Positions 1-64,000 of a stretch of 64,000 nucleotides of DNA are shown piece by piece. Each line of letters begins with the position of its first letter. Positions within the stretch are counted from its first letter, which is position 1. This stretch comes from an uncultured Candidatus Entotheonella sp. (GTDB lineage: Bacteria; Tectomicrobia; Entotheonellia; Entotheonellales; Entotheonellaceae): the NCBI GenBank assembly GCA_951828535.1, contig OX639990.1:1661300-1725299 (forward strand). Direction: 5' to 3'. The notes under the pieces were generated by a model. The model did not search any database. It was not told the origin of the DNA and saw only the letters and a list, made by a program, of their open reading frames with translations. Both the position numbers and the translations under genes were made by a program.

Positions 1-408
1 TTCCGGCAACGCCGAAACGGGATTACCGCCGGCGTCTGCCGGCACAAATTGGCGCACCAACTGCGGCAGTCGTTTGGCAAACGCCGACTTGGCCACAACT
101 TGGCTCGCGCCGGCCTGAAGCGCCTGCTTCTGCACCTCGACAGCAACGTGAGAGCCAAAGGCCAGGATGGGCACCGAACGTCCGTGTTCCTCGGCCCGCA
201 GGTCCCGAATGAGGGCAGTCGCGTCGCCACCGCGCAGCGTCAAATCGACGATCACCAAGGCCGGCACGCCGCCCCCCTGCAAGCGGGCCTGCAGGCGCCC
301 GCCGTTGGGAACAATTTCGGCGGCAAGCCCCAGATGCTGCAGAGCGGTGCGCACTTTGGCCTGGAAGAAGAGATCGTCGATAACGGCGACAACGGCTGGC
401 TGCTGCAT
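1..408 (-). CDS. Receiver-domain (CheY-like) protein, 3' end outside window
   Basis: The gene runs off the left edge; 136 codons are visible and no stop is seen. Residues about 4-122 follow the response-regulator receiver layout: acidic pair Asp11-Asp12 (VIDD), candidate phospho-acceptor Asp55 in VIVDLTL, and the conserved Lys107 in VVAKSAF. ATG at 408 is preceded by AAAGGA nine bases upstream, and no alternative start is better. No output domain appears before the edge, so it could be a stand-alone signalling receiver or the start of a longer regulator. It starts 26 bases after the stop of the HpcH/HpaI aldolase gene, so co-transcription is likely. No cognate histidine kinase lies in the window. 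Confidence 0.75.
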   Translation of the reverse strand, partial: MQQPAVVAVIDDLFFQAKVRTALQHLGLAAEIVPNGGRLQARLQGGGVPALVIVDLTLRGGDATALIRDLRAEEHGRSVPILAFGSHVAVEVQKQALQAGASQVVAKSAFAKRLPQLVRQFVPADAGGNPVSALPE

Positions 409-434
409 GACAGTGGGTCCTTTCAGATGTCGCG

Positions 435-1166
435 TTAACCGTCCCCGTTCTTCCTGTCCGCCAGAAAGCGACGTGCACCCTCGGCGAGCAAGCCGCTCAC
501 CCACGCGGAAGACATAACGTCGTCCGTCATGCGCTTCCCGGCGCCGCGAATGCGCGCCGTCAACTCGGCCATGACTTTGCGCACCTGCGGATGGTCGGGT
601 TCCCCCGGATAACCCAGGCTCTGCGCGAAATCGTTGGGTCCGATGCCGAAATAGTCGATCCCGTCCACCGCCAGAATCTCGTCTAGGTTGTCCACCACGC
701 TGGCGTCCTCCAGCAGGGCACCGACCAGCATGTTGGCATTGGCAATCCGGTAATACGCCGCCTTGTCGTCGATGCCCTGGTTGTAATCGGTACCGCGGTT
801 GCCGCCGAACGAGCGCTCGCCGAGCGGGCCGAAATAGCAGGACCGCACCAGTTCCTCGGCGTCCGCCGCGGTGGCGATATGGGGACCAAGAACGCCCTGT
901 ATGCCGCGGTCGAGAAAACGCAGGATGGTGGAAGCCTTGATGTCCGGCACGCGCGCGATGGGCGTCACCCCCACCGCCTCGGCGGCGCGGCATAGGTGCT
1001 CCAATTGCTCCAGCCCGAACGGCCCGTGCTCGCCGTCGAGCCATACGAAGTCGAAGGGCTGCTTGCCGAGGATGTCCACCACCCACGGGGCCGGAAAGGC
1101 CAGGTTGTAGCCGTAGGCCATGCGCCCTTCTCTCATGGCCGCCTTCACGCGATTTGTCTGCGGCAT
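435..1166 (-). CDS. HpcH/HpaI aldolase family protein
   Basis: A 243-residue class II aldolase of the HpcH/HpaI (2,4-dihydroxyhept-2-ene-1,7-dioate aldolase / citrate lyase beta) family, which cleaves or forms C-C bonds between pyruvate-like and aldehyde substrates with a divalent metal. Visible family marks are LDGEHGPF near the N-terminus (catalytic His region), a glutamate in LLEDASVVDNLDEI and an aspartate in GIGPNDFAQSLG (metal ligands). Length is normal. The start at 1166 is chosen because AAAGGAGG sits just upstream; the open frame extends further to 1301 only across a repeat-rich intergenic stretch. The substrate cannot be told from sequence. The receiver-domain gene follows on the same strand. 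Confidence 0.85.
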   Translation of the reverse strand: MPQTNRVKAAMREGRMAYGYNLAFPAPWVVDILGKQPFDFVWLDGEHGPFGLEQLEHLCRAAEAVGVTPIARVPDIKASTILRFLDRGIQGVLGPHIATAADAEELVRSCYFGPLGERSFGGNRGTDYNQGIDDKAAYYRIANANMLVGALLEDASVVDNLDEILAVDGIDYFGIGPNDFAQSLGYPGEPDHPQVRKVMAELTARIRGAGKRMTDDVMSSAWVSGLLAEGARRFLADRKNGDG

Positions 1167-1208
1167 GCCTGCCTCCTTTGCGTGTAAATCTCCCTTTATC
1201 TCTACCGG

Positions 1209-1299
1209 CGCAGCCCCCTCCCTAGCCCTTCCCTTCGCGGCGGGAGGGACTTTTCTGCTCCCTCTCCCCTGGCGGCAGAGGGTTGGGGTGAGGGGGACC
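1209..1299. repeat. GC-rich palindromic intergenic repeat (REP-like)
   Basis: Two nested inverted repeats lie here, each a C-run arm, a short loop and a G-run arm (for example CCCTCTCCCC opposite GGCAGAGGG), closed by an outer pair of CCCCCTC and GAGGGGG. The same style of unit recurs at 16.7, 48.83, 56.77 and 58.24 kb. The rest of the gap 1167-1436, between the divergent aldolase and MFS genes, must hold both promoters but no clear -35/-10 pair is seen. Confidence 0.6.
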
Positions 1300-1436
1300 A
1301 CGCCAATAAAACATTACCGCCCATTTTGCATCGCTGCCTGCTGCGGTGTAACCTGCCGGGGTTCCCCGAAGCGGGCTATTCCTTATAGCACTTCTCCAGC
1401 ACATCGTCTCACCACGCCAAAAGGATCAGGAGCCAA

Positions 1437-3032
1437 ATGGCATCTCCGCAGCTCGTAGAGCCCATACGCGAGCGCTCCGAGGGTGCCTGGCGCCACCTGT
1501 TCACCATCTCCCCCGAGCGGCCCTCCTATAAGTGGTGGGTGGCCCTCACAGTCATGCTGTGCGCCTTCATCGTGGTCATGAGCAGCGCCACGGTGAGCGT
1601 TGCGCTGCCGCCCATCATGACGGCGTTCGGGCTCAACATCGACCAAGCCCAGTGGATCGTCACGGCCTACATGATCGCCGGCGCCGTGCTCATTCCCACC
1701 GTCGGCTGGCTGGGCAACCGGCTGGGCAATCGCAACGTCTTCCTGCTCAGCCTGCTGGTGTTCGTCGGCGGCTCGGCGCTGTGCAGCTTCGCCTGGAGCA
1801 GCACCTCGCTGATTCTGTTCCGGGTGCTGCAAGGCATCGGCAGCGGCCCGATCATGCCCATGACGCTGGTGATTCTGAACAGCAGCTTTCCGCCCCGGCA
1901 GCGCGGCCTGGCCATGGGGCTGTACGGCCTGGGCGTGTCGTTCGGACCTGCCTTCGGGCCGGTGCTGGGCGGCTACGTGACCGAGTATCTGAGCTGGCGC
2001 ATGGTGTTCTCGTTCAACGTGGTGCCGGGTGTCATCGGCATGCTGCTGGTCATGCTGGTGCTCCCCAATACCCGAGAATCGGTCAAGCGCTCCTTCGATC
2101 TGGCGGGCCTGATCAGCCTGTCGGTGTTTCTGGTCTGCCTGTTGAGCGCCATGAGCCAGGGACAGCGCCTCGGCTGGGACGCCCCGATCATTCAGCGCCT
2201 GTTCATCATCGGCGGGCTGGCCTTCGTAGTCTTCCTGATTCTGGAACTATGGAAGGAAGAGCCGCTGGTGGAAGTGAGTCTGTACCGGGACCCGGCCTTT
2301 GCCGCCGTCTCGCTGGCGGGCCTCGGCGTCGCCATGGCCTTCTGGGGCACCGGCTTTCTGCAGACCATCCTGCTGCAACGCCTCATGGGCTACACACCGG
2401 CTCAGGCGGGCCTCGTTCAATTACCCGGCGCCCTGAGCATGGGCATCAGCACGCTGCTGGCCGGGCGGCTGGCCGATAAGCTCGACCGGCGCTACATCAT
2501 CTGGACCGGTCTAGCCCTGTTCGCCCTCGCCTCGTACAGTTTTTCCTTCCTGACCCTGGATCAGCCGATCAGCTGGGTAACATGGATGATCATGGTGCGC
2601 TACATCACCATCGGTTTCGTGTTCACGCCGATGAACGCCGCATCCCTGGTGCTGCTGCCACCCGAAAAGGTACGCATGGGATCGGGCATCCTGACACTCA
2701 TCCAGCACGGCGTCGGCGGCACCCTCGGCGTGGCGCTGATGACCACGGTCCTGCAGCGCCGTTCGGTGTATCACACAGTAGCCCTGGACCAGCAGCAGGC
2801 GTCTTCGTCGCTCGCCTGGCACGACGTGCTGACGCCCACCTGGGACCTGATGAGCCGCGTGGGTGAGGTGGGCGCCATGGCGGAGATGAAGGCCATGGCG
2901 CTGTTGGGTCGCCATCTGGCGCAGCAGGGTATGGTGGCGGCGTATCAGGACTGCTTCCTGGTGCTGGCCATGATCTGCCTGACCGTCATGCCGCTCATGT
3001 GGTTCCTGCGGCGCCACAGAGGGAGTGCCTGA
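1437..3032 (+). CDS. MFS transporter, DHA2 (EmrB/QacA) type
   Basis: A 531-residue inner-membrane drug:proton antiporter-like exporter. It has the length and about 14 hydrophobic segments of the 14-TMS DHA2 family. A motif A-like loop (GWLGNRLGNRNV, residues about 88-100) follows the second segment, and the antiporter motif C, GLGVSFGPAFGPVLGG (about 163-179), lies in the fifth. ATG 1437 has AGGAG upstream. The N-terminus (about 30 residues) is cytosolic and hydrophilic. The stop codon abuts the stop of the convergent SDR gene: TGATCA at 3030-3035 ends both. No EmrA-type membrane fusion partner or TetR regulator is adjacent, so the substrate is unknown. Confidence 0.9.
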   Translation: MASPQLVEPIRERSEGAWRHLFTISPERPSYKWWVALTVMLCAFIVVMSSATVSVALPPIMTAFGLNIDQAQWIVTAYMIAGAVLIPTVGWLGNRLGNRNVFLLSLLVFVGGSALCSFAWSSTSLILFRVLQGIGSGPIMPMTLVILNSSFPPRQRGLAMGLYGLGVSFGPAFGPVLGGYVTEYLSWRMVFSFNVVPGVIGMLLVMLVLPNTRESVKRSFDLAGLISLSVFLVCLLSAMSQGQRLGWDAPIIQRLFIIGGLAFVVFLILELWKEEPLVEVSLYRDPAFAAVSLAGLGVAMAFWGTGFLQTILLQRLMGYTPAQAGLVQLPGALSMGISTLLAGRLADKLDRRYIIWTGLALFALASYSFSFLTLDQPISWVTWMIMVRYITIGFVFTPMNAASLVLLPPEKVRMGSGILTLIQHGVGGTLGVALMTTVLQRRSVYHTVALDQQQASSSLAWHDVLTPTWDLMSRVGEVGAMAEMKAMALLGRHLAQQGMVAAYQDCFLVLAMICLTVMPLMWFLRRHRGSA

Positions 3033-3842
3033 TCACCACATGACCCGGCCGCCGTCGATGTTGATGGACTGCCCGGTGATGTATTCGGCAATCGGCGTGC
3101 ACAGGTAGGCGATCAGTCCGGCCACCTCTTCGTCGCTGGCGGCGCGCTGCATGGGCACGGTATCAACGTTGCGCTGCCACGTTTCGCCGCGTCCCAGAAC
3201 GTCCATGCGGGCCGTGTCGATGATTCCCGGGCAAACGGCGTTGACGCTGATGCGGTGCGGCGCCAGTTCCTGCGCCAGCGACTGCGTGAACCCCTGCAAC
3301 GCGAAATTGGACGCGCAATACGCCGACGTGTTGGCCGAGCCGCGCTTGCCCGCCACCGACGAAATGTTGATGATGCGGCCGCCCTCATTCTGCTCCAGCA
3401 GCACCGGGATGATGGCCTTGCACAACAGGAACGACCCGACCACCTTGACCTCCAAAACGCGCCGGAACAACTCCTCGCTGAGTTCCACCACCGGCACCCG
3501 GTCTTCACCCCGCGCCACCGCGGCGTTATTGATCACAATGTCTACCCGGCCCCATGCCTCGCGCGTTTGACGCACAAAGCCTCGCACGTCATCGGAATTG
3601 CTGATGTCACCGATCAGCGCCAGGCCGCGGCCACCGGCTGCGGCGATTTGTTCCACCGTGCTGTGCACGTCGCGCCAATTCACCGCCTTCTCGTCATCGG
3701 GAAAGGTGTCGGGATGCCGTCCGGTGCCGGTCACGGCCACGTCGGCGCCCATTTCCGCCAGCGCCACGGCCGTCGCCCGACCGATACCGCGCAGGCGCCC
3801 GGCGCCGGTGACGATGGCCACTTTGCCATCCAGAACTCCCAC
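3033..3842 (-). CDS. SDR-family oxidoreductase with Asn in place of the catalytic Lys
   Basis: A 269-residue short-chain dehydrogenase/reductase. The Rossmann nucleotide-binding motif is TGAGRLRGIG (residues 12-21, two residues longer than the usual TGxxxGIG), with INNAAVA (NNAG-type) and the catalytic Ser in INISSVAGK. The active-site tetrad motif reads YCASN (Tyr175...Asn179): the codon is AAT where the family has Lys (YxxxK). That lysine normally lowers the Tyr pKa and binds the nicotinamide ribose, so activity may be lost or altered; a sequencing error is possible but would need a specific base change. The start is GTG at 3842 with AAGGAG upstream. It is convergent with the MFS gene with no spacer. 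Confidence 0.85.
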   Translation of the reverse strand: MGVLDGKVAIVTGAGRLRGIGRATAVALAEMGADVAVTGTGRHPDTFPDDEKAVNWRDVHSTVEQIAAAGGRGLALIGDISNSDDVRGFVRQTREAWGRVDIVINNAAVARGEDRVPVVELSEELFRRVLEVKVVGSFLLCKAIIPVLLEQNEGGRIINISSVAGKRGSANTSAYCASNFALQGFTQSLAQELAPHRISVNAVCPGIIDTARMDVLGRGETWQRNVDTVPMQRAASDEEVAGLIAYLCTPIAEYITGQSINIDGGRVMW

Positions 3843-3928
3843 GGTCTTCTCCTTGCATGATGTGATGGGTATTCGTTAAGGGGCTGTCAGGTGGGATTGC
3901 GTCGAGGCGTGACGCAAGGGCGGGCATG

Positions 3929-5743
3929 TTAGCAATGGCTGTCGAGAATGTCACGCACCGCGAACAAGCCCAGAATGTTGGTGTGGAACTGCGGCGCCCA
4001 GCCCGAGCCTGAGACGGCCAGGACGGTGTCATCCTCGGAGAGCAGGCGCTCCCGCACGGCCTGGGTGATGGCGGCATGAGCGACGGTCGGGTCGGGCAGC
4101 TCGTCATCGAGCCGCATCGGCGTGATGCCACGCGATAGCAAGAACTGGCGCGACGCGCGGCGTGAACTGGTGGCGGCGATGATCGGCACGCCGGGACGGT
4201 ATCGGGCCAACATGCGGGCGGTGTGGCCGGAGCGGGTGACGGCCAGGATGGCGGTGATGTGGCCGCTGTGCCGGTTGAAGCGCTCAATCATCGTCGAAAT
4301 ACCGTGGCTGATGATCGCCGGCGTCTGATCCGGCAGCACGCTCTCGATAGCGGGGTTGAATTGCGGCAGGGTGCGTTCGGCGCTGCGCACGATGCGCGCC
4401 ATCATCCCAACGGCCTCGATGGGGTAGTCGCCGGCGGCGCTTTCGGCTGACAGCATGACGGCGTCGGCACCGTCCAGAATAGCATTGAACACGTCACTCA
4501 CTTCGGCCCGCGTCGGCAGCGGATAAGCGCACATGCTTTCCAGCATCTGGGTGGCACAGATCACCGGTTTACCCTGCTGATTACAGGCACGAATCATGGC
4601 TTTCTGGTGCCGCGGCACGTCCTCAGCGGGAATGTTCACCGCCAGATCACCGCGCGCCACCATGATGCCGTCCGACACCTCCAGAATACGATTGAAATTC
4701 TCCAAGGCAATCCCGCGCTCGATCTTGCTGATGAGCGGCATTTCCGCCCCGGCCTGCTGCACCGCGGCGCGCACCTGACGCACGTCCTCGGCCTCGGCCA
4801 CGAAGGAGACGGCCAGGAAGTCCACGTCCAATTCGACGGCCAGCTCGATGTCCTGTCGGTCCTTGGCGGTCGGCACCTGCATGCCCAGGATGGCGCGCGG
4901 CGCGTGGATGCCCTTGCGGCTGCTCAGCCGCCCGCCCGTCAGCACCTGGCACACGATGTCGGTGTCGTCGCGTACTTCCGTGACGCGCAATTCGATCAGG
5001 CCGTCATCGAGGTACAGGGTGTCGCCGGCGGCAACGTCGCGCGGCAGGTCCGGGTAGTCGAGCGACACGATGTTCTCCGAACCCGCCACCGGCCGTGACG
5101 TGAGCGTGAACGTCGCGCCCCGCTGCAGGGGCACGACGGTATCGTTCTGCAGGTGGCCGATACGCAGTTTAGGGCCTTGCAGGTCGGCCATGATGGCGAC
5201 GTGGTCGGCGAGGCGGCGAATGCGCTCGCACACCACGCGGTGCCAGTCCCAATCGCCGTGCGAGAAGTTGAGCCGGGCAACGTCCATGCCGGCGTCAATG
5301 AGCCGCGACAAGTTTTCCTGGGAATCGCTGGCCGGTCCGATGGTGGAAACGATCTTCGCTTGCCGCTGGGCCTGCCGGCGCACCAAGCGCCGTACCAGGG
5401 AGCGAACCTGCGGGGCGGCCGAATCGCCGCTGGCAAGATGATCGGCGATACCGCCTCCCAGCGTTTGCAACACGGTTTCCGCCGCCGGGTCGGTCGCCAC
5501 CAAGATCACCACCGTACTGGGGGTGCGCTGCTTCACCCGCGCGCACAGCGTCAGCCCTTCTTGCACCCGTTCCAGCGTCGTCCCCAAGGCGACGATGAGG
5601 ATGTCACAAGCCCCCTGTCGCAACTCCTGCCGAGCCTCGGTGAGGCTTGCGGCTCGCCGGATGTCGTCCACCTCGTCAGCCAGCATCGTGCACAGCGCCG
5701 AGGCAGCCCGCTCGTCCGCATCGACAATCAACACTTTGGTCAT
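3929..5743 (-). CDS. Pyruvate kinase with N-terminal pseudo-receiver domain
   Basis: A 604-residue fusion. Residues 1-123 look like a response-regulator receiver: [11 protein letters not shown] start, Asp8/Asp10-Glu11 acidic cluster, Thr84, beta-alpha spacing. The phospho-acceptor position carries Ala52 (DILIVALG) and the conserved Lys is missing (HLASGD), so it should not take phosphate. Residues 129-604 are a complete pyruvate kinase: [15 protein letters not shown] (Arg157), ADLQGPK (Asp187, Lys192), SKIERG (Lys340, Glu342), ARGDL (Asp366), ATQMLESM (Thr398), [10 protein letters not shown] and a C-terminal regulatory domain. It makes pyruvate and ATP from PEP and ADP in glycolysis. ATG 5743 has GGAGG eight bases upstream; the frame is open to 5854 but that part reads as leader. 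Divergent from the GH15 gene. Confidence 0.88.
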
Positions 5744-5764
5744 CGTGTTTGCCTCCGGCTTCTG

Positions 5765-5770
5765 TATAAT
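5765..5770 (+). promoter_or_regulatory. Possible -10 element (TATAAT) for the GH15 gene
   Basis: A perfect TATAAT lies 82 bases before the GH15 start, inside the 109-bp gap between the divergent pyruvate kinase and GH15 genes. No convincing -35 hexamer at 16-18 bp is visible, so this is a weak call. Confidence 0.3.
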
Positions 5771-5852
5771 TGCGGGCTTCTTGGGTAACGGGCAACCGTG
5801 TCGTAGAGGGAATGAGTTCTTCTTTATAACGTGCTGTGCAAGGAGAGTCGTC

Positions 5853-7667
5853 ATGCCGTACCAGCCGATCGAGAATTATGGCGTGATCGGAGACCTTCAT
5901 ACCGTGGCGCTCGTCGGGATGAATGGGTCAATCGATTTCATGTCGTTCCCGCACTTTGACTCGCCGACGGTGTTTGCGGCCTTGCTGGACGAAAAGAAAG
6001 GCGGGCGGTTCCAGATAGCCCCGATATTTGCCGCCTCAAGCCACAAGCAACTCTACCTGCCCGACACGAATGTTCTGTTAACCCGTTTTCTGTCCGACGA
6101 AGGGGTGGCTGAAGTGTCGGATTTCATGCCCCTGGATGAAGATGGCCACGGGCACGCCCACAACCTGGTGCGCCGGGTCAAGACCGTGCGCGGCGAGATC
6201 ACCTTCCGCATGATTTGCGAGCCCCGCTTCGACTACGGGCGCGCGACCCACAAGGTCACGGAAACGTTTGACGGGGTGCTGTTCGTTTCGGATGGGCCGG
6301 ACAAAACCGCCCTGCGTCTGTGCACGGAGATTCCGGTGCGCATCGAGAACGGCGCCGCCATTGCCGAATTCACCCTGCGGAGCAACGAGTCGGCGTCGTT
6401 CGTTCTAGAGCAGGCGATTCCCGGTGAGCCCTCCCTGTCGTCGCCGAGTTACGTGTCGCGTTCGTTCAAGGAGACGGTTAATTTCTGGCACCGGTGGGTG
6501 GCGCGCTCGACCTATCGCGGGCGCTGGCGGGAGGTGGTGAATCGCTCTGCCCTGACGTTGAAGCTCCTGACTTCCCGCATGCACGGCTCGGTGGTGGCGG
6601 CCCCGACTTTTGGCCTGCCCGAGGAGGTGGGCGGCGAACGCAACTGGGATTATCGCTATACCTGGATCCGCGATGCTTCCTTCACTTTGTATGGTCTCAT
6701 ACGCCTGGGTTACACGCAAGAAGCGGGGGACTTCATGAAGTGGATCGAGGCGCGTTGCGGGGAGATGAACGACGACGGCTCACTTCAGATCATGTACGGC
6801 ATCGATGGCCGCCATCACCTGACGGAGGAGCACCTGCCGCACCTGGAGGGATACCTCAAATCATCGCCGGTACGCATCGGCAACGGCGCCTACGATCAAC
6901 TGCAACTCGACATCTACGGCGAACTGATGGATTCGGTGTATCTCTATGACAAATACGGCGACCCCATTTCGTACGACCTGTGGGAGAACCTGACACGCCT
7001 GATCGAATGGGTCTGTGCCAACTGGCAGCGTAAGGATGAGGGGATCTGGGAAGTGCGCGGCGGGCAGCATGCCTTCCTGTACTCACGCGTCATGTGTTGG
7101 GTAGCCATTGATCGCGCCTTCCGGCTGGCCCATAAGCGGTCGTTGCCGGCACCGTTGGAACGCTGGCACAAGGTGCGGAACGACATTTACAAGGAGGTGT
7201 TCACCAAGTTCTGGCACGAGCCTCGGCGGGCCTTTGTGCAACACGCGGACACGACGGCCATGGACGCCTCGGCGCTGATCATGCCATTGGTGAAGTTCAT
7301 CGGCCCCAAGGACCCGCGCTGGATTTCTACCCTGAAGGCCATTCACGAAGATTTGGTGGACGATTCACTGGTGTACCGATACCGCACGGAAGAGGTATCC
7401 GACGGGCTGGCGGGCGGCGAGGGAACGTTCTGTATTTGTACCTTCTGGTTCGTGGAATGCGTGGCGCGCAGCGGCGATCTGCAAGGGGCGCGGTTTCTGT
7501 TCGAAAAGGCGCTGGGCTACGCCAACCACCTCGGCCTGTTCGCCGAGGAGCTTGGCCCGCACGGCGAGCATTTGGGGAACTTTCCGCAAGCGTTCACACA
7601 CTTGGCGCTGATCAGCGCCGCCTACGACCTGGACCGGCGTTTGTCCACCGCCGGGCAGCGGGATTAG
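5853..7667 (+). CDS. Glycoside hydrolase family 15 protein (glucoamylase/trehalase type)
   Basis: A 604-residue GH15 enzyme. The N-terminal beta-sandwich domain begins [17 protein letters not shown], typical of bacterial GH15 trehalase/glucodextranase-like proteins. The (alpha/alpha)6 domain shows [13 protein letters not shown] (about residues 265-278), GIWEVRGG (about 395-402, catalytic acid Glu) and [11 protein letters not shown] (about 523-533, catalytic base Glu). It would release glucose from alpha-glucosides such as trehalose or maltodextrins. No signal peptide is visible, so it is probably cytosolic. ATG 5853 has AAGGAGAG upstream; the frame is open from 5523 but that overlaps the pyruvate kinase gene. 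The divergent neighbour is pyruvate kinase, which fits a sugar-use context. Confidence 0.88.
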
Positions 7668-7679
7668 CCCGGCCAACCG

Positions 7680-8495
7680 TTAACTCTGGTCGATTTGAAG
7701 GGCACGGATGGGCTGCTTGCCGCGGCTCTCTTCGATGCTGGCTTGCAGTTCCCGGCACATGGCGCGGAAGCAGTCGGCATGGCTGGAACCCGCTTCCGAC
7801 ACCACGATCGGAACACCAACATCGCCGCCTTGACGGATCTTGGTGTCCAACGGCAGAGCGCCGAGGAAGGGCACCTGACGGGTTTCGGCGGCTGCTCGCG
7901 TACCGCCGTGGGAAAAAATGTCGCTGCGCTCGTGGCAATGCGGGCACAGAAAGTAGCTCATGTTTTCGATGAGCCCAAGGATCGGCACCTCGACCTTCAG
8001 AAACATGTCCATGCCCCGCAAGGCATCCTGCAACGCCACGTCTTGCGGCGTCGAGACGATGATGCCGCCGGTGAGGGCGACCGACTGGGTCAGCGTCAGT
8101 TGCGCATCGCCGGTGCCGGGAGGCAGGTCGATGAGCAGGTAATCCAATTCCCCCCAATCGACGTTATACAGGAATTGCTTGACCATCCGACCGACCAGTG
8201 GGCCACGCCAGATCACCGGCTTGGAACTCCCACCCATAAAGCCTACCGACATCAGCTTGACCCCATGCCGCTCCAGCGGCACCATCCTGCGGTCCTGACC
8301 CAGGCGGGGTTGCTCGCGGATGCCCATCATGATCGGAATGTTGGGGCCGTGAATGTCGGCATCCAACAGGCCGACCTCGGCACCCTCGCCAGCGAGGCTC
8401 GCGGCCAGGTTGACGGCGACCGTCGATTTGCCCACGCCGCCCTTGCCGCTGGCCACGGCGATTACGTTTTGCGCCAATCTGTTCGTGTCCGTCAC
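7680..8495 (-). CDS. Mrp/ApbC/NBP35-type P-loop ATPase, Fe-S cluster carrier
   Basis: A 271-residue Mrp-family ATPase that holds and transfers [4Fe-4S] clusters to apo-proteins. It shows the deviant Walker A SGKGGVGKST (residues about 16-25), LLDADIHGPN, LIDLPPGTGD and the C-terminal cluster-binding CPHC motif (about 179-182). The N-terminal DUF59/MIP18 domain found in many bacterial Mrp proteins is absent, as in the short NBP35-like form. The start is GTG at 8495 with AGGGGA upstream. The rhodanese lipoprotein gene lies 18 bases upstream on the same strand, so the pair is probably co-transcribed; a link between sulfur handling and Fe-S assembly is an inference. Confidence 0.9.
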   Translation of the reverse strand: MTDTNRLAQNVIAVASGKGGVGKSTVAVNLAASLAGEGAEVGLLDADIHGPNIPIMMGIREQPRLGQDRRMVPLERHGVKLMSVGFMGGSSKPVIWRGPLVGRMVKQFLYNVDWGELDYLLIDLPPGTGDAQLTLTQSVALTGGIIVSTPQDVALQDALRGMDMFLKVEVPILGLIENMSYFLCPHCHERSDIFSHGGTRAAAETRQVPFLGALPLDTKIRQGGDVGVPIVVSEAGSSHADCFRAMCRELQASIEESRGKQPIRALQIDQS

Positions 8496-8513
8496 GCCGT
8501 GTCCCCTGCGGGT

Positions 8514-8924
8514 TTATGGGTCGATACCGCTGTTTTCGGGCAGCCGCTGACGGCGCCATTCGACCATGTGCCCCTGCAGGAGCTGAGTCGATGTAAAGCC
8601 CGCCTCAAGAAGCACCGCTCGCGCCATCTCCGAACGTTTGCCGCGTTCGCAATACAGCACCACTTCCCGGTCGCGGAAGCTGAGCACTTCCGACAGCCGG
8701 CCGGCCAGCGCCTTGTGCGGCATGTTGATGGCGCCGGGCACGTGCCCTGCTTCGTACTCCTGCGGTGTCCGCACGTCCAGAATCACTGGCAGCGTCTCAG
8801 ACGCCATGCGCGCCGTAAACTCCTGCAGCAACATCCCGGGCGCATCGCTCTCACCCTTAGAACACGCTCCTGCCGCGGTGGCAAGCAGCAGCGCACACAA
8901 CCACGCCGATACTTGTCTATACAT
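8514..8924 (-). CDS. Secreted or lipid-anchored rhodanese-domain protein
   Basis: A 136-residue protein with a hydrophobic N-terminal signal (residues about 5-20) ending near AAGAC, a weak lipobox with Cys20, so it is either a lipoprotein or periplasmic. The rest is one rhodanese domain: DVRTPQEYEAGHVPGA and active-site loop CERGKRS, whose Cys can carry a sulfane sulfur. ATG 8924 is preceded by AAGGAA; the open frame extends to 9026 but adds a non-signal-like leader. It sits directly upstream of the Mrp-type ATPase. The gap 8925-9159 holds no further gene. Confidence 0.82.
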   Translation of the reverse strand: MYRQVSAWLCALLLATAAGACSKGESDAPGMLLQEFTARMASETLPVILDVRTPQEYEAGHVPGAINMPHKALAGRLSEVLSFRDREVVLYCERGKRSEMARAVLLEAGFTSTQLLQGHMVEWRRQRLPENSGIDP

Positions 8925-9159
8925 GATCCATTTCCTTATGCTGCGACATGCAATCGGACGGTAGAACGTCCTGCCTTTCTCGTCCTTCGGTGAGCCACAG
9001 GGGGAGTCTAATATACTTTCCGGCACCCCTCAACGTATCCGTGTTTTCAGCCTGTTGTCACGCCAACTCCGGCAAGATCAGGCCAGGGAATGTGGCTTGA
9101 CTCAATCCACCGCCTGCCCTAGTGTGTCGCCGATTCAATTGAGGTACGGGAAAGAACAC

Positions 9160-9457
9160 ATGATCGGCCTACCATCGTTGACCCAGACGGAATCTCTACC
9201 GTTTCTGCAATTGCTGGTGAGCGCTGGTGTTGGCTTGGCGCAGTGCCTTGATTGCAGTTGGCCTGCGGCAGATGTGGAAGGCGACGGCGTCAAGAAACCG
9301 GCAAATTGACCTTCAACTCAAAGAAAGTGCAGACCGTCATACGGAGACCATGCAGCGGATGGACGAGCAGCGCCGGCAGGATGACAGGCGGCACGCCGAG
9401 GCGATGGCGGCATTGTCGGCTCTCATCGAGAGGACCGGCGGCAAGGGGACAGCCTGA
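9160..9457 (+). pseudogene. Small membrane/coiled-coil protein, frameshifted
   Basis: Two reading frames join into one sensible product. Frame one starts at ATG 9160 (AAAGAA upstream) and reads MIGLPSLTQTES plus a hydrophobic stretch LPFLQLLVSAGVGLA. Frame two, open from GTG 9227 to 9457, continues with ALIAVGLRQMW and then a charged helix (RHTETMQRMDEQRRQ and on) with no helix breakers. The switch must fall near 9227-9245. The layout, one membrane segment then a charged coiled coil ending in a short RTGGKGTA tail, resembles the gene at 51870-52202. It may be a decayed gene, a sequencing frameshift, or two overlapping small genes. Confidence 0.45.
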
Positions 9458-9633
9458 GTAGAGCGGCCTCCCGTCAAGGAAAGGCAGCGGCCTGCTCTCG
9501 CTCGGTGTCAGCCTTGCCAGAATTTGTATGGTTAAGGTATCTTTATGCAACCATAAGCAGCCGTAGTTGACGCACAGCGAGAACACCCGCGCGTCTCCAA
9601 CGCTTCATAGTCGGAAATGGAGGATGTGAGGAA

Positions 9634-9921
9634 ATGACTTATATAATCGCCGACCCGTGCATCGACGTCATGGATCAAGCCTGCGTGGATGTCTGTCCCG
9701 TGGACTGCATTCATTTCGAAGAAGGCAAGGACCGCATGCTGTACATTGATCCGGACGAGTGCATTGACTGCGGCGCCTGCGAACCCGAGTGCCCGGTGGA
9801 GGCCATTTTCACGGAAGAGGACGTGCCGGACGAATGGAAGGACTTCACACCCGTGAATGCCGATTGGTTTAAGGATAAAGACGCCACCCGAGCCAAGGTT
9901 GACGAAATACGCCCCGAATGA
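9634..9921 (+). CDS. fdxA: Seven-iron type ferredoxin
   Basis: A 95-residue ferredoxin close to FdxA-type 7Fe proteins. The first cluster motif is [17 protein letters not shown] (Cys9, 17, 21, 25), which lacks the CxxC spacing of a plain [4Fe-4S] site and is typical of the [3Fe-4S] half. The second motif is [12 protein letters not shown] for [4Fe-4S]. The acidic C-terminal tail is usual for this family. It serves as a low-potential electron carrier in the cytosol. ATG 9634 follows GAGGAA. It is a single gene facing the convergent lnt gene, with a strong hairpin between them. The 176 bases upstream hold nothing recognised. Confidence 0.92.
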
Positions 9922-9930
9922 CCCCCCGTG

Positions 9931-9957
9931 GAAGAGCAGGCGCCCGGTCTGCTCTTC
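9931..9957. terminator. Bidirectional stem-loop terminator candidate
   Basis: Perfect 9-bp arms, GAAGAGCAG (9931-9939) and CTGCTCTTC (9949-9957), enclose a 9-base loop. It sits in the 40-bp gap between the convergent ferredoxin and lnt genes. There is no T-run on either side, so it may act as a factor-dependent end or an mRNA-stabilising hairpin. Confidence 0.5.
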
Positions 9958-9961
9958 TCCC

Positions 9962-11527
9962 CTAATGGCGCCCGGCGCCTCGCCGGACGAACTGCCATCC
10001 CGGCAACCCAACCGACGCCACGCAACAAAGCCAGGCAAACCAGTCCCCGAAACGCTGATAGACAGTGGACATCCGTAACGCCGCCACGTCATCCACCAGG
10101 GTGCCGCGCTGGTAGATGGGCAATGCCGCCTGCTCACGTCCCAGGGGGTCAATGATGGACGTCACCCCCGTATTGGTCACCCGCACCAGCGAGCGCCGAT
10201 TTTCCACCGCCCGGAAGGCCGCCGCATTGCGATGCTGGTAAGGCGCGCGGGTTGGCCCGAACCACATGTCGTTCGTCAGGTTCACCAGCACCCGAGCCCC
10301 TTGGCGCGCCGCTAGGCGGGCCGGCTGCGGCATGATGTCCTCGTAACAGATCAAGGGACCGATGGATAAACCGTCCGGCAAGGCCAGCAGGCGCGGCCCT
10401 TCGCCGGCGGTGAAATTGCCGATCGCCGGCGAGATGCGCCCGAGGAACGGCAGGTAACGCTGCATGGGCACATATTCACCAAAGGCGAGTAAGACGTGCT
10501 TGTCGTAGCGACCGACAATCTGCTGCCCGGACGCCACCAGCCAAGTGGAATTGAACAACCGCCGCGCATCGCCCTCACCTTCGTAAGCCATCCCGCCGAC
10601 CAGCCAGGGCACTTCGTTGGTCACCCCCCTCGGCAGGTACAGGAACGGCTCTTGGGTCGTCAGCGCATAGGGGTAGGCGCTCTCCGGCCAGATGACCAGA
10701 TCCGGCTCTTGCGCCAGGGTCGCCGCACTCAGGTCCGCCAACAATTGCAGGCGCTCCCTGGGCTTGAGACCGTTCTGGTTGTCGGCAATGCCGAGGTTCT
10801 GCTGCACCAACGCCACCCGCAGGCTCTCGGCCTGTTGCATCGCCTCCGCCACCTGCGGCATGCGCCACAGCCCGTAGCCGACCTGCAGCAATAACACGCA
10901 TCCCACCGCCGCGGCCATACGGTAACGCCCAACGCCCGCCGGCGACTGCCGAGCCGACACGAATGCAGCGCCGCCAACGCTGCACAGCACGAGAATAAAG
11001 GTGACGCCGTGAATGCCGGTCAGATCAGCGACTTGGATGAACGGCAAGGCGGGGTATTGCAGAAAGCCGAGGTACCAGGGAAACACGCGCGGAAAGGCGA
11101 AATCCAGCGCGACGAACGCACAGGCGGGCAGCAGCAGTCGGTACCACCACGGGCTCTCGCCGGTCTGCATGCGCCGCACCCACCAGGCGAAGAGCCCCAT
11201 GCGCACCCCGTTGGCAGCTGCGACGACAACAAAAAAAAGAAGGCTGAGCGGCAGCGGAATGTAGCCGAAATCGACCATGGTGTTGACGAGCCAATAGACC
11301 CCTAATCCGTACATCAGGGTTTCCGTCCACCAACCGAGCGCGAACGCCCTTGCGGCAGATACGCCGCGCAGGGCCACGAACAGCGGCAGCAAGCCGACCC
11401 AGGCCAACGGCCACAGGGGTTCGTACAACATGGGCGAGACGGTCAACACGCCGGCGAGCGAGGCCAGCAATACGGCGGCGGCAAAGCGGAGCGGGGCGTC
11501 GGCAGGCGGTTCGGGGCGATGATCCAT
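9962..11527 (-). CDS. lnt: Apolipoprotein N-acyltransferase
   Basis: A 521-residue inner-membrane enzyme that adds the third acyl chain to the N-terminal Cys of lipoproteins before Lol sorting. About seven N-terminal membrane segments (residues 15-235) are followed by a nitrilase-like periplasmic domain with the Glu-Lys-Cys triad: Glu in WPESAYPY (about 280), Lys in GRYDKHVLL (about 342), Cys in LICYEDI (about 392), and a C-terminal membrane segment. Start ATG 11527 gives the normal length; the frame is open to 11656 but that part crosses the divergent gcvH promoter region. It is divergent from gcvH. Its presence shows a Gram-negative envelope. Confidence 0.95.
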   Translation of the reverse strand: MDHRPEPPADAPLRFAAAVLLASLAGVLTVSPMLYEPLWPLAWVGLLPLFVALRGVSAARAFALGWWTETLMYGLGVYWLVNTMVDFGYIPLPLSLLFFVVVAAANGVRMGLFAWWVRRMQTGESPWWYRLLLPACAFVALDFAFPRVFPWYLGFLQYPALPFIQVADLTGIHGVTFILVLCSVGGAAFVSARQSPAGVGRYRMAAAVGCVLLLQVGYGLWRMPQVAEAMQQAESLRVALVQQNLGIADNQNGLKPRERLQLLADLSAATLAQEPDLVIWPESAYPYALTTQEPFLYLPRGVTNEVPWLVGGMAYEGEGDARRLFNSTWLVASGQQIVGRYDKHVLLAFGEYVPMQRYLPFLGRISPAIGNFTAGEGPRLLALPDGLSIGPLICYEDIMPQPARLAARQGARVLVNLTNDMWFGPTRAPYQHRNAAAFRAVENRRSLVRVTNTGVTSIIDPLGREQAALPIYQRGTLVDDVAALRMSTVYQRFGDWFAWLCCVASVGLPGWQFVRRGAGRH

Positions 11528-11676
11528 GCTTGACCTGTCAGGGGTGGGATCGTTTGCAAGCGGTGGGACTGTAACAACAAACCCACCGGCCCGTAAAGGT
11601 CGCGTCGCCGTGATACCCACGCACGTCACGATTGAATCTTGTACAATACGCCACATGCTGAAAGGGAGACAGTCGG

Positions 11677-12054
11677 ATGGAATTTCCGCAGGATTTGCGC
11701 TACAGCAGCGAACACACGTGGGCGCGGCGCGAGGGCGACCGGGTAACGGTGGGGATCACGGATTTCGCGCAGGAAGAACTCGGCGAGGTACTGTTTTTGG
11801 AGTTGCCGCAGGTCGGCCGCAGCATCACGGCGGGGGAATCGTTCGGGGTCGTGGAGTCGGTCAAGGCCGTCTCGGATCTGTTCGCACCCGTGAGCGGCAC
11901 GGTCGCCGAGGTGAACGCGCAGCTGGACGACGCGCCGGAACTGGTCAACCGCGAGCCGTATGAGGAGGGATGGATGATCGTCATCGAAACGTCCAATCCC
12001 GACGACTGGCAGGCACTGCTGGTCGCCGACGATTACCAGGCAACCATTACCTAG
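11677..12054 (+). CDS. gcvH: Glycine cleavage system H protein
   Basis: A 125-residue H protein, the lipoylated carrier that shuttles the aminomethyl group between the P, T and L proteins of glycine cleavage. The lipoyl site is Lys63 in VVESVKAVSDL, and the N-terminal YSSEHTWAR and C-terminal EEGWMI segments fit the family. ATG 11677 has AAAGGGAG upstream. The lipoate/octanoate transferase gene starts 4 bases after its stop, so the two are translationally linked: the carrier and the enzyme likely to lipoylate it. No gcvP or gcvT lies in the window, so the H protein may also serve only as a lipoyl relay. Confidence 0.95.
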   Translation: MEFPQDLRYSSEHTWARREGDRVTVGITDFAQEELGEVLFLELPQVGRSITAGESFGVVESVKAVSDLFAPVSGTVAEVNAQLDDAPELVNREPYEEGWMIVIETSNPDDWQALLVADDYQATIT

Positions 12055-12058
12055 GAAG

Positions 12059-12934
12059 ATGCCCTTGGCCACGGCGTGGCGTTTCCTCGATACCGGCTGC
12101 AACGACGCCGCCTTCAACATGGCGGTAGATGAGGCCCTGCTGCTGTCGCACGAGGCCGGCCAGAGCCCGCCGACGCTGCGGGCGTACACTTGGTCCTCGC
12201 CGACGCTGTCGCTGGGATACGCCCAAAGCGTGGAGAAAGAGGTCGACGCGGCGGCTTGCCGGCAGCACGGGGTGACGCTGGTACGGCGCCCCACCGGCGG
12301 ACGCGCGGTGCTGCACGATCAGGAAGCGACATACAGCGTCGTGATGCCGCTGCGGCTGGCGGACCGGGAAGGCAGTATCACGGAACACTACCATCGTATC
12401 GGTCTCGCGCTGGCAGCAGCCTTGCGCCACGCGGGGCTGGCGGTGCGCCTTGAGCGCCCCAGCGTCCTCGCCTCGGTGCCCCGGGCGGCGTCCCCGGCTT
12501 GCTTCGCGGCCATGTCCCGCTACGAGTTGAGCGCCACCGGCAGGAAACTCGTCGGCAGCGCCCAGAAACGCGGGCGTCGTTCCCTGCTGCAACACGGCTC
12601 GATTCCCCTGTCCATGGACCGGCAGCGCCTGTTCGCGTGTTTGCGTGTGCCAGCCGACCAGCGCTCGCAGCTGCTCCACGAGTCGTACGCAAGCATGGTG
12701 GCAGTGAACGAAGTGGCACCCACGCCGCTCGATGCCGCGGACCTGCACCGGGCGCTGCGCCAAGGCTTTGCCGACTGTCTGACCGACGGCGCCGAGTTAT
12801 TGGCCGGCGACCTGTCACCCGCCGAGCGCCGTCTGGCCGAGGAATTGCGGCACACCAAGTACGACACCGATGCCTGGAACCTCGGCGGCCCTGCGGTGTG
12901 GCGGCAGCGGCAAACGGCGAGCCTGACGGAGTAG
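12059..12934 (+). CDS. lipM: LipM-like octanoyltransferase / lipoate-protein ligase A family
   Basis: A 291-residue BPL/LplA-fold protein. It has RRPTGGRAVLHD (residues about 76-87), GRKLVGSAQKR with the catalytic Lys163, and Cys148 in PACFAAMSRYEL. A Cys at this place is the nucleophile of LipM octanoyl-ACP:GcvH transferase and is absent from true LplA ligases, so LipM is the best call, with a ligase or LipL amidotransferase as alternatives. It would move octanoate from ACP to the Lys of GcvH, encoded 4 bases upstream. ATG 12059 is 4 bases after the gcvH stop. The YvcK-like gene follows after 7 bases. The symbol rests on Cys148 and the gcvH link. Confidence 0.75.
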   Translation: MPLATAWRFLDTGCNDAAFNMAVDEALLLSHEAGQSPPTLRAYTWSSPTLSLGYAQSVEKEVDAAACRQHGVTLVRRPTGGRAVLHDQEATYSVVMPLRLADREGSITEHYHRIGLALAAALRHAGLAVRLERPSVLASVPRAASPACFAAMSRYELSATGRKLVGSAQKRGRRSLLQHGSIPLSMDRQRLFACLRVPADQRSQLLHESYASMVAVNEVAPTPLDAADLHRALRQGFADCLTDGAELLAGDLSPAERRLAEELRHTKYDTDAWNLGGPAVWRQRQTASLTE

Positions 12935-12941
12935 CCTTTCC

Positions 12942-13937
12942 ATGCACATCGTCACCTTGGGCAGCGGCACCGGGCAGGCGACCCTGCTGCGGGGGCTGCG
13001 AGAGCATCCGTGCGAGGTCACGGCCGTCGTCGGGGTTACCGACAACGGCGGTCACAGCGGCCACCTTCGCCGTTTGCTGCACATCCCGCAAGTGGGCGAT
13101 ACGCGCCAGTGCCTGAGTGCCCTGGCCGACAACAACTCGCTTTGGGGGCGGCTGTTGCAACACCGCTTCGCAGCCGGCGATCTGGACGGTGTCAGCGTCG
13201 GCAACGTCATCCTGGCGGCGCTGGCCAGCGAGCACGGCAGCCTGAACGCGGCGGTAGCCGAAATCCGCGAGGCCGCCGTCTTTGCCCAACGCGTGCTGCC
13301 GGTATCCGACGGCGATACCCAGGTCGGCGCCGAGCTCGACGACGGGCGCCGCCTTATCGGCGAGTGGCAAATCATGCAGCGCCGCCCCACGTCGCCCGTC
13401 AGACGGCTGTTTCTGCAGCCTTCGAGCCCCGCCCATCCCGCCGTCACGGAAGCCATCGCCGCTGCCGACCTGCTGGTCATCTGCGCCGGTTCCCTGCTCA
13501 CCGGCGTCATTTCCGTGCTTCTGCACCCCGGCGTCAAACAGGCCCTGAGGCGCAGCCAAGCGCCCATCGTCCAGGTGCTGAACCTGTTGACACAGCCGGG
13601 CCAGACCGACGGCTACACCGCCCGGCAGCACCTCACGACGCTGCAACCCTACTTGGGCCGCCCGGCGGACGCGGTGCTCGTCAACAACGCCCCGCTGCCG
13701 CCGGACCTGTTGCGCCTCTACGAACCCCAGGGCGCCCAACCCGTCGTCAACGACCTGACGCCGGCCGATGCCTGCCTCATCGCCGCCGATCTGGTGGAGC
13801 ATCCAGACCCCGAAGCCCTGCGCGCCTACACCCGTCCACAAGCTTCCGGGATGCACGTCGGCATGCACCTGATCCGCCACGACGCTCACAAGCTTGCCGC
13901 CCGGATCATGGCCCTCATGGGCCGCATTCGTCCTTGA
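12942..13937 (+). CDS. YvcK/CofD-like family protein (gluconeogenesis factor type)
   Basis: A 331-residue Rossmann-like protein of the CofD/YvcK group. The N-terminal phosphate/UDP-sugar binding loop reads GSGTGQATLLRGL (usual GGGTGxxxLLRGL). It is followed by VGVTDNGGHSGHLRR and GDTRQCLSAL, matching the VxDDGGSSGRLR and GDxRNCLxAL signatures with substitutions (Asn for Asp, His for Ser). YvcK proteins bind UDP-GlcNAc and tie carbon metabolism to peptidoglycan synthesis; CofD is the F420 transferase, less likely without other F420 genes nearby. ATG 12942 lies 7 bases after lipM, so it is part of the gcvH-lipM operon. The -35 box of the next gene overlaps its stop. Confidence 0.8.
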   Translation: MHIVTLGSGTGQATLLRGLREHPCEVTAVVGVTDNGGHSGHLRRLLHIPQVGDTRQCLSALADNNSLWGRLLQHRFAAGDLDGVSVGNVILAALASEHGSLNAAVAEIREAAVFAQRVLPVSDGDTQVGAELDDGRRLIGEWQIMQRRPTSPVRRLFLQPSSPAHPAVTEAIAAADLLVICAGSLLTGVISVLLHPGVKQALRRSQAPIVQVLNLLTQPGQTDGYTARQHLTTLQPYLGRPADAVLVNNAPLPPDLLRLYEPQGAQPVVNDLTPADACLIAADLVEHPDPEALRAYTRPQASGMHVGMHLIRHDAHKLAARIMALMGRIRP

Positions 13938-13963
13938 CAGCCAAGCGACAGGCTAAGTATGAT
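13934..13963 (+). promoter_or_regulatory. Sigma70-type promoter before the acyl-CoA ligase gene
   Basis: TTGACA at 13934-13939 and TATGAT at 13958-13963 are separated by 18 bp: a near-consensus promoter. The -35 box overlaps the stop codon of the YvcK-like gene, and the acyl-CoA ligase starts at 14042. Confidence 0.65.
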
Positions 13964-14041
13964 GCGCCCGCCAACCAAAACCTTCCAAGTTACTGATAAT
14001 TGGACATCCCGCACACAACACAACGACCGAGGAGATGGTGC

Positions 14042-15643
14042 ATGACCCCAGACAGCACGCTTGGGGATTTCTTTCGAGCCGACATCGACATTCCGGAAAT
14101 TCCCTTTGGCGAGATGCTGTGGGAGACGGCTCAACGCTTTCCGGAAAAAGAGGCAGTCATCTTTCAGGGACAGAAAATCTCGTACCGAGAGCTCGACGGA
14201 CTGACCAACAGCATTGCCAACGCCTTGAGCGGCCTCGGCGTTAAAAAGGGCGACCGCGTCGCCCTTCACATGGCCAACCGCCCGGAATACATCATCAGCT
14301 TCTACGCCGCCGCCCGCTTGGGCGCCGTGGCCACACCATTGAATCCCGCCTACAAAAAAGACGAGATCCAGCACCAGCTCAACGACGCCGAAGCCAGCGT
14401 GCTGGTCGTGCAGGAGTCGCTCTACCCGCTCGTCAAGTCGGTGCGCTCAAAGGTGGCGAGCCTCAAGGAAGTGGTGATCGTCGGGCGCAACGCCGAGCCG
14501 AATACCCACCTCTTCCGCGACCTCGTCCGCAACTCGTCCCCGAAGCACCCGCCGCAAGTGACGCTGAACTGGACCGAGGACTTGGTGGCCCTGCCCTACT
14601 CCAGCGGCACCACCGGCCTGCCCAAGGGCGTCATGCTGAGCCATCAGAACCTGGTGGCCAACAACATCCAGTTTATCTCCAGCGGACGCATGGCGGAGCG
14701 CGACACCCTGCTCATCTTCCTGCCCTTCTATCACATCTACGGCATGATGCTGGTCGGCGGCGGCATCTACGCCGGCGCCACGCTGGTCATCATGGAGGCG
14801 TTCGATCTGGAGCGCTCGCTGGCCCTGGCGCAGCAGTACAGCGTCACCCTGTATTACGCCGTGCCGCCTATCATGGTGGCCTTGGGCAACTACCCGAACG
14901 TCGATCAGTTCGACCTCTCGCACATGCGCTACATCATGGTCGGGGCCGCGCCCTTGGCGCCCGAGGTGGGCCAGCGCGTGCAGGACAAAACCGGCGTGAG
15001 CGTCCTGCAGGGATACGGCCTCACGGAAGCCTCTCCGGTGACGCACTTGAACCCCGTGGATCAGGGCTGCGTGAAGCTCGATTCGGTCGGCCTGGCGGTG
15101 CCGAATCAGGAGCAGAAGATCGTCGATCTCACCACCGGTGAACAGGAACTGAGCACCGGCGGCGTGGGTGAACTGCTCATCAAGGGCCCGCACGTCATGA
15201 AGGGCTACTGGAAGGCTCCCGAAGAGACGAGCCTCGTGCTGCGCGACGGTTGGCTGTCGACCGGCGACGTGGCGCGTATCGACGATCAGGGATACGTCTA
15301 CATCGTTGACCGCAAAAAAGAGATGATCAAATACAAGGGCTTCTCCGTCGCCCCCGCCGAAGTCGAGGCGGCGTTGTTCCAGCACCCTGCCGTCGCCGAT
15401 TGCGCCGTGTTCGGCAAGCCGGACGCCGAGGCGGGAGAAATCCCCAAGGCTCTCGTCATCCTGCACCAAGGCGAGGAGGTCGCTGCCGACGTGCTGATGG
15501 AATTCGTGGCCAGCCGCATCGCCGGCTACAAGAAGGTGCGCGAGGTCGAGTTCGTCGCCAGCATTCCCAAGACCGCCTCGGGCAAGGTGTTGCGCCGCGT
15601 GCTGGTCGAAACGGAGCAACAAAAAGCCGCCGCCGAGGCATAG
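14042..15643 (+). CDS. AMP-dependent acyl-CoA synthetase (4-coumarate/long-chain type)
   Basis: A 533-residue adenylate-forming enzyme that activates a carboxylate with ATP and joins it to CoA. The phosphate loop is YSSGTTGLPKGVMLSH (about residues 184-199). GYGLTEASP, STGDVARIDDQGY and KKEMIKYKGF follow, with the C-terminal catalytic Lys in KTASGKVLRR (about 515-524). The layout is like class I acyl-CoA and 4-coumarate-CoA ligases; the substrate is unknown. ATG 14042 has GGAG upstream; the frame is open from 14000 but lacks a site there. A good promoter precedes it, and a D-2-hydroxyacid dehydrogenase gene follows after 4 bases. Confidence 0.88.
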   Translation: MTPDSTLGDFFRADIDIPEIPFGEMLWETAQRFPEKEAVIFQGQKISYRELDGLTNSIANALSGLGVKKGDRVALHMANRPEYIISFYAAARLGAVATPLNPAYKKDEIQHQLNDAEASVLVVQESLYPLVKSVRSKVASLKEVVIVGRNAEPNTHLFRDLVRNSSPKHPPQVTLNWTEDLVALPYSSGTTGLPKGVMLSHQNLVANNIQFISSGRMAERDTLLIFLPFYHIYGMMLVGGGIYAGATLVIMEAFDLERSLALAQQYSVTLYYAVPPIMVALGNYPNVDQFDLSHMRYIMVGAAPLAPEVGQRVQDKTGVSVLQGYGLTEASPVTHLNPVDQGCVKLDSVGLAVPNQEQKIVDLTTGEQELSTGGVGELLIKGPHVMKGYWKAPEETSLVLRDGWLSTGDVARIDDQGYVYIVDRKKEMIKYKGFSVAPAEVEAALFQHPAVADCAVFGKPDAEAGEIPKALVILHQGEEVAADVLMEFVASRIAGYKKVREVEFVASIPKTASGKVLRRVLVETEQQKAAAEA

Positions 15644-15647
15644 GCGC

Positions 15648-16631
15648 ATGGCACCCCGCGTACTCATCACCCACAAGCTGGCCGACGAAGCCGTCGAGGT
15701 TGCCCGGCGGGCCTGCGACGTTCACTTCACTCCCCTGGACCGGCCCCTCGATGCCGCCACCCTGCGCCAAGCCGTCACCGGCATGGACGGGGTGATTTGC
15801 GTGGTCACCGATACCGTCGATGCGGCGCTCCTGAAAGCGGGCGCCGATCTCAAGGTGGTGGCAAACGTGGCGGCGGGCTACGACAACGTGGACGTGCCGG
15901 CGGCGACCCGACGGGGCGTGGTGATCACCAACACACCGGGCGTCGTCACCGAATCCACCGCCGACCTGACGTGGGGCCTGCTGTTCAGCATCGCGCGGCG
16001 CATTCCCGAAGCGGACCGCTATGTCCGCGCCGGCAAGTGGAAGGAGTGGCGCCTGATGGTGCTGCTGGGCAACGACGTGCACGGCCGCACCCTCGGCATT
16101 ATCGGCATGGGACGCATCGGCCAGGCGGTGGCAAGGCGGGCAAGCGGCTTCAGCATGACGATCCTCTACCACAACCGGCAGCGCCTGCCGGAAGCCCTGG
16201 AATCCGAACTCGGCGCCACCTGGGTGGAGTTGGAAACGCTTCTGCAAAGGGCCGATTTTGTCAGCGTGCACACGCCGCTCAGCACCGAAACTCGGCATCT
16301 CATCGGTGAAAAAGAGTTGCGCATGATGCAGCCGACGGCCTACCTCCTCAACACGTCGCGGGGGCCGGTCGTTGACGAAGCGGCGGTGGTCCGTGCGTTG
16401 CGGGAACAGTGGATCGCCGGCGCGGGACTCGACGTCTTCGAGCAGGAGCCCGAGGTACCGCAGGCGTTGAAGGACTTGGAGAACGTCGTTCTGCTGCCGC
16501 ACATCGGCAGCGCCTCGGTTGCCAGCCGTACACGCATGGCGGTGATGGCGGCGCAAAGCGCGGTCGCCGTGCTGCAAGGCGAGCGGCCGCAGCACGTGGT
16601 CAATCCCGAGGTGTACGAACAGAAAACGTAG
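15648..16631 (+). CDS. D-2-hydroxyacid dehydrogenase (glyoxylate/hydroxypyruvate reductase-like)
   Basis: A 327-residue NAD(P)-dependent dehydrogenase of the D-isomer 2-hydroxyacid family, interconverting 2-keto acids and D-2-hydroxy acids. It has the NAD-binding GMGRIGQAVARR (about residues 152-163), the catalytic Arg in NTSRGPVVDE (about 235-244), Glu in DVFEQEP (about 262-268) and His in LLPHIGSA (about 282-289). The AAGYDNVDV stretch is typical of GyaR/GhrB-type enzymes. It begins 4 bases after the acyl-CoA ligase stop, so they share an operon. The substrate is not decided by sequence; glyoxylate or hydroxypyruvate is likely by family. Confidence 0.9.
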   Translation: MAPRVLITHKLADEAVEVARRACDVHFTPLDRPLDAATLRQAVTGMDGVICVVTDTVDAALLKAGADLKVVANVAAGYDNVDVPAATRRGVVITNTPGVVTESTADLTWGLLFSIARRIPEADRYVRAGKWKEWRLMVLLGNDVHGRTLGIIGMGRIGQAVARRASGFSMTILYHNRQRLPEALESELGATWVELETLLQRADFVSVHTPLSTETRHLIGEKELRMMQPTAYLLNTSRGPVVDEAAVVRALREQWIAGAGLDVFEQEPEVPQALKDLENVVLLPHIGSASVASRTRMAVMAAQSAVAVLQGERPQHVVNPEVYEQKT

Positions 16632-16691
16632 CGCATTTTCCGTATCGGATTTGAATCGTGAAGGAGGCCGGGTCGTGCCTCACCTCAGATT

Positions 16692-16763
16692 TCCCCCTCA
16701 CCCCACCCCCTTCGTGGGAGAGGATGAGTCCTCTGGTTCTCTCCCCCTTCGCGGGGGAGAGTT
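16692..16763. repeat. GC-rich palindromic repeat in gap
   Basis: The gap 16632-16792 holds two C-run/G-run hairpins: CACCCCCTTCGTGGGAG, and a nearly perfect 9-bp stem, CTCTCCCCC with GGGGGAGAG around TTCGC (16739-16761), followed by TTTATG. It belongs to the same repeat style as 1209-1299, and the second hairpin could also end transcription of the dehydrogenase operon. Confidence 0.55.
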
Positions 16764-16792
16764 TATGATCCGAAAACGCTCCAGGTAAAATC

Positions 16793-17596
16793 ATGAAGGC
16801 GAGCATGAATACCCTCAGTCGCCTCAAAACTTGCTGGCCGCTGTGCCTTGCTGCCGTGGCTGTCCTGTTGCTGAGTGGCTGCGAGGCCCTGTACCAGTCC
16901 TACGACTTCAGCGAGCGCATGCCCACTGGCATGCCTGTGCAGGTGGCGGAAGAAGAGGTACGGGTGGCCTCGATTCCCGAAGCCGCGGACGTCTATCTGC
17001 AGCCTTACGACCCTGAGCAAGTGCCGTCGCACGATACCAACCCGGAAGCCTATCGCGGCAAGACGCCCCTGCGCCTGACCTTGCCCCCCGGCTCGTATTG
17101 GATCGAACTGGCCTTCGACGCCGAGGTTTTCGACCTCTTTTTCGACCCACCCTATGACGACGTGCAGTTTGAGCAGGTCGGCGCTACCTACGAAGCGCTG
17201 CTCTTCCAACCCCTGGCGCCCGGCGCCAAGCGCCGCGTGCTGCGCTACTACCGGCTCGACAAGCAGGCCGGCCAGGGACAGACGCTGATCGCTCTCTTCC
17301 ACCCACGCGGCCAATCACTCGAACGCGTTCTGGCGCTTTACCCGCAAAGCGAGCAATTCACACTGGCGTCCGGGCAACTCAACGACTTGATGCAGCAGTT
17401 GGACGTCCCACCCGAGGCGCAGGAGCGGTTCCTGTTCCTCATGCGCCGTGGCGGCAAGGCGTTCTGGAATAAATCGGGAGACAGGTACCGGGTGGCGCTG
17501 GAAGCGCACCAGGACGAGATTCAAGGGCAGATCGTCGTGCTGTACACCGGCCCCCCCGTGTCGAACCCCCTCCTGCCGGACGGCGGCGGTTTCTAG
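16793..17596 (+). CDS. Lipoprotein with PEGA-like domain, function unknown
   Basis: A 267-residue protein with a lipoprotein signal: basic start, hydrophobic stretch and lipobox LLSGC (Cys about residue 28). Residues about 45-125 (VASIPEAADVYLQPYD, then GKTPLRLTLPPGSYWIELAF) look like a PEGA-type small beta domain, which is common in surface and cell-wall associated proteins. The rest is not recognised. Starts at 16793 or 16805 (second Met, with AAGGCGAG before it) are both possible. It stands alone after a repeat-filled gap and is convergent with serS, 20 bases away. Outer-membrane or periplasmic-face anchoring is expected. Confidence 0.65.
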   Translation: MKASMNTLSRLKTCWPLCLAAVAVLLLSGCEALYQSYDFSERMPTGMPVQVAEEEVRVASIPEAADVYLQPYDPEQVPSHDTNPEAYRGKTPLRLTLPPGSYWIELAFDAEVFDLFFDPPYDDVQFEQVGATYEALLFQPLAPGAKRRVLRYYRLDKQAGQGQTLIALFHPRGQSLERVLALYPQSEQFTLASGQLNDLMQQLDVPPEAQERFLFLMRRGGKAFWNKSGDRYRVALEAHQDEIQGQIVVLYTGPPVSNPLLPDGGGF

Positions 17597-17616
17597 GCGG
17601 GCGCTTCAATCATCCG

Positions 17617-18888
17617 TTAACGCTTCTCGATGACCTTCATCCCCCCCATAAACGGCTGCAAGACCTCTGGAATCGCCACACTGCCATCGGCCCGCTGATG
17701 CACCTCCAGCAGCGGGATGAGGATGCGTGGCGAGGCGACCACCGTGTTGTTCAGGGTGTGGACGAAACGCAGCGCGCCTTCCTTGGTGCGGTAGCGCAGG
17801 TTCAGGCGACGCGCCTGGAAGTCGTGAAACTTCGACGCCGAATGCGTTTCGCTGTAAGCCTGCCGCCCCGGCATCCAGGTTTCGATGTCGTATTTCTTCA
17901 CCTGCGGCACGCCCAGGTCGCCGCCGCACACCAGCACGACCCGGTACGGCAGGCCCAGCGCCTGCAGAATTTCCTCGGCGTTGCCCAGAATGTGCTCGTG
18001 CTCCCGCGCTGAAACCACCGAGTCATTGGCGCACAGCACCACCTGCTCCACCTTTTGGAACTGATGAATGCGAAATAGCCCGCGCGTGTCCTTGCCGTAA
18101 GTCCCGGCCTCGCGGCGGTAGCAGCTCGAAAGCCCCACCGAGTAGCTCGGCAGGTCGCTCTCCGCGAGAATTTCGTTGGCGCGGTATGCGGTAAGCGGAA
18201 CCTCGGCGGTGCCAATGAGATTCACGTTGTCCTCCGGCAGGCGGTACGTCTGCTCCTGGCCGACGGGAAAATACGCCGTGCCCACCATCGGCTCGTCCTT
18301 CACCAGGTGCGGCACCAGGAAGGGCGCGAAACCCTTGCGCACCATGTGGTACAGCGCGAACTGCAGAACTGCCTGCTCGAGGAGTGCGCCGGCATTCTTC
18401 AGGAAATAAGTGCGGGCGCCGGCCAGCTTGACGGCCCTGGGAATGTCGATGATATCCAGCCACTCGCCAAGCTCGACGTGATCGAGCGGCGTAAAGTCGA
18501 AATTCGGCGGCTCGCCCCAAGTCTTGATAACGATGTTGTCGGCGTCTGTTTCTCCCTCGGGCACGTCGTCCGCGGGCACGTTTGGAACCCGCAGCATCAA
18601 CGCCTCGTAAGCCGCCTCCGCGTCCCGCAGTGCCCCCTCCAGGCCCTTGCTCTCCGCTGCCACCTCCTTCATCGTGGCGATCGCCGTCTGCTTGGCCTCC
18701 GCTTGCAGCGTGGCGATCTCCCTGGACATCTTGTTGCGCTGCGCCTTCAGGTGCTCCACCCGGCCCAGCAGGCGCCGCCGCCGCTCGTCCACCTCAAGCA
18801 ATTGCTGGATGTCAAGGTCGATGCGCTTCTTGCGCGCGCCGGCCTGAACGATGTCGGGCTGCTCACGGATGAATCGGATGTCCAGCAT
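17617..18888 (-). CDS. serS: Serine--tRNA ligase
   Basis: A 423-residue class II aminoacyl-tRNA synthetase that charges tRNA-Ser (and tRNA-Sec). The N-terminal tRNA-binding coiled-coil arm spans about residues 25-105. Motif 2 lies in FRIHQFQKVEQV, the ETHSASKFHDFQARRL segment is typical, and motif 3 reads VVASPRILIPLLE in place of the commoner SGLAVGRTLVALLE, keeping the key Arg. ATG 18888 (MLDIRFIRE, the canonical start) is chosen over GTG 18900. It is the last gene of a minus-strand run CYTH-purQ-purB-serS and starts 35 bases after purB. Confidence 0.95.
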   Translation of the reverse strand: MLDIRFIREQPDIVQAGARKKRIDLDIQQLLEVDERRRRLLGRVEHLKAQRNKMSREIATLQAEAKQTAIATMKEVAAESKGLEGALRDAEAAYEALMLRVPNVPADDVPEGETDADNIVIKTWGEPPNFDFTPLDHVELGEWLDIIDIPRAVKLAGARTYFLKNAGALLEQAVLQFALYHMVRKGFAPFLVPHLVKDEPMVGTAYFPVGQEQTYRLPEDNVNLIGTAEVPLTAYRANEILAESDLPSYSVGLSSCYRREAGTYGKDTRGLFRIHQFQKVEQVVLCANDSVVSAREHEHILGNAEEILQALGLPYRVVLVCGGDLGVPQVKKYDIETWMPGRQAYSETHSASKFHDFQARRLNLRYRTKEGALRFVHTLNNTVVASPRILIPLLEVHQRADGSVAIPEVLQPFMGGMKVIEKR

Positions 18889-18923
18889 TGTCGTTGCCAC
18901 TCCCGGATAGCGCCGGCCTGAGT

Positions 18924-20384
18924 TTACACGTGCGTTTCAACAACGGCGCCAAGCAGGGCGCCATGCCGCTCACGGATGGGTTGATACACCGTTTCAAGAA
19001 ACTCATCGACCTGCTGCATCGCCCGGCCGGTGTAGGCATGGGGCGTCGGGGCGTCGGGTATCTGCGCCCGCACCGCCTCGAAGGCCGGGTCGTCGCGCAG
19101 GCGTCCGAGCAGGTCGTTAAGGCCGCCGTCGACGCGCATGTGATGCCACGTTTCCATCGCGTGCTGGCGAATCTTTTCGTGCAGCATCTGGCGGTCGGCG
19201 GCGGCCTGAACGACGCCCTCCATCATGATATTTTCCGTCACTAGAAAGGGCAGATGATCGGCCACCCGGCGGGCCATCACGGCCGGATAGACCGTGAGGC
19301 CGGCGGCGATTTCCTGGTACAGCACCAGGATGGCGTCCGTCGCCAGGAAGGCTTCCGGAATACTCAGGCGCTTGTTGGCGGAATCGTCAATGGTGCGCTC
19401 GAACCACTGCCCGGCCGCGGTGAGCGCCGGGTTGAGGCTGTTGCAGATCACGTGCCGCGACAGCGCCGCGATGCGCTCGCTGCGCGTCGGGTTGCGCTTG
19501 AATGCCATGGTCGATGAGCCGACCTGCGAGCTGCCGAAGGGTTCTTCCATCTCGCTGAGGCTCTGAGACAACCGCACATCGTTGCTGAACTTGTGCGCCG
19601 ATTGCGCCACCGCCGCCAACACGCCCAGCACCCGGCTGTCGTATTTGCGCGGGTACGTCTGGCCGGTCACCGGCAGGGTACGCTCGAAACCCATTTTCTC
19701 CGCCACGCGCTGGTCGATAGCCTTCACCTTGTCGGCATCATCGTTGCACAGACGCATGAAACTGGCCTGCGTACCCGTGGCGCCCTTGGCGCCTCGAAAG
19801 TGCAGCGTCGCCAGCACGTGCTCCAGGTCCTCAAGGTCGAACGTCAAGTCCTGCAGCCACAACACGGCGCGGCGGCCCACGGTGGTCAGCTGGGCGGGCT
19901 GGAAATGCGTGTACCCCAGCGTCACCACGTCCCGGTGCGCGGCGGCAAACTGCGCCAGGGCGTCCATGACGTTGACCAGGCGGGTGCGGATCAGTTCCAG
20001 CGCGGCGCGCATCTGGATGAGATCGGTGTTGTCGCCCACGAAGGCGCTGGTGGCGCCCAGGTGGATGATGCCGCGCGCCTGCGGACACTGGGCGCCGTAG
20101 GCATGGATGTGCGCCATGACGTCGTGCCGCAGAATTTTTTCCTGCGCCTCGGCCACCTCGAAGTTGATGTCCTCGACGTGCGCCCGCAACTCCTCGATCT
20201 GCGCTTGGCTGATGTTCAGTCCCACCTCCGCCTCGGCCTCGGCGAGCGCTACCCACAGGCGGCGCCAGGTCTGAAACTTGTATTGCGGCGAGAAGAGGTG
20301 GCTCATGTCCTGGCTGGCATAGCGGTCTACCAAGGGATTCACGTAACCCTGGTAATCAGAGGTAGGGCGTGTCACAGACTTCAT
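18924..20384 (-). CDS. purB: Adenylosuccinate lyase
   Basis: A 486-residue fumarase/[20 protein letters not shown] lyase that makes AMP from adenylosuccinate and AICAR from SAICAR in purine synthesis. The signature loop reads GSSTMAFKRNPTRSERI (usual GSSAMPYKRNP), and HAYGAQCPQARGIIHLGATS holds the conserved His and Ser/Thr region. It is of the longer type, about 480 residues and closer to the animal-like form than to the 430-residue Bacillus form. The start at 20384 is the only one that keeps the N-terminal YVNPLVDRYAS. It follows purQ after 44 bases, so both belong to one purine operon, with serS downstream. Confidence 0.95.
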   Translation of the reverse strand: MKSVTRPTSDYQGYVNPLVDRYASQDMSHLFSPQYKFQTWRRLWVALAEAEAEVGLNISQAQIEELRAHVEDINFEVAEAQEKILRHDVMAHIHAYGAQCPQARGIIHLGATSAFVGDNTDLIQMRAALELIRTRLVNVMDALAQFAAAHRDVVTLGYTHFQPAQLTTVGRRAVLWLQDLTFDLEDLEHVLATLHFRGAKGATGTQASFMRLCNDDADKVKAIDQRVAEKMGFERTLPVTGQTYPRKYDSRVLGVLAAVAQSAHKFSNDVRLSQSLSEMEEPFGSSQVGSSTMAFKRNPTRSERIAALSRHVICNSLNPALTAAGQWFERTIDDSANKRLSIPEAFLATDAILVLYQEIAAGLTVYPAVMARRVADHLPFLVTENIMMEGVVQAAADRQMLHEKIRQHAMETWHHMRVDGGLNDLLGRLRDDPAFEAVRAQIPDAPTPHAYTGRAMQQVDEFLETVYQPIRERHGALLGAVVETHV

Positions 20385-20428
20385 CCTTTATTGCAGATCA
20401 TCATTTACGACCAGAGGGTTGCGGAGCG

Positions 20429-21220
20429 TCACAGGTGGGTACGGGCAAAGTGGACGGCGTTGCGGAAGATCGCCACCCCCTGCCCCTCTTCCGGCAGCGA
20501 TTCGCGCGTCCAGCGGGGGTGGTGGGTGCGGTGCGTATAGGCTTCCGGATGCGGCATGAGCCCGAACACCCGCCCGCTCGGGTCGCACACCGCGGCCACG
20601 TCGTCGACCGAGCCGTTGGGATTCCAGGGATAGGGTGCCGCGTCGCCGTCTGGTCCGATGTAGCGGGCGGCGATCTGGTGATTCGCCTGCAAGGCGCGCA
20701 AAACGTCGTCATCCCGCGTCAGAAACTTGCCCTCGCCATGGCGTACCGGCAGGTAGAGGCGGTCGATGCCTTGCACAAAGGGAGAAGGACAAGCGGGATC
20801 GATTTGCAGGTACACCCAACGGTCCTCGAACTTTCCCGAATCGTTGGTAGTCAGGGTGGCTTCCTGGTCCCATTTCTGGCCCTTTGCAGCAGGCAGAACG
20901 CCAAGGCGGACAAGGACTTGAAACCCGTTGCAGATGCCAAGCAGAAGCTTACCATCCCCCAAAAACCTGCTCAAGGGCCGATCCAGCCGGTAGCGCAGCC
21001 GCGTGGCGAGGACGATGCCGGCAGAGATGTCGTCGCCAAAGGCAAAGCCGCCGGGAATGACCATGATGTGGAAGCCGTCGAGTCGGTCGGGTTGCGCGAT
21101 GAGGTCGTTCAGATGTACGCAGACAGCCTCGCCGCCGACCGCCGGGAGGCTGAAGGCATGCGCCGTCTCGCGCTCGCAATTGATGCCGCAACCGGACAGA
21201 ACCAACACGCGGGGTTTCAT
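20429..21220 (-). CDS. purQ: Phosphoribosylformylglycinamidine synthase, glutaminase subunit
   Basis: A 263-residue class I glutamine amidotransferase supplying ammonia to PurL for FGAM synthesis. It has PGGFAFGDDISAG, the nucleophile Cys in LLGICNGFQVLVRLG (about residue 96) and the catalytic His in GLMPHPEAY (about 230). It is somewhat longer than the 225-residue standard PurQ, resembling the longer lineage. ATG 21220 (MKPRVLVLSG) has GGAG upstream; the frame is open to 21334 but that stretch overlaps the CYTH gene. It lies between the CYTH gene (23 bases upstream) and purB; no purL is in the window. Confidence 0.93.
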   Translation of the reverse strand: MKPRVLVLSGCGINCERETAHAFSLPAVGGEAVCVHLNDLIAQPDRLDGFHIMVIPGGFAFGDDISAGIVLATRLRYRLDRPLSRFLGDGKLLLGICNGFQVLVRLGVLPAAKGQKWDQEATLTTNDSGKFEDRWVYLQIDPACPSPFVQGIDRLYLPVRHGEGKFLTRDDDVLRALQANHQIAARYIGPDGDAAPYPWNPNGSVDDVAAVCDPSGRVFGLMPHPEAYTHRTHHPRWTRESLPEEGQGVAIFRNAVHFARTHL

Positions 21221-21243
21221 GGGGACTCCGAAAGGCGGTGGTG

Positions 21244-21840
21244 TTACGTCAGGCGGCAGGCGTGCAGATCGATGGTCAGATGGCGGAAGTTGTCGAACGT
21301 CATGTCGCTCAACGGCAGCGCGTACGCGGCGCAAACGGCTTCAAGGATGTCGCCGTAACTGCCGCGCAGCCGGTCGGCAAAGTCGAGGCCCAAGGCGGCC
21401 GTGATGGCGCGAATCTGCTCGCGTGTCGCCTCGATCTCCATGAAGTTTCCCACCGGCAACTCGTCCAGAACGATCTCGGCGCCCTCACAGGTGAACGTCT
21501 CGCGGTACTTCTCGTAGCGCATCGACGCCTCGAACCCGAGCCTTTCGACGATGGACTGGGCCTGCGCGAAGTCGCTCACCTCCACCTCGAACTCCTGCCG
21601 CACCTTGAAATCGGCGTCCTCGCGCGGCAACGGTTCCTTGTAGGTCAGCACGTTGCGCCGGTCGCGCCGCAGCCGCAGCAACCGGCCGCCCTGCCGCAAC
21701 CGACCCTCAGCGGTGTCGTACGTGATGTTATTTTCGTACGTGCGGGGAGTTTTGAGGACCGCGCCCATATCAACAACGCACTGGCGCATGGCCGCCAAGT
21801 CATCAAGGACAAACTTGACCTCTATTTCTTCGTTTTGCAT
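21244..21840 (-). CDS. CYTH-domain protein, class IV adenylate cyclase-like
   Basis: A 198-residue CYTH-fold protein. The N-terminal EIEVKF is the ExExK metal/triphosphate signature; charged tunnel residues follow in LRLRRDRR, TYKEPLP, RQEFEVEV, RYEKYRETF, VLDELPVGNFMEIE. The family includes class IV (CyaB) adenylate cyclases, thiamine triphosphatases and inorganic triphosphatases; the GNFMEIE ending fits the CyaB group best, but the activity is not settled by sequence. ATG 21840 is preferred over the upstream start at 21861. It heads the minus-strand run to purQ-purB-serS and is divergent from hflK. The 264-bp gap to hflK holds a 7-bp-arm hairpin at 21918-21944 and no gene. Confidence 0.8.
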   Translation of the reverse strand: MQNEEIEVKFVLDDLAAMRQCVVDMGAVLKTPRTYENNITYDTAEGRLRQGGRLLRLRRDRRNVLTYKEPLPREDADFKVRQEFEVEVSDFAQAQSIVERLGFEASMRYEKYRETFTCEGAEIVLDELPVGNFMEIEATREQIRAITAALGLDFADRLRGSYGDILEAVCAAYALPLSDMTFDNFRHLTIDLHACRLT

Positions 21841-22104
21841 GCTCAAAACCTGCAGGCCCAAGGCTGAAAGGTCGTCGGGAAGAACGACAACAGTGCAGGC
21901 ACGGCATCGTACTTGATGCCCGGCACAGCGTCAACACGCCGGGCCGGGCAACGTGAGGGCGATCGCCGTGCCGACCTGAACATTTTCCCGTATACTCTGC
22001 CGCATCGAAACCCTGACAATTTGCGGCGCGCCACCATTCGGGTGCGGCAACTGAAGATGGCAGCGCCAGAGCCCGTACGGCAGACTTAGGAGGGAGAAAT
22101 CGAG

Positions 22105-23130
22105 ATGCGAGGAGACAATGATGGTCTGGATCGCGAACTGTCGTTTGACGGCAACATTCCCCGTCCCCCGAAGGGATTGGTCATCATCGGCGTCCTGGTA
22201 TTAATTGGTCTGAGCATTCTCTTGACGGTTTTTTACACGGTCGAGGCCGACGAAGTCGCCGTCGTTCAGCGCTTTGGCAGGTACGTCCGTCTTGAAGATC
22301 CGGGTCTGCGCTACAAATTGCCGTTTGGCCTGGAAACCGTCAGCAAGGTGAAGGTGGAGCGTATCCATAAGGAGGAATTCGGTTTCCGCACGGAAGAGCC
22401 GGGCGTGCGAACGCGCTTCAGCCAGCGCTCATACCCCGAAGAGGCCATCATGCTTACCGGCGACCTCAACGTGGCCGATGTGGAATGGATTGTCCAATAC
22501 CGCATCTCTGACCCGGTGAAGTACCTGTTCGCCAACCGCCAGCCCGTGGCTGCCTTGCGCGACGTGGCTGAGATCGTCATGCGCACCGTGGTCGGGGATC
22601 ACACGGTCACCGAGGTGCTAACCGAGCGCCGCATGGAGATCGCCAGCGGGGTGGAGGATAAGATGCAGGATTTGCTGGACCTCTACGAAACCGGCCTGCG
22701 CGTCGAGGCGGTGAAGATGCAGAACGTCACGCCCCCCTCCGACGCCGTCAAGCGCGCCTTCAACGAGGTAAACGAGGCGCAGCAGGAGCAGGAGCGGAAG
22801 ATCAATCAGGCGCGGCAGGAGTATAACCAGGAGGTGCCGCGCGAGCGGGGCGAGGCAGACCGTACCATTGCCAAGGCTGAGGGTTACGCCATCCAGCGGG
22901 TCAACTCCGCCAAGGGCGACGTGGCGCGCTTCAATGCCGTGCTTACCGAGTACCAGAAGGCCCCGGACGTCACCCGCCGCCGCCTCTATCTGGAAACGAT
23001 GGAGGACATCCTGCCCGAGGTCAGACAGGTGTTCGTGTTTGACGCCAAACAGCCGGCGTCCCTGCTACCCTTTCTCGATCTCCAGCGTGGTAGCGCGCCC
23101 GCCACGGGCACCAATCCGATCGCCAAGTAG
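22105..23130 (+). CDS. hflK: HflK, SPFH-family modulator of FtsH
   Basis: A 341-residue membrane protein with one N-terminal membrane segment (about residues 24-45) and a periplasmic SPFH/prohibitin domain (FYTVEADEVAVVQRFGRY onward), then a long charged helix and a C-terminal hydrophobic stretch. HflK pairs with HflC to form a cage around FtsH and limit membrane-protein degradation. The usual Gly-rich cytosolic N-tail is short here (RGDNDGLDREL). ATG 22105 follows AGGAGGGAG. hflC begins 13 bases after its stop, so both are one operon. Confidence 0.92.
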   Translation: MRGDNDGLDRELSFDGNIPRPPKGLVIIGVLVLIGLSILLTVFYTVEADEVAVVQRFGRYVRLEDPGLRYKLPFGLETVSKVKVERIHKEEFGFRTEEPGVRTRFSQRSYPEEAIMLTGDLNVADVEWIVQYRISDPVKYLFANRQPVAALRDVAEIVMRTVVGDHTVTEVLTERRMEIASGVEDKMQDLLDLYETGLRVEAVKMQNVTPPSDAVKRAFNEVNEAQQEQERKINQARQEYNQEVPRERGEADRTIAKAEGYAIQRVNSAKGDVARFNAVLTEYQKAPDVTRRRLYLETMEDILPEVRQVFVFDAKQPASLLPFLDLQRGSAPATGTNPIAK

Positions 23131-23143
23131 AGGAGATGACACG

Positions 23144-24322
23144 ATGAACAAGCTAGTTGCCGTAGTTGGCGTGGTCGTAGTGGTCATGTTAATGGTGGTC
23201 GGCGGGGCTTTCTACCAAGTGGACGAAGCGGAATTGGTGATCATCACGCAGTTCGGCGAGCCGGTCGGCGACGCCATCAGCACGCCGGGACTGAAGGTCA
23301 AGGCGCCGTTTATTCACCGCGTGCGGCGCTTCGAAAAACGCATTCTGGAATGGGACGGCTCGCCGGACGAGATTCCGACCCTGGACAAACGCTTCATCAA
23401 GTTAGATACGACGGCGCGCTGGCGCATTGTCGATCCGCTGCAGTTTCTCAAGGCGGTCAAGACCGAGCGGTCCGCCCAAAGCCGCTTGGACGATCTGATT
23501 GACTCGGCGGCGCGCGACGTGGTGAGTTCCCACCTGCTGATCGAATCGGTGCGCAACTCCAACCGCGAACTGCCGCTGGACAGCCTTGAGGGCAGCGAGC
23601 GGCGGGTGATGGGTGGTTTGCCGGCGGATGCCAGCCCTGCGCCCACGGTTGACGCCGAGCCGGTCGCGGGACAGGCGCAGCCCGTTGTACCGGCGGCGGC
23701 GCCTCAAGCCGTGGCACCGAGTGCCGTGCAGGAGGTCCGTCTAGGACGGGACGGCCTGACTCAACTCATGATCGAGCGAGCGCAGGAGAACCTGCCGAAT
23801 TTCGGCATTCAATTGATCGATGTGCGTATCAAGAGCATCAACTATGTTCAGGAGGTGGAACAGCGGGTGTATGAGCGCATGATTTCCGAACGTCAGCGTA
23901 TTGCGGCGCGTTTCCGTTCGATCGGCGACGGTGAGAGCGCCAAGATTCGCGGCGAGAAAGAGAAGGAGATCGATAGCCTGCGCTCCGATGCGTACCGTCG
24001 GGCTCAGGAGGTCATCGGTAAAGCGGATGCCGAGGCAGCGGGCATTTACGCCACCTCTTATGGCCAGGCACCCGAGTTTTACACCTTTATCCAGACATTG
24101 GCGGCGTATAAGAAAACGATGAAAAACAACTCCAGCCTGCTGTTGACCACGGACAGCGATTTTTATCGTTACCTGAATCAGGCGGACGGCCTGATGAGCA
24201 CCGAGCCTACCCCGAACGGCCTCGAGCCGGCGGCGGTCACGTCGGAAGTCGCACCGTCAGCGCTGGAGGTCGACGGCCAAGCGCCCGGTGGCGGTGGGCC
24301 GATGGGTGAACGGACGCCATAG
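23144..24322 (+). CDS. hflC: HflC, SPFH-family partner of HflK, with Ala/Pro-rich insert
   Basis: A 392-residue protein: N-terminal membrane segment (residues 4-22), SPFH domain (DEAELVIITQFGEPVG), helical part (ERMISERQRIAARFRS, GEKEKEIDSL) and a Gly/Pro C-tail. It partners HflK at the inner membrane. Odd points are a low-complexity Ala/Pro/Val-rich insert at residues about 157-195, which breaks the SPFH region where other HflC proteins go straight on, and a C-terminal extension of about 40 residues rich in Pro, Ala and Gly. ATG 23144 has AGGAG nine bases upstream. A strong GC hairpin lies after the stop. Confidence 0.92.
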   Translation: MNKLVAVVGVVVVVMLMVVGGAFYQVDEAELVIITQFGEPVGDAISTPGLKVKAPFIHRVRRFEKRILEWDGSPDEIPTLDKRFIKLDTTARWRIVDPLQFLKAVKTERSAQSRLDDLIDSAARDVVSSHLLIESVRNSNRELPLDSLEGSERRVMGGLPADASPAPTVDAEPVAGQAQPVVPAAAPQAVAPSAVQEVRLGRDGLTQLMIERAQENLPNFGIQLIDVRIKSINYVQEVEQRVYERMISERQRIAARFRSIGDGESAKIRGEKEKEIDSLRSDAYRRAQEVIGKADAEAAGIYATSYGQAPEFYTFIQTLAAYKKTMKNNSSLLLTTDSDFYRYLNQADGLMSTEPTPNGLEPAAVTSEVAPSALEVDGQAPGGGGPMGERTP

Positions 24323-24331
24323 CAACGCGGT

Positions 24332-24354
24332 CGGGTCGGGAGCATCCCGGCCCG
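24332..24354. terminator. GC-rich stem-loop between convergent genes
   Basis: Arms CGGGTCGGGA and TCCCGGCCCG (10 bp with one G-U pair) enclose loop GCA. It lies between hflC and the convergent unknown gene at 24373. No T-run follows, so a factor-dependent end or mRNA 3' protection is more likely than a classical terminator. Confidence 0.45.
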
Positions 24355-24372
24355 GCTGTCCAGATGCCAAGA

Positions 24373-25545
24373 TTACGCTTTGAGTCGATGCTCCAGCCGT
24401 TCCAGCAACCCCGGAATTTCCGCTGCCGGGGACCACCACGACGGTGCCATGCGGCCAGTCCGTACCGCCTCGGCGTAGGCCAGCCACTGCCGTTTCGTCT
24501 CGCGCCAAGCCGCGCCCGCCGGATAATCGGCCCGCCAGCGGTCGAAGGTCCCCAGCACGCAATCTTCCTTCAGCCAATCCTCTTGCCGGGCAAAGACCCC
24601 AGCCCGAAACAGCTCCCACTGCTGCCGGGCCATTGCCGCTGCCCTGTCGCCAAACCGCCGCTCCAGCACACCCCGCATACGCAACATAAAAGTTTCGTAA
24701 GACATGCCGCGGTCGAAGGGCTGCCGCCCGTCGCTCAGGTAGCCGCTTGCCGTGATCATGCCCTGCAGCATGGACGCAATGTGCGTTTCCGGCGACGGAT
24801 CGGACGCCATCTGCCGCCCGGTCGTCAGCTTCAGGTCAACCTGCCCGTCCGGTTCCAGCCGGCCGATGAAATCCCCCGCCTGCACGTTGACGCCGCGCAG
24901 ACCCGGATACCAGCACAACACCTCCGCAATCCGCCGCCAAACGCCGCGGGACGCCTGTAGGCTGAAGTGGCGGTGCGCCGCCCCTGACGTCATTCCGGGC
25001 TTGACCCGGAATCCCTCGGGGCGGTTGATCAGAAAGGTGCCGCCGTCGCGGCTCACCTCGAACACCAGTTCCTTGTGCGACTCGCACCATTGCACCGTGT
25101 ACGCCGCCAGGCCGTCTGCCACCGGTGCCGTCGCTTGCACATAAGGCCGCACGCAGTAGCGCGGCTGCAATTCGAACAGGCGCTGCAGATGCCCGAAATC
25201 GCGCTGCGTCACGTCATGACTGGCTCCCATAGACCGCGCTATAATGAGGCCGAACGTGCCCGCGGCACCGTCTTGCAGGCTGGCTTGGGCGCGCCAGACG
25301 CGCTGCTCACGACCCTCCTGGAAAAAAGCAATGTCAAGACGGCGGAGTTCGGAGATGCTCACCGGGCGTGAAAACACCTGAAGCAGCGTGTCCGACAGGA
25401 CCGCCGCCACGTCATCAAGCAACAGCGCTTGCAGGCCCTTGACCGTCTCCGCCAAGGAGACTTCCTGTGCCCCGCGTTGATGCCGAAAGTGCCAATCTTT
25501 CCGCAAGTGCCAGAACATTTTCGCCGGGAGTTGACTTCTATCCAT
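24373..25545 (-). CDS. Unrecognised protein, divergent from pilM
   Basis: A protein of about 390 residues that I do not recognise. No signal peptide or membrane segment is visible. It is rich in Arg, Trp and charged residues. A stretch FIGRLEPDGQVDLKLTTG faintly recalls the catalytic-loop region of aminoglycoside-phosphotransferase-like kinases, but no clear HxD or DFG is present, so no function is assigned. The codons for PEGFRVKPGMTSG come from an 8-bp-arm palindromic repeat (24992-25012). The start at 25545 overlaps the pilM start on the other strand (a shared CATG); ATG 25518 is an alternative. It is divergent from the pilus operon, which could mean a linked role, but this is inference. 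Confidence 0.55.
   Translation of the reverse strand: MDRSQLPAKMFWHLRKDWHFRHQRGAQEVSLAETVKGLQALLLDDVAAVLSDTLLQVFSRPVSISELRRLDIAFFQEGREQRVWRAQASLQDGAAGTFGLIIARSMGASHDVTQRDFGHLQRLFELQPRYCVRPYVQATAPVADGLAAYTVQWCESHKELVFEVSRDGGTFLINRPEGFRVKPGMTSGAAHRHFSLQASRGVWRRIAEVLCWYPGLRGVNVQAGDFIGRLEPDGQVDLKLTTGRQMASDPSPETHIASMLQGMITASGYLSDGRQPFDRGMSYETFMLRMRGVLERRFGDRAAAMARQQWELFRAGVFARQEDWLKEDCVLGTFDRWRADYPAGAAWRETKRQWLAYAEAVRTGRMAPSWWSPAAEIPGLLERLEHRLKA
24992..25012. repeat. Palindromic repeat inside a coding sequence
   Basis: Arms ATTCCGGG and CCCGGAAT surround CTTGA. This is the common proteobacterial 'CATTCCGGGCTTGACCCGG' type of small dispersed palindrome. Here it lies in frame within the unknown gene on the minus strand and encodes part of GFRVKPGMT. 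Confidence 0.7.
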
Positions 25546-26620
25546 GGCTCTTCTGCAACGCCTCCCGCGTTTCCGCCGCAAACCCCTGCTGACGGGGCTC
25601 GACATCGGCAGCCATTCGATCAAATTGGTCAGGCTCAAAACTCGCCAAGGCAGTTACCAACTCGTCAACTTTGGCGTCATGCCCCTGCCCCCTCGGGCCA
25701 TCGTCGATCATACCATCATGGACGAAGGCAGCGTGGTCACGGCGATCCGCAATCTGATCCGCATGGAGAAAATCAGCGCCAGGGATACGGCCGTCGCACT
25801 CTCGGGCCAAGCAGTGCTGACCAAAACCATTCGCCTGCCCCGCATGAGCGACAGAGAACTGGCCGAAGCGATGCAATGGGAGGCGGAACAGCATATTCCA
25901 TTCGACATGGCTGATATCAACCTGGATTTCCGGATTCTGGCGTCGGGCAACGCCGCGGGCGGTCAGATGGACGTTTTGCTGGTGGCGGCGCGGAAAGCGA
26001 GGGTTGCCGAACGAGCGAGTCTACTCACCGCCGCCGGTCTCAGGCCGGCCGTAGTCGATATCGACGGTTTGGCTCTGGCGAACGCATTCGAGGCGGGGCA
26101 CGGCTTGGCAGACACGCCGATAGCCCTCGTCGATATCGGCGCTAGTACGATGAACGTCAACATCGTATCCGACGGCGCGACAGCGTTTCAGCGCGCCGTC
26201 GCCATCGGCGGCGACCGCTACACGTCCGCGGTGCAGAGCGCTTTGGGTATCGATCACGATCAGGCGGAAGCGCTGAAAATGGGCCATGGACACATTGACG
26301 CCGCGCGGCAAGAGGCCCTGCTCGACGTCATGGCAACGGTGAGCACCGAGATTGGCGGCGAACTCCAGCGCTCGTTCGATCTTTTTCGTACCACGACCAA
26401 CCGAGGCGTCGACCGCGTCGTGATCAGCGGCGGGTGCGGCTGCATCAGGGGTCTCGACCGCTTTCTCGGCGCGCACCTGGGACTGCCGGTCAGCGTGGCC
26501 AATCCGTTCGACCGCGTTTACTGTGACGACAGCCAGTTCGATGCCGCCTACCTGCAAGACATGGCGCCCCTCGCCGCGGTGGGTGTGGGACTGGCTTTGA
26601 GGAGGCGAGGCGACCGGTGA
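25544..26620 (+). CDS. pilM: Type IV pilus assembly protein PilM
   Basis: A 358-residue actin-like ATPase of the inner-membrane pilus platform. It has the phosphate 1 motif GLDIGSHSIKLVRL (residues 18-31), the second motif in ALVDIGASTMNVNIV (about 188-202), and adenosine-site glycines in VISGGCGCIRGL. PilM sits in the cytosol and binds the N-terminal tail of PilN. ATG 25544 has GGGAG upstream. Its stop overlaps the pilN start (GTGA at 26617-26620), so the two are translationally coupled in the operon pilM-pilN-pilOP-pilQ. Confidence 0.93.
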   Translation: MALLQRLPRFRRKPLLTGLDIGSHSIKLVRLKTRQGSYQLVNFGVMPLPPRAIVDHTIMDEGSVVTAIRNLIRMEKISARDTAVALSGQAVLTKTIRLPRMSDRELAEAMQWEAEQHIPFDMADINLDFRILASGNAAGGQMDVLLVAARKARVAERASLLTAAGLRPAVVDIDGLALANAFEAGHGLADTPIALVDIGASTMNVNIVSDGATAFQRAVAIGGDRYTSAVQSALGIDHDQAEALKMGHGHIDAARQEALLDVMATVSTEIGGELQRSFDLFRTTTNRGVDRVVISGGCGCIRGLDRFLGAHLGLPVSVANPFDRVYCDDSQFDAAYLQDMAPLAAVGVGLALRRRGDR

Positions 26621-27198
26621 TCCGCATCAATCTGCTCGGAACGCAAAGCGCCAGGCGTCACCGTGAGACGTGGTGGCAACTGTCGTTGACCCTGCTGACC
26701 CTACTCGTCCTGGCGGCGGTCGGCACCCGATTGCATGGAACGCAGAACGATCAACTGACGGCGCAACGTGACGAACAACGGCGGATGCAAGCCGAGTTGC
26801 AGACGTTGCGACCCCTCCTGAAACAAACGGAACGATTAAAGATGGAGAAGGCGGAGTTCGAACGCAAGGTATCGGTGATCGGCGGCCTGCGCAGCACCCA
26901 AAGACAGCCGGCGCGTCTGCTTGCAACTATCAGTCAGAGCCTCCCGGAACGGATATGGCTGGACGCGATACGCGATACAGACGAAGGTCTTGAGATCACC
27001 GGCAAATCATTTGACAATGAAGGCATCGCGACGTTCATGGAGAATCTTGCTGCAGCCCCCGGCGCACCGTTCTCGCGTGTTGCCCTGGTGGAATCGAAAG
27101 CCGGGAGGCTGCACGGCAGGTCCATCGTTGCCTTCATTGTGTCCACTCAACTGTCGCCGCCCGACAACCGCGACAAGGCCGTGAGGCAATCGGAGTAA
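26617..27198 (+). CDS. pilN: Type IV pilus assembly protein PilN
   Basis: A 193-residue inner-membrane protein. The N-terminus MIRINLLG carries the INLL motif that docks in PilM. A membrane segment covers about residues 23-40, then a coiled coil (DEQRRMQAELQTLRP to about 90) and a small periplasmic ferredoxin-like domain. The start is GTG 26617, overlapping the pilM stop. pilOP starts 3 bases after its stop. Confidence 0.9.
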   Translation: MIRINLLGTQSARRHRETWWQLSLTLLTLLVLAAVGTRLHGTQNDQLTAQRDEQRRMQAELQTLRPLLKQTERLKMEKAEFERKVSVIGGLRSTQRQPARLLATISQSLPERIWLDAIRDTDEGLEITGKSFDNEGIATFMENLAAAPGAPFSRVALVESKAGRLHGRSIVAFIVSTQLSPPDNRDKAVRQSE

Positions 27199-27201
27199 TC
27201 C

Positions 27202-28158
27202 ATGGGCTGGATAGAGCGCCTCGAAACAATTCCGAGCCTGTATCGCTGGGTGATGATGCCGGTTATCTTGCTGTTGGCCGGGGGCACCTATTGGAACACC
27301 GTGCACCAACCGCGCGCCGAAGAACTGGCCGCCTTGCAGGAGCGCAACGCCTCAAGGGCGCAACAGTTGCAGCGTCAACGCGCCATCGCCGCACAGGTCG
27401 GGGCACTGGAGGATGCCGTGGCTGCACTCAGAACCGAATTGACCCAGCATCTGCAGTTCCTGCCGCGGCAACAGGACCCACCCGCCCTGATCCGCCGGAT
27501 TTCCGACCTAGGCGTTCGCACGGGCCTGCGGATCGACTTACTGCGACCCCAGAACGAGCAACGCAACGAACTGTACGCGGAAATGCCAGTCACCATGGAA
27601 CTGCAAGGTCCCTATCACGCCGTCGGCTTATTCCTGGATCGTTTGACCGCATTACCGGGCCTTATTCAGGTGAACCAGCTCGACATGCGGGCGACGGGAC
27701 GAGCGACGCAATGCCTGGCGACTACGTTTCGTTATCTTGGCGAAGACGAAGCGGGCGTGGGGCCTATGGCTGCGCCTGCAGGCTTCGGTTATGACCCACA
27801 GGGACGGCGCGACCCCATGGAGCCCCTCGTCAAAGAGGCGCTCCCACCAGCGACCCCCAAGCGCGTGGAACGTGCACCCGACGAGGTGCGGGAGCCGCTG
27901 GAACGTTTCGACTTGGCAGCCCTGAAGCTGGTAGCCATTGTGCGGGGCGGCTTCGGCAGCAAAGCGCTGGTCAAGACGCCGGACGGCAAGGGGCATTACG
28001 TCACGGTCGGCACCCGGATGGGCATGCACGGCGGGCGCGTTTCCGAAATCCGCGACCAGGCGCTCGTGATCGAGGAACTTTACGTGACACCTGGAAACGA
28101 AGTCATTTCGGAACCGCTCACCCTGCCGCTGCGGCGCCAGGATGGCAAAGGAGGGTGA
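27202..28158 (+). CDS. PilO-PilP fusion protein of type IV pilus alignment complex
   Basis: A 318-residue fusion. Residues 1-185 are PilO: short cytosolic tail, membrane segment (about 17-33), coiled coil (about 36-80) and a periplasmic domain with EMPVTMELQGPYHAVGLFLDRL. A Pro/Glu-rich linker (about 190-235) joins to residues 236-318, a PilP domain (KLVAIVRGGFGSKALVKTPD, TRMGMHGGRVSEI). PilP is normally a separate lipoprotein that links PilNO to the PilQ secretin; here it has no signal or lipobox of its own and is tethered through PilO. ATG 27202 is 3 bases after pilN. pilQ follows after 2 bases. No frameshift is seen and the frame is clean throughout. Confidence 0.85.
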   Translation: MGWIERLETIPSLYRWVMMPVILLLAGGTYWNTVHQPRAEELAALQERNASRAQQLQRQRAIAAQVGALEDAVAALRTELTQHLQFLPRQQDPPALIRRISDLGVRTGLRIDLLRPQNEQRNELYAEMPVTMELQGPYHAVGLFLDRLTALPGLIQVNQLDMRATGRATQCLATTFRYLGEDEAGVGPMAAPAGFGYDPQGRRDPMEPLVKEALPPATPKRVERAPDEVREPLERFDLAALKLVAIVRGGFGSKALVKTPDGKGHYVTVGTRMGMHGGRVSEIRDQALVIEELYVTPGNEVISEPLTLPLRRQDGKGG

Positions 28159-28160
28159 GC

Positions 28161-30206
28161 ATGCGCCTTGCCGGAATCGTCTTTTGTGTGGTCCTTGGGC
28201 TTGTCGCAGCTCTGTGCGTCAGTGGATGCCGCAGCGAGTTGGAGCCGTACACGCCAGCCGGATCCGGCGCCCTGTGGCAGCCCGAGCCGGTGCCGGACCT
28301 CTTCGGCGACGCGGCAACGGTCGTCACCGACGTCTCCTTTGAAAACCAAGTCGATGCAGCGGTGGTTGTCGTGCGGACCTCGGGCACGCCGCCGCAAATA
28401 CGCGCCCATCAGCGTTACGAGCCGACCCACGTGGCCCTGGACATTCAAGCAGCGCGCCTGGGCACCCAACAATCGGCTTTTGCCGTGCAGGACCCGGGCG
28501 GCACCGTGACCAAAGTGGTGGCGGTGGAACGGATTCGCAACATGCAACCGCAGGTCGTCATCAGGGTTCATCTGCATGAAGCCGTTCCGTTTGAGGTGGA
28601 ACAGGACGAGGGGGTTATACGGCTCGCTTTGACCCACCGACAGCCTGACGCCGGTGCTGCCGACCCGATCCCGGTTCCTGAAGCGGATGCGACGCCCACG
28701 GAGCAAGAAGCTGCCACAGAGCCGATGTTGCCCGAGAGAGACGAAGAATCTCTGACACCTGAAACGTCGGCAGAATCCACAACGCAGGAAATACCCGCAG
28801 AATCCCCGGCCTCCGAAACGATTACGGATTCCGCGGCGGACGAAGTAGCTGCAGAGTCGGTGCCGTTCGAAGCGGGCGTAGAAGTCCCGGGGGACGAAGC
28901 AGCCCTGGAACAACCGCCATCGGAGCCCGCCGAGCCGTCTTCTGTGCCCAGCGAGGAGACCATCTCCCTCGACGTTCAGGAAGCCGACCTTCACGATGTC
29001 CTGCGGCTGATCGCTGACGCGGTAGGGGTGAACATTATCGCCGGGGCCGATGTGCAGGGTAAAATCACCACTCGGCTGGATGACGTGCCGTGGCAAGAGG
29101 CCTTGGACGCGATACTCAGCATCAACGGCATGGGACACGAACGGTCCGGCAACGTCATCCGCATCGCGCCGCTGGAGCATTTCGCCAAGAAACGCGAGGC
29201 CAGGCTGCGGGAGCAGGAGGTACAGCGGCAAATCCAGCCGACGTTCACGCAGGTAGTCACCATCAACTACGCCAACGCCGCCGCCCTGCAGCCGAACCTG
29301 GAGAAACTGCTGGGCGACAGAGGCTCACTGGCTGTCGATACGCGCACCAATACGATTATCATCAACGATACGCAGGCCGCCATCAGCACGATAACCGATC
29401 TGGTGGCGACGCTGGATCGCCCGACACCGCAGATCATGATCGAGTCGCGTATCGTCGAGTCCGCCCGCAACTTCTTGCGCGATCTTGGGGTGCAACTTGC
29501 CGGGCGTACGGAAGAAAAAATCAACGCGTCGTTTCCCAGCGCCGTATCAATTTTCGGAGCGGGAACCCGTGCGGGCTCCAACGTTCCCGGCAACTTCATT
29601 CTGGACCTGCCCGCCCAGGTCGGAACGGGGGCCGGCGGCTCGCTGGGCATTTCCTTCGCCAGCGTCGGCGGCAGCTTTCTCGACGTTCACCTCTCCGCCT
29701 TGGAGTCCTCCGGACGCGGCAAAGTGATCTCCAGGCCGCGAATTGCCACGCTGGACAACACGGAAGCCCTCATCCAAAGCGGCAGACGCATTCCGTTCGA
29801 GACCACCTCCGCGAATCAAGGCACCCAGACGCAGTTCGCCGACGCCAGCATCAGCCTGCGTGTCACCCCGCACGTGACGCCGAACGGCTTCATCAACATG
29901 AAGATCGTGGCCTCGCGCAACGCCGCCGACTTCACCCGAACCTCGCGCGACGGCGTGCCCACCATCATCACTCGCGAAGCCACCACCGAAATGCTCGTGC
30001 GCGACGGCGACACGGTGGTCATCGGCGGCCTCTACACCCGCGACACGAGCATAAGCCAGGATGGCGTACCCTTCTTCTCAAAAATCCCCGTTCTGGGTTG
30101 GCTCTTCCGCAGAACCCGCAACCTGGATACCACCGACGAATTGTTGTTTTTCATCACCCCGCGCATCATCCGCGAACCGCAAGAAAGCCTGGAGGCGCTG
30201 CAGTGA
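28161..30206 (+). CDS. pilQ: Type IV pilus secretin PilQ
   Basis: A 681-residue outer-membrane secretin through which the pilus exits. It has a lipoprotein-type signal with lipobox VSGC (Cys23), an AMIN domain (about residues 55-150), an acidic Glu/Pro/Ser/Thr-rich linker (about 155-272), an STN/N0-type domain (ISLDVQEADLHDVLRLIADA), an N1 domain (VVTINYANAAALQPNLEKLL) and a C-terminal secretin core with SRPRIATLDN and VIGGLYTRD. The long acidic linker is unusual. ATG 28161 has AAAGGAGGG upstream. It is the last pil gene of the operon; aroB lies 82 bases on, echoing the pilQ-aro order of many proteobacteria. Confidence 0.93.
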   Translation: MRLAGIVFCVVLGLVAALCVSGCRSELEPYTPAGSGALWQPEPVPDLFGDAATVVTDVSFENQVDAAVVVVRTSGTPPQIRAHQRYEPTHVALDIQAARLGTQQSAFAVQDPGGTVTKVVAVERIRNMQPQVVIRVHLHEAVPFEVEQDEGVIRLALTHRQPDAGAADPIPVPEADATPTEQEAATEPMLPERDEESLTPETSAESTTQEIPAESPASETITDSAADEVAAESVPFEAGVEVPGDEAALEQPPSEPAEPSSVPSEETISLDVQEADLHDVLRLIADAVGVNIIAGADVQGKITTRLDDVPWQEALDAILSINGMGHERSGNVIRIAPLEHFAKKREARLREQEVQRQIQPTFTQVVTINYANAAALQPNLEKLLGDRGSLAVDTRTNTIIINDTQAAISTITDLVATLDRPTPQIMIESRIVESARNFLRDLGVQLAGRTEEKINASFPSAVSIFGAGTRAGSNVPGNFILDLPAQVGTGAGGSLGISFASVGGSFLDVHLSALESSGRGKVISRPRIATLDNTEALIQSGRRIPFETTSANQGTQTQFADASISLRVTPHVTPNGFINMKIVASRNAADFTRTSRDGVPTIITREATTEMLVRDGDTVVIGGLYTRDTSISQDGVPFFSKIPVLGWLFRRTRNLDTTDELLFFITPRIIREPQESLEALQ

Positions 30207-30288
30207 TGACGCCGGGCGCCATCGTTGAAAGCTGTGATACCATTGCCGGGTTCATGACCCACGCGACACGTTTTTGTAAGGAGCTATC

Positions 30289-31404
30289 ATGCCATCCACG
30301 CCACGTTGCATTGCCGTGCAGACGGCTACCGAACAGTACGACATCCATATCGGCGCCGGGGCGTTGGCGCAATTGGGACAGCAGGCGCGCGCCTGGAACA
30401 AGGGGCGCAAGGCGTTTGTGCTGACGCATCCCGGCTTGTACGAGTTATACGGCGGACGGCTGAGCGAATCACTGCGTGCGGCCGACTACGCGGTAGAGTC
30501 GTGTCTGGTGCCGGAGGGTGAGCGGAGCAAAACCTTGAGGCATGCGGCCAGGCTGTTCACCAAGCTGGCGCGGATGGGCGCCGACCGGCAAAGCGTGATT
30601 TTCGCCCTGGGGGGCGGCGTAATCGGCGATTTGAGCGGCTTCGTGGCTGCCAGCTACATGCGGGGCATTCCACTGGTACACGTGCCCACGTCGCTTCTGG
30701 CTATGGTCGACAGCAGCATCGGCGGCAAAACGGGCGTCAATCACCCCCTCGGCAAGAACCTGATCGGGGCCTTCTACCCGCCTCGCATGGTGGTGACGGA
30801 CACCAGCCTGCTGGCCTCCTTGCCGGAGCGCGAATACCTGTGCGGACTGAGCGAAATCGTCAAAGCCGGCGCTATTGGCGACCCCGAGTTGTTCGCCTTT
30901 ATGGAAAACCGCGTTCAGGCCATCCGAGAACGCGACGAAGCCACGCTGACCACGCTCATCGAGCGAGCGATCGCAGTGAAGGTGCGGGTGGTGCAGGAGG
31001 ATCCCACCGAGAAGGGCGTGCGGGCCATTCTCAATTTCGGCCATACGATTGGCCACGCGCTTGAAGCCGCCACCGCCTACGCACGCTACACACACGGAGA
31101 GGCCGTCGCCATTGGCATGGCTCTGGTCGCGCGCCTGTCCGAGCGGCTGCAGTATTGCTCAGCGGACGTACGCGAACGGCTGTGCGACTTGCTGACAACC
31201 CTGCGTCTGCCCGTCGCATACGCCGACATCATGCCCCAGCTCCTGCTGGACGTGATGGCGCACGACAAAAAATCGGTCAACGGTGTGGTGCGGTTCGTGA
31301 TGCTCGAAGACATCGGCGCGGTGGCCTTCCAGCAATCCGTGCCTCTCGACGTCCTGCAAGAGCTGCTTGAGGAATACGCCGCAACACCCGCAACCGCGCA
31401 GTGA
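30289..31404 (+). CDS. aroB: 3-dehydroquinate synthase
   Basis: A 371-residue NAD- and metal-dependent enzyme, step two of the shikimate pathway (DAHP to 3-dehydroquinate). It has GGGVIGDLSGFVAASY, the MVDSSIGGKTGVN loop, metal ligands Glu in GLSEIVKAG and His in FGHTIGHALE. ATG 30289 follows AAGGAG. aroQ follows after 14 bases. The family length is normal. Confidence 0.96.
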   Translation: MPSTPRCIAVQTATEQYDIHIGAGALAQLGQQARAWNKGRKAFVLTHPGLYELYGGRLSESLRAADYAVESCLVPEGERSKTLRHAARLFTKLARMGADRQSVIFALGGGVIGDLSGFVAASYMRGIPLVHVPTSLLAMVDSSIGGKTGVNHPLGKNLIGAFYPPRMVVTDTSLLASLPEREYLCGLSEIVKAGAIGDPELFAFMENRVQAIRERDEATLTTLIERAIAVKVRVVQEDPTEKGVRAILNFGHTIGHALEAATAYARYTHGEAVAIGMALVARLSERLQYCSADVRERLCDLLTTLRLPVAYADIMPQLLLDVMAHDKKSVNGVVRFVMLEDIGAVAFQQSVPLDVLQELLEEYAATPATAQ

Positions 31405-31418
31405 AAGCCGGAACAGCC

Positions 31419-31880
31419 ATGGCACGGATACTCATCGCACACGGCCCGAATCTCAATCTCCTGGGCAGCCGCGAACAGCACATCTATGGGACCACCACCC
31501 TGGCCGGCATCAATCAGAACCTCCGGCAGGAAGCGTCGCGGCTGGGACATGAAACGGAATGCTTTCAGTCAAACCACGAAGGGGAACTGATCGACTGGAT
31601 TCAGACCCACGGCCGGCAAGCGGATATCCTGATCCTCAACCCCGCTGCTTTCACCCACACCAGCGTTGCCCTGCGGGATGCGATCCTGGGAGTGAGCATT
31701 CCGGTCATCGAAGTCCACCTGTCGAACATCTACCGGCGCGAGCCGTTCCGTGCACATTCGTACATTGCGGACATCGCCCTCGGCCAGGTGGCGGGTTTCG
31801 GACCACACAGCTATGAGCTGGCGTTGCAGGCCGCACACCAGGTGCTGAGCCAAAACGCTGACCCAACGCCACAAGCCTGA
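31419..31880 (+). CDS. aroQ: 3-dehydroquinate dehydratase, type II
   Basis: A 153-residue dodecameric type II dehydroquinase, step three of the shikimate pathway. It has HGPNLNLLGSRE, the catalytic Tyr in HIYGTTTL, the catalytic His in NPAAFTHTSVALRDA and the Arg in EVHLSNIYRREPFR. ATG 31419 gives MARILIAHGPN, the normal start; a GTG at 31401 overlapping the aroB stop would add six residues. Directly downstream of aroB. Confidence 0.95.
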   Translation: MARILIAHGPNLNLLGSREQHIYGTTTLAGINQNLRQEASRLGHETECFQSNHEGELIDWIQTHGRQADILILNPAAFTHTSVALRDAILGVSIPVIEVHLSNIYRREPFRAHSYIADIALGQVAGFGPHSYELALQAAHQVLSQNADPTPQA

Positions 31881-31914
31881 CGCCGGTGGCCAGGAGGCGT
31901 CCAACGGAGCCATC

Positions 31915-32640
31915 ATGCCATCCACCCTGTTAACACTGTGGCTCCGTTTTTCCACTCGGGCGGTCGGGCTCTTCCTATTCCCCTTTTGCCGGCTGCGCAT
32001 CCAGGGGTTGGAGCACGTGCCCCGCCGGGGCGGTGTGGTGCTCGCCAGCAATCATCTTTCCATGTTCGACACCCTGATCATCCCCTACTCTATCAATAAG
32101 GCCCACGGCGCCCAGACCGTCTGGGCGCCGGCGAAGGAAGAGATGTTCCGTCTGCCCATCGTCAGCTTCATTCTGAATTCCTGGGGGGTCTTCCCCATCC
32201 GCCGCGGCAAGAACGATCTGCGCGGCATCCGCCGCATGCTCACTCACATGCGCAGCAGCAAAATCATGCTCTTCCCCGAGGGCACCCGTAGTCGCGACGG
32301 CCATCTGCACGAAGGCAACCGCATGCTAGGCAAGATCATTTACCAGGCTCAACCCGTTGTCGTCCCGACCCTCGTCGTCGGTACCGACCGCGTCTGGGGC
32401 TCCAAACGATGGTGGCCGCGCTGGCGCACGCCGGTGTCGCTGCGATACGGCAAGCCGTTGGACCTGCAGCCGTATTTTCAAAGGCCCAATAGCAAGGAAA
32501 CCGCCGAGGCGATTGTTAAAGAAATCATGGGGGCTATTGCCGCCTTGACGTATAATGACCAACCGGCAACAATGAGCCGTTCCGCGCCAGGCGCCCGACT
32601 TCAGCCCGAGGGCTCTGACAATGAATCGCCGCGCTTCTGA
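31915..32640 (+). CDS. plsC: 1-acylglycerol-3-phosphate O-acyltransferase family protein
   Basis: A 241-residue membrane-associated acyltransferase making phosphatidic acid from lysophosphatidate. The HX4D catalytic motif is NHLSMFD (His47, Asp52), and the second motif is LFPEGTRSRDG, which binds the glycerol phosphate. An N-terminal hydrophobic stretch probably anchors it. ATG 31915 follows GGAGCC. Its 3' end overlaps the next gene (dciA-like) by 20 bases. Confidence 0.88.
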   Translation: MPSTLLTLWLRFSTRAVGLFLFPFCRLRIQGLEHVPRRGGVVLASNHLSMFDTLIIPYSINKAHGAQTVWAPAKEEMFRLPIVSFILNSWGVFPIRRGKNDLRGIRRMLTHMRSSKIMLFPEGTRSRDGHLHEGNRMLGKIIYQAQPVVVPTLVVGTDRVWGSKRWWPRWRTPVSLRYGKPLDLQPYFQRPNSKETAEAIVKEIMGAIAALTYNDQPATMSRSAPGARLQPEGSDNESPRF

Positions 32641-33109
32641 CACGAAAGCGCTGCAGCCGCTGCACGTCGCGCTGACGGACGCCTTACAACAGGCCGGACT
32701 CGACAACGTCGTCACCCTGGTTGCGCTGCAACGCAACTGGACCGCTATCGCGGGTTCTCAACTCGCGATGGTGTCGCACCCCGTGCGGTTCAGGTGGGGA
32801 GAACTACTCATCAGCGTCAGCGACGCCATCTGGCTCCAGCAGATGACGTTTTATCAAGCGCAGCTACGGCGCAACATTCGCAGTGTAGTCGGCAACGTGA
32901 AGGTCTTGAACCTGCGATTCGTACTGGCCTATGCTTCCGACCAGCCGTCAAGGCCGCGAACCTCGCCTGAGGGGCCGACGCAACAACCGGCGCTGTTAAC
33001 GGCGGACGAGGAACGCCGGGTGCGGGAAGGCACGGCCTGCATTGCTGACGCAGAATTGCGAGAGGCGGCAAGACGGGCATGGCGGCAAGATTTGCTAGCA
33101 AAAAGGTAG
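32621..33109 (+). CDS. DUF721/DciA-like protein
   Basis: A 162-residue protein of the DUF721 (DciA) family: WTAIAGSQLAMVSHPVRFRWGELLISV and AIWLQQMTFYQAQLRRNI carry the core with the conserved Trp and hydrophobic pattern. DciA proteins load or support the DnaB helicase in bacteria that lack DnaC/DnaI; dnaB is encoded about 9 kb downstream and no dnaC is seen. The C-terminal third is charged and probably disordered. The start at 32621 lies inside plsC (20-base overlap), and the TPR gene begins 5 bases after its stop. Confidence 0.75.
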   Translation: MNRRASDTKALQPLHVALTDALQQAGLDNVVTLVALQRNWTAIAGSQLAMVSHPVRFRWGELLISVSDAIWLQQMTFYQAQLRRNIRSVVGNVKVLNLRFVLAYASDQPSRPRTSPEGPTQQPALLTADEERRVREGTACIADAELREAARRAWRQDLLAKR

Positions 33110-33114
33110 GAACG

Positions 33115-34929
33115 ATGCAGAACACAACGGGCTCAGCGTGGCGCGTGACAGGTTGCAGGAGCAGGCGAACTTTGTTCTGGGCGGTTTTGGCCTTGCTGCT
33201 GTTTTTCAGCGGCGGCGCCCTCGCCCAAGCGCCCTACTCGGATCCGACAAGTCCCCCGAACGCCTCCGCCCGGCGTTACATGACGTTGCAACAACGCGCC
33301 GAGTCCGATTTCCACTACCTCTTGAGCCACCTGCTACAGTTCAGCAGCAACAAGGAGCAGAATTATCTGAACCGTGCTGTTGGCGAGATGCACCGGGCCC
33401 TGCGCACCCAGTCGCACTCCGGCTTTCTGCATCTGGAACTGGCTCGGCTGCACGTCAAGCAAGGTAATCTGGATGCGGCCCTAAAAGCCTGCGAGCGCGC
33501 CATTCAATTGGCCCCCGAGTCCCACGAGGCCTATTCCCTCCTCGGCAGAATCCATACCTTCAGACGCGATAACCGGGCAGCACAAGTCGCTTTCCGCAAG
33601 TCCATCACCCTGCAACCTCAACAGGAATCGGCGTACCTCCACCTCGGCTCCCTTTTTGCTGAAGCGGGGCAACGGGATGAGGCCATCGCCGTCTTTGAGG
33701 AATTGATACAAGTGATGTCGAACTCCACTCGCGGCTTGTACTCCCTCGCCCGCATCCACGCCGAAGCGGGTGACCACGACCTCGCCGAACGCTATCTGAA
33801 ACGCGCCATCGCGGAGCAACCGCACTTCGAGCCGGCGCTGCGTTTTCTGGGCAACATCTATGACATGCAGAAGCGCTATGACGAAGCGACCGAGATGTAT
33901 CAAAAAGCCGTCGAGATCAATCCTTACAACCTCAAGCTGCAGCAGCGCCTGGCCGAGCTTTACACCCAGCAGAAACGGCTCGATGAAGCACTGTGGATTT
34001 ATGAGGAGCTTCAGCAACTGGAGCCGCAGAACTTGTACCTGAGCCGCATCGGTATGCTCCGTTTGCAAATGGAGAGATACCTCGAAGCCCTCGAAGCCCT
34101 CCAGGAAGTGGTACGAATGGAACCGGGCAACGTCGACATGCGTTTCTATCTGGCGCAAACCTACGAGGAGCTGGAACGCTACGAGGAAGCGCTGACGGAG
34201 TTGAAAGAAGCCGCAAAATTGCGCCCGCAGTCTCCCGAAGTCTATTTACATCTTGGGTATATATACGAACAAATGGAAGATCTCCCGCAGGCGGTCGACG
34301 CCCTGACCCAGGCCGTCTCGTTGAAGCCGGGGCGGGCCGGGTCGCATTTCTACCTCGGCCTCTTACTGGCCAAGAGCGAGGGCTACAACGATGCCGCTGT
34401 CAGCCTGAAAAAGGCCGTGGACCTGGACGGCGGCAACGCCACCTACCATTTCAACTTAGGCGCCGTGTACGAAAAGCTGGGAGACTTCGATTCTTCCGTG
34501 CAGCACATGGAGCACACCATCGCGCTCGACCCCAAGCACGCAAACGCCTTGAATTACCTCGGCTACATGTACGCCGAGCGCGGCATCAAGCTCGACGAAT
34601 CGATTACCGTGATTCAGCGCGCCCTGGCAATCGAACCGACCAACGGCTACTTCCTCGACAGCCTCGGCTGGGCCTATTTCCAAAAGGGATTGTACGCGAG
34701 AGCCCTGGCGGAACTGAAACGGGCCATCGAGGAAGTACCGGACGACCCTGTCATTCAGGAACACCTGGGGGACATCTACTTCCGGCTGAGCCGGATACAT
34801 GAGGCCGAGGCAGCCTGGGAAAAATCCCTGGAGCTCAAGGCCGACCCAGCGGTTGAGCGCAAGCTGCAACAGATTCGACACATGATAGAGGAAGCAGCGC
34901 ATGGGACGCCTGAGCCGCAACGCCATTAG
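33115..34929 (+). CDS. Exported TPR-repeat protein
   Basis: A 604-residue protein with a signal peptide (hydrophobic residues about 20-38, likely cleavage after GGALA) followed by a near-continuous array of 34-residue TPR units from about residue 85 to 590 (for example AYSLLGRIHTFRRDNRAAQV, DMRFYLAQTYEELERYEEAL, ALNYLGYMYAERG). Such solenoids build protein complexes at the envelope. ATG 33115 has AAAAAGGTAGGA upstream. Its 3' end overlaps the LolB-like lipoprotein gene by 29 bases, so they are co-expressed; a joint role in outer-membrane lipoprotein or LPS handling is an inference. Confidence 0.88.
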   Translation: MQNTTGSAWRVTGCRSRRTLFWAVLALLLFFSGGALAQAPYSDPTSPPNASARRYMTLQQRAESDFHYLLSHLLQFSSNKEQNYLNRAVGEMHRALRTQSHSGFLHLELARLHVKQGNLDAALKACERAIQLAPESHEAYSLLGRIHTFRRDNRAAQVAFRKSITLQPQQESAYLHLGSLFAEAGQRDEAIAVFEELIQVMSNSTRGLYSLARIHAEAGDHDLAERYLKRAIAEQPHFEPALRFLGNIYDMQKRYDEATEMYQKAVEINPYNLKLQQRLAELYTQQKRLDEALWIYEELQQLEPQNLYLSRIGMLRLQMERYLEALEALQEVVRMEPGNVDMRFYLAQTYEELERYEEALTELKEAAKLRPQSPEVYLHLGYIYEQMEDLPQAVDALTQAVSLKPGRAGSHFYLGLLLAKSEGYNDAAVSLKKAVDLDGGNATYHFNLGAVYEKLGDFDSSVQHMEHTIALDPKHANALNYLGYMYAERGIKLDESITVIQRALAIEPTNGYFLDSLGWAYFQKGLYARALAELKRAIEEVPDDPVIQEHLGDIYFRLSRIHEAEAAWEKSLELKADPAVERKLQQIRHMIEEAAHGTPEPQRH

Positions 34930-35731
34930 CCTTGCCGTATCCCTGTTTCTCCTTGGGGGCTGTAGCGGCCTGCGGCTGTTTTCGCCCCGCGAGCCCCCCC
35001 CTCCGGTACCCGCCTCCGTTTCCGCCGAACCGTTCTGGAAGCATTTGACGGAACGTCGAAACGTCCTGGAGAATCTGAAAGGGCTTGCGCGGGTGCAGGC
35101 CCACACCGACAAGGGGAGCGCGACGCTGGATGACGTTGTAGTGGTCGTGCGGCACGCCGAGGCGCTGCGGCTCGAAGGCATCGGGCCGTTCGGGCAGCCG
35201 TTGTTCCTGTTTATTACCGACGGGGAATGGCTGGCCTTGCACATGATCCGGGACAACCGTCTCGTCGTCGGGCCCGCATCGGCACGGAACCTTGAGCGGC
35301 TGTTCGGCATCGCCGTGGCGCCCCAATCCCTGTTGCGCCTGCTGCTGGGTGACATTCCGCTGAACCCGCTGCCCGCGAACGGAGACTTGGCATACCGGGA
35401 AGACGAACGGCTGTATATGTGGGAGAGCACGAAGCCGGGACCAGACCCAAGCTATCGCGTATGGTTCGATCCCCAGGGCTTGCAGCCGGTACGGTTTGAG
35501 ATGGAGGACGCAGCCGGATCAGTGGTGATACGGGTCAACTACGGCGACTTCAAGCGACACGGAGACATCCTGCTCCCGACCCGCATTGATGTTGCCGAAC
35601 CCGAAACCCAGCGCCAGGCGGTCTGGCGCTACACGGACGTGCAGTTGAACACCGAGGTGTCGGCGGACCTGTTTCGCGTGCAACCGCCGCCGCAAACCGA
35701 AATCCGGGTGCTCAAAGAGGACCCCGCCTAA
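34901..35731 (+). CDS. LolB-like outer-membrane lipoprotein (DUF4292-type)
   Basis: A 276-residue lipoprotein: signal with lipobox LLGGC, a Pro-rich tether, then a half-barrel-like domain of alternating strands (LENLKGLARVQAHTDKG, LEGIGPFGQPLFLFITDG, RFEMEDAAG, RVNYGDFKRHGDILLPTRI) that fits the LolA/LolB/DUF4292 superfamily, which carries lipoproteins to the outer membrane. It lies directly before ispE, as lolB does in enterobacteria, and overlaps the TPR gene. Sequence identity to true LolB is not obvious, so it is called LolB-like only. Confidence 0.72.
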   Translation: MGRLSRNAISLAVSLFLLGGCSGLRLFSPREPPPPVPASVSAEPFWKHLTERRNVLENLKGLARVQAHTDKGSATLDDVVVVVRHAEALRLEGIGPFGQPLFLFITDGEWLALHMIRDNRLVVGPASARNLERLFGIAVAPQSLLRLLLGDIPLNPLPANGDLAYREDERLYMWESTKPGPDPSYRVWFDPQGLQPVRFEMEDAAGSVVIRVNYGDFKRHGDILLPTRIDVAEPETQRQAVWRYTDVQLNTEVSADLFRVQPPPQTEIRVLKEDPA

Positions 35732-35771
35732 AACCCGGCCACGCCACTGACGCAGAAATGATACAGGTATC

Positions 35772-36650
35772 GTGATTCTTTCCGCGCCGGCTAAAATCAA
35801 CCTTGGCTTGGCCGTGCGTAGACGCCGGCCCGATGGCTACCACGACATCTCCACTATCTTCCTCAAGATATCCCTCGCCGACAAGCTAGGCATCGACGAC
35901 ACGAACAGCCCGGATATCACCGTTCACTGCGACGACCCCAACATTCCGAACGATTCGCGCAATCTCGTGCACCGAGCGGCCACGGCTCTGCAACCAGCAG
36001 CGTCGGGGCGCGGCGCTCGTTTCAGCCTGCGCAAATCCATTCCCGTTGCCGCCGGTCTCGGTGGCGGCAGCAGCAACGCGGCGACGGCCCTCAGCGGTCT
36101 CAACACCCTCTGGAATCTCCAGTTGGCCCCGGCTGAGCTGGCCCGACACGCTGCCGCAATCGGCGCTGACGTGCCGTTCTTCCTTCTGCCGGACGTGGCG
36201 GCCCTCGGACGCGGCCGGGGCGACGAGGTCGAACCCCTCTCCTGCCCGGCGGTGTTGTCTCTCGTACTCGTCAAGCCACCCGTGACGGTGTCCACCGCCT
36301 GGGCCTACCGTCAACTTGATTTGGCGTTGACAGACAACGCCGACGCGACTACCATTCTCGCTCACCATCTCGAATCGGGTGACATTGAGAGTCTGGGAAA
36401 GGGATGCTTTAACGATTTCGAACCCGTTATGCTGACGCACTTTCCTGTCCTCCGCACCATCAAAAGAGCCTTGACCCAACCAGGCGTGTATGGTGTAAGT
36501 ATGTCGGGGAGTGGGCCAACAATGTACGCATTATGCCGCTCATACGACGTTGCGCAGGAAGTGGCTCAAACGGTACGGAATCAGGGCTGGCAGGTGTGGG
36601 CATGCCAGACATGGCGCAGCGACAGTGCGGGTGATACTGAACAGCATTAG
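35772..36650 (+). CDS. ispE: 4-diphosphocytidyl-2-C-methyl-D-erythritol kinase
   Basis: A 292-residue GHMP kinase of the MEP isoprenoid pathway. It has the N-terminal PAKINLGLAV, the ATP-binding PVAAGLGGGSSNAATAL (about residues 89-105) and the C-terminal SGSGPTMYAL. The start is GTG 35772; there is no better upstream start. The tRNA-Gln gene lies 52 bases after its stop and prs follows, an order shared with several Desulfobacterota. Confidence 0.94.
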   Translation: MILSAPAKINLGLAVRRRRPDGYHDISTIFLKISLADKLGIDDTNSPDITVHCDDPNIPNDSRNLVHRAATALQPAASGRGARFSLRKSIPVAAGLGGGSSNAATALSGLNTLWNLQLAPAELARHAAAIGADVPFFLLPDVAALGRGRGDEVEPLSCPAVLSLVLVKPPVTVSTAWAYRQLDLALTDNADATTILAHHLESGDIESLGKGCFNDFEPVMLTHFPVLRTIKRALTQPGVYGVSMSGSGPTMYALCRSYDVAQEVAQTVRNQGWQVWACQTWRSDSAGDTEQH

Positions 36651-36702
36651 CGTAAAGCGAGAAGGACGGCGCGTTCAGCTTCGCGGCGTGTCTCCTGTCA
36701 AA

Positions 36703-36774
36703 TGGGGCGTCGTCAAGCGGTAAGACACAGGTCTTTGGAACCTGCATTCGGAGGTTCGAATCCTCCCGCCCCAG
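36703..36774 (+). tRNA. tRNA-Gln (anticodon TTG)
   Basis: A 72-base cloverleaf: acceptor TGGGGCG (36703-36709) pairs with CGCCCCA (36767-36773), with discriminator G. The anticodon stem is CAGGT/ACCTG with loop CTTTGGA, giving anticodon TTG (codon CAA). The T-arm is GGAGG-TTCGAAT-CCTCC. The weak U1-A72 pair is a known tRNA-Gln identity mark. No CCA is encoded. It lies between ispE and prs. Confidence 0.97.
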
Positions 36775-36860
36775 TCCGTTTTTCCTTCCTTCCCTGCTTC
36801 CTGAACAACCCATGTTTCCAAGGTAACAGCCCTACGGCTATCTCTTTAAGGTGAAAAGAG

Positions 36861-37805
36861 TTGAAAGATTTGCGGCTTTTCACGGGACGCGCCAATCCGC
36901 GATTGGCCTGTGGAATTTGTGAGTATCTGCAGATCGAGCCCGGTCGCATTGAGGTGTCCGACTTCAGCGACGGCGAAGTCTTCGTGCAAATCCAGGAGAA
37001 CATCCGCGGACAGGACGTTTTCTTGGTGCAGTCGACGTGTCAGCCCGTCAACCAGCACCTCATGGAGTTGCTAATCATGGCTGATGCCTGCCGACGGGCC
37101 TCAGCAGCGCGCATCACGGCCGTTATCCCTTATTTCGGCTACGGACGGCAGGATCGCAAGGACCGCCCACGAGTACCCATCACCGCCAAGCTCGTGGCCG
37201 ACCTGATCGCCGCTGCGGGGGTAAACCGGGTATTGGCGCTTGATCTGCACGCCGGCCAGCTCCAGGGCTACTTCAACATGCCGGTCGACCACCTCTTCGC
37301 CGCCCCCGTCCTCGTCGAACATTTCAAGCAGCAGCAATTCCAGAATTTGACGATCATTGCGCCGGACGCCGGCGGCGTGGAACGCGCCACGGCATTCGCC
37401 AAGCGACTGGACACCTCCCTCGCCATCATCGACAAGCGCCGCGACCGCGACAAAAAGAACATCGCCAAGGTGATGCACATCGTCGGCGAGGTGAAGGACC
37501 GCGACGTGCTGATCGCCGACGACATCGTGGACACGGCAGGAACGCTGGTCGAGGCCACGGCCGCCTTGTTGCGTGCTGGAGCGCGGCGGGTGTTTGCCGG
37601 CGCTGCTCACGCGGTTTTGTCGGGCCCGGCTATGCAACGCCTTGGATCTTCCGGCCTGCAGCAGCTTGCCGTGACGGATACGATTCCACTCGGTGCCAAG
37701 GCCGATAAGGAGGCCCGCGTGCACGTCTTGTCGGTTGCGCCCCTGTTGGGCGAAGCCATTAAACGAATCCATTCGGACGATTCGGTGAGTTCGTTGTTCA
37801 ATTAG
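36861..37805 (+). CDS. prs: Ribose-phosphate pyrophosphokinase (PRPP synthase)
   Basis: A 314-residue enzyme that makes PRPP from ribose-5-phosphate and ATP for nucleotide, His and Trp synthesis. It has the flexible loop GYGRQDRKDRPR (about residues 94-105), LDLHAGQLQGYF and the PRPP loop VLIADDIVDTAGTL (about 216-229). The likely start is TTG 36861 (MKDLRLFTGRANP), with AAGGTG upstream; no ATG fits the conserved N-terminus. It lies downstream of tRNA-Gln and is followed by rplY. Confidence 0.95.
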   Translation: MKDLRLFTGRANPRLACGICEYLQIEPGRIEVSDFSDGEVFVQIQENIRGQDVFLVQSTCQPVNQHLMELLIMADACRRASAARITAVIPYFGYGRQDRKDRPRVPITAKLVADLIAAAGVNRVLALDLHAGQLQGYFNMPVDHLFAAPVLVEHFKQQQFQNLTIIAPDAGGVERATAFAKRLDTSLAIIDKRRDRDKKNIAKVMHIVGEVKDRDVLIADDIVDTAGTLVEATAALLRAGARRVFAGAAHAVLSGPAMQRLGSSGLQQLAVTDTIPLGAKADKEARVHVLSVAPLLGEAIKRIHSDDSVSSLFN

Positions 37806-37883
37806 ATAGATGGATGCCGACGCGGTGCAGGTGCCGGTACATGGGTGGGCGGGACAAAGCTTGCTAGCCAGAGGAGGTTGTGT

Positions 37884-38519
37884 ATGGACAGGGTACGGGT
37901 TACGGCCCACGTACGACAAAGCGCCGGCAAGTCGTCGGCGCGTCAGATTCGGCGCGAAGGGCGCCTGCCGGCTATCATTTACGGCAAGGGCGACAGCGCG
38001 GCGCTGACGATCGAAGCGGACACCCTCGTCGCAATCCGGCGCTCCGCGGGCGGAGGCAACGCCGTCCTCGACATGAATCTTCTCGGCGAGCAAGAGGAGC
38101 AGTGCCACGCCATCCTGCGCGAGGTGCAAATTGATCCCGTCACGCGCGAGCCGTTGCACGTCGACTTTTTTCGCGTTGATCCCAACGAGCCCATTCGCGT
38201 GACGGTCAATGTCGAGATGATCAACGAACTACGGGACGAACTGAAGGCTGCCAACACGATAGCGTCGCTGGTTCTGCGCGAGGTGGAAATCCAGTGTCTG
38301 CCGGGTGATATTCCCGAAAGCATCCGTGTAGACCTCGCCGCCCTGACAAGCAGTCAGTCGTTCCATACCGGCGACCTGGACTTGCCCGAAGGCGTCACCT
38401 TGATCACGGATACCGAAACGGCCGTCGTTACCCTGCATGCAGTCAGCGCGGACCGCGAGGCTCTGGAAGAGAGCGAAACGGGAACACCGGCCGCCGAGGA
38501 AGCGGCTGAAGAACAGTAG
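37884..38519 (+). CDS. rplY: 50S ribosomal protein L25/Ctc, long form
   Basis: A 211-residue two-domain L25: the N-terminal 5S rRNA-binding domain (RQSAGKSSARQIRREGRLPAIIYG; HVDFFRV) and the C-terminal Ctc beta domain (CLPGDIPESIRVDL, LDLPEGV), then an acidic Glu/Ala tail. ATG 37884 has GAGGAGG upstream. It is followed 16 bases later by pth, a very common pairing. Confidence 0.94.
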   Translation: MDRVRVTAHVRQSAGKSSARQIRREGRLPAIIYGKGDSAALTIEADTLVAIRRSAGGGNAVLDMNLLGEQEEQCHAILREVQIDPVTREPLHVDFFRVDPNEPIRVTVNVEMINELRDELKAANTIASLVLREVEIQCLPGDIPESIRVDLAALTSSQSFHTGDLDLPEGVTLITDTETAVVTLHAVSADREALEESETGTPAAEEAAEEQ

Positions 38520-38535
38520 GGATTGCCTCGTACAC

Positions 38536-39099
38536 GTGGACGTGATCGTCGGCTTGGGGAACCCCGGACAGCGCTACCGGCGCCACCGGCACAACATCGG
38601 TTATGACGTCATCGACGCCCTTGCCGGCCGTCATGGCATTCCAGTACGGCGCCAGGAATTCGAGGCGGTCTGCGGCGCGGGCCGGGTCGGCGCTCATGCG
38701 GTCTTGTTGGCCAAGCCGCAGACCTTTATGAACGCCAGCGGCGAAGCGGTCGTTCCGCTGGTGCGCCGCTACCTGCGGCGCCACGAGTTGCTCGTCGTTG
38801 TTCACGACGACATTGATCTGCCATTAGGCAAATTGCGCCTCAAGGAACAAGGCGGCGATGCCGGACACCGGGGCATTCGCTCCATTACCCAATGCCTGCA
38901 GAGCGACAAGTATCTGCGCCTGCGACTGGGTATCGGGCGGCCACCCCGGCAGGAGGACGTCATCGACTACGTGTTGTCTCCGTTTTCCTCGGAGGAAGCA
39001 GACGCTCGTCAGGTGATGATTGACGAGGCGGTAGAAAAGCTGGAAGATCTTCTCAACCGGACAGAGACGCTCATGGGAGGGAATACCACGACAACGTAG
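38536..39099 (+). CDS. pth: Peptidyl-tRNA hydrolase
   Basis: A 187-residue esterase that frees tRNA from dropped-off peptidyl-tRNA. It has the N-terminal GLGNPGQRYRRHRHNIGYDVID (split here as GLGNPGQRY and catalytic His in HNIGYDV), KPQTFMNASGEAV, and HDDIDLPLGKLRL with the catalytic Asp. The start is GTG 38536, which gives the canonical short N-terminus MDVIVGLGNPG; the frame is open further upstream into rplY. It precedes rpsF. Confidence 0.94.
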   Translation: MDVIVGLGNPGQRYRRHRHNIGYDVIDALAGRHGIPVRRQEFEAVCGAGRVGAHAVLLAKPQTFMNASGEAVVPLVRRYLRRHELLVVVHDDIDLPLGKLRLKEQGGDAGHRGIRSITQCLQSDKYLRLRLGIGRPPRQEDVIDYVLSPFSSEEADARQVMIDEAVEKLEDLLNRTETLMGGNTTTT

Positions 39100-39160
39100 G
39101 CCCCCACAAAGGGTCCACTCCTTGCTCGCCACGGCGGGCTACAAGCCACAAGGAGATTTG

Positions 39161-39733
39161 ATGAACGCACGAACTACGCTTTACGAGACGATCTTTGTTC
39201 TGCACCCCGAACTAACGGAGGAGGAAGCGGAAGAGGCCGTCCAGAGCCTCAATAAGATCCTCGAAGACAGGGGATCGGAGACGATCCGCATCGAACGCGG
39301 CGGCAAGCGTCGCCTCGCCTACCCTATCCGCAAGCAGCGCTACGGTTATTACAACCTCATCCATTTCCGCGCCCTTCCCGACGCACTCCTCGAACTGGAG
39401 CGTGTCTACCGCCTGAATGACCGCGTCTTGCGGTACATTTCCGTACGCTACGACAAAGAAGAACAGATGACCGGCTTCACCCGCCTTCCCGACGACGATG
39501 GTCGGGAAGATCGGCGACGCATGGGGCGGCGCGCGGATTCGTACCGCGGTACTCTTGATGACCGCCGCGCGGCCCAAGACGATGAGCCGACCCCTAACAT
39601 CGAAGCGGGGGCAGACGAGGAGCCGGAGACGCCCAACGTGACGGCGGCGGGAGATGAAGAGCCGGAAACCAGCCTGGAAGCGGCTGAGGATGCGGTGGCG
39701 GATGACGAAGAGGTCGAGGAAGCAACCGGCTAG
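39161..39733 (+). CDS. rpsF: 30S ribosomal protein S6 with long acidic tail
   Basis: A 190-residue S6. Residues 1-105 are the standard fold (LYETIFVLHPELTEEEAEE, GGKRRLAYPIRKQRYGYY, DRVLRYISVRYDKEE). Residues 106-190 form an Arg/Asp then strongly acidic, repeat-like tail (DEEPETPN and DEEPETS) that nearly doubles the usual length. S6 pairs with S18 in the platform of the small subunit. ATG 39161 has AAGGAG upstream. It heads the rpsF-ssb-rpsR-DUF2232-rplI block. Confidence 0.94.
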   Translation: MNARTTLYETIFVLHPELTEEEAEEAVQSLNKILEDRGSETIRIERGGKRRLAYPIRKQRYGYYNLIHFRALPDALLELERVYRLNDRVLRYISVRYDKEEQMTGFTRLPDDDGREDRRRMGRRADSYRGTLDDRRAAQDDEPTPNIEAGADEEPETPNVTAAGDEEPETSLEAAEDAVADDEEVEEATG

Positions 39734-39777
39734 GCCAACCCTGGATCAGGTCCGGGGTAAGCTATGGAGGCAGAGAC

Positions 39778-40203
39778 ATGGCGAGCTTCAATAAAGTCAT
39801 CCTGCTGGGGAATCTCACCCGGGATCCCGAAATGCGCTACACCCCAAGCGGCACTCCAGTCGCCTCCTTTGGTATGGCGGTCAATCGGCGTTATCGCCAG
39901 GGCGACGAACAAAAGGAAGAGGTGTGTTTCGTTGATATCAGCACCTTCGCGAGATCGGCGGAGATCGTCGGGCAGTACCTCAGCAAAGGCAGTCCGGTAT
40001 TGATCGAAGGTCGTTTACAGTTTCGCAGTTGGGAAGACCAGAACGGGCAACGACGCAGCAAGCTCGACGTCGTCGCCGAACGGGTCAATCTCATGCCGCG
40101 CGCCAGCCAGGACGGTGGCAGTCGTCAGAGTGCGGGTGGCGCACCACCTCCATACCGGGATGACGACATCCCACCGCCGCAGGACGACGACATTCCATTC
40201 TGA
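39778..40203 (+). CDS. ssb: Single-stranded DNA-binding protein
   Basis: A 141-residue SSB. The OB fold ([55 protein letters not shown]) is followed by a disordered linker with two DDDIPPP/F-like repeats and the DDDIPF tip that binds partner proteins. ATG 39778 follows GGAGG. It sits between rpsF and rpsR as in many bacteria. Confidence 0.96.
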
Positions 40204-40255
40204 GGTTCAGGAAGTACTGGCCTTTTGGGGCCACCCCCTACGAGAGAGGGCAAGC

Positions 40256-40516
40256 ATGGCAGTCAACACTTCGAGAAAGAAAGCGACGGCACGCAAGCGG
40301 CGGCGTTTCCTGCGCAAAAAAATATGCCGTTTCTGCGCCGACAAGGTAACGTTCATCGATTACAAGGACATACGGCGGCTGCGCAACTTGGTGACCGAGC
40401 GAGGCAAAATCATCCCGCGGCGCATTTCCGGCAACTGCGCGGGACATCAACGCCAGCTCACGGTAGCAATCAAGCGTTCACGCCATATTGCCCTGATCCC
40501 CTTTACAGCCGAATAA
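40256..40516 (+). CDS. rpsR: 30S ribosomal protein S18
   Basis: An 86-residue basic protein with the S18 core [44 protein letters not shown] and [15 protein letters not shown] 40256 has GAGAGGG upstream; the frame is open from 40115 inside ssb but that is overlap. The conserved Cys residues (CRFC, C) suggest the zinc-binding C+ form. Confidence 0.96.
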
Positions 40517-40605
40517 TCCGCCGCGCACACGCGGGACATCCTGGTGACGCGGCGTTCAGGTAGGAAAGGAAGGCGCCCACAGCGAGCGCCGGCGAGCGTA
40601 TTCAG

Positions 40606-41568
40606 ATGGATACAAGGGAGCCTCAGCGAGTTTTCCGCAACACGGAGTTGCCAGTGCTGGCCGGGCTGTCTCTGGTCCTGGTCTTGCTCCCGGCATTTGC
40701 GCCGCTTGAATGGTTGTTTCCGACCCTGTTAGGCCCGTTCCCCATCACCATTCTGGCGGTGAAGTATCCGTGGCGTCACGTGCTGTGGCTCATCGGTCTG
40801 CAGGCGGGCGTTCTGCTCGTCATCACGGCGCTGCCAAGCCTGTTGCTCTTGGCACAGTACAGCGTGGTAGGGCTGACGCTCGGCGCGGCCATGCGGATGG
40901 GCTACACGGCTTCGCGCACCATTTCCTGGAGCGTCGCCCTGCCAATTGGCATTGGCACCGTGGTGCTGCTGTTCGTAAGCGCCATGGCCCAGCAAACGCC
41001 GCACGCCTATCTGATCCACATGTTGGAACAAATGGCGGACGGGCTGTACGAGCAGTTGCGGCAGATGGAGGGCCTGCGGAACGAGGAGACCATGGCCGCC
41101 GCGCTCGAAGCGTTCCCGCGCACCATGGCTGCCGTGCTGCCTGCCGTGTGCGCGGTCAACTTCCTCTTTCCTAACGTGCTGAACTATCTCCTCGCACGGC
41201 GCTACTTGCAGCACCAAGAGCCGCCGATACCCTTCGCACCGGCGGACATCGCCGATTGGCGCGCAACGGATTACCTGGTATGGGCATTTCTGGCCAGCGG
41301 CGCCGCCCTGTTCCTGCCGGCGCCAGTGCTCAACTACATCGGCCTGAACGTTTTTCTCGTCACCCTGGCGCTTTATTTCATACAAGGTCTGGCCATTTTG
41401 GTTTACTGGGGTCGCCGCCTGCCGCTCCCTTCTGCGGCGTGCTGGCTGCTGGCCATTCTGGCTTTCCTACTGGCGGCCCCGTTTTGCATGCTGGCGTGCA
41501 CCGCTGCGGGCTTGTTCGATCTGTGGGTCGATTTCCGGCGCCAACGCCGTCAACTACCGGAACACTGA
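40606..41568 (+). CDS. DUF2232-type polytopic membrane protein
   Basis: A 320-residue inner-membrane protein with about eight hydrophobic segments (for example LAGLSLVLVLLPAFAPLEWL, LIGLQAGVLLVITAL, FLLAAPFCMLACTAAGLF) and a helical loop around residues 130-170. Position between rpsR and rplI, and the overall layout, match DUF2232/YybS-like proteins found at this spot in Firmicutes and Desulfobacterota. Function is unknown. ATG 40606 lacks a strong Shine-Dalgarno site. Confidence 0.75.
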   Translation: MDTREPQRVFRNTELPVLAGLSLVLVLLPAFAPLEWLFPTLLGPFPITILAVKYPWRHVLWLIGLQAGVLLVITALPSLLLLAQYSVVGLTLGAAMRMGYTASRTISWSVALPIGIGTVVLLFVSAMAQQTPHAYLIHMLEQMADGLYEQLRQMEGLRNEETMAAALEAFPRTMAAVLPAVCAVNFLFPNVLNYLLARRYLQHQEPPIPFAPADIADWRATDYLVWAFLASGAALFLPAPVLNYIGLNVFLVTLALYFIQGLAILVYWGRRLPLPSAACWLLAILAFLLAAPFCMLACTAAGLFDLWVDFRRQRRQLPEH

Positions 41569-41601
41569 CCCTGACAGTCCGGCAGACAACGATTCGACTG
41601 T

Positions 41602-41610
41602 TGCTATAAT
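41602..41610 (+). promoter_or_regulatory. Extended -10 promoter element before rplI
   Basis: TGCTATAAT is an extended -10 (TGn plus perfect TATAAT), 34 bases before the rplI start. Such promoters need no strong -35, and none is seen. It could drive rplI-dnaB-alr-tgt separately from the upstream ribosomal block. Confidence 0.55.
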
Positions 41611-41643
41611 GTCCGAATCCCTGAATCGTGAGGAGGCAACATC

Positions 41644-42090
41644 ATGAAAGTCATTCTGATGCATGAAGTGGAACATCTGGGCGAGATCGGCGATGTCGTC
41701 GAGGTGGCCGAAGGCTACGGCCGCAACTATCTCCTGCCGCGCGGCCTGGCCATCGCGGCCACGGCCAGAAATGCACGCCAACTGGCCCATGAACAGCATC
41801 TGCGCGAAAACCGCATCGCCCGTGTCCGGCTGGAAGCGTCCACGCTGGCCGAAAAATTGCAAGCCTTGCAATTCAGCTTCACCCGCAAGGCCGGCGAGGA
41901 GGGCAAGTTGTTCGGCTCAGTGACGACGATGGATATCGCCGAGCAACTCAAGGAAGCCGGCTTCACGATTGATCGCCGCAACATTGAACTCGACCAGCCG
42001 TTGAAGAGCCTCGGCGAATTCGCCGTACCCGTTCGTCTGCCGGCGTCGGTGTCAGCTGACCTGAAGGTAACCGTCGTTGCAGAAGCGTGA
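41644..42090 (+). CDS. rplI: 50S ribosomal protein L9
   Basis: A 148-residue L9: N-terminal rRNA-binding domain with the signature GEIGDVVEVAEGYGRNYLLP, a long connecting helix, and a C-terminal domain with GKLFGSVTTMDIAEQL. ATG 41644 has GAGGAGG upstream. dnaB begins 11 bases after its stop. Confidence 0.97.
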   Translation: MKVILMHEVEHLGEIGDVVEVAEGYGRNYLLPRGLAIAATARNARQLAHEQHLRENRIARVRLEASTLAEKLQALQFSFTRKAGEEGKLFGSVTTMDIAEQLKEAGFTIDRRNIELDQPLKSLGEFAVPVRLPASVSADLKVTVVAEA

Positions 42091-42101
42091 GGCGTGCCGT
42101 C

Positions 42102-43457
42102 ATGGACAACGGACAGTCCATCGCTCTCCAAAAACTGCCGCCCCAGAATGTGGAGATGGAACAGAGCATTCTGGGCGCGATCCTGCAAAATAACGACGCG
42201 ATCGTCCGGCTTGCGGACACGCTGCAGGAAGAGGACTTCTACCACGACGCCCACCGCTGGTTGTTCCGCGCCATGCTCGACCTCTTCCAGGAAAATGTTC
42301 CCATTGACGTTCTCACCGTCAACGAGTGGCTGAAAAAGAAAAACCGCCTCGACGCGATCGGTGGCCCCGCCTACTTGGCGGAACTCGTCGAATTGGTGCC
42401 GACCGCTGCACACATCGATTACCACGCCCGCGTGGTGCGGGAAAAGAGCATCCTGCGCGCCCTCATCCGCACGGCCACCACCATCGTGGCGGACAGCTAC
42501 GAGGCGGACGAGGACGTGGCCGCGCTGCTCGATCGCGCCGAACGGTCGATCCTCGAAATCAGCCAAGGCAAGGCCACCTCCGGCTTCGTTGATCTCCAGA
42601 GTGTCCTGAAAGACAGCTTCCGTCAGTTGGAAAGCCTGTCAGCGCGTAAGGAACCGATTACCGGCCTGCCCACCGGTTTCAGCGATCTCGACCGGCAGAC
42701 AGCCGGTCTGCAGTCCTCCGACCTGATCATCATCGCCGGACGGCCCAGCATGGGCAAAACCACCCTGGCCCTGAACATCGCCGCCCATGCGGGCATGCGG
42801 ACGGGCAAACCAATCGCCGTTTTCAGCCTCGAAATGTCGAAAGAGCAACTGGCCCTGCGCATGTTGTGCGCCGAGGCGAAGGTCGATTCCGCCAAGCTGC
42901 GCACCGGGTTTTTGGCCGGCAGCGATTGGAGCCTGCTGACCACAGCGGCCGGAGACCTCTCCGGCCAAGCCAACATCTACATCGACGACACGCCCATGCA
43001 AACGGCGCTCGACATCCGCGCCAAGGCCCGCCGACTGCGCAGCGAGCAAGGCGACCTCGGACTCGTCATCATTGATTATCTGCAACTCATGCAGGGCCGT
43101 GCGCGCGCTGAAAACCGCCAGCAGGAAATCTCCGATATCACCCGCGCCCTCAAAGCACTGGCCCGCGAGCTCTATGTGCCCGTGGTCGCCCTGTCTCAGC
43201 TCAGCCGCGCCGTGGAACAGAGGAGGCCTCCCAAACCGCAGTTGTCCGATCTGCGCGAGTCCGGCGCCATCGAGCAGGACGCCGACGTGGTGGCGATGCT
43301 GTATCGAGACGAGGTCTACAACGAAGACAGCGACGAACCCGGCGTGGCGGAGGTCAACATCGCCAAGCACCGCAACGGGCCGACCGGAACGCTGCGCCTG
43401 GCGTTTCGCGGCGAGTTCACGCGCTTCGATAATCTCGCCCGGCAGGGCGACTATTAA
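42102..43457 (+). CDS. dnaB: Replicative DNA helicase
   Basis: A 451-residue hexameric helicase. The N-terminal domain (PPQNVEMEQSILGAILQNN) is followed by the RecA-like core: Walker A GRPSMGKTTLAL (about residues 213-224), Walker B LVIIDYLQLMQG, ALSQLSRAVEQR and SDLRESGAIEQDADVV. No intein interrupts the core. ATG 42102 is preferred to GTG 42087. alr starts one base after its stop. A DciA-like loader candidate is encoded 9 kb upstream. Confidence 0.97.
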   Translation: MDNGQSIALQKLPPQNVEMEQSILGAILQNNDAIVRLADTLQEEDFYHDAHRWLFRAMLDLFQENVPIDVLTVNEWLKKKNRLDAIGGPAYLAELVELVPTAAHIDYHARVVREKSILRALIRTATTIVADSYEADEDVAALLDRAERSILEISQGKATSGFVDLQSVLKDSFRQLESLSARKEPITGLPTGFSDLDRQTAGLQSSDLIIIAGRPSMGKTTLALNIAAHAGMRTGKPIAVFSLEMSKEQLALRMLCAEAKVDSAKLRTGFLAGSDWSLLTTAAGDLSGQANIYIDDTPMQTALDIRAKARRLRSEQGDLGLVIIDYLQLMQGRARAENRQQEISDITRALKALARELYVPVVALSQLSRAVEQRRPPKPQLSDLRESGAIEQDADVVAMLYRDEVYNEDSDEPGVAEVNIAKHRNGPTGTLRLAFRGEFTRFDNLARQGDY

Positions 43458-43458
43458 C

Positions 43459-44649
43459 GTGACGGGTGAAGCGTGGATAGGGGATAGCGGCGACTCCCTG
43501 GCCACAACGTCCTCTCTATCGGCGGGCGCGCCCCCGGCGGTGGCCGAGATCGACGTCGATGCCTTTGCCCACAATCTCCGCGTCGTTCGGGACTGCTTGC
43601 GGCCTGATTGCGAGATCATGGCCGTGGTCAAGGCCGACGCCTACGGACATGGCGCCGTTGTCTTGGCCGAAGCCGCCTTGGCGAGCGGCACCACGTGGCT
43701 CGGGGTGGCCCGCTGCCTGGAGGGCGCCGCGCTGCGCCAGCAGGGCATCCGGGCGCCGATCCTGGTGCTGGGGCCAACTTGGCCGGAGGAACTCGACGCC
43801 CTCGTTCACCACCGCCTGACGCCCACCGTCGGACGCTGCGAGGACGCCGACCGGCTGAACCGTGAGGCCGCCCGCCGCCGACTCACCTATCCCATGCACC
43901 TGAAGGTCGATACGAGCATGAGCCGTTACGGCCTGCTGCCGCGGGACTGCGCGGCCTTCCTGGATAAGCTCGGCGAGTGGTCGCATCTCCGCCTGCAAGG
44001 CGTGATGACGCACCTGGCTACTGCCGACGCGCCTGACGACGGCAGCGGCACGCGGCGTCACCTCGACGACTTTCGCGGTGTGCTGCGGGCGGCCGCAGAC
44101 CAGGGTATCCAGCCGCGCTACGTTCACGCCGCCGGCAGCGCCGGGATATTCCGGTACCCCGAGAGCCACGGGAACCTCGTGCGTCCGGGCATTTCCCTGT
44201 ACGGGTCGCACCCCTTCCCCTCTCGTCGAGCCGGCGAGTTGCGCCCGGTCATGCGCTGGACGACCCGCCTGATTCGCATCCAGGCCGTGCCGGCGGGTAC
44301 CGGCGTGAGTTACGGCCACACCTTCGTCACGCGGCGCCCGAGTCGCCTCGGCACGCTGCCGGTGGGCTATGCCGACGGGTTGGACCGCGGCTTGTCGAAC
44401 CGCGGCGAGGTGCTGATTCGCGGCCGGCGGGCGCCCATGGTGGGCCGCGTCTGCATGGGCCTGTGCGTGATCGACCTCACGGACGTACCGCAGGCGAAGG
44501 TGGGAGACGAGGTGGTTCTGATCGGCGCTCAGGGGCAGGACCGCCTGACGGTGGACGACATGGCGGAACGATGCGGTCGCATCCCCTATGAAGTGCTGTG
44601 CGCCGTCGGCCAGCAGGTCCCGAGACGCTACGTCGGATCGGAGACCTGA
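43459..44649 (+). CDS. alr: Alanine racemase
   Basis: A PLP enzyme interconverting L- and D-alanine for peptidoglycan. It has AEIDVDAFAHNL, the Schiff-base Lys58 in AVVKADAYGHG, MHLKVDTSMSRYG, VRPGISLYG, the catalytic Tyr in GVSYGHTF, and MVGRVCMGLCVIDL (VCMDxxxxD type with Gly for Asp). The start GTG 43459, one base after dnaB, gives 396 residues with about 27 extra at the N-terminus; GTG 43540 (AEIDVD directly) would be shorter than usual, so the true start is uncertain. tgt follows after 2 bases. Confidence 0.9.
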   Translation: MTGEAWIGDSGDSLATTSSLSAGAPPAVAEIDVDAFAHNLRVVRDCLRPDCEIMAVVKADAYGHGAVVLAEAALASGTTWLGVARCLEGAALRQQGIRAPILVLGPTWPEELDALVHHRLTPTVGRCEDADRLNREAARRRLTYPMHLKVDTSMSRYGLLPRDCAAFLDKLGEWSHLRLQGVMTHLATADAPDDGSGTRRHLDDFRGVLRAAADQGIQPRYVHAAGSAGIFRYPESHGNLVRPGISLYGSHPFPSRRAGELRPVMRWTTRLIRIQAVPAGTGVSYGHTFVTRRPSRLGTLPVGYADGLDRGLSNRGEVLIRGRRAPMVGRVCMGLCVIDLTDVPQAKVGDEVVLIGAQGQDRLTVDDMAERCGRIPYEVLCAVGQQVPRRYVGSET

Positions 44650-44651
44650 CC

Positions 44652-45746
44652 GTGCCACTGACGTTCAATGTCGTCGCCCACGACCCACTCAGTCAGGCCC
44701 GCCTCGGGCGCCTGGAAACCCCGCACGGCATGATCGACACGCCCGTGTTCATGCCGGTGGGCACGCAGGCAACCGTAAAAGCCCTGCGCAGCAGCGACTT
44801 GCTCGCCTGCGGCGCCTCGATCATCCTCGGCAACACTTATCACCTGTATCTACGCCCCGGCCACGAGCTCATCCGCAGCCTCGGCGGGCTGCACGAATTC
44901 ATGGGCTGGCGCCTGCCCATCCTCACCGACAGCGGCGGCTTTCAGGTTTTCAGCCTGGGCAGCCTGGCGCGCGTTTCCGAAGACGGCGTGACCTTCCAGT
45001 CCCACGTTGACGGCTCGCGGCACCTGCTCACGCCGGAGCGAGCTATCGACATCCAACTGGCCCTGGGCTCCGACATCATGATGGCCTTCGACGAATGCAC
45101 GCCCTACCCCGTCACATACGACGGCGCGCGGCTGTCCATGGAACTGACCGGGCGCTGGGCACAGCGATGTCACGCCGCGGGGCACAAGCGCGCCGGGGGG
45201 CTTTTCGGCATCGTGCAGGGCAGCGTCTACAAGGCACTGCGGGACGCCAGCGCGAAGGAGCTGCAAGACATCGGCTTCGACGGCTATGCCATCGGCGGAC
45301 TCAGCGTCGGCGAAGCCCGTTCGGTCATGTACGACATGGTGGCCCACACCGCTCAGCAACTGCCTGAGCGGCAGCCGCGCTATCTGATGGGCGTCGGCAA
45401 GCCGCAGGACATCCTGCACGCCGTGCGCCTGGGCATCGACATGTTCGATTGCGTTCTGCCGACCCGTAACGCCCGCAACGGATTCCTGTTCACCTCCACC
45501 GGCAAGGTGGTGATCAAGAACGCTCGCCACCGCGCCGATGGGCGCCCGCTGGACCCCGGCTGCGATTGTTTTACCTGCCAGCACCATTCGCGCGCCTACC
45601 TGCGCCATTTGTTCATGGCGGGCGAAATCCTGGCTCTGCACCTCAACACGGTGCACAACGTGACGTATTACCAGCGCCTCATGAGCCGGATACGCGAGGC
45701 CATTCGCCTGGGGAGTCTCGACGAACTCACGGTGCCGGAGTTTTAG
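44652..45746 (+). CDS. tgt: tRNA-guanine (queuine) transglycosylase
   Basis: A 364-residue TIM-barrel enzyme that swaps G34 of Asp, Asn, His and Tyr tRNAs for preQ1. It has the catalytic TDSGGFQVFSLG (about residues 92-103), AFDECTPYPV, GGLSVGE, the nucleophile Asp in MFDCVLPTRNARNG (about 264), and the zinc ligands in CDCFTCQHHSRAYLRHLF. The start is GTG 44652, since the conserved N-terminus LTFNVVAHDPLSQARLG follows at once. A small hairpin GAGCC/GGCTC overlaps its stop. Confidence 0.95.
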   Translation: MPLTFNVVAHDPLSQARLGRLETPHGMIDTPVFMPVGTQATVKALRSSDLLACGASIILGNTYHLYLRPGHELIRSLGGLHEFMGWRLPILTDSGGFQVFSLGSLARVSEDGVTFQSHVDGSRHLLTPERAIDIQLALGSDIMMAFDECTPYPVTYDGARLSMELTGRWAQRCHAAGHKRAGGLFGIVQGSVYKALRDASAKELQDIGFDGYAIGGLSVGEARSVMYDMVAHTAQQLPERQPRYLMGVGKPQDILHAVRLGIDMFDCVLPTRNARNGFLFTSTGKVVIKNARHRADGRPLDPGCDCFTCQHHSRAYLRHLFMAGEILALHLNTVHNVTYYQRLMSRIREAIRLGSLDELTVPEF

Positions 45747-45777
45747 AGCCCTTCCGGCTCAATGGAAAACGTTGCCA

Positions 45778-45891
45778 GTGGCGCGCCGAAAGTGGGTACT
45801 GGCCCTGCTCGAAGGGGAGTTCTCCGAGCTTGAACGACATCACTTGCACGGCCCTTGTCTCCCCATTAAACTGGCTCAGCCTTTAAATTGA
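45778..45891 (+). other. Possible relict reading frame in the tgt-cysM gap
   Basis: The 263-base gap 45747-46009 holds a 37-codon frame from GTG 45778 with a protein-like start (VARRKWVLALLEGEFSE) and no ribosome-binding site. It may be the remains of a larger gene; no family is recognised. Apart from the small hairpin at 45746-45760 nothing else is seen in the gap. Confidence 0.2.
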
Positions 45892-46009
45892 GCAGAATCG
45901 TCTAAGCCGCGTCGTGCTGCCGGTGTCGAGGACACAGCAGCGACGCCGGAAAGCCAAATGTCTTCTACCTCGGCACCAGAACCGCATACACACGAAATGA
46001 GACCGCACC

Positions 46010-46948
46010 ATGCCAACGGCGAGTGATCACAAACAACTGATCGAGCAGTACCCCCTCCTGGGAACGATCGGCAACACCCCACTGGTGCAGGTGAACGTCC
46101 TGCGCGACACCTCGCCGGAGGTCGACGTGTTCGCCAAGCTCGAGTATTTCAACCCCGGGGGGTCGCTGAAAGATCGCCCGGTGCGGCAGATTCTGCTGGA
46201 TGCGTTGACCAACGGCACCTTGGTTCCCGGCAAGACGATTCTGGATTCGAGCTCCGGCAATGCCGGTATCGCTTACGCCATGCTCGGCGCCGCCCTTGGT
46301 TATCCTGTGGCTCTGGTGGTGCCCGAAAACGCCAGCCTGGAGCGCCGCAAACGTATCGTGGCGCACGGCGCGCGGCTCATCACCACCGACGCGCTGAAGG
46401 GCTACGACGAGGCGCTGCGCGAGGTGCACCGCCTGGCCGACCAGGAGCCAGAGCGGTATTTCTTTGCCGACCAGTACGGCAACGCGAGTAACTGGCAAGC
46501 GCATTATCACGGCACCGCCCTGGAAATCCTGGAGCAGACCGGCGGCCAGTTGACGCATTTCGTTGGCGGCATCGGCACCGGCGGCGCCATCACCGGCATC
46601 GGTCGGCGGCTGAAAGCGTACAACCCCTCCATCAAGGTCATCGCCATCATCCCCGAAGAGTTTCCCGGCATCGAAGGGCTGAAGCCGCTCAGCGCGCCCG
46701 ACGCCATTGTGCCGGCCATTCTCGATCAGAGCGTCATTGATGAGCGCGTGGACGTCACCATCGAAGAAGCGTACGACATGTGCTGGCGCTTGGCGCGCGA
46801 GGGGTTTTTCGTCGGCCAGTCTTCGGGCGGTTACATGCAGGGGGTGGCCAGGGTTGCCGCGCGCGTGCGACGGGGCCACATCGTCACCTTGTTCAATGAT
46901 CTGGGCGAGCGCTACGCCAGCACTCACCTGTGGCAACCGCAAGAATAG
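46010..46948 (+). CDS. Cysteine synthase family PLP enzyme
   Basis: A 312-residue beta-family PLP enzyme like O-acetylserine sulfhydrylase (CysK/CysM). It has GNTPLVQV, the Schiff-base Lys54 in NPGGSLKDRP, the substrate loop SSSGNAGIAYA, and the phosphate-binding GGIGTGGAITG. The lysine motif GGSLKDR and the loop GN-A fit cysteine synthase, with cystathionine beta-synthase catalytic core a second option. ATG 46010 lacks a clear Shine-Dalgarno site. The FIST gene follows after 23 bases, so the two may be co-transcribed. Confidence 0.85.
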   Translation: MPTASDHKQLIEQYPLLGTIGNTPLVQVNVLRDTSPEVDVFAKLEYFNPGGSLKDRPVRQILLDALTNGTLVPGKTILDSSSGNAGIAYAMLGAALGYPVALVVPENASLERRKRIVAHGARLITTDALKGYDEALREVHRLADQEPERYFFADQYGNASNWQAHYHGTALEILEQTGGQLTHFVGGIGTGGAITGIGRRLKAYNPSIKVIAIIPEEFPGIEGLKPLSAPDAIVPAILDQSVIDERVDVTIEEAYDMCWRLAREGFFVGQSSGGYMQGVARVAARVRRGHIVTLFNDLGERYASTHLWQPQE

Positions 46949-46971
46949 CGACGTAACAGAGGAGCCATGTC

Positions 46972-48146
46972 ATGCAGTTTGCCAGTGCCATGTCACGCGA
47001 GGTGCAAACCGCAGCGGCGGTTGCGGAGGTATTGGACAGCGTAACCAGCCAGTTGTCCGAACAGTCTGCCCACCTGAGCCTTGTCTTCGCTTCCCCCCAC
47101 CACCTGAAAGATTTCCCAAACCAGTTGCAGGTCATGCAGGAACGACTGTCCAGCCACACGCTGATTGGCTGTACCGGCGGCGGCGTCATCGGCGATCAGC
47201 AGGAGGTGGAGCAACGGCCCGGCCTGTCCCTGATGGCGGCCCACCTGCCGGGCGTCATCATCACGCCGTTTCATATCGAGCAGCCCGAGCTGGAACAGGA
47301 AACATCGGAGAGCTACTGGCACGACCGGCTGGGGCTGTCGCCCGACGACAAGCCGACCTTTATCTTGCTGCCCGATCCCTACGTCATCGACCCCCGCAAG
47401 CTGCTCGACGTGTTCAACAGCGCCTATCCCCTGCGCCCGGTGCTGGGCGGCCTGGCCAGCGGCGGCCAGTCGCAGAGCAGTTGCGCGCTGTTTCTGGACG
47501 GCGAGGTGCTGCACGGCGCGGTCGGGATTGCCCTGCAAGGGGACTTCGTATTGCACACCGTGGTATCGCAGGGCTGCAAGCCCATCGGCCGGCCGCAGTT
47601 CGTGACGCGCTGCGAGGACCAGATCATCTACGAGTTGAGCGGCCGCCCGGCCCTGGAAGTAGCCCGCGAGACGGTCGGCGAGCTGTCCCCCGAGGACCAG
47701 GAACTGGCGCGCACGGCCCTGCTCATCGGGCGCGTGGTGGACGAGTACAAGGAGACCTTCGAGCGCGGCGATTTTCTCATTCGCACCCTGCTCGGTGCCG
47801 ACCCCAAGAGCGGCGCCATTGCGGTTGGCGAAACCACCCGGCCCGGTCAGACGGTGCAACTGCACGTACGCGATGCCGACACCGCGCGCGAGGACCTGAC
47901 CGCGATGATGGACGCCCTCACGCCCAAGCTGGCCGGCCGGCCGGCCCAGGGGGCGCTGGTTTTTTCCTGCAACGGGCGCGGCGCCCACCTGTACGGCAAG
48001 CCAAACCACGATAGCGAGATGATTGCCGCCGCTACCGGCGACATCCCAAGCGCCGGGTTCTTTTGCAACGGCGAAATCGGCCCCATCGGCACCAGCAATT
48101 TTCTGCACGGCTTTACGGCCAGCGTCGGCATCTTCCAGGAGAAGGT

Positions 48147-48150
<4 letters not shown>
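46972..48150 (+). CDS. FIST-domain protein
   Basis: A 392-residue protein with FIST_N (about residues 35-220: LIGCTGGGVIGDQQEVE, RPVLGGLASGGQ) and FIST_C (about 225-365: DQIIYELSGRPALEVA, LVFSCNGRGAHLYG, SAGFFCNGEIGPIG) domains. FIST proteins are proposed small-ligand sensors, often of amino acids, that usually feed signalling enzymes; this one stands alone without an output domain. ATG 46972 has GAGG upstream. Its stop overlaps the GTG start of the methyltransferase. Confidence 0.88.
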
Positions 48151-50895
<2,745 letters not shown>

Positions 50896-50898
50896 AAA

Positions 50899-50937
50899 TG
50901 TAGGTCGGATTAGCGAAGCGTAAGCCGACGTTCTACA
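50899..50937. repeat. Dispersed palindromic repeat (TGTAGGTCGG type)
   Basis: A 39-base palindrome beginning TGTAGGTCGGATTAGCGAAG and ending in CTACA. Units with this GTCGG-ATTAGCGAAGCG-CCGAC core are common intergenic repeats in many proteobacterial genomes. It lies just after ligA and may end its transcript. Confidence 0.7.
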
Positions 50938-50992
50938 GCGTTTCCTGACCTCCGCCGTCGGATTGCGCCTGCTGCCAAACGGGCGTTCGTCC

Positions 50993-51022
50993 TTGTAGAC
51001 CACTCGCCGTCTACCCTATAAT
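50993..51022 (+). promoter_or_regulatory. Sigma70-type promoter before nth
   Basis: TTGTAG (50993-50998) and TATAAT (51017-51022) are 18 bp apart, 36 bases before the nth start. The -10 is perfect, the -35 weak. Confidence 0.55.
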
Positions 51023-51057
51023 CCCGCGTCTCAAAAACCCCCACCGATTGGAACGCC

Positions 51058-51714
51058 ATGACACGTCAACAAGTGCGCGAAGCATTGGCCATTTTGCAGC
51101 GTGAAGTGCCGAACTGGGACGTGCCGGTAATCACCCTGATGGCGCAGGAGCACCGCGACCCGTACCGGGTGCTGATCGCCACCCTGCTCAGCCTGCGCAC
51201 CCAGGACCAGACGACCGGCCCGGCGGCTCAGCGCCTGTTCGCCCTGGCGGATACGCCGGAGGCCATGCTGAAGCTGGACCAGAAGACCATCGAGCGCGCC
51301 ATTTACCCCGTCGGCTTTTATCGCAACAAGGCCGAGCAGGTGCTGGCCATCTCGCAACGGCTGCTGGACGAATTCGACGGCCAGGTTCCCGACGACATCG
51401 ACGTCCTGACGTCCTTCCACGGCGTGGGGCGTAAAACGGCAAACCTGGTCCTCGCCGAGGGCTACAACATCCCGGCCATTTGCGTCGATACGCACGTGCA
51501 CCGCATTTCCAACCGCTGGGGCTACGTCAAGACAAAGGACCCCTTGGGCACCGAAATGGCGCTCCGCAAGAAGCTGCCGCGCGACCTGTGGATCACCTAC
51601 AACCCCATGCTGGTGGCTCTCGGCCAACACTGCTGCAAGCCGACTTCGCCCATGTGCAGCCAGTGCCCGGTGGCGTCGTTCTGCAAGCGCGTCGGCGTGC
51701 AGCGCTCGCGGTGA
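51058..51714 (+). CDS. nth: Endonuclease III
   Basis: A 218-residue DNA glycosylase/AP lyase for oxidised pyrimidines. It has the helix-hairpin-helix FHGVGRKTANLVL with catalytic Lys126, CVDTHVHRISNR with Asp144, and the [4Fe-4S] motif CX6CX2CX5C (CKPTSPMCSQCPVASFC). ATG 51058. It has its own promoter and closes the housekeeping block before the accessory region. The 155 bases after it hold nothing recognised. Confidence 0.95.
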   Translation: MTRQQVREALAILQREVPNWDVPVITLMAQEHRDPYRVLIATLLSLRTQDQTTGPAAQRLFALADTPEAMLKLDQKTIERAIYPVGFYRNKAEQVLAISQRLLDEFDGQVPDDIDVLTSFHGVGRKTANLVLAEGYNIPAICVDTHVHRISNRWGYVKTKDPLGTEMALRKKLPRDLWITYNPMLVALGQHCCKPTSPMCSQCPVASFCKRVGVQRSR

Positions 51715-51869
51715 GATTAACGTCTGCTGACGGCCGGACCTAGGGCGTTGGGGAAACAGCGAGGCGAGAAAACCGAGAAAAGGACGATCTGGCTGTCATA
51801 CGACTTCGGCACGAACGGCGATTGCGAACGCATGAATTCATGGCTGGTCGGATTGGGACAGGAGGGTAC

Positions 51870-52202
51870 ATGGACTGGAAGGCGATCACTAACAACGTAT
51901 TGCTGGTGGGTTTGTTCGTGGCGATGGTGACCATGTTCAACCAAGTCAACGCGCGAATCGACGCGTTGAACGACCGCATCGACGGGATGCAGGCTGAATC
52001 CAACCGACGATTCGACACGATGCAGGCCGAATACAATCGGCGGTTCGACGAGGTGCAGGCGGAGATGAACCGACGGTTTGACATCATGCAGGCTGAAAAC
52101 CAACGTCAACACGATGCCATGCAGGAAGTGCTGCGCGTCTTCGAGGGCCGCGTTACGCGCCTCGAAGAAAAAACCGGTGTCGACCCCAAAAACGCCGAAT
52201 AG
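51870..52202 (+). CDS. Small membrane-anchored coiled-coil protein with 11-residue repeats
   Basis: A 110-residue protein. Residues 8-24 form one membrane segment (NNVLLVGLFVAMVTMF), then a charged helix with four 11-residue units of the form ExNRRFDxMQA (residues about 43-86), and a C-terminal RVFEGRVTRLEEKTG. Hendecad spacing predicts a long, nearly straight right-handed coiled coil, likely oligomeric and facing the periplasm or cytosol from the membrane. ATG 51870 has GGAGGG seven bases upstream, better than the open frame from 51822. I do not recognise a named family. A decayed paralogue follows at 52296, and a similar layout is seen at 9160. Confidence 0.75.
   Translation: MDWKAITNNVLLVGLFVAMVTMFNQVNARIDALNDRIDGMQAESNRRFDTMQAEYNRRFDEVQAEMNRRFDIMQAENQRQHDAMQEVLRVFEGRVTRLEEKTGVDPKNAE
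51996..52127 (+). repeat. Four 33-bp tandem repeats within the coiled-coil gene
   Basis: Units start at 51996, 52029, 52062 and 52095; each reads GA(A/G)-N-AACCGACG(A)TTCGAC-like with ATGCAGGC at the end and encodes 11 residues. The first three are close copies; the fourth has drifted. This is a likely site of copy-number change. Confidence 0.8.
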
Positions 52203-52295
52203 CCGGATTTTTGACTCCGGCGCGTTTGGAGGCTGCGTTCCAGGAAAAACGCCATTTTGAGGACTTTTGCCCCCGCCGATGACAAGGGACGAACT

Positions 52296-52617
52296 TTGGA
52301 CTGGAGGACGATTGTCAACGACGTGCTGCTGATAGACCTGTTTGTAACCATGATTGCGATGTTCAACCAGATCAACGGCCGTATGAACGGTATGCAGGCT
52401 GAGACCAACGCTCGGTTTGACCCCATGCAGGCGGAAACCAACGTCCGCTTTGATGCCGTCAAGGCCGGTTCGACGCCGTGCAGGTCGAAAACATCTGTCA
52501 GCACGACGACCTCAACCGCCGCTTCGATGAGATGTTCGGGTCCTTCGCGCTTTCGAGAGGCGGATTTCCCGTCTCGAAGGGCGTCTTGATGCGCAGGGCA
52601 CCGGGCCCGCCGAGTAA
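52296..52617 (+). pseudogene. Frameshifted paralogue of the coiled-coil protein
   Basis: From TTG 52296 (AAGGGAC upstream) the frame reads DWRTIVNDVLLIDLFVTM, then two GMQAETN/RFD units, closely matching the intact gene at 51870. Near 52464 the frame shifts; RFDAVQVENICQHDDLNRRFDEM continues in another frame, and a second shift near 52550 restores FERRISRLEGRLDAQGTGPAE to a stop at 52617. This matches the C-terminus of the intact protein. The two shifts point to decay after a tandem duplication. The hairpin GCCGGA/TCCGGC at 52202-52221 lies between the two copies. Confidence 0.75.
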
Positions 52618-52811
52618 GCATACGTTTTCGCCGGCGAGCGGCCGCTCGGCATTCCCCACCTGGGGCCGCAGGGTGGCGTTTCCCGCGACTCTCTCCCCAC
52701 CGTTTAAGGCCGAAAAAGGCCGATTCGCAGCTCGCGGTGGGGCGTTCTGTGGGTCTGCGCCGCAAAACGCGCAAGTCCAGCAACGGCTCGGATTTTCGCC
52801 GCCGCGAAAGT

Positions 52812-52975
52812 TTACATATCAATACTTCGGACAGTTTTTGTAAGTCTTTGATAATCAAGGACTTACGAAAATCGGATTCAAAATTCATAAGTTGTTGAAA
52901 AATAATCACTTACGGATTTTAGGAGGCCAAAAATCAGTCTCAATTCGCAAAAGTGTCCGAACTATTGACATATAA
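52812..52975. mobile_element. AT-rich element with 29-bp imperfect inverted repeats (MITE-like)
   Basis: Left arm 52812-52840 and right arm 52947-52975 are inverted copies with 23 of 29 positions matching, sharing TCAATA and TTCGGACA blocks. The 164-bp unit is clearly richer in A+T than its surroundings and holds no gene. Inside it lies a 25-base palindrome (52841-52865). The layout fits a miniature inverted-repeat element or a recombination site. The rest of the gap 52618-53070 shows only GC-rich sequence before it and no gene. Confidence 0.5.
52841..52865. repeat. 25-base near-perfect palindrome
   Basis: TAAGTCTTTGAT, central A, ATCAAGGACTTA: 12-bp arms with one mismatch. It lies just inside the left arm of the 52812-52975 element and could be a protein-binding or recombination site. 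Confidence 0.55.
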
Positions 52976-53070
52976 GAGTTAATCGGAAGTTGGGAACGAC
53001 CTCTCACAAGAAACCCTGTCGTCATAAACCTTCTTTCCGTTTTCGCAGAAAGAGGATCATGCCGGCCGCC

Positions 53071-54759
53071 TCAGGACTCGATCAGGCCCTCCTGGGGCAT
53101 TGTCCAGGGTAAACGATACAGGGGCGCAATCTGCGGGGCGGGTGATATCGGCATGTCTCCGAACGGTACCTCAATGACCACCGGGGCCTGGCGTTCCAGG
53201 GCGAGGGGGATCAGGGTTTCCAGATCCATAGGCGTGTTTGCTCTCATACCGACAGCGCCGAACAACTCGGCGTACTTCACGAAGTCCGGGTTGTGCAGGT
53301 CAGTCTCGTAAGTTCCGCCGAACACCTCGTTCAAGTCGCGGGCAACGTTGCCATAGGAATCATTTCTGAAAACGATGGTCGTTACATGGATTCCATACTT
53401 GACCGCGGTAGAAAGTTCAGACGAGTTGAACATGAACCCGCCGTCTCCAACGATGCACACCACAGGGCGGTCAGGTTGAGCTACCTTTACGCCCAAAGCC
53501 GTCGGGAATGAGTAGCCGAGGTTGAACGAATAGCCGGAATCTATGTATGTCTTGGGATGATTGACCTGCCAGTGGGTACGGGCATAGTAGCCAAACTGCG
53601 TGATGCCCCAGACGGTGAAAGCGTCCTCTGGGACGGCGCGTCGCATCGCCTCCAGAACCGGATACTGCGGCTCATGGAGCTGGATGTCGTAGTAGGCTAT
53701 CAGGCGCCGGGCCGCGGTGACCGCCTCGACGGGCGATTGGCGGTCCCCTGCTCCGGCTTCCATCAGGTAGGGAAGCATAGCTTCAATGGTTGCCCTGGCG
53801 TCTCCATGCAGAGGGATGGTATTGGCTTGGACCCGGGTAAGCTCGAAGTCGTCTATGTTGATGTTCACCAAAGTGGCTGACTCGCCCGCCGGATTGCCCA
53901 GCGAAAAACGTGTACCTATGCCTATCACGACGTCAGCGGACTGCATCACTTCGTAAAGTTGGTTCATCTCCTGTCTCTCCCCCCGGGGGCTGAAACACGA
54001 GCCGTAAGACAGCGGGTGGCTGTCTGGAATGGTTCCCTTGCCACCGGTGGAGGTGACGACAGGTATGTTGGCCGCTTCGGCCAGTTTGACGAGAGCCTCT
54101 TCGGCGCCTGATCGCGCCACGCCGCCACCGGCGTATATCAGGGGAAGGCGAGACTGGGCGATGACACGGGCGGCCTCCCGAAGATGTTCGGGGCCAGGCA
54201 CAATTCGCGGGACCCGGAACGGCTCCCGCAACTGGGCTTCTTCCCGCTCCACCAAGGCATCGGGGGGAATCTCAAGCAGAACGGGTCGGGGACGACCTGT
54301 ACGCATCTGTCTGAACGCTTCGGCCACAGCTCCCGGGATGTCACGCGGCCTGAGCACCTGCCGTTGCCACTTGGTCACGGGGCGCACGATTTCCATCTGG
54401 TTCGAGATTTCATGAACGGCCCCGAGATTTTTACCAAGTTGATGGCGCGGGACCTGTCCGGCAATGCAGAGCACGGGCGAAGAGCGGGCGTATGCGGTGG
54501 CCAGGCCGGCAGCGGCGTTGTAAAGACCCACTCCCGGAACCACGAAGGCTACGCCCGGTTTTCCCGACGCGCGCGCATAACCGTCGGCCATGTATGTTGC
54601 CGCTTGTTCGTGGCGCGTCGTGACCATGCGAAGACCCAGTTCGTCCCGAATCGCGGCCACGGCCCCATACAACTGCACGCCCGGGAGTCCGAATATGACC
54701 TCAACGCCCTCTCTTACGAGAGCCTTCGCCAGGGCTTCACCGCCACTCATTTTGGCCAT
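53071..54759 (-). CDS. ThDP-dependent acetolactate synthase-like enzyme
   Basis: A 562-residue ThDP enzyme of the acetohydroxyacid synthase/benzoylformate decarboxylase superfamily. Order: N-terminal pyrimidine-binding domain with FGLPGVQLYG and the catalytic Glu in TRHEQAATYMADGYAR, a central domain, and the C-terminal PP domain with GDGGFMFNSSELSTAVKYG and the metal loop end RNDSYGN. The substrate is unknown: it could condense or decarboxylate 2-keto acids, or be oxalyl-CoA/sulfoacetaldehyde-like. No regulatory subunit (ilvH) is near, so a biosynthetic ILV role is less likely. ATG 54759 has GGAG seven bases upstream. It follows the alpha/beta hydrolase gene after 37 bases. Confidence 0.85.
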   Translation of the reverse strand: MAKMSGGEALAKALVREGVEVIFGLPGVQLYGAVAAIRDELGLRMVTTRHEQAATYMADGYARASGKPGVAFVVPGVGLYNAAAGLATAYARSSPVLCIAGQVPRHQLGKNLGAVHEISNQMEIVRPVTKWQRQVLRPRDIPGAVAEAFRQMRTGRPRPVLLEIPPDALVEREEAQLREPFRVPRIVPGPEHLREAARVIAQSRLPLIYAGGGVARSGAEEALVKLAEAANIPVVTSTGGKGTIPDSHPLSYGSCFSPRGERQEMNQLYEVMQSADVVIGIGTRFSLGNPAGESATLVNINIDDFELTRVQANTIPLHGDARATIEAMLPYLMEAGAGDRQSPVEAVTAARRLIAYYDIQLHEPQYPVLEAMRRAVPEDAFTVWGITQFGYYARTHWQVNHPKTYIDSGYSFNLGYSFPTALGVKVAQPDRPVVCIVGDGGFMFNSSELSTAVKYGIHVTTIVFRNDSYGNVARDLNEVFGGTYETDLHNPDFVKYAELFGAVGMRANTPMDLETLIPLALERQAPVVIEVPFGDMPISPAPQIAPLYRLPWTMPQEGLIES

Positions 54760-54796
54760 GGGCATTCTCCAGGGCATTAACGCCATTGTTGAGGGA

Positions 54797-55705
54797 TTAG
54801 ATCGAGTGGCTCTGAAGCGTCGCGAGGAATTCAACCATCAGCGTGGCGCATTCCTCCGGCTCCTCAAGCTGCAGAAAGTGCGTGGTTTCGGGAACGAAAT
54901 CGTAACCTACCTTCACGATCAAGTCCGGGTCTACAGTCGGCAGGAACGAGAACGGCGCGAGTGGATCACCCCCGATGACCTTGACCGGACACCGTAGCGT
55001 CTCCAGGTTCGTGGCAATCGCCCAATCGTACATCCGCTCCAGCATTTGCGCCTCATACGCCGGCGGACAGCAAAGCTCAAATCCGGCGCCGTCAGGTACG
55101 GGCCGAAGTGTTGTCCGGGCCAGAAGATCGGCTACGCCCGGCCGGACGCGCTCAAATGCCTTTGAACGCCGGTAAGCGCCCGCCAGTTCCTCCCAGCTTG
55201 CAAACCTGGACTGCCGCCGTGACGCCTGCTCTGCCATCCGTTGCCCCATCATGCGGAGCTTCTCTCGACGGGAATCTCCGAGCCCTGACGGACAGATAGC
55301 CGGATCGAACAGCACCAGCGCCGCATAGGTGTCTTCCTCGATTGCATGCAGGACGGCCACAGCGGCGGAAAGCGAATGGAAGACGCCTACCTTTGGCTTC
55401 TCACCGAAGTGTTGATCCATCGCCCGAACGATGCGGCGGTTGTCCTGCGCCATCATGGCGACGTTATGATCGATCAACTCACCAAACGGGTTAGCGCCAT
55501 GGCTCCGGAGGTCGTAGAGGATGATGTCAAACTGCTCTACGAGCAGTGACCAAAACGGGAAATATGCGTCCGACGACAAGCCGTTGGCATGACTGATGAC
55601 CAAGCGCGGCCCGTTCGGATTGCCATGCCGTCGAAGCAAGGCTGTCCCGCCATCGACCAACAACACTTTGGCGGTAGCAAGCGGATCGGGGATTTGCCAT
55701 TCCAT
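54797..55705 (-). CDS. Alpha/beta hydrolase
   Basis: A 302-residue alpha/beta-fold hydrolase. The oxyanion region reads ISHANGLSSDAYF, the nucleophile elbow FHSLSAAVA has Ser in a non-standard setting (usual GxSxG is FHSLS here), the acid may be Asp in GGDPLAP, and the catalytic His is in ETTHFLQLEEPEEC. The cap region is about residues 135-215. ATG 55705 has AAGGGG upstream. The ThDP enzyme gene follows on the same strand, so the two likely form a small catabolic unit; ester or C-C bond hydrolysis cannot be told apart by sequence. Confidence 0.82.
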   Translation of the reverse strand: MEWQIPDPLATAKVLLVDGGTALLRRHGNPNGPRLVISHANGLSSDAYFPFWSLLVEQFDIILYDLRSHGANPFGELIDHNVAMMAQDNRRIVRAMDQHFGEKPKVGVFHSLSAAVAVLHAIEEDTYAALVLFDPAICPSGLGDSRREKLRMMGQRMAEQASRRQSRFASWEELAGAYRRSKAFERVRPGVADLLARTTLRPVPDGAGFELCCPPAYEAQMLERMYDWAIATNLETLRCPVKVIGGDPLAPFSFLPTVDPDLIVKVGYDFVPETTHFLQLEEPEECATLMVEFLATLQSHSI

Positions 55706-55785
55706 GCTACGACCCCTTCATGATTCGGACCTACATCAAACGCCCGCTACGATGACGGTATCTCGGGTCCAGCCGCAGTATATGG

Positions 55786-56189
55786 CCCTTGAGTAATAAG
55801 ATGGAACAGAAAACCGTGTTAAGCCCGGCTACAGCTCCTGTCGGGGGTCGCGCAGGGGTCGTAATCGGCCTTGCGCCGCGGCCTCCGGCAACACAAAGGC
55901 GTGTCGTCCCTGAAAATTGAGGTGTGTCTGTGAATCAAGAGCAACAGCCGCGCCACGCCTGCCGGGTAGACTTCGTAGCCGACGCGAGACAACTCTTTGA
56001 GAGCCGCTGCCATGTAGAGGGTATTTCACAGCACGGTGGCATTGACACCAGCCCCAATGCTGAGTCGATAGTACTCATCATCCACGTAGGCCAATATGTA
56101 AAGGGTTTTCGGGATGCGTCTCAAGGCCGTGAGGGCGGCAACTCAGCAAGGCTTAACACGGTTTTCTGTTCCATTACTAATCAAAGGCG
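55786..56189 (-). mobile_element. Tn3-family miniature remnant with degraded tnpA C-terminus
   Basis: Two inverted 38-base ends face each other: 55786-55823 and 56152-56189. Their inner 25 bases (55801-55825 and 56150-56174) are perfect inverted copies, ending in TTAAG preceded by GGAACAGAAAACC, much like the Tn3 end (GGAACGAAAACTC...TTAAG). Between them, on the minus strand, pieces of TnpA C-terminus remain: AYVDDEYYR, GAGVNATVL-stop-NTLYMAAAL, GYEVYPAGVARL, then after a frameshift HLNFQGRHAFVLPEAAAQG and LRPLRDP. An in-frame TGA, an internal deletion and a frameshift show it is dead. No 5-bp target duplication is evident at these edges. Confidence 0.8.
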
Positions 56190-56242
56190 AATACCGTTTC
56201 GCCCAGCAACGGAAGTTTACATATAATAGGCTTATCAGAAGT

Positions 56243-56260
56243 TGACGAGGGAACTCGTCA
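56243..56260. other. Stem-loop with GGAA tetraloop
   Basis: TGACGAG (56243-56249), loop GGAA, CTCGTCA (56254-56260): a perfect 7-bp stem with a GNRA-class tetraloop. It lies just after the AAGTTTACATAT copy at 56213-56224 and is probably part of the same relict element. Confidence 0.45.
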
Positions 56261-56394
56261 TTCTGGCACGGCTCCCCATGCAAGGATGCCCTGACAAACC
56301 CGAAAGCTTGCGAAGGCATTTCTTCCGCCTGCCACCGTAACGGGGCCGTGCCGATTTGCCATAACGACCTTATCGGGATGGGCGTTTTCGGCGA

Positions 56395-56610
56395 GGCCGC
56401 GCACTGGTATGGTATGAGCGTGGAACAGAGAAACAGAAACTCTTGGACGTGTACGCCATCGTTCTGCCGTGGCCGGTGCTTTATGGGACGATCAATACAC
56501 GCTTTTCCCGGAGACGCCGGATCATGACGCAGTTCGATGCCATCATGACGTCGGACAACGCGGAGTTGACCGATGGGCCGCGTCGATGCCATGCTGCGTG
56601 CGACGGCTAA
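56395..56610 (+). pseudogene. Gene fragment, unknown family (PIN-like flavour)
   Basis: One frame without a good start reads WYERGTEKQKLLDVYAIVLPWPVLYGTINTRFSRRRR (in parts) and ends at TAA 56610. The LPWPVLY and NTRF pieces recall small PIN-domain proteins, but the acidic active-site residues are not all visible. It is probably the 3' part of a gene truncated by the mobile debris upstream. The gap 55706-56737 otherwise holds the Tn3 remnant and a stem-loop. Confidence 0.3.
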
Positions 56611-56737
56611 AGATACAAACGTTGCCGCGATATTGACTTACAACGATGTCTGCCGGGCAGCATGCGATCAAGTTGCCTTGAGACGGCGTGTCGAAACACC
56701 CGAGGTACAACGTCATATCCCACCGGAAGGACACCGC

Positions 56738-58147
56738 ATGACAACGAAGACCATTTCCCCTTCCCAACCCCTCCCTCAAGAGGAGGGTGCTTCGACGAAG
56801 AAACTTTCCATCATCACCTACGGCTGCCAGATGAACGTGTACGATTCGGAGCGCATGGCCGGGGTGCTCAGGCAAGGGGGCTATGAACTCACGCCCGACG
56901 CGGGGCAGGCCGATCTGGTGCTGATGAACACCTGCAGCATCCGCGAGAAGGCGGAGCAGAAGTTCTACAGTGAATTGGGCCGACTGCGACGCCTCAAACA
57001 ACAGCGTCCGGGCATGATGATCGGCGTCTGCGGCTGCATCGCGCAGCGCGCCAGGGGGGAGATTCTGGAGCGGGCGCCGTACGTCGACCTGGTCTTCGGC
57101 ACCCTGAACGTCAGCCGCGTGCTGGACTTGGTGCAGCAGGTAGAGACGGCGAGCGAACCCGTTCTGGAAATCACCGACAAGGTGCTCGACGGCGATCTCG
57201 GCGCCCTGCCCGTGCAGCGCGACAGCCGCGTGACGGCGTTCGTCAGCGTCATGCACGGCTGCAACAAACGCTGCTCGTTCTGCGTGGTACCGAACACCCG
57301 CGGGCCGCAGGTCAGCCGCCCGATGCCGATCATTCTGGACGAAATACGCGGCCTGGCGGACGCTGGCTACCGCGAGGTCACCCTGGTCGGGCAGAACGTC
57401 AACGCCTACGGCAGCGACTTCCGTCCGCATCGCTCCGATTTCGCCGCCCTGCTCGAGGCCGTGCAGGAAGTGGCGGGCATCGAGCGCATCCGCTTCGTCA
57501 CCTCGCACCCGCTGGATTTCACCCAGCGCCTCATCGACGCCATGGCCGGGCTGGACAAAGTCTGCGAATTCCTCCACCTGCCCTTCCAGGCCGGCGCCGA
57601 CCGCATCCTCAAGCTGATGCGCCGCGGCTACACCGCCGAGGGCTACCGCGACCTCATCGCCCGCATCCGCGAGGCAGTGCCCAACCTGGCGCTGTCCACC
57701 GACGTCATCGTGGGATTTCCGGGCGAAACCGAGGAAGAGTTTCTCGAAACGCGCCGCATGCTGGAGTTGGTACGCTTCGACGCCATCTACCTGTTCAACT
57801 ACTCCGAACGCCCCGGCACCGTCGCCCCCGGCCTGCCCGATCAAGTGCCGCTCGCGGACAAGAAACGCCGCTTCGACGGCCTCCTGAACATGCAGAAGCG
57901 CATCTCCCTGGCAGCGAATTTAGCTTACGAAGGGGGAACCTACGAGGTTCTGGTGGAAGGACCCAGCAAGAAAGACTCCGCCAAGCTGACCGGTCGCACC
58001 CGCACCAACAAGATCATCAACTTCCCCGCCGATCCATCCTGCATCGGCCAGTTGGTGCCCGTGCGCGTCACCCAGGCCGGGCTGTACGCCTTGTCGGGTG
58101 AAAGGGAATCTTCAAGGGTGGAAATGCCCGTGATCGCTGGCGTCTAA
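56738..58147 (+). CDS. miaB: tRNA-2-methylthio-N6-isopentenyladenosine37 synthase
   Basis: A 469-residue radical-SAM methylthiotransferase. UPF0004 domain Cys residues lie in YGCQMNVYDSE, NTCSIREKAE and GCIAQ (second cluster). The radical SAM CX3CX2C motif is HGCNKRCSFCVVPNTRG, and the C-terminal TRAM domain ends the protein. It modifies A37 of tRNAs reading UNN codons. ATG 56738 has GGAAGG upstream; residues about 7-17 (SPSQPLPQEEG) before the conserved start KKLSIITYGCQMN are encoded by a palindromic repeat. It is transcribed away from the mobile debris. Confidence 0.94.
   Translation: MTTKTISPSQPLPQEEGASTKKLSIITYGCQMNVYDSERMAGVLRQGGYELTPDAGQADLVLMNTCSIREKAEQKFYSELGRLRRLKQQRPGMMIGVCGCIAQRARGEILERAPYVDLVFGTLNVSRVLDLVQQVETASEPVLEITDKVLDGDLGALPVQRDSRVTAFVSVMHGCNKRCSFCVVPNTRGPQVSRPMPIILDEIRGLADAGYREVTLVGQNVNAYGSDFRPHRSDFAALLEAVQEVAGIERIRFVTSHPLDFTQRLIDAMAGLDKVCEFLHLPFQAGADRILKLMRRGYTAEGYRDLIARIREAVPNLALSTDVIVGFPGETEEEFLETRRMLELVRFDAIYLFNYSERPGTVAPGLPDQVPLADKKRRFDGLLNMQKRISLAANLAYEGGTYEVLVEGPSKKDSAKLTGRTRTNKIINFPADPSCIGQLVPVRVTQAGLYALSGERESSRVEMPVIAGV
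56769..56787. repeat. Palindromic repeat inside the 5' end of miaB
   Basis: CCCTCC and GGAGGG arms surround CTCAAGA. The same CCCC-TCAAGA-GGGG core occurs at 58235-58252. Here it codes for PLPQEEG near the MiaB N-terminus. Confidence 0.55.
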
Positions 58148-58234
58148 AGCATTTTCTTATCTGATTGCGTTGGTTGCACCGCGGTGAGCTCCCCCCACCG
58201 GCTCGCCTGCGGGCTGCGCCCTTGTTTCGCCGAC

Positions 58235-58252
58235 TCCCCCTCAAGAGGGGAA
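58235..58252. repeat. Palindromic repeat after miaB
   Basis: TCCCCCTCAAGAGGGGAA: G/C-run arms around TCAAGA, the same core as at 56769-56787. It lies in the 184-bp gap between the convergent miaB and PAC2 genes and may serve as their transcript end. Confidence 0.55.
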
Positions 58253-58331
58253 TGATGGACGGTGACGAACGAGTATGTCAGATTGATCCGAAAGTGCTCT
58301 GACGGGCGCCGGTCCTGCCGCCTACCCTGCC

Positions 58332-59219
58332 CTACTCCTCATCCTGCTCGCGGCGCTGCTCGCGGAGGAAGGCTTCGAGTTCTCGGGCGAGTTCGTCGCC
58401 GCTGGGCAGGTCGTTGGTATTGCCGATGTCGTCGTCTTCGTCGTCCTCGTCTTCATCGCGTTCTTCGAGGCGGCGGACGTATTCGGCAACCTTGGGATCG
58501 CTGGCCAGAACGTCGCTGACACGGCGGTCGAACTCACCGGCAGCGCGTTCGAGATCGCTTAAATCTGTGCTGAAATCGAGCAGCCGGAGCACCCGCTGGA
58601 CGATGGCCAGGGCGGCCTTGACGTTGGGCGTGGCGGCGATGTAGTGGGGCACGTTGGCCCAGATGCTGAGGGCAGGGAAGCCGCGCCGGCGGCAGGTGTC
58701 GTGCAGGACGCCGACGATGCCAGTCGGGCCTTCGTAGCGGGACGGCGACAGACGCAGGCGTTGCGCCAGTTCCGCGTCGCTGGCGGAACCGGTCAGCCGA
58801 ACCGGCTTGGCATAGGCCACGTCGGCGAGCAGCGCGCCGAGGGTGACGACCAACTCCACCCCGCATTCCTCAATCACGTGCAGTACCGAATCGATGTAGC
58901 GGCGCCATTGCAGGTGGGGCTCGACACCCAGCGCGATGATGACGTCCTGCGCCAGTTGCGGGTCGCTGGCGTAGGCGAACTCATTCGCCGGCCAGATGAT
59001 TTCCCGCTCGCCGCCGCTAAAGCGCACGTGCGGACGCTGCTCGGAGAAGTTGTAGAAAATCTCCGGATCCAGGGTGGCAAAATTTTGACCCTGCAGGCGT
59101 TGCAAAAGGAACTTGGCGGCAAAGGTCGCGGCGTTCCCGGCGTCGTTCCACCCGGCAAAGGCGAGCAAGAGGATGGGACGCTTCAGCGTCGGCACCTTCG
59201 AAAACGACAGAACGTCCAT
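58332..59219 (-). CDS. PAC2-family protein
   Basis: A 295-residue protein of the PAC2 (proteasome assembly chaperone 2-like) family: LLLAFAGWNDAGNAATFAAKFL at the start (in parts), ARSFGGEREI-like RFSGGEREIIWPAN, TLGALLADVAYAKPV and GPTGIVGVL. In actinobacteria members sit near proteasome genes; no proteasome genes are seen here, so the function is unknown. A run of about 13 acidic residues (EERDEDEDDEDDD, about residues 250-262) precedes the C-terminal helix. ATG 59219 has GGAGGAG upstream. It follows the acyl-CoA ligase gene after 50 bases on the same strand. Confidence 0.85.
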   Translation of the reverse strand: MDVLSFSKVPTLKRPILLLAFAGWNDAGNAATFAAKFLLQRLQGQNFATLDPEIFYNFSEQRPHVRFSGGEREIIWPANEFAYASDPQLAQDVIIALGVEPHLQWRRYIDSVLHVIEECGVELVVTLGALLADVAYAKPVRLTGSASDAELAQRLRLSPSRYEGPTGIVGVLHDTCRRRGFPALSIWANVPHYIAATPNVKAALAIVQRVLRLLDFSTDLSDLERAAGEFDRRVSDVLASDPKVAEYVRRLEERDEDEDDEDDDIGNTNDLPSGDELARELEAFLREQRREQDEE

Positions 59220-59269
59220 AGCAGGCTCCTCCTGACACGTAGCGGCAAGATGCCACGCGCCGGTTCGGT

Positions 59270-60880
59270 CTAGTTGATGCGGGTCTCAAGCCCCTTCCAC
59301 TCTTTGTCCCGCAGCGCGAACTTTTTCACCTTGCCGGTCGAGGTCTTCGGCAGGTCGCCGAACTCCACCGCCTTCGGGCACTTGAAGTGCGCTATGTGGT
59401 CGCGGCAGAACTGGATGATGTCGGCCTCCGTCGGCTGCGTGCCCGGCTTGGGCACCACGAACGCCTTGGGCACCTCGCCCCATTTTTCGTCCGGGATGGC
59501 GATGACCGACACCTCCTGCACGTCCGGATGACGGTAGATGGTGTTCTCCACCTCGATGGTCGAGATATTCTCGCCGCCGCTGATGATGATGTCCTTCTTG
59601 CGGTCGCGCAGCTCCGCGTAGCCGTCCGGGTGCATGACGGCCAGGTCGCCGCTGTGGAACCAGCCGCCGCGGAAGGCTTCGGCGGTCACCTCGGGCTGCT
59701 CGTAGTAGCCGAGCATGACGTTGTTGCCGCGCATCACCACCTCGCCGAGGGTTTCGGCATCGGTGGGCACGTCGCGCATGTTGTCATCCACCACGCGCAT
59801 CTCGCCGGCGGTAATATAGGGCACGCCCTGCCGCGCCTTCTTGCGCGCTCGCTCGTCAACCGGCAGGTCGTCCCACTCCTCGTGCCAAGCGCAGATGCTG
59901 TGCGGGCCGTAAGTCTCGGTGAGTCCGTAGACGTGGAAAATCTCGGCGCCGAGCGCTTCCATGTTGGCGATAATCGTCGGGGACGGCGGCGCCGCGGCGG
60001 TGACGACGTGCAGCTTACGGGGGAAGACGGCGGTTTTGGCGCGCGGATGGTTGACCAGGGAAATGAGCACCACAGGCGCGCCGCACAGATGGGACACCTT
60101 CTCGGCTTCGATGAGGTCGAACACCCGGGCCGGTTCCAACCGCCGCAGGCAGATGTGCGTCGCGGCCACCGCAGTCACGCCCCACGGGAAGCACCAGCCG
60201 TTGCAGTGAAACATGGGCAGCGTCCACAGGTAGGTCGAGCGGTAGTTCATGCCGACCTCCAGCGCCGCGGTCATGGCGTTCAGGTAGCCGCTGCGGTGCG
60301 TGTACAGCACCCCTTTGGGGTTGCCGGTGGTGCCGCTGGTGTAATTGATGCTGATCGGCTCGTTTTCGTCCTGCACCGGGCTTCCCAGCAGCGCGTCCGT
60401 GCCGGTCGCCAGAAACGACTCGTAATCCGTCCCCTCATCCAGGGGCTCACCGATATCGCCGTCCAGGATGTTGACCACCGTCTCAACGCTGGTCAACTGG
60501 TCCCGCACCGGGCGGATCAACGCCGCCAATTCCGCGTCAACGCACAGCACCTTGCAGCCGGAATGGTTGATGATGTAGGCGATTTCCGGCGACGACAACC
60601 GGGTATTGATGCCCACCAGAATCGCCCCGGCCAGGGGCACGCCGAAGTGCGCCTCCAACATCGGCGGAATGTTGGGGCACAGGAAGGCGACACGGTCGCC
60701 CTTGACCACGCCGATGCCGTGCAAAGCGGTCGCCAGCCGGTTCACCCGATGCTGCAGTTGCCGGTAGGTGTAACGCGTATCGTTGTGGACAACGGCTGTT
60801 TTGTCAGGATAGACGCTCGCAGTGCGGGCGAGGAAACTGAGAGGGGTGAGCGGGGTGTAATTGACCGCTGTCTGCACCAT
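59270..60880 (-). CDS. AMP-dependent acyl-CoA synthetase (AlkK/medium-chain type)
   Basis: A 536-residue adenylate-forming ligase. It has the phosphate loop INYTSGTTGNPKGVLYTH (about residues 176-193), the VYGLTETYGP motif, SGDLAVMHPDGYAELRDRKKD (split), ISGGENIS, and the catalytic Lys in TSTGKVKKFALRD. The ISGGENIS and FHCNGWCFPWG segments are typical of AlkK-like and plant-type acyl-activating enzymes of medium- or long-chain acids. ATG 60880 has GGGAG upstream, better than the frame opening at 60898. It is divergent from the small gene and acs. Confidence 0.88.
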   Translation of the reverse strand: MVQTAVNYTPLTPLSFLARTASVYPDKTAVVHNDTRYTYRQLQHRVNRLATALHGIGVVKGDRVAFLCPNIPPMLEAHFGVPLAGAILVGINTRLSSPEIAYIINHSGCKVLCVDAELAALIRPVRDQLTSVETVVNILDGDIGEPLDEGTDYESFLATGTDALLGSPVQDENEPISINYTSGTTGNPKGVLYTHRSGYLNAMTAALEVGMNYRSTYLWTLPMFHCNGWCFPWGVTAVAATHICLRRLEPARVFDLIEAEKVSHLCGAPVVLISLVNHPRAKTAVFPRKLHVVTAAAPPSPTIIANMEALGAEIFHVYGLTETYGPHSICAWHEEWDDLPVDERARKKARQGVPYITAGEMRVVDDNMRDVPTDAETLGEVVMRGNNVMLGYYEQPEVTAEAFRGGWFHSGDLAVMHPDGYAELRDRKKDIIISGGENISTIEVENTIYRHPDVQEVSVIAIPDEKWGEVPKAFVVPKPGTQPTEADIIQFCRDHIAHFKCPKAVEFGDLPKTSTGKVKKFALRDKEWKGLETRIN

Positions 60881-60910
60881 AACAAATCTCCCGTACACGG
60901 TGGACGCTCT

Positions 60911-60929
60911 CGGCCAGGCTCTCTGGCCG
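60911..60929. promoter_or_regulatory. Inverted repeat in the divergent ligase/acs gap
   Basis: CGGCCAG-GCTCT-CTGGCCG, 7-bp perfect arms, is followed directly by a second imperfect pair, GGGCGACTAT and GTATCGCCC (60929-60953). Both lie 31-73 bases upstream of the acyl-CoA ligase start, a place suited to an operator, though they could also be dispersed repeats. A third hairpin, CACCGG/CCGGTG, is at 61081-61102. Confidence 0.35.
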
Positions 60930-61124
60930 GGCGACTATCCTAGAGTATCGCCCCGCCGCTTTCAAAGGAAAACCCGCGGCGGCCTTGGCGGCGAGCGGAT
61001 ATGCTATGATGCTTCGCTCTGCAACATATAACAGGAATTCCCCGACAGCCCTCGCCTGCCCCCGCCGCGGTCGCTCGCAGCACCGGCCTTCGCAGACCGG
61101 TGAGGATTGAAACGAGGAGACACC

Positions 61125-61388
61125 ATGCCCGAATTGCAACAACTCTTCGCCGACGTCGAAGAGGTTCTCGAACGCATGATCAGCCAGCAGCGCGACAAGG
61201 TTCGGGACGTGGCGCTGGACATGCTGCCGCATCTCAGCCCGGACGAGCTGCAGGACCCGCAGGATCACCCCGAGGTGTCGGACGATGCCACGTTCAACTT
61301 TGAAGACGGCCTGCTGGCCGGCCTCCTGAGCGCCCGCATGGCCCTGCGCAGCACGGTGTTCGACGGCCTCACACCCCCAACCTCATAA
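61125..61388 (+). CDS. Small acidic protein before acs, function unknown
   Basis: An 87-residue protein without signal or membrane segment. The first half is helical (ELQQLFADVEEVLERMISQQ), the middle is acidic (SPDELQDPQDHPEVSDD) and the end is helical (LLAGLLSARMALRS). It has a good Shine-Dalgarno site (GAGGAG) before ATG 61125 and ends 10 bases before the acs start, so it is likely real and co-translated with acs. I do not recognise the family; a role tied to acetyl-CoA synthetase is only suggested by position. Confidence 0.65.
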   Translation: MPELQQLFADVEEVLERMISQQRDKVRDVALDMLPHLSPDELQDPQDHPEVSDDATFNFEDGLLAGLLSARMALRSTVFDGLTPPTS

Positions 61389-61398
61389 GGAAGCGGCA

Positions 61399-63303
<1,905 letters not shown>

Positions 63304-63316
63304 AACGCGGCGCGGG

Positions 63317-64000
63317 TCAGGCCGCCAGCGCGCGCCAGCGGCGCCCGCCCTTGACCGTCAGCATCGCATGCAGGCGTTGACCGGCGGGCACCTCATTGCC
63401 CGCCGCGTCCACGAAACTGAACTCGCCTTCCTGAAGCTCCAGAACCGCGGCGTCGCCGGGGCTGCCGACCCGCAGGCTGCCCAGTTCCGGCTTGCCGATG
63501 GCGTCGGCGGCCTTGCTGGTCACGCTGGCGATCACCGCTTCCAACGGCATCTCCAGGGCCAGAAACGTGGACATGACGCCGAGCAGGTCGTAGACCACCC
63601 GGTCGGGCGGCGGGGTGTGGATGTCGGTGCTCAGCGTGTCCGGCCAGAACTCCTGCGACACCGCGGCGCGCGCCACGTTGAGATCGAAATGCACCCCGGC
63701 GTGCCCCACGTCCAGCACGATCCCCCGCTCGCGAGCCTCCCGCACCCCGTCGCGAATCCGTCCGTTGCCGTCCAGAACGTTATGCGCGTGGCCGTTGAGG
63801 ATGTGCGTCGCCACGTCGCCGGCGCGCATGAAATCGAAGAGGCGCACCAAGGGCACCGGCGTGCCGCTGACGTGCACCATCATCTGCGATTGCGTCGCGT
63901 CCGCCACCTCGCGCGCCATTTGCAGGGCCGGCAGGGCGTTGGCCTCGCCGGTAGCGCGGTGATCGATGCGCACCTTGACGCCCAGCGTCTGATCCGGGTT
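63317..64000 (-). CDS. Amidohydrolase/deacetylase-type metallohydrolase, 5' end outside window
   Basis: The C-terminal 227 residues of an amidohydrolase-superfamily protein; the start lies beyond the right edge. Visible sites are a likely carbamylated Lys in LGVKVRI, metal His in MMVHVSGTP and in ATHILNGHAHN, Asp in TLSTDIHTPPP, and the C-terminal composite-barrel strands (GSLRVGSPGDAAVLELQEGEF). This pattern matches the amidohydrolase/deacetylase group related to dihydroorotase and D-aminoacylase-like enzymes. It is convergent with acs, 13 bases away. The substrate is unknown. Confidence 0.82.
   Translation of the reverse strand, partial: NPDQTLGVKVRIDHRATGEANALPALQMAREVADATQSQMMVHVSGTPVPLVRLFDFMRAGDVATHILNGHAHNVLDGNGRIRDGVREARERGIVLDVGHAGVHFDLNVARAAVSQEFWPDTLSTDIHTPPPDRVVYDLLGVMSTFLALEMPLEAVIASVTSKAADAIGKPELGSLRVGSPGDAAVLELQEGEFSFVDAAGNEVPAGQRLHAMLTVKGGRRWRALAA

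Follow-up and report, generated by a model that had tools for sequence, protein, structure and literature searches.

A pyruvate kinase carrying an N-terminal pseudo-receiver domain in Candidatus Entotheonella

Pyruvate kinases (PKs) are tetramers, and the regulatory additions of the known enzymes are C-terminal or are effector sites in the C domain. Some receiver domains have lost the phosphorylated aspartate, and in 9% of these aspartate-less receivers Ala replaces the phospho-Asp, as in FrzS, a known pseudo-receiver, and in the protein described here (PMC4395418). Aspartate-less receivers are over-represented on rare or unusual enzymatic effectors, of which pyruvate phosphate dikinase (PPDK) is one; "pyruvate" appears once in the main text of that survey, for PPDK and not for PK (PMC4395418). 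Known pseudo-receivers act via ligand binding, a change of multimer, or protein contact, with FrzS acting through protein contact and polar positioning, and many of the solved structures are dimers formed without phosphorylation (PMC12632262). A 2025 review calls the regulation of bacterial pseudo-receivers "a mystery" (PMC12632262).

The gene described here belongs to an uncultured Candidatus Entotheonella, a sponge-symbiont-type bacterium in whose genome no other PK gene was found. It lies in the window, i.e., the whole stretch of 64,000 nucleotides that was analyzed, together with the following features:

1..408 (about), minus strand: stand-alone receiver gene, 3.5 kb downstream of the fusion gene and reaching the window edge
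3033..3842, minus strand: short-chain dehydrogenase (SDR) gene, following the fusion gene after 86 nt, in the same order in the sister genome
3929..5743, minus strand: receiver-PK fusion gene, 604 amino acids, ATG start
3932..5365, minus strand: PK A, B, and C domains (residues 127 to 604), with the catalytic motifs RLNFSHG, KIE, ARGD, and ATQM
5369..5737, minus strand: pseudo-receiver domain (residues 3 to 125), from Pfam, AlphaFold2, Foldseek/VIA-align, and dN/dS
5752..5756, minus strand: Shine-Dalgarno-like GGAGG, 8 nt before the fusion ATG, also in the sister genome
5852..7667, plus strand (start approximate): GH15 glucoamylase/trehalase-like gene, divergent from the fusion gene and sharing an intergenic region with it

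The place and strand that the sequence-only reading gave to the open reading frame were confirmed, and the frame encodes one 604-residue protein. The start at 5743 is backed by the GGAGG in both genomes; a longer in-frame start at 5854 is present in the window but absent from the sister genome. A frame or start artefact was ruled out, as the frame and the ribosome-binding site are common to the two assemblies. Translation from near residue 125, which would have left the PK part alone, is not favored either: no Met occurs there, and no obvious Shine-Dalgarno sequence precedes the TTG/GTG codons at 117-118, so that there appears to be no plausible internal start ahead of the PK part.

The N-terminal part is recognized by the Pfam profile Response_reg (PF00072) at residues 4 to 103 with 33.8 bits (35.9 bits for the domain alone), above the gathering cut-off of 30.2 bits. 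In the AlphaFold2 model of the full-length fusion, calculated from 10 sequences (pTM 0.76), residues 3 to 125 form five beta-alpha units, and the helix of residues 109 to 125 runs into the first barrel strand at residue 130. The receiver modeled alone from 2 sequences takes the same fold (mean pLDDT 79.2, pTM 0.77). The best 50 PDB matches in Foldseek are nearly all receivers (best E-value, 4.6e-6), and VIA-align comparison with solved receivers gave Z-scores of up to 16.4, the FrzS receiver scoring 15.0. The predicted fold is thus a complete (beta-alpha)5 fold, as the sequence-only reading had supposed, and its profile assignment holds as well.

Key residues of the phosphorylation site are lost. 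The phospho-acceptor position is Ala52 in both genomes; in the acidic pair, Asp8 is kept and the second residue is Ala9 (Ser9 in the sister genome); Thr84 is kept, and the conserved Lys is missing, with no Lys before the last helix. Ala52, Thr84, and the lost Lys are all as first described, and the lost second acid is an addition to that description. With the phospho-acceptor Asp, the second acid, and the Lys gone, the domain does not belong to the phosphorylatable canonical receivers and is therefore an aspartate-less or pseudo-receiver, according to the definitions in PMC4395418 and PMC12632262. From family knowledge we infer that these losses would exclude ordinary phosphotransfer.

The PK part matches the Pfam profiles PK (PF00224; residues 127 to 445, 384.8 bits) and PK_C (PF02887; residues 495 to 591, 78.7 bits), and the invariant residues Arg157, Asn159, Ser161, Asp187, Lys340, Glu342, Asp366, and Thr398 are all present. 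Profiles and catalytic motifs both place it among the PKs, and its closest solved relatives are ordinary enzymes of this family. The earlier description of an intact PK with all its catalytic residues agrees with these scores and residues, and the PK part is complete and presumably active. Around the catalytic Asp (4634-4657, minus strand), both fusion proteins have ARGDLAVN instead of the usual ARGDLGVE; this sequence is not claimed as a special feature of the fusion PK, because DLA is seen in a few other PKs.

The same fusion was found independently in a second uncultured Candidatus Entotheonella sp. (OY282375.1), where it is 93% identical over 604 residues, is likewise the only PK gene found, and is flanked by the same SDR gene downstream and the same divergent GH15 gene. 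Between the two fusions, the receiver part is under purifying selection with a dN/dS of approximately 0.2: pairwise values were 0.19 to 0.23 for the receiver and 0.085 for the PK part, and nonsynonymous changes in the receiver are fewer than synonymous ones (Fisher p = 4e-6). The low value is the reason why the receiver region is taken as translated. Its constraint is weaker than that on PK (0.23 versus 0.085, p = 2e-4), and the open frame and the ribosome-binding site have been retained at a synonymous divergence of approximately 0.32. Since 10 of the 18 receiver substitutions fall in residues 1 to 40 (p = 0.03), there is a hint, from two sequences only, of stronger conservation in the second half of the domain than in the first; with only two close fusion sequences, conserved surfaces are not reliably readable. 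Profile, predicted structure, homologue, and selection together bear out a pseudo-receiver fused to an intact PK, and this architecture is a new combination of two known families.

The combination is rare. Among the five genomes of the phylum that were examined, the fusion occurs in two, both of this genus. One genome of the same family (G003; L044 4612-6124) has a PK without a receiver, which a quick tree puts together with alphaproteobacterial PKs, so that members of the family may have exchanged PK types; in another (G002; L042 4734-7369), the PK, also without a receiver, is divided between two frames, either by a frameshift or by a sequencing error; and a further genome of the phylum (G004) gave no PK match. 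No second fusion was found in the fetched or listed PKs from approximately 640 other genomes; samples of 386 genomes across families, 195 genomes of a receiver-rich phylum, and 52 genomes of the phylum to which the closest PK relatives belong yielded none among the matches listed; as only listed matches were covered and a very divergent fused receiver could escape the genome search, a second fusion is described as not found rather than absent. The other long PK frames that were fetched were rejected as fusions, their N-terminal extensions looking like read-through of non-coding sequence; in most of them, a Met is present just ahead of the PK start. When six short patterns, whose reach is close relatives only, were run against 84,980 species genomes, the sister fusion alone was found, and no record in the plasmid collection covers 80% of the fusion protein. 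In the literature, we found no paper on a PK fused to a receiver, and the initial remark that the arrangement was unfamiliar thus holds for the PKs examined and for the literature, annotated domain-architecture databases being outside the scope. With no second fusion found, and with PKs lacking a receiver in two genomes of the same family, the arrangement seems to be recent and, among the genomes examined, limited to one genus.

We give an even chance to the reading that the pseudo-receiver is a phosphorylation-independent regulatory or docking module on an otherwise complete PK. The receiver, presumably not switchable by Asp phosphorylation, would either recognize a small ligand or partner protein or associate with itself; through its last helix, predicted to join the first barrel strand, it would change the activity, stability, or location of the PK tetramer, and the step from PEP to pyruvate would thereby be tuned. 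Several observations argue for this reading: pseudo-receivers act via ligands, multimers, and contacts, and aspartate-less receivers are enriched on enzymes; the receiver is constrained, and the fusion is conserved in the sister species and is the sole PK gene found in both genomes; and the receiver profile scores above its cut-off in the same frame as PK and PK_C, with a predicted fold matching FrzS. The weaker constraint on the receiver than on PK and the lack of a linked partner gene argue against it. A PPDK-type gene elsewhere in the genome offers a potential second route between PEP and pyruvate, and the fusion PK may therefore not be the sole control point. The earlier proposal of a control domain linking glycolysis to a signaling partner seems reasonable on these grounds.

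Purifying selection requires only that the domain fold, and extra N-terminal domains on PK are not necessarily regulatory; the receiver could accordingly be a structural appendage that stabilizes the PK oligomer or helps to assemble it, fixed in one state and sensing nothing, much as many pseudo-receivers are dimeric without phosphorylation (PMC12632262). Related PKs, including those of the same bacterial family, work without a receiver, which is therefore not generally needed for assembly, and we consider such a purely structural role unlikely, although it ranks first among the alternatives to a control module.

The neighborhood is relevant to a second alternative, in which the fused domain would serve as a tether, attaching PK to a histidine kinase or another receiver or anchoring it at a membrane or cytoskeletal site, with no effect on catalysis. 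The SDR gene is possibly co-transcribed with the fusion, and the divergent GH15 gene is present as first reported. The fusion and the stand-alone receiver gene are separated by the SDR gene, an oppositely oriented MFS gene, and an aldolase gene; the stand-alone receiver gene is directly downstream of this HpcH/HpaI aldolase gene (1-1301, minus strand), in an order that is the same in the sister genome. The sequence-only reading was right that a normal receiver lies nearby on the same strand, but a link to the fusion is unsupported: BLAST found no similarity between the fused receiver and this stand-alone one, which was set aside on that basis as its origin or partner. No kinase gene was seen next to the fusion, and no partner gene is linked to the fusion at the locus. 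Partners for a tether could still be supplied by the small complement of only 11 receiver domains above the Pfam cut-off and by the 5 HisKA domains of the 3.6-Mb genome, and FrzS-like pseudo-receivers do rely on protein contact and polar positioning (PMC12632262); a tether is improbable. Least probable, and ranked last, is a recent accident in which a decaying receiver is tolerated as harmless to PK, to which the restriction to one genus, the degenerate active site, and the weaker constraint would be suited, but which is at odds with a dN/dS well below 1 and with a frame and ribosome-binding site kept over the divergence given above, although selection against misfolding alone could account for part of the low dN/dS.

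The closest PK relatives of the fusion belong to a family termed f82, the PKs of which are joined by the fused PK in quick trees with SH-aLRT values of 99 to 100; its branch lies outside those of all five f82 PKs of the same type. In two f82 genera (PKs L054 and L055), a canonical receiver gene directly follows a hybrid histidine kinase gene and stands immediately upstream of the PK gene, with 16 to 36 nt between it and pyk. The tight same-strand cluster of hybrid histidine kinase, receiver, and PK (L116 4640-8527 and L117 4499-8421, in G084 and G354) may feed a two-component signal into PK or its expression. No receiver was found upstream in the three other f82 genomes with the same PK type, in one of which (G225) the contig starts approximately 300 bases before pyk, and the pair is confined to a nested subgroup of f82. 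The f82 receiver is a separate, unfused gene with no particular sequence affinity to the fused receiver; f82 receivers are absent from the nearest receivers of the fused domain in a fetched set biased toward matches of the fusion protein. Derivation of the fusion from the f82 pair is thus unsupported, and the gene pair is a parallel with no demonstrated ancestry. It is doubtful, more so than a structural role and less so than a tether, that a pseudo-receiver sensing a ligand or a partner exerts direct control over PK, a central glycolytic enzyme, within one chain and also that this PK subfamily acquired a coupled receiver on more than one occasion, by fusion in Entotheonella and beside pyk in two relatives, with glycolytic flux responding to a two-component-type signal at the level of the protein. 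If the receiver controls PK, the fusion would connect a signaling-type domain to glycolytic flux directly and post-translationally; PK being simply and quantitatively assayable, the regulation of pseudo-receivers would become directly testable.

Compared with bacterial PKs (e.g., PDB accession numbers 3t05 and 2e28), the fusion has the barrel and alpha/beta domains and the catalytic motifs in common, whereas its receiver is N-terminal and the known regulatory additions sit elsewhere. Like the aspartate-less receivers of FrzS, RitR, and KaiA/CikA, the fused domain has a receiver fold with the phospho-Asp replaced (PMC4395418, PMC12632262), and, as in them, the first acidic residue is kept and the second lost. 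The outputs of these proteins are of the DNA-binding, kinase, or cyclase type, while that of the fusion is a PK. The PPDK with an aspartate-less receiver likewise bears a degenerate receiver on an enzyme interconverting PEP and pyruvate (PMC4395418), although PPDK and PK are unrelated enzyme families.
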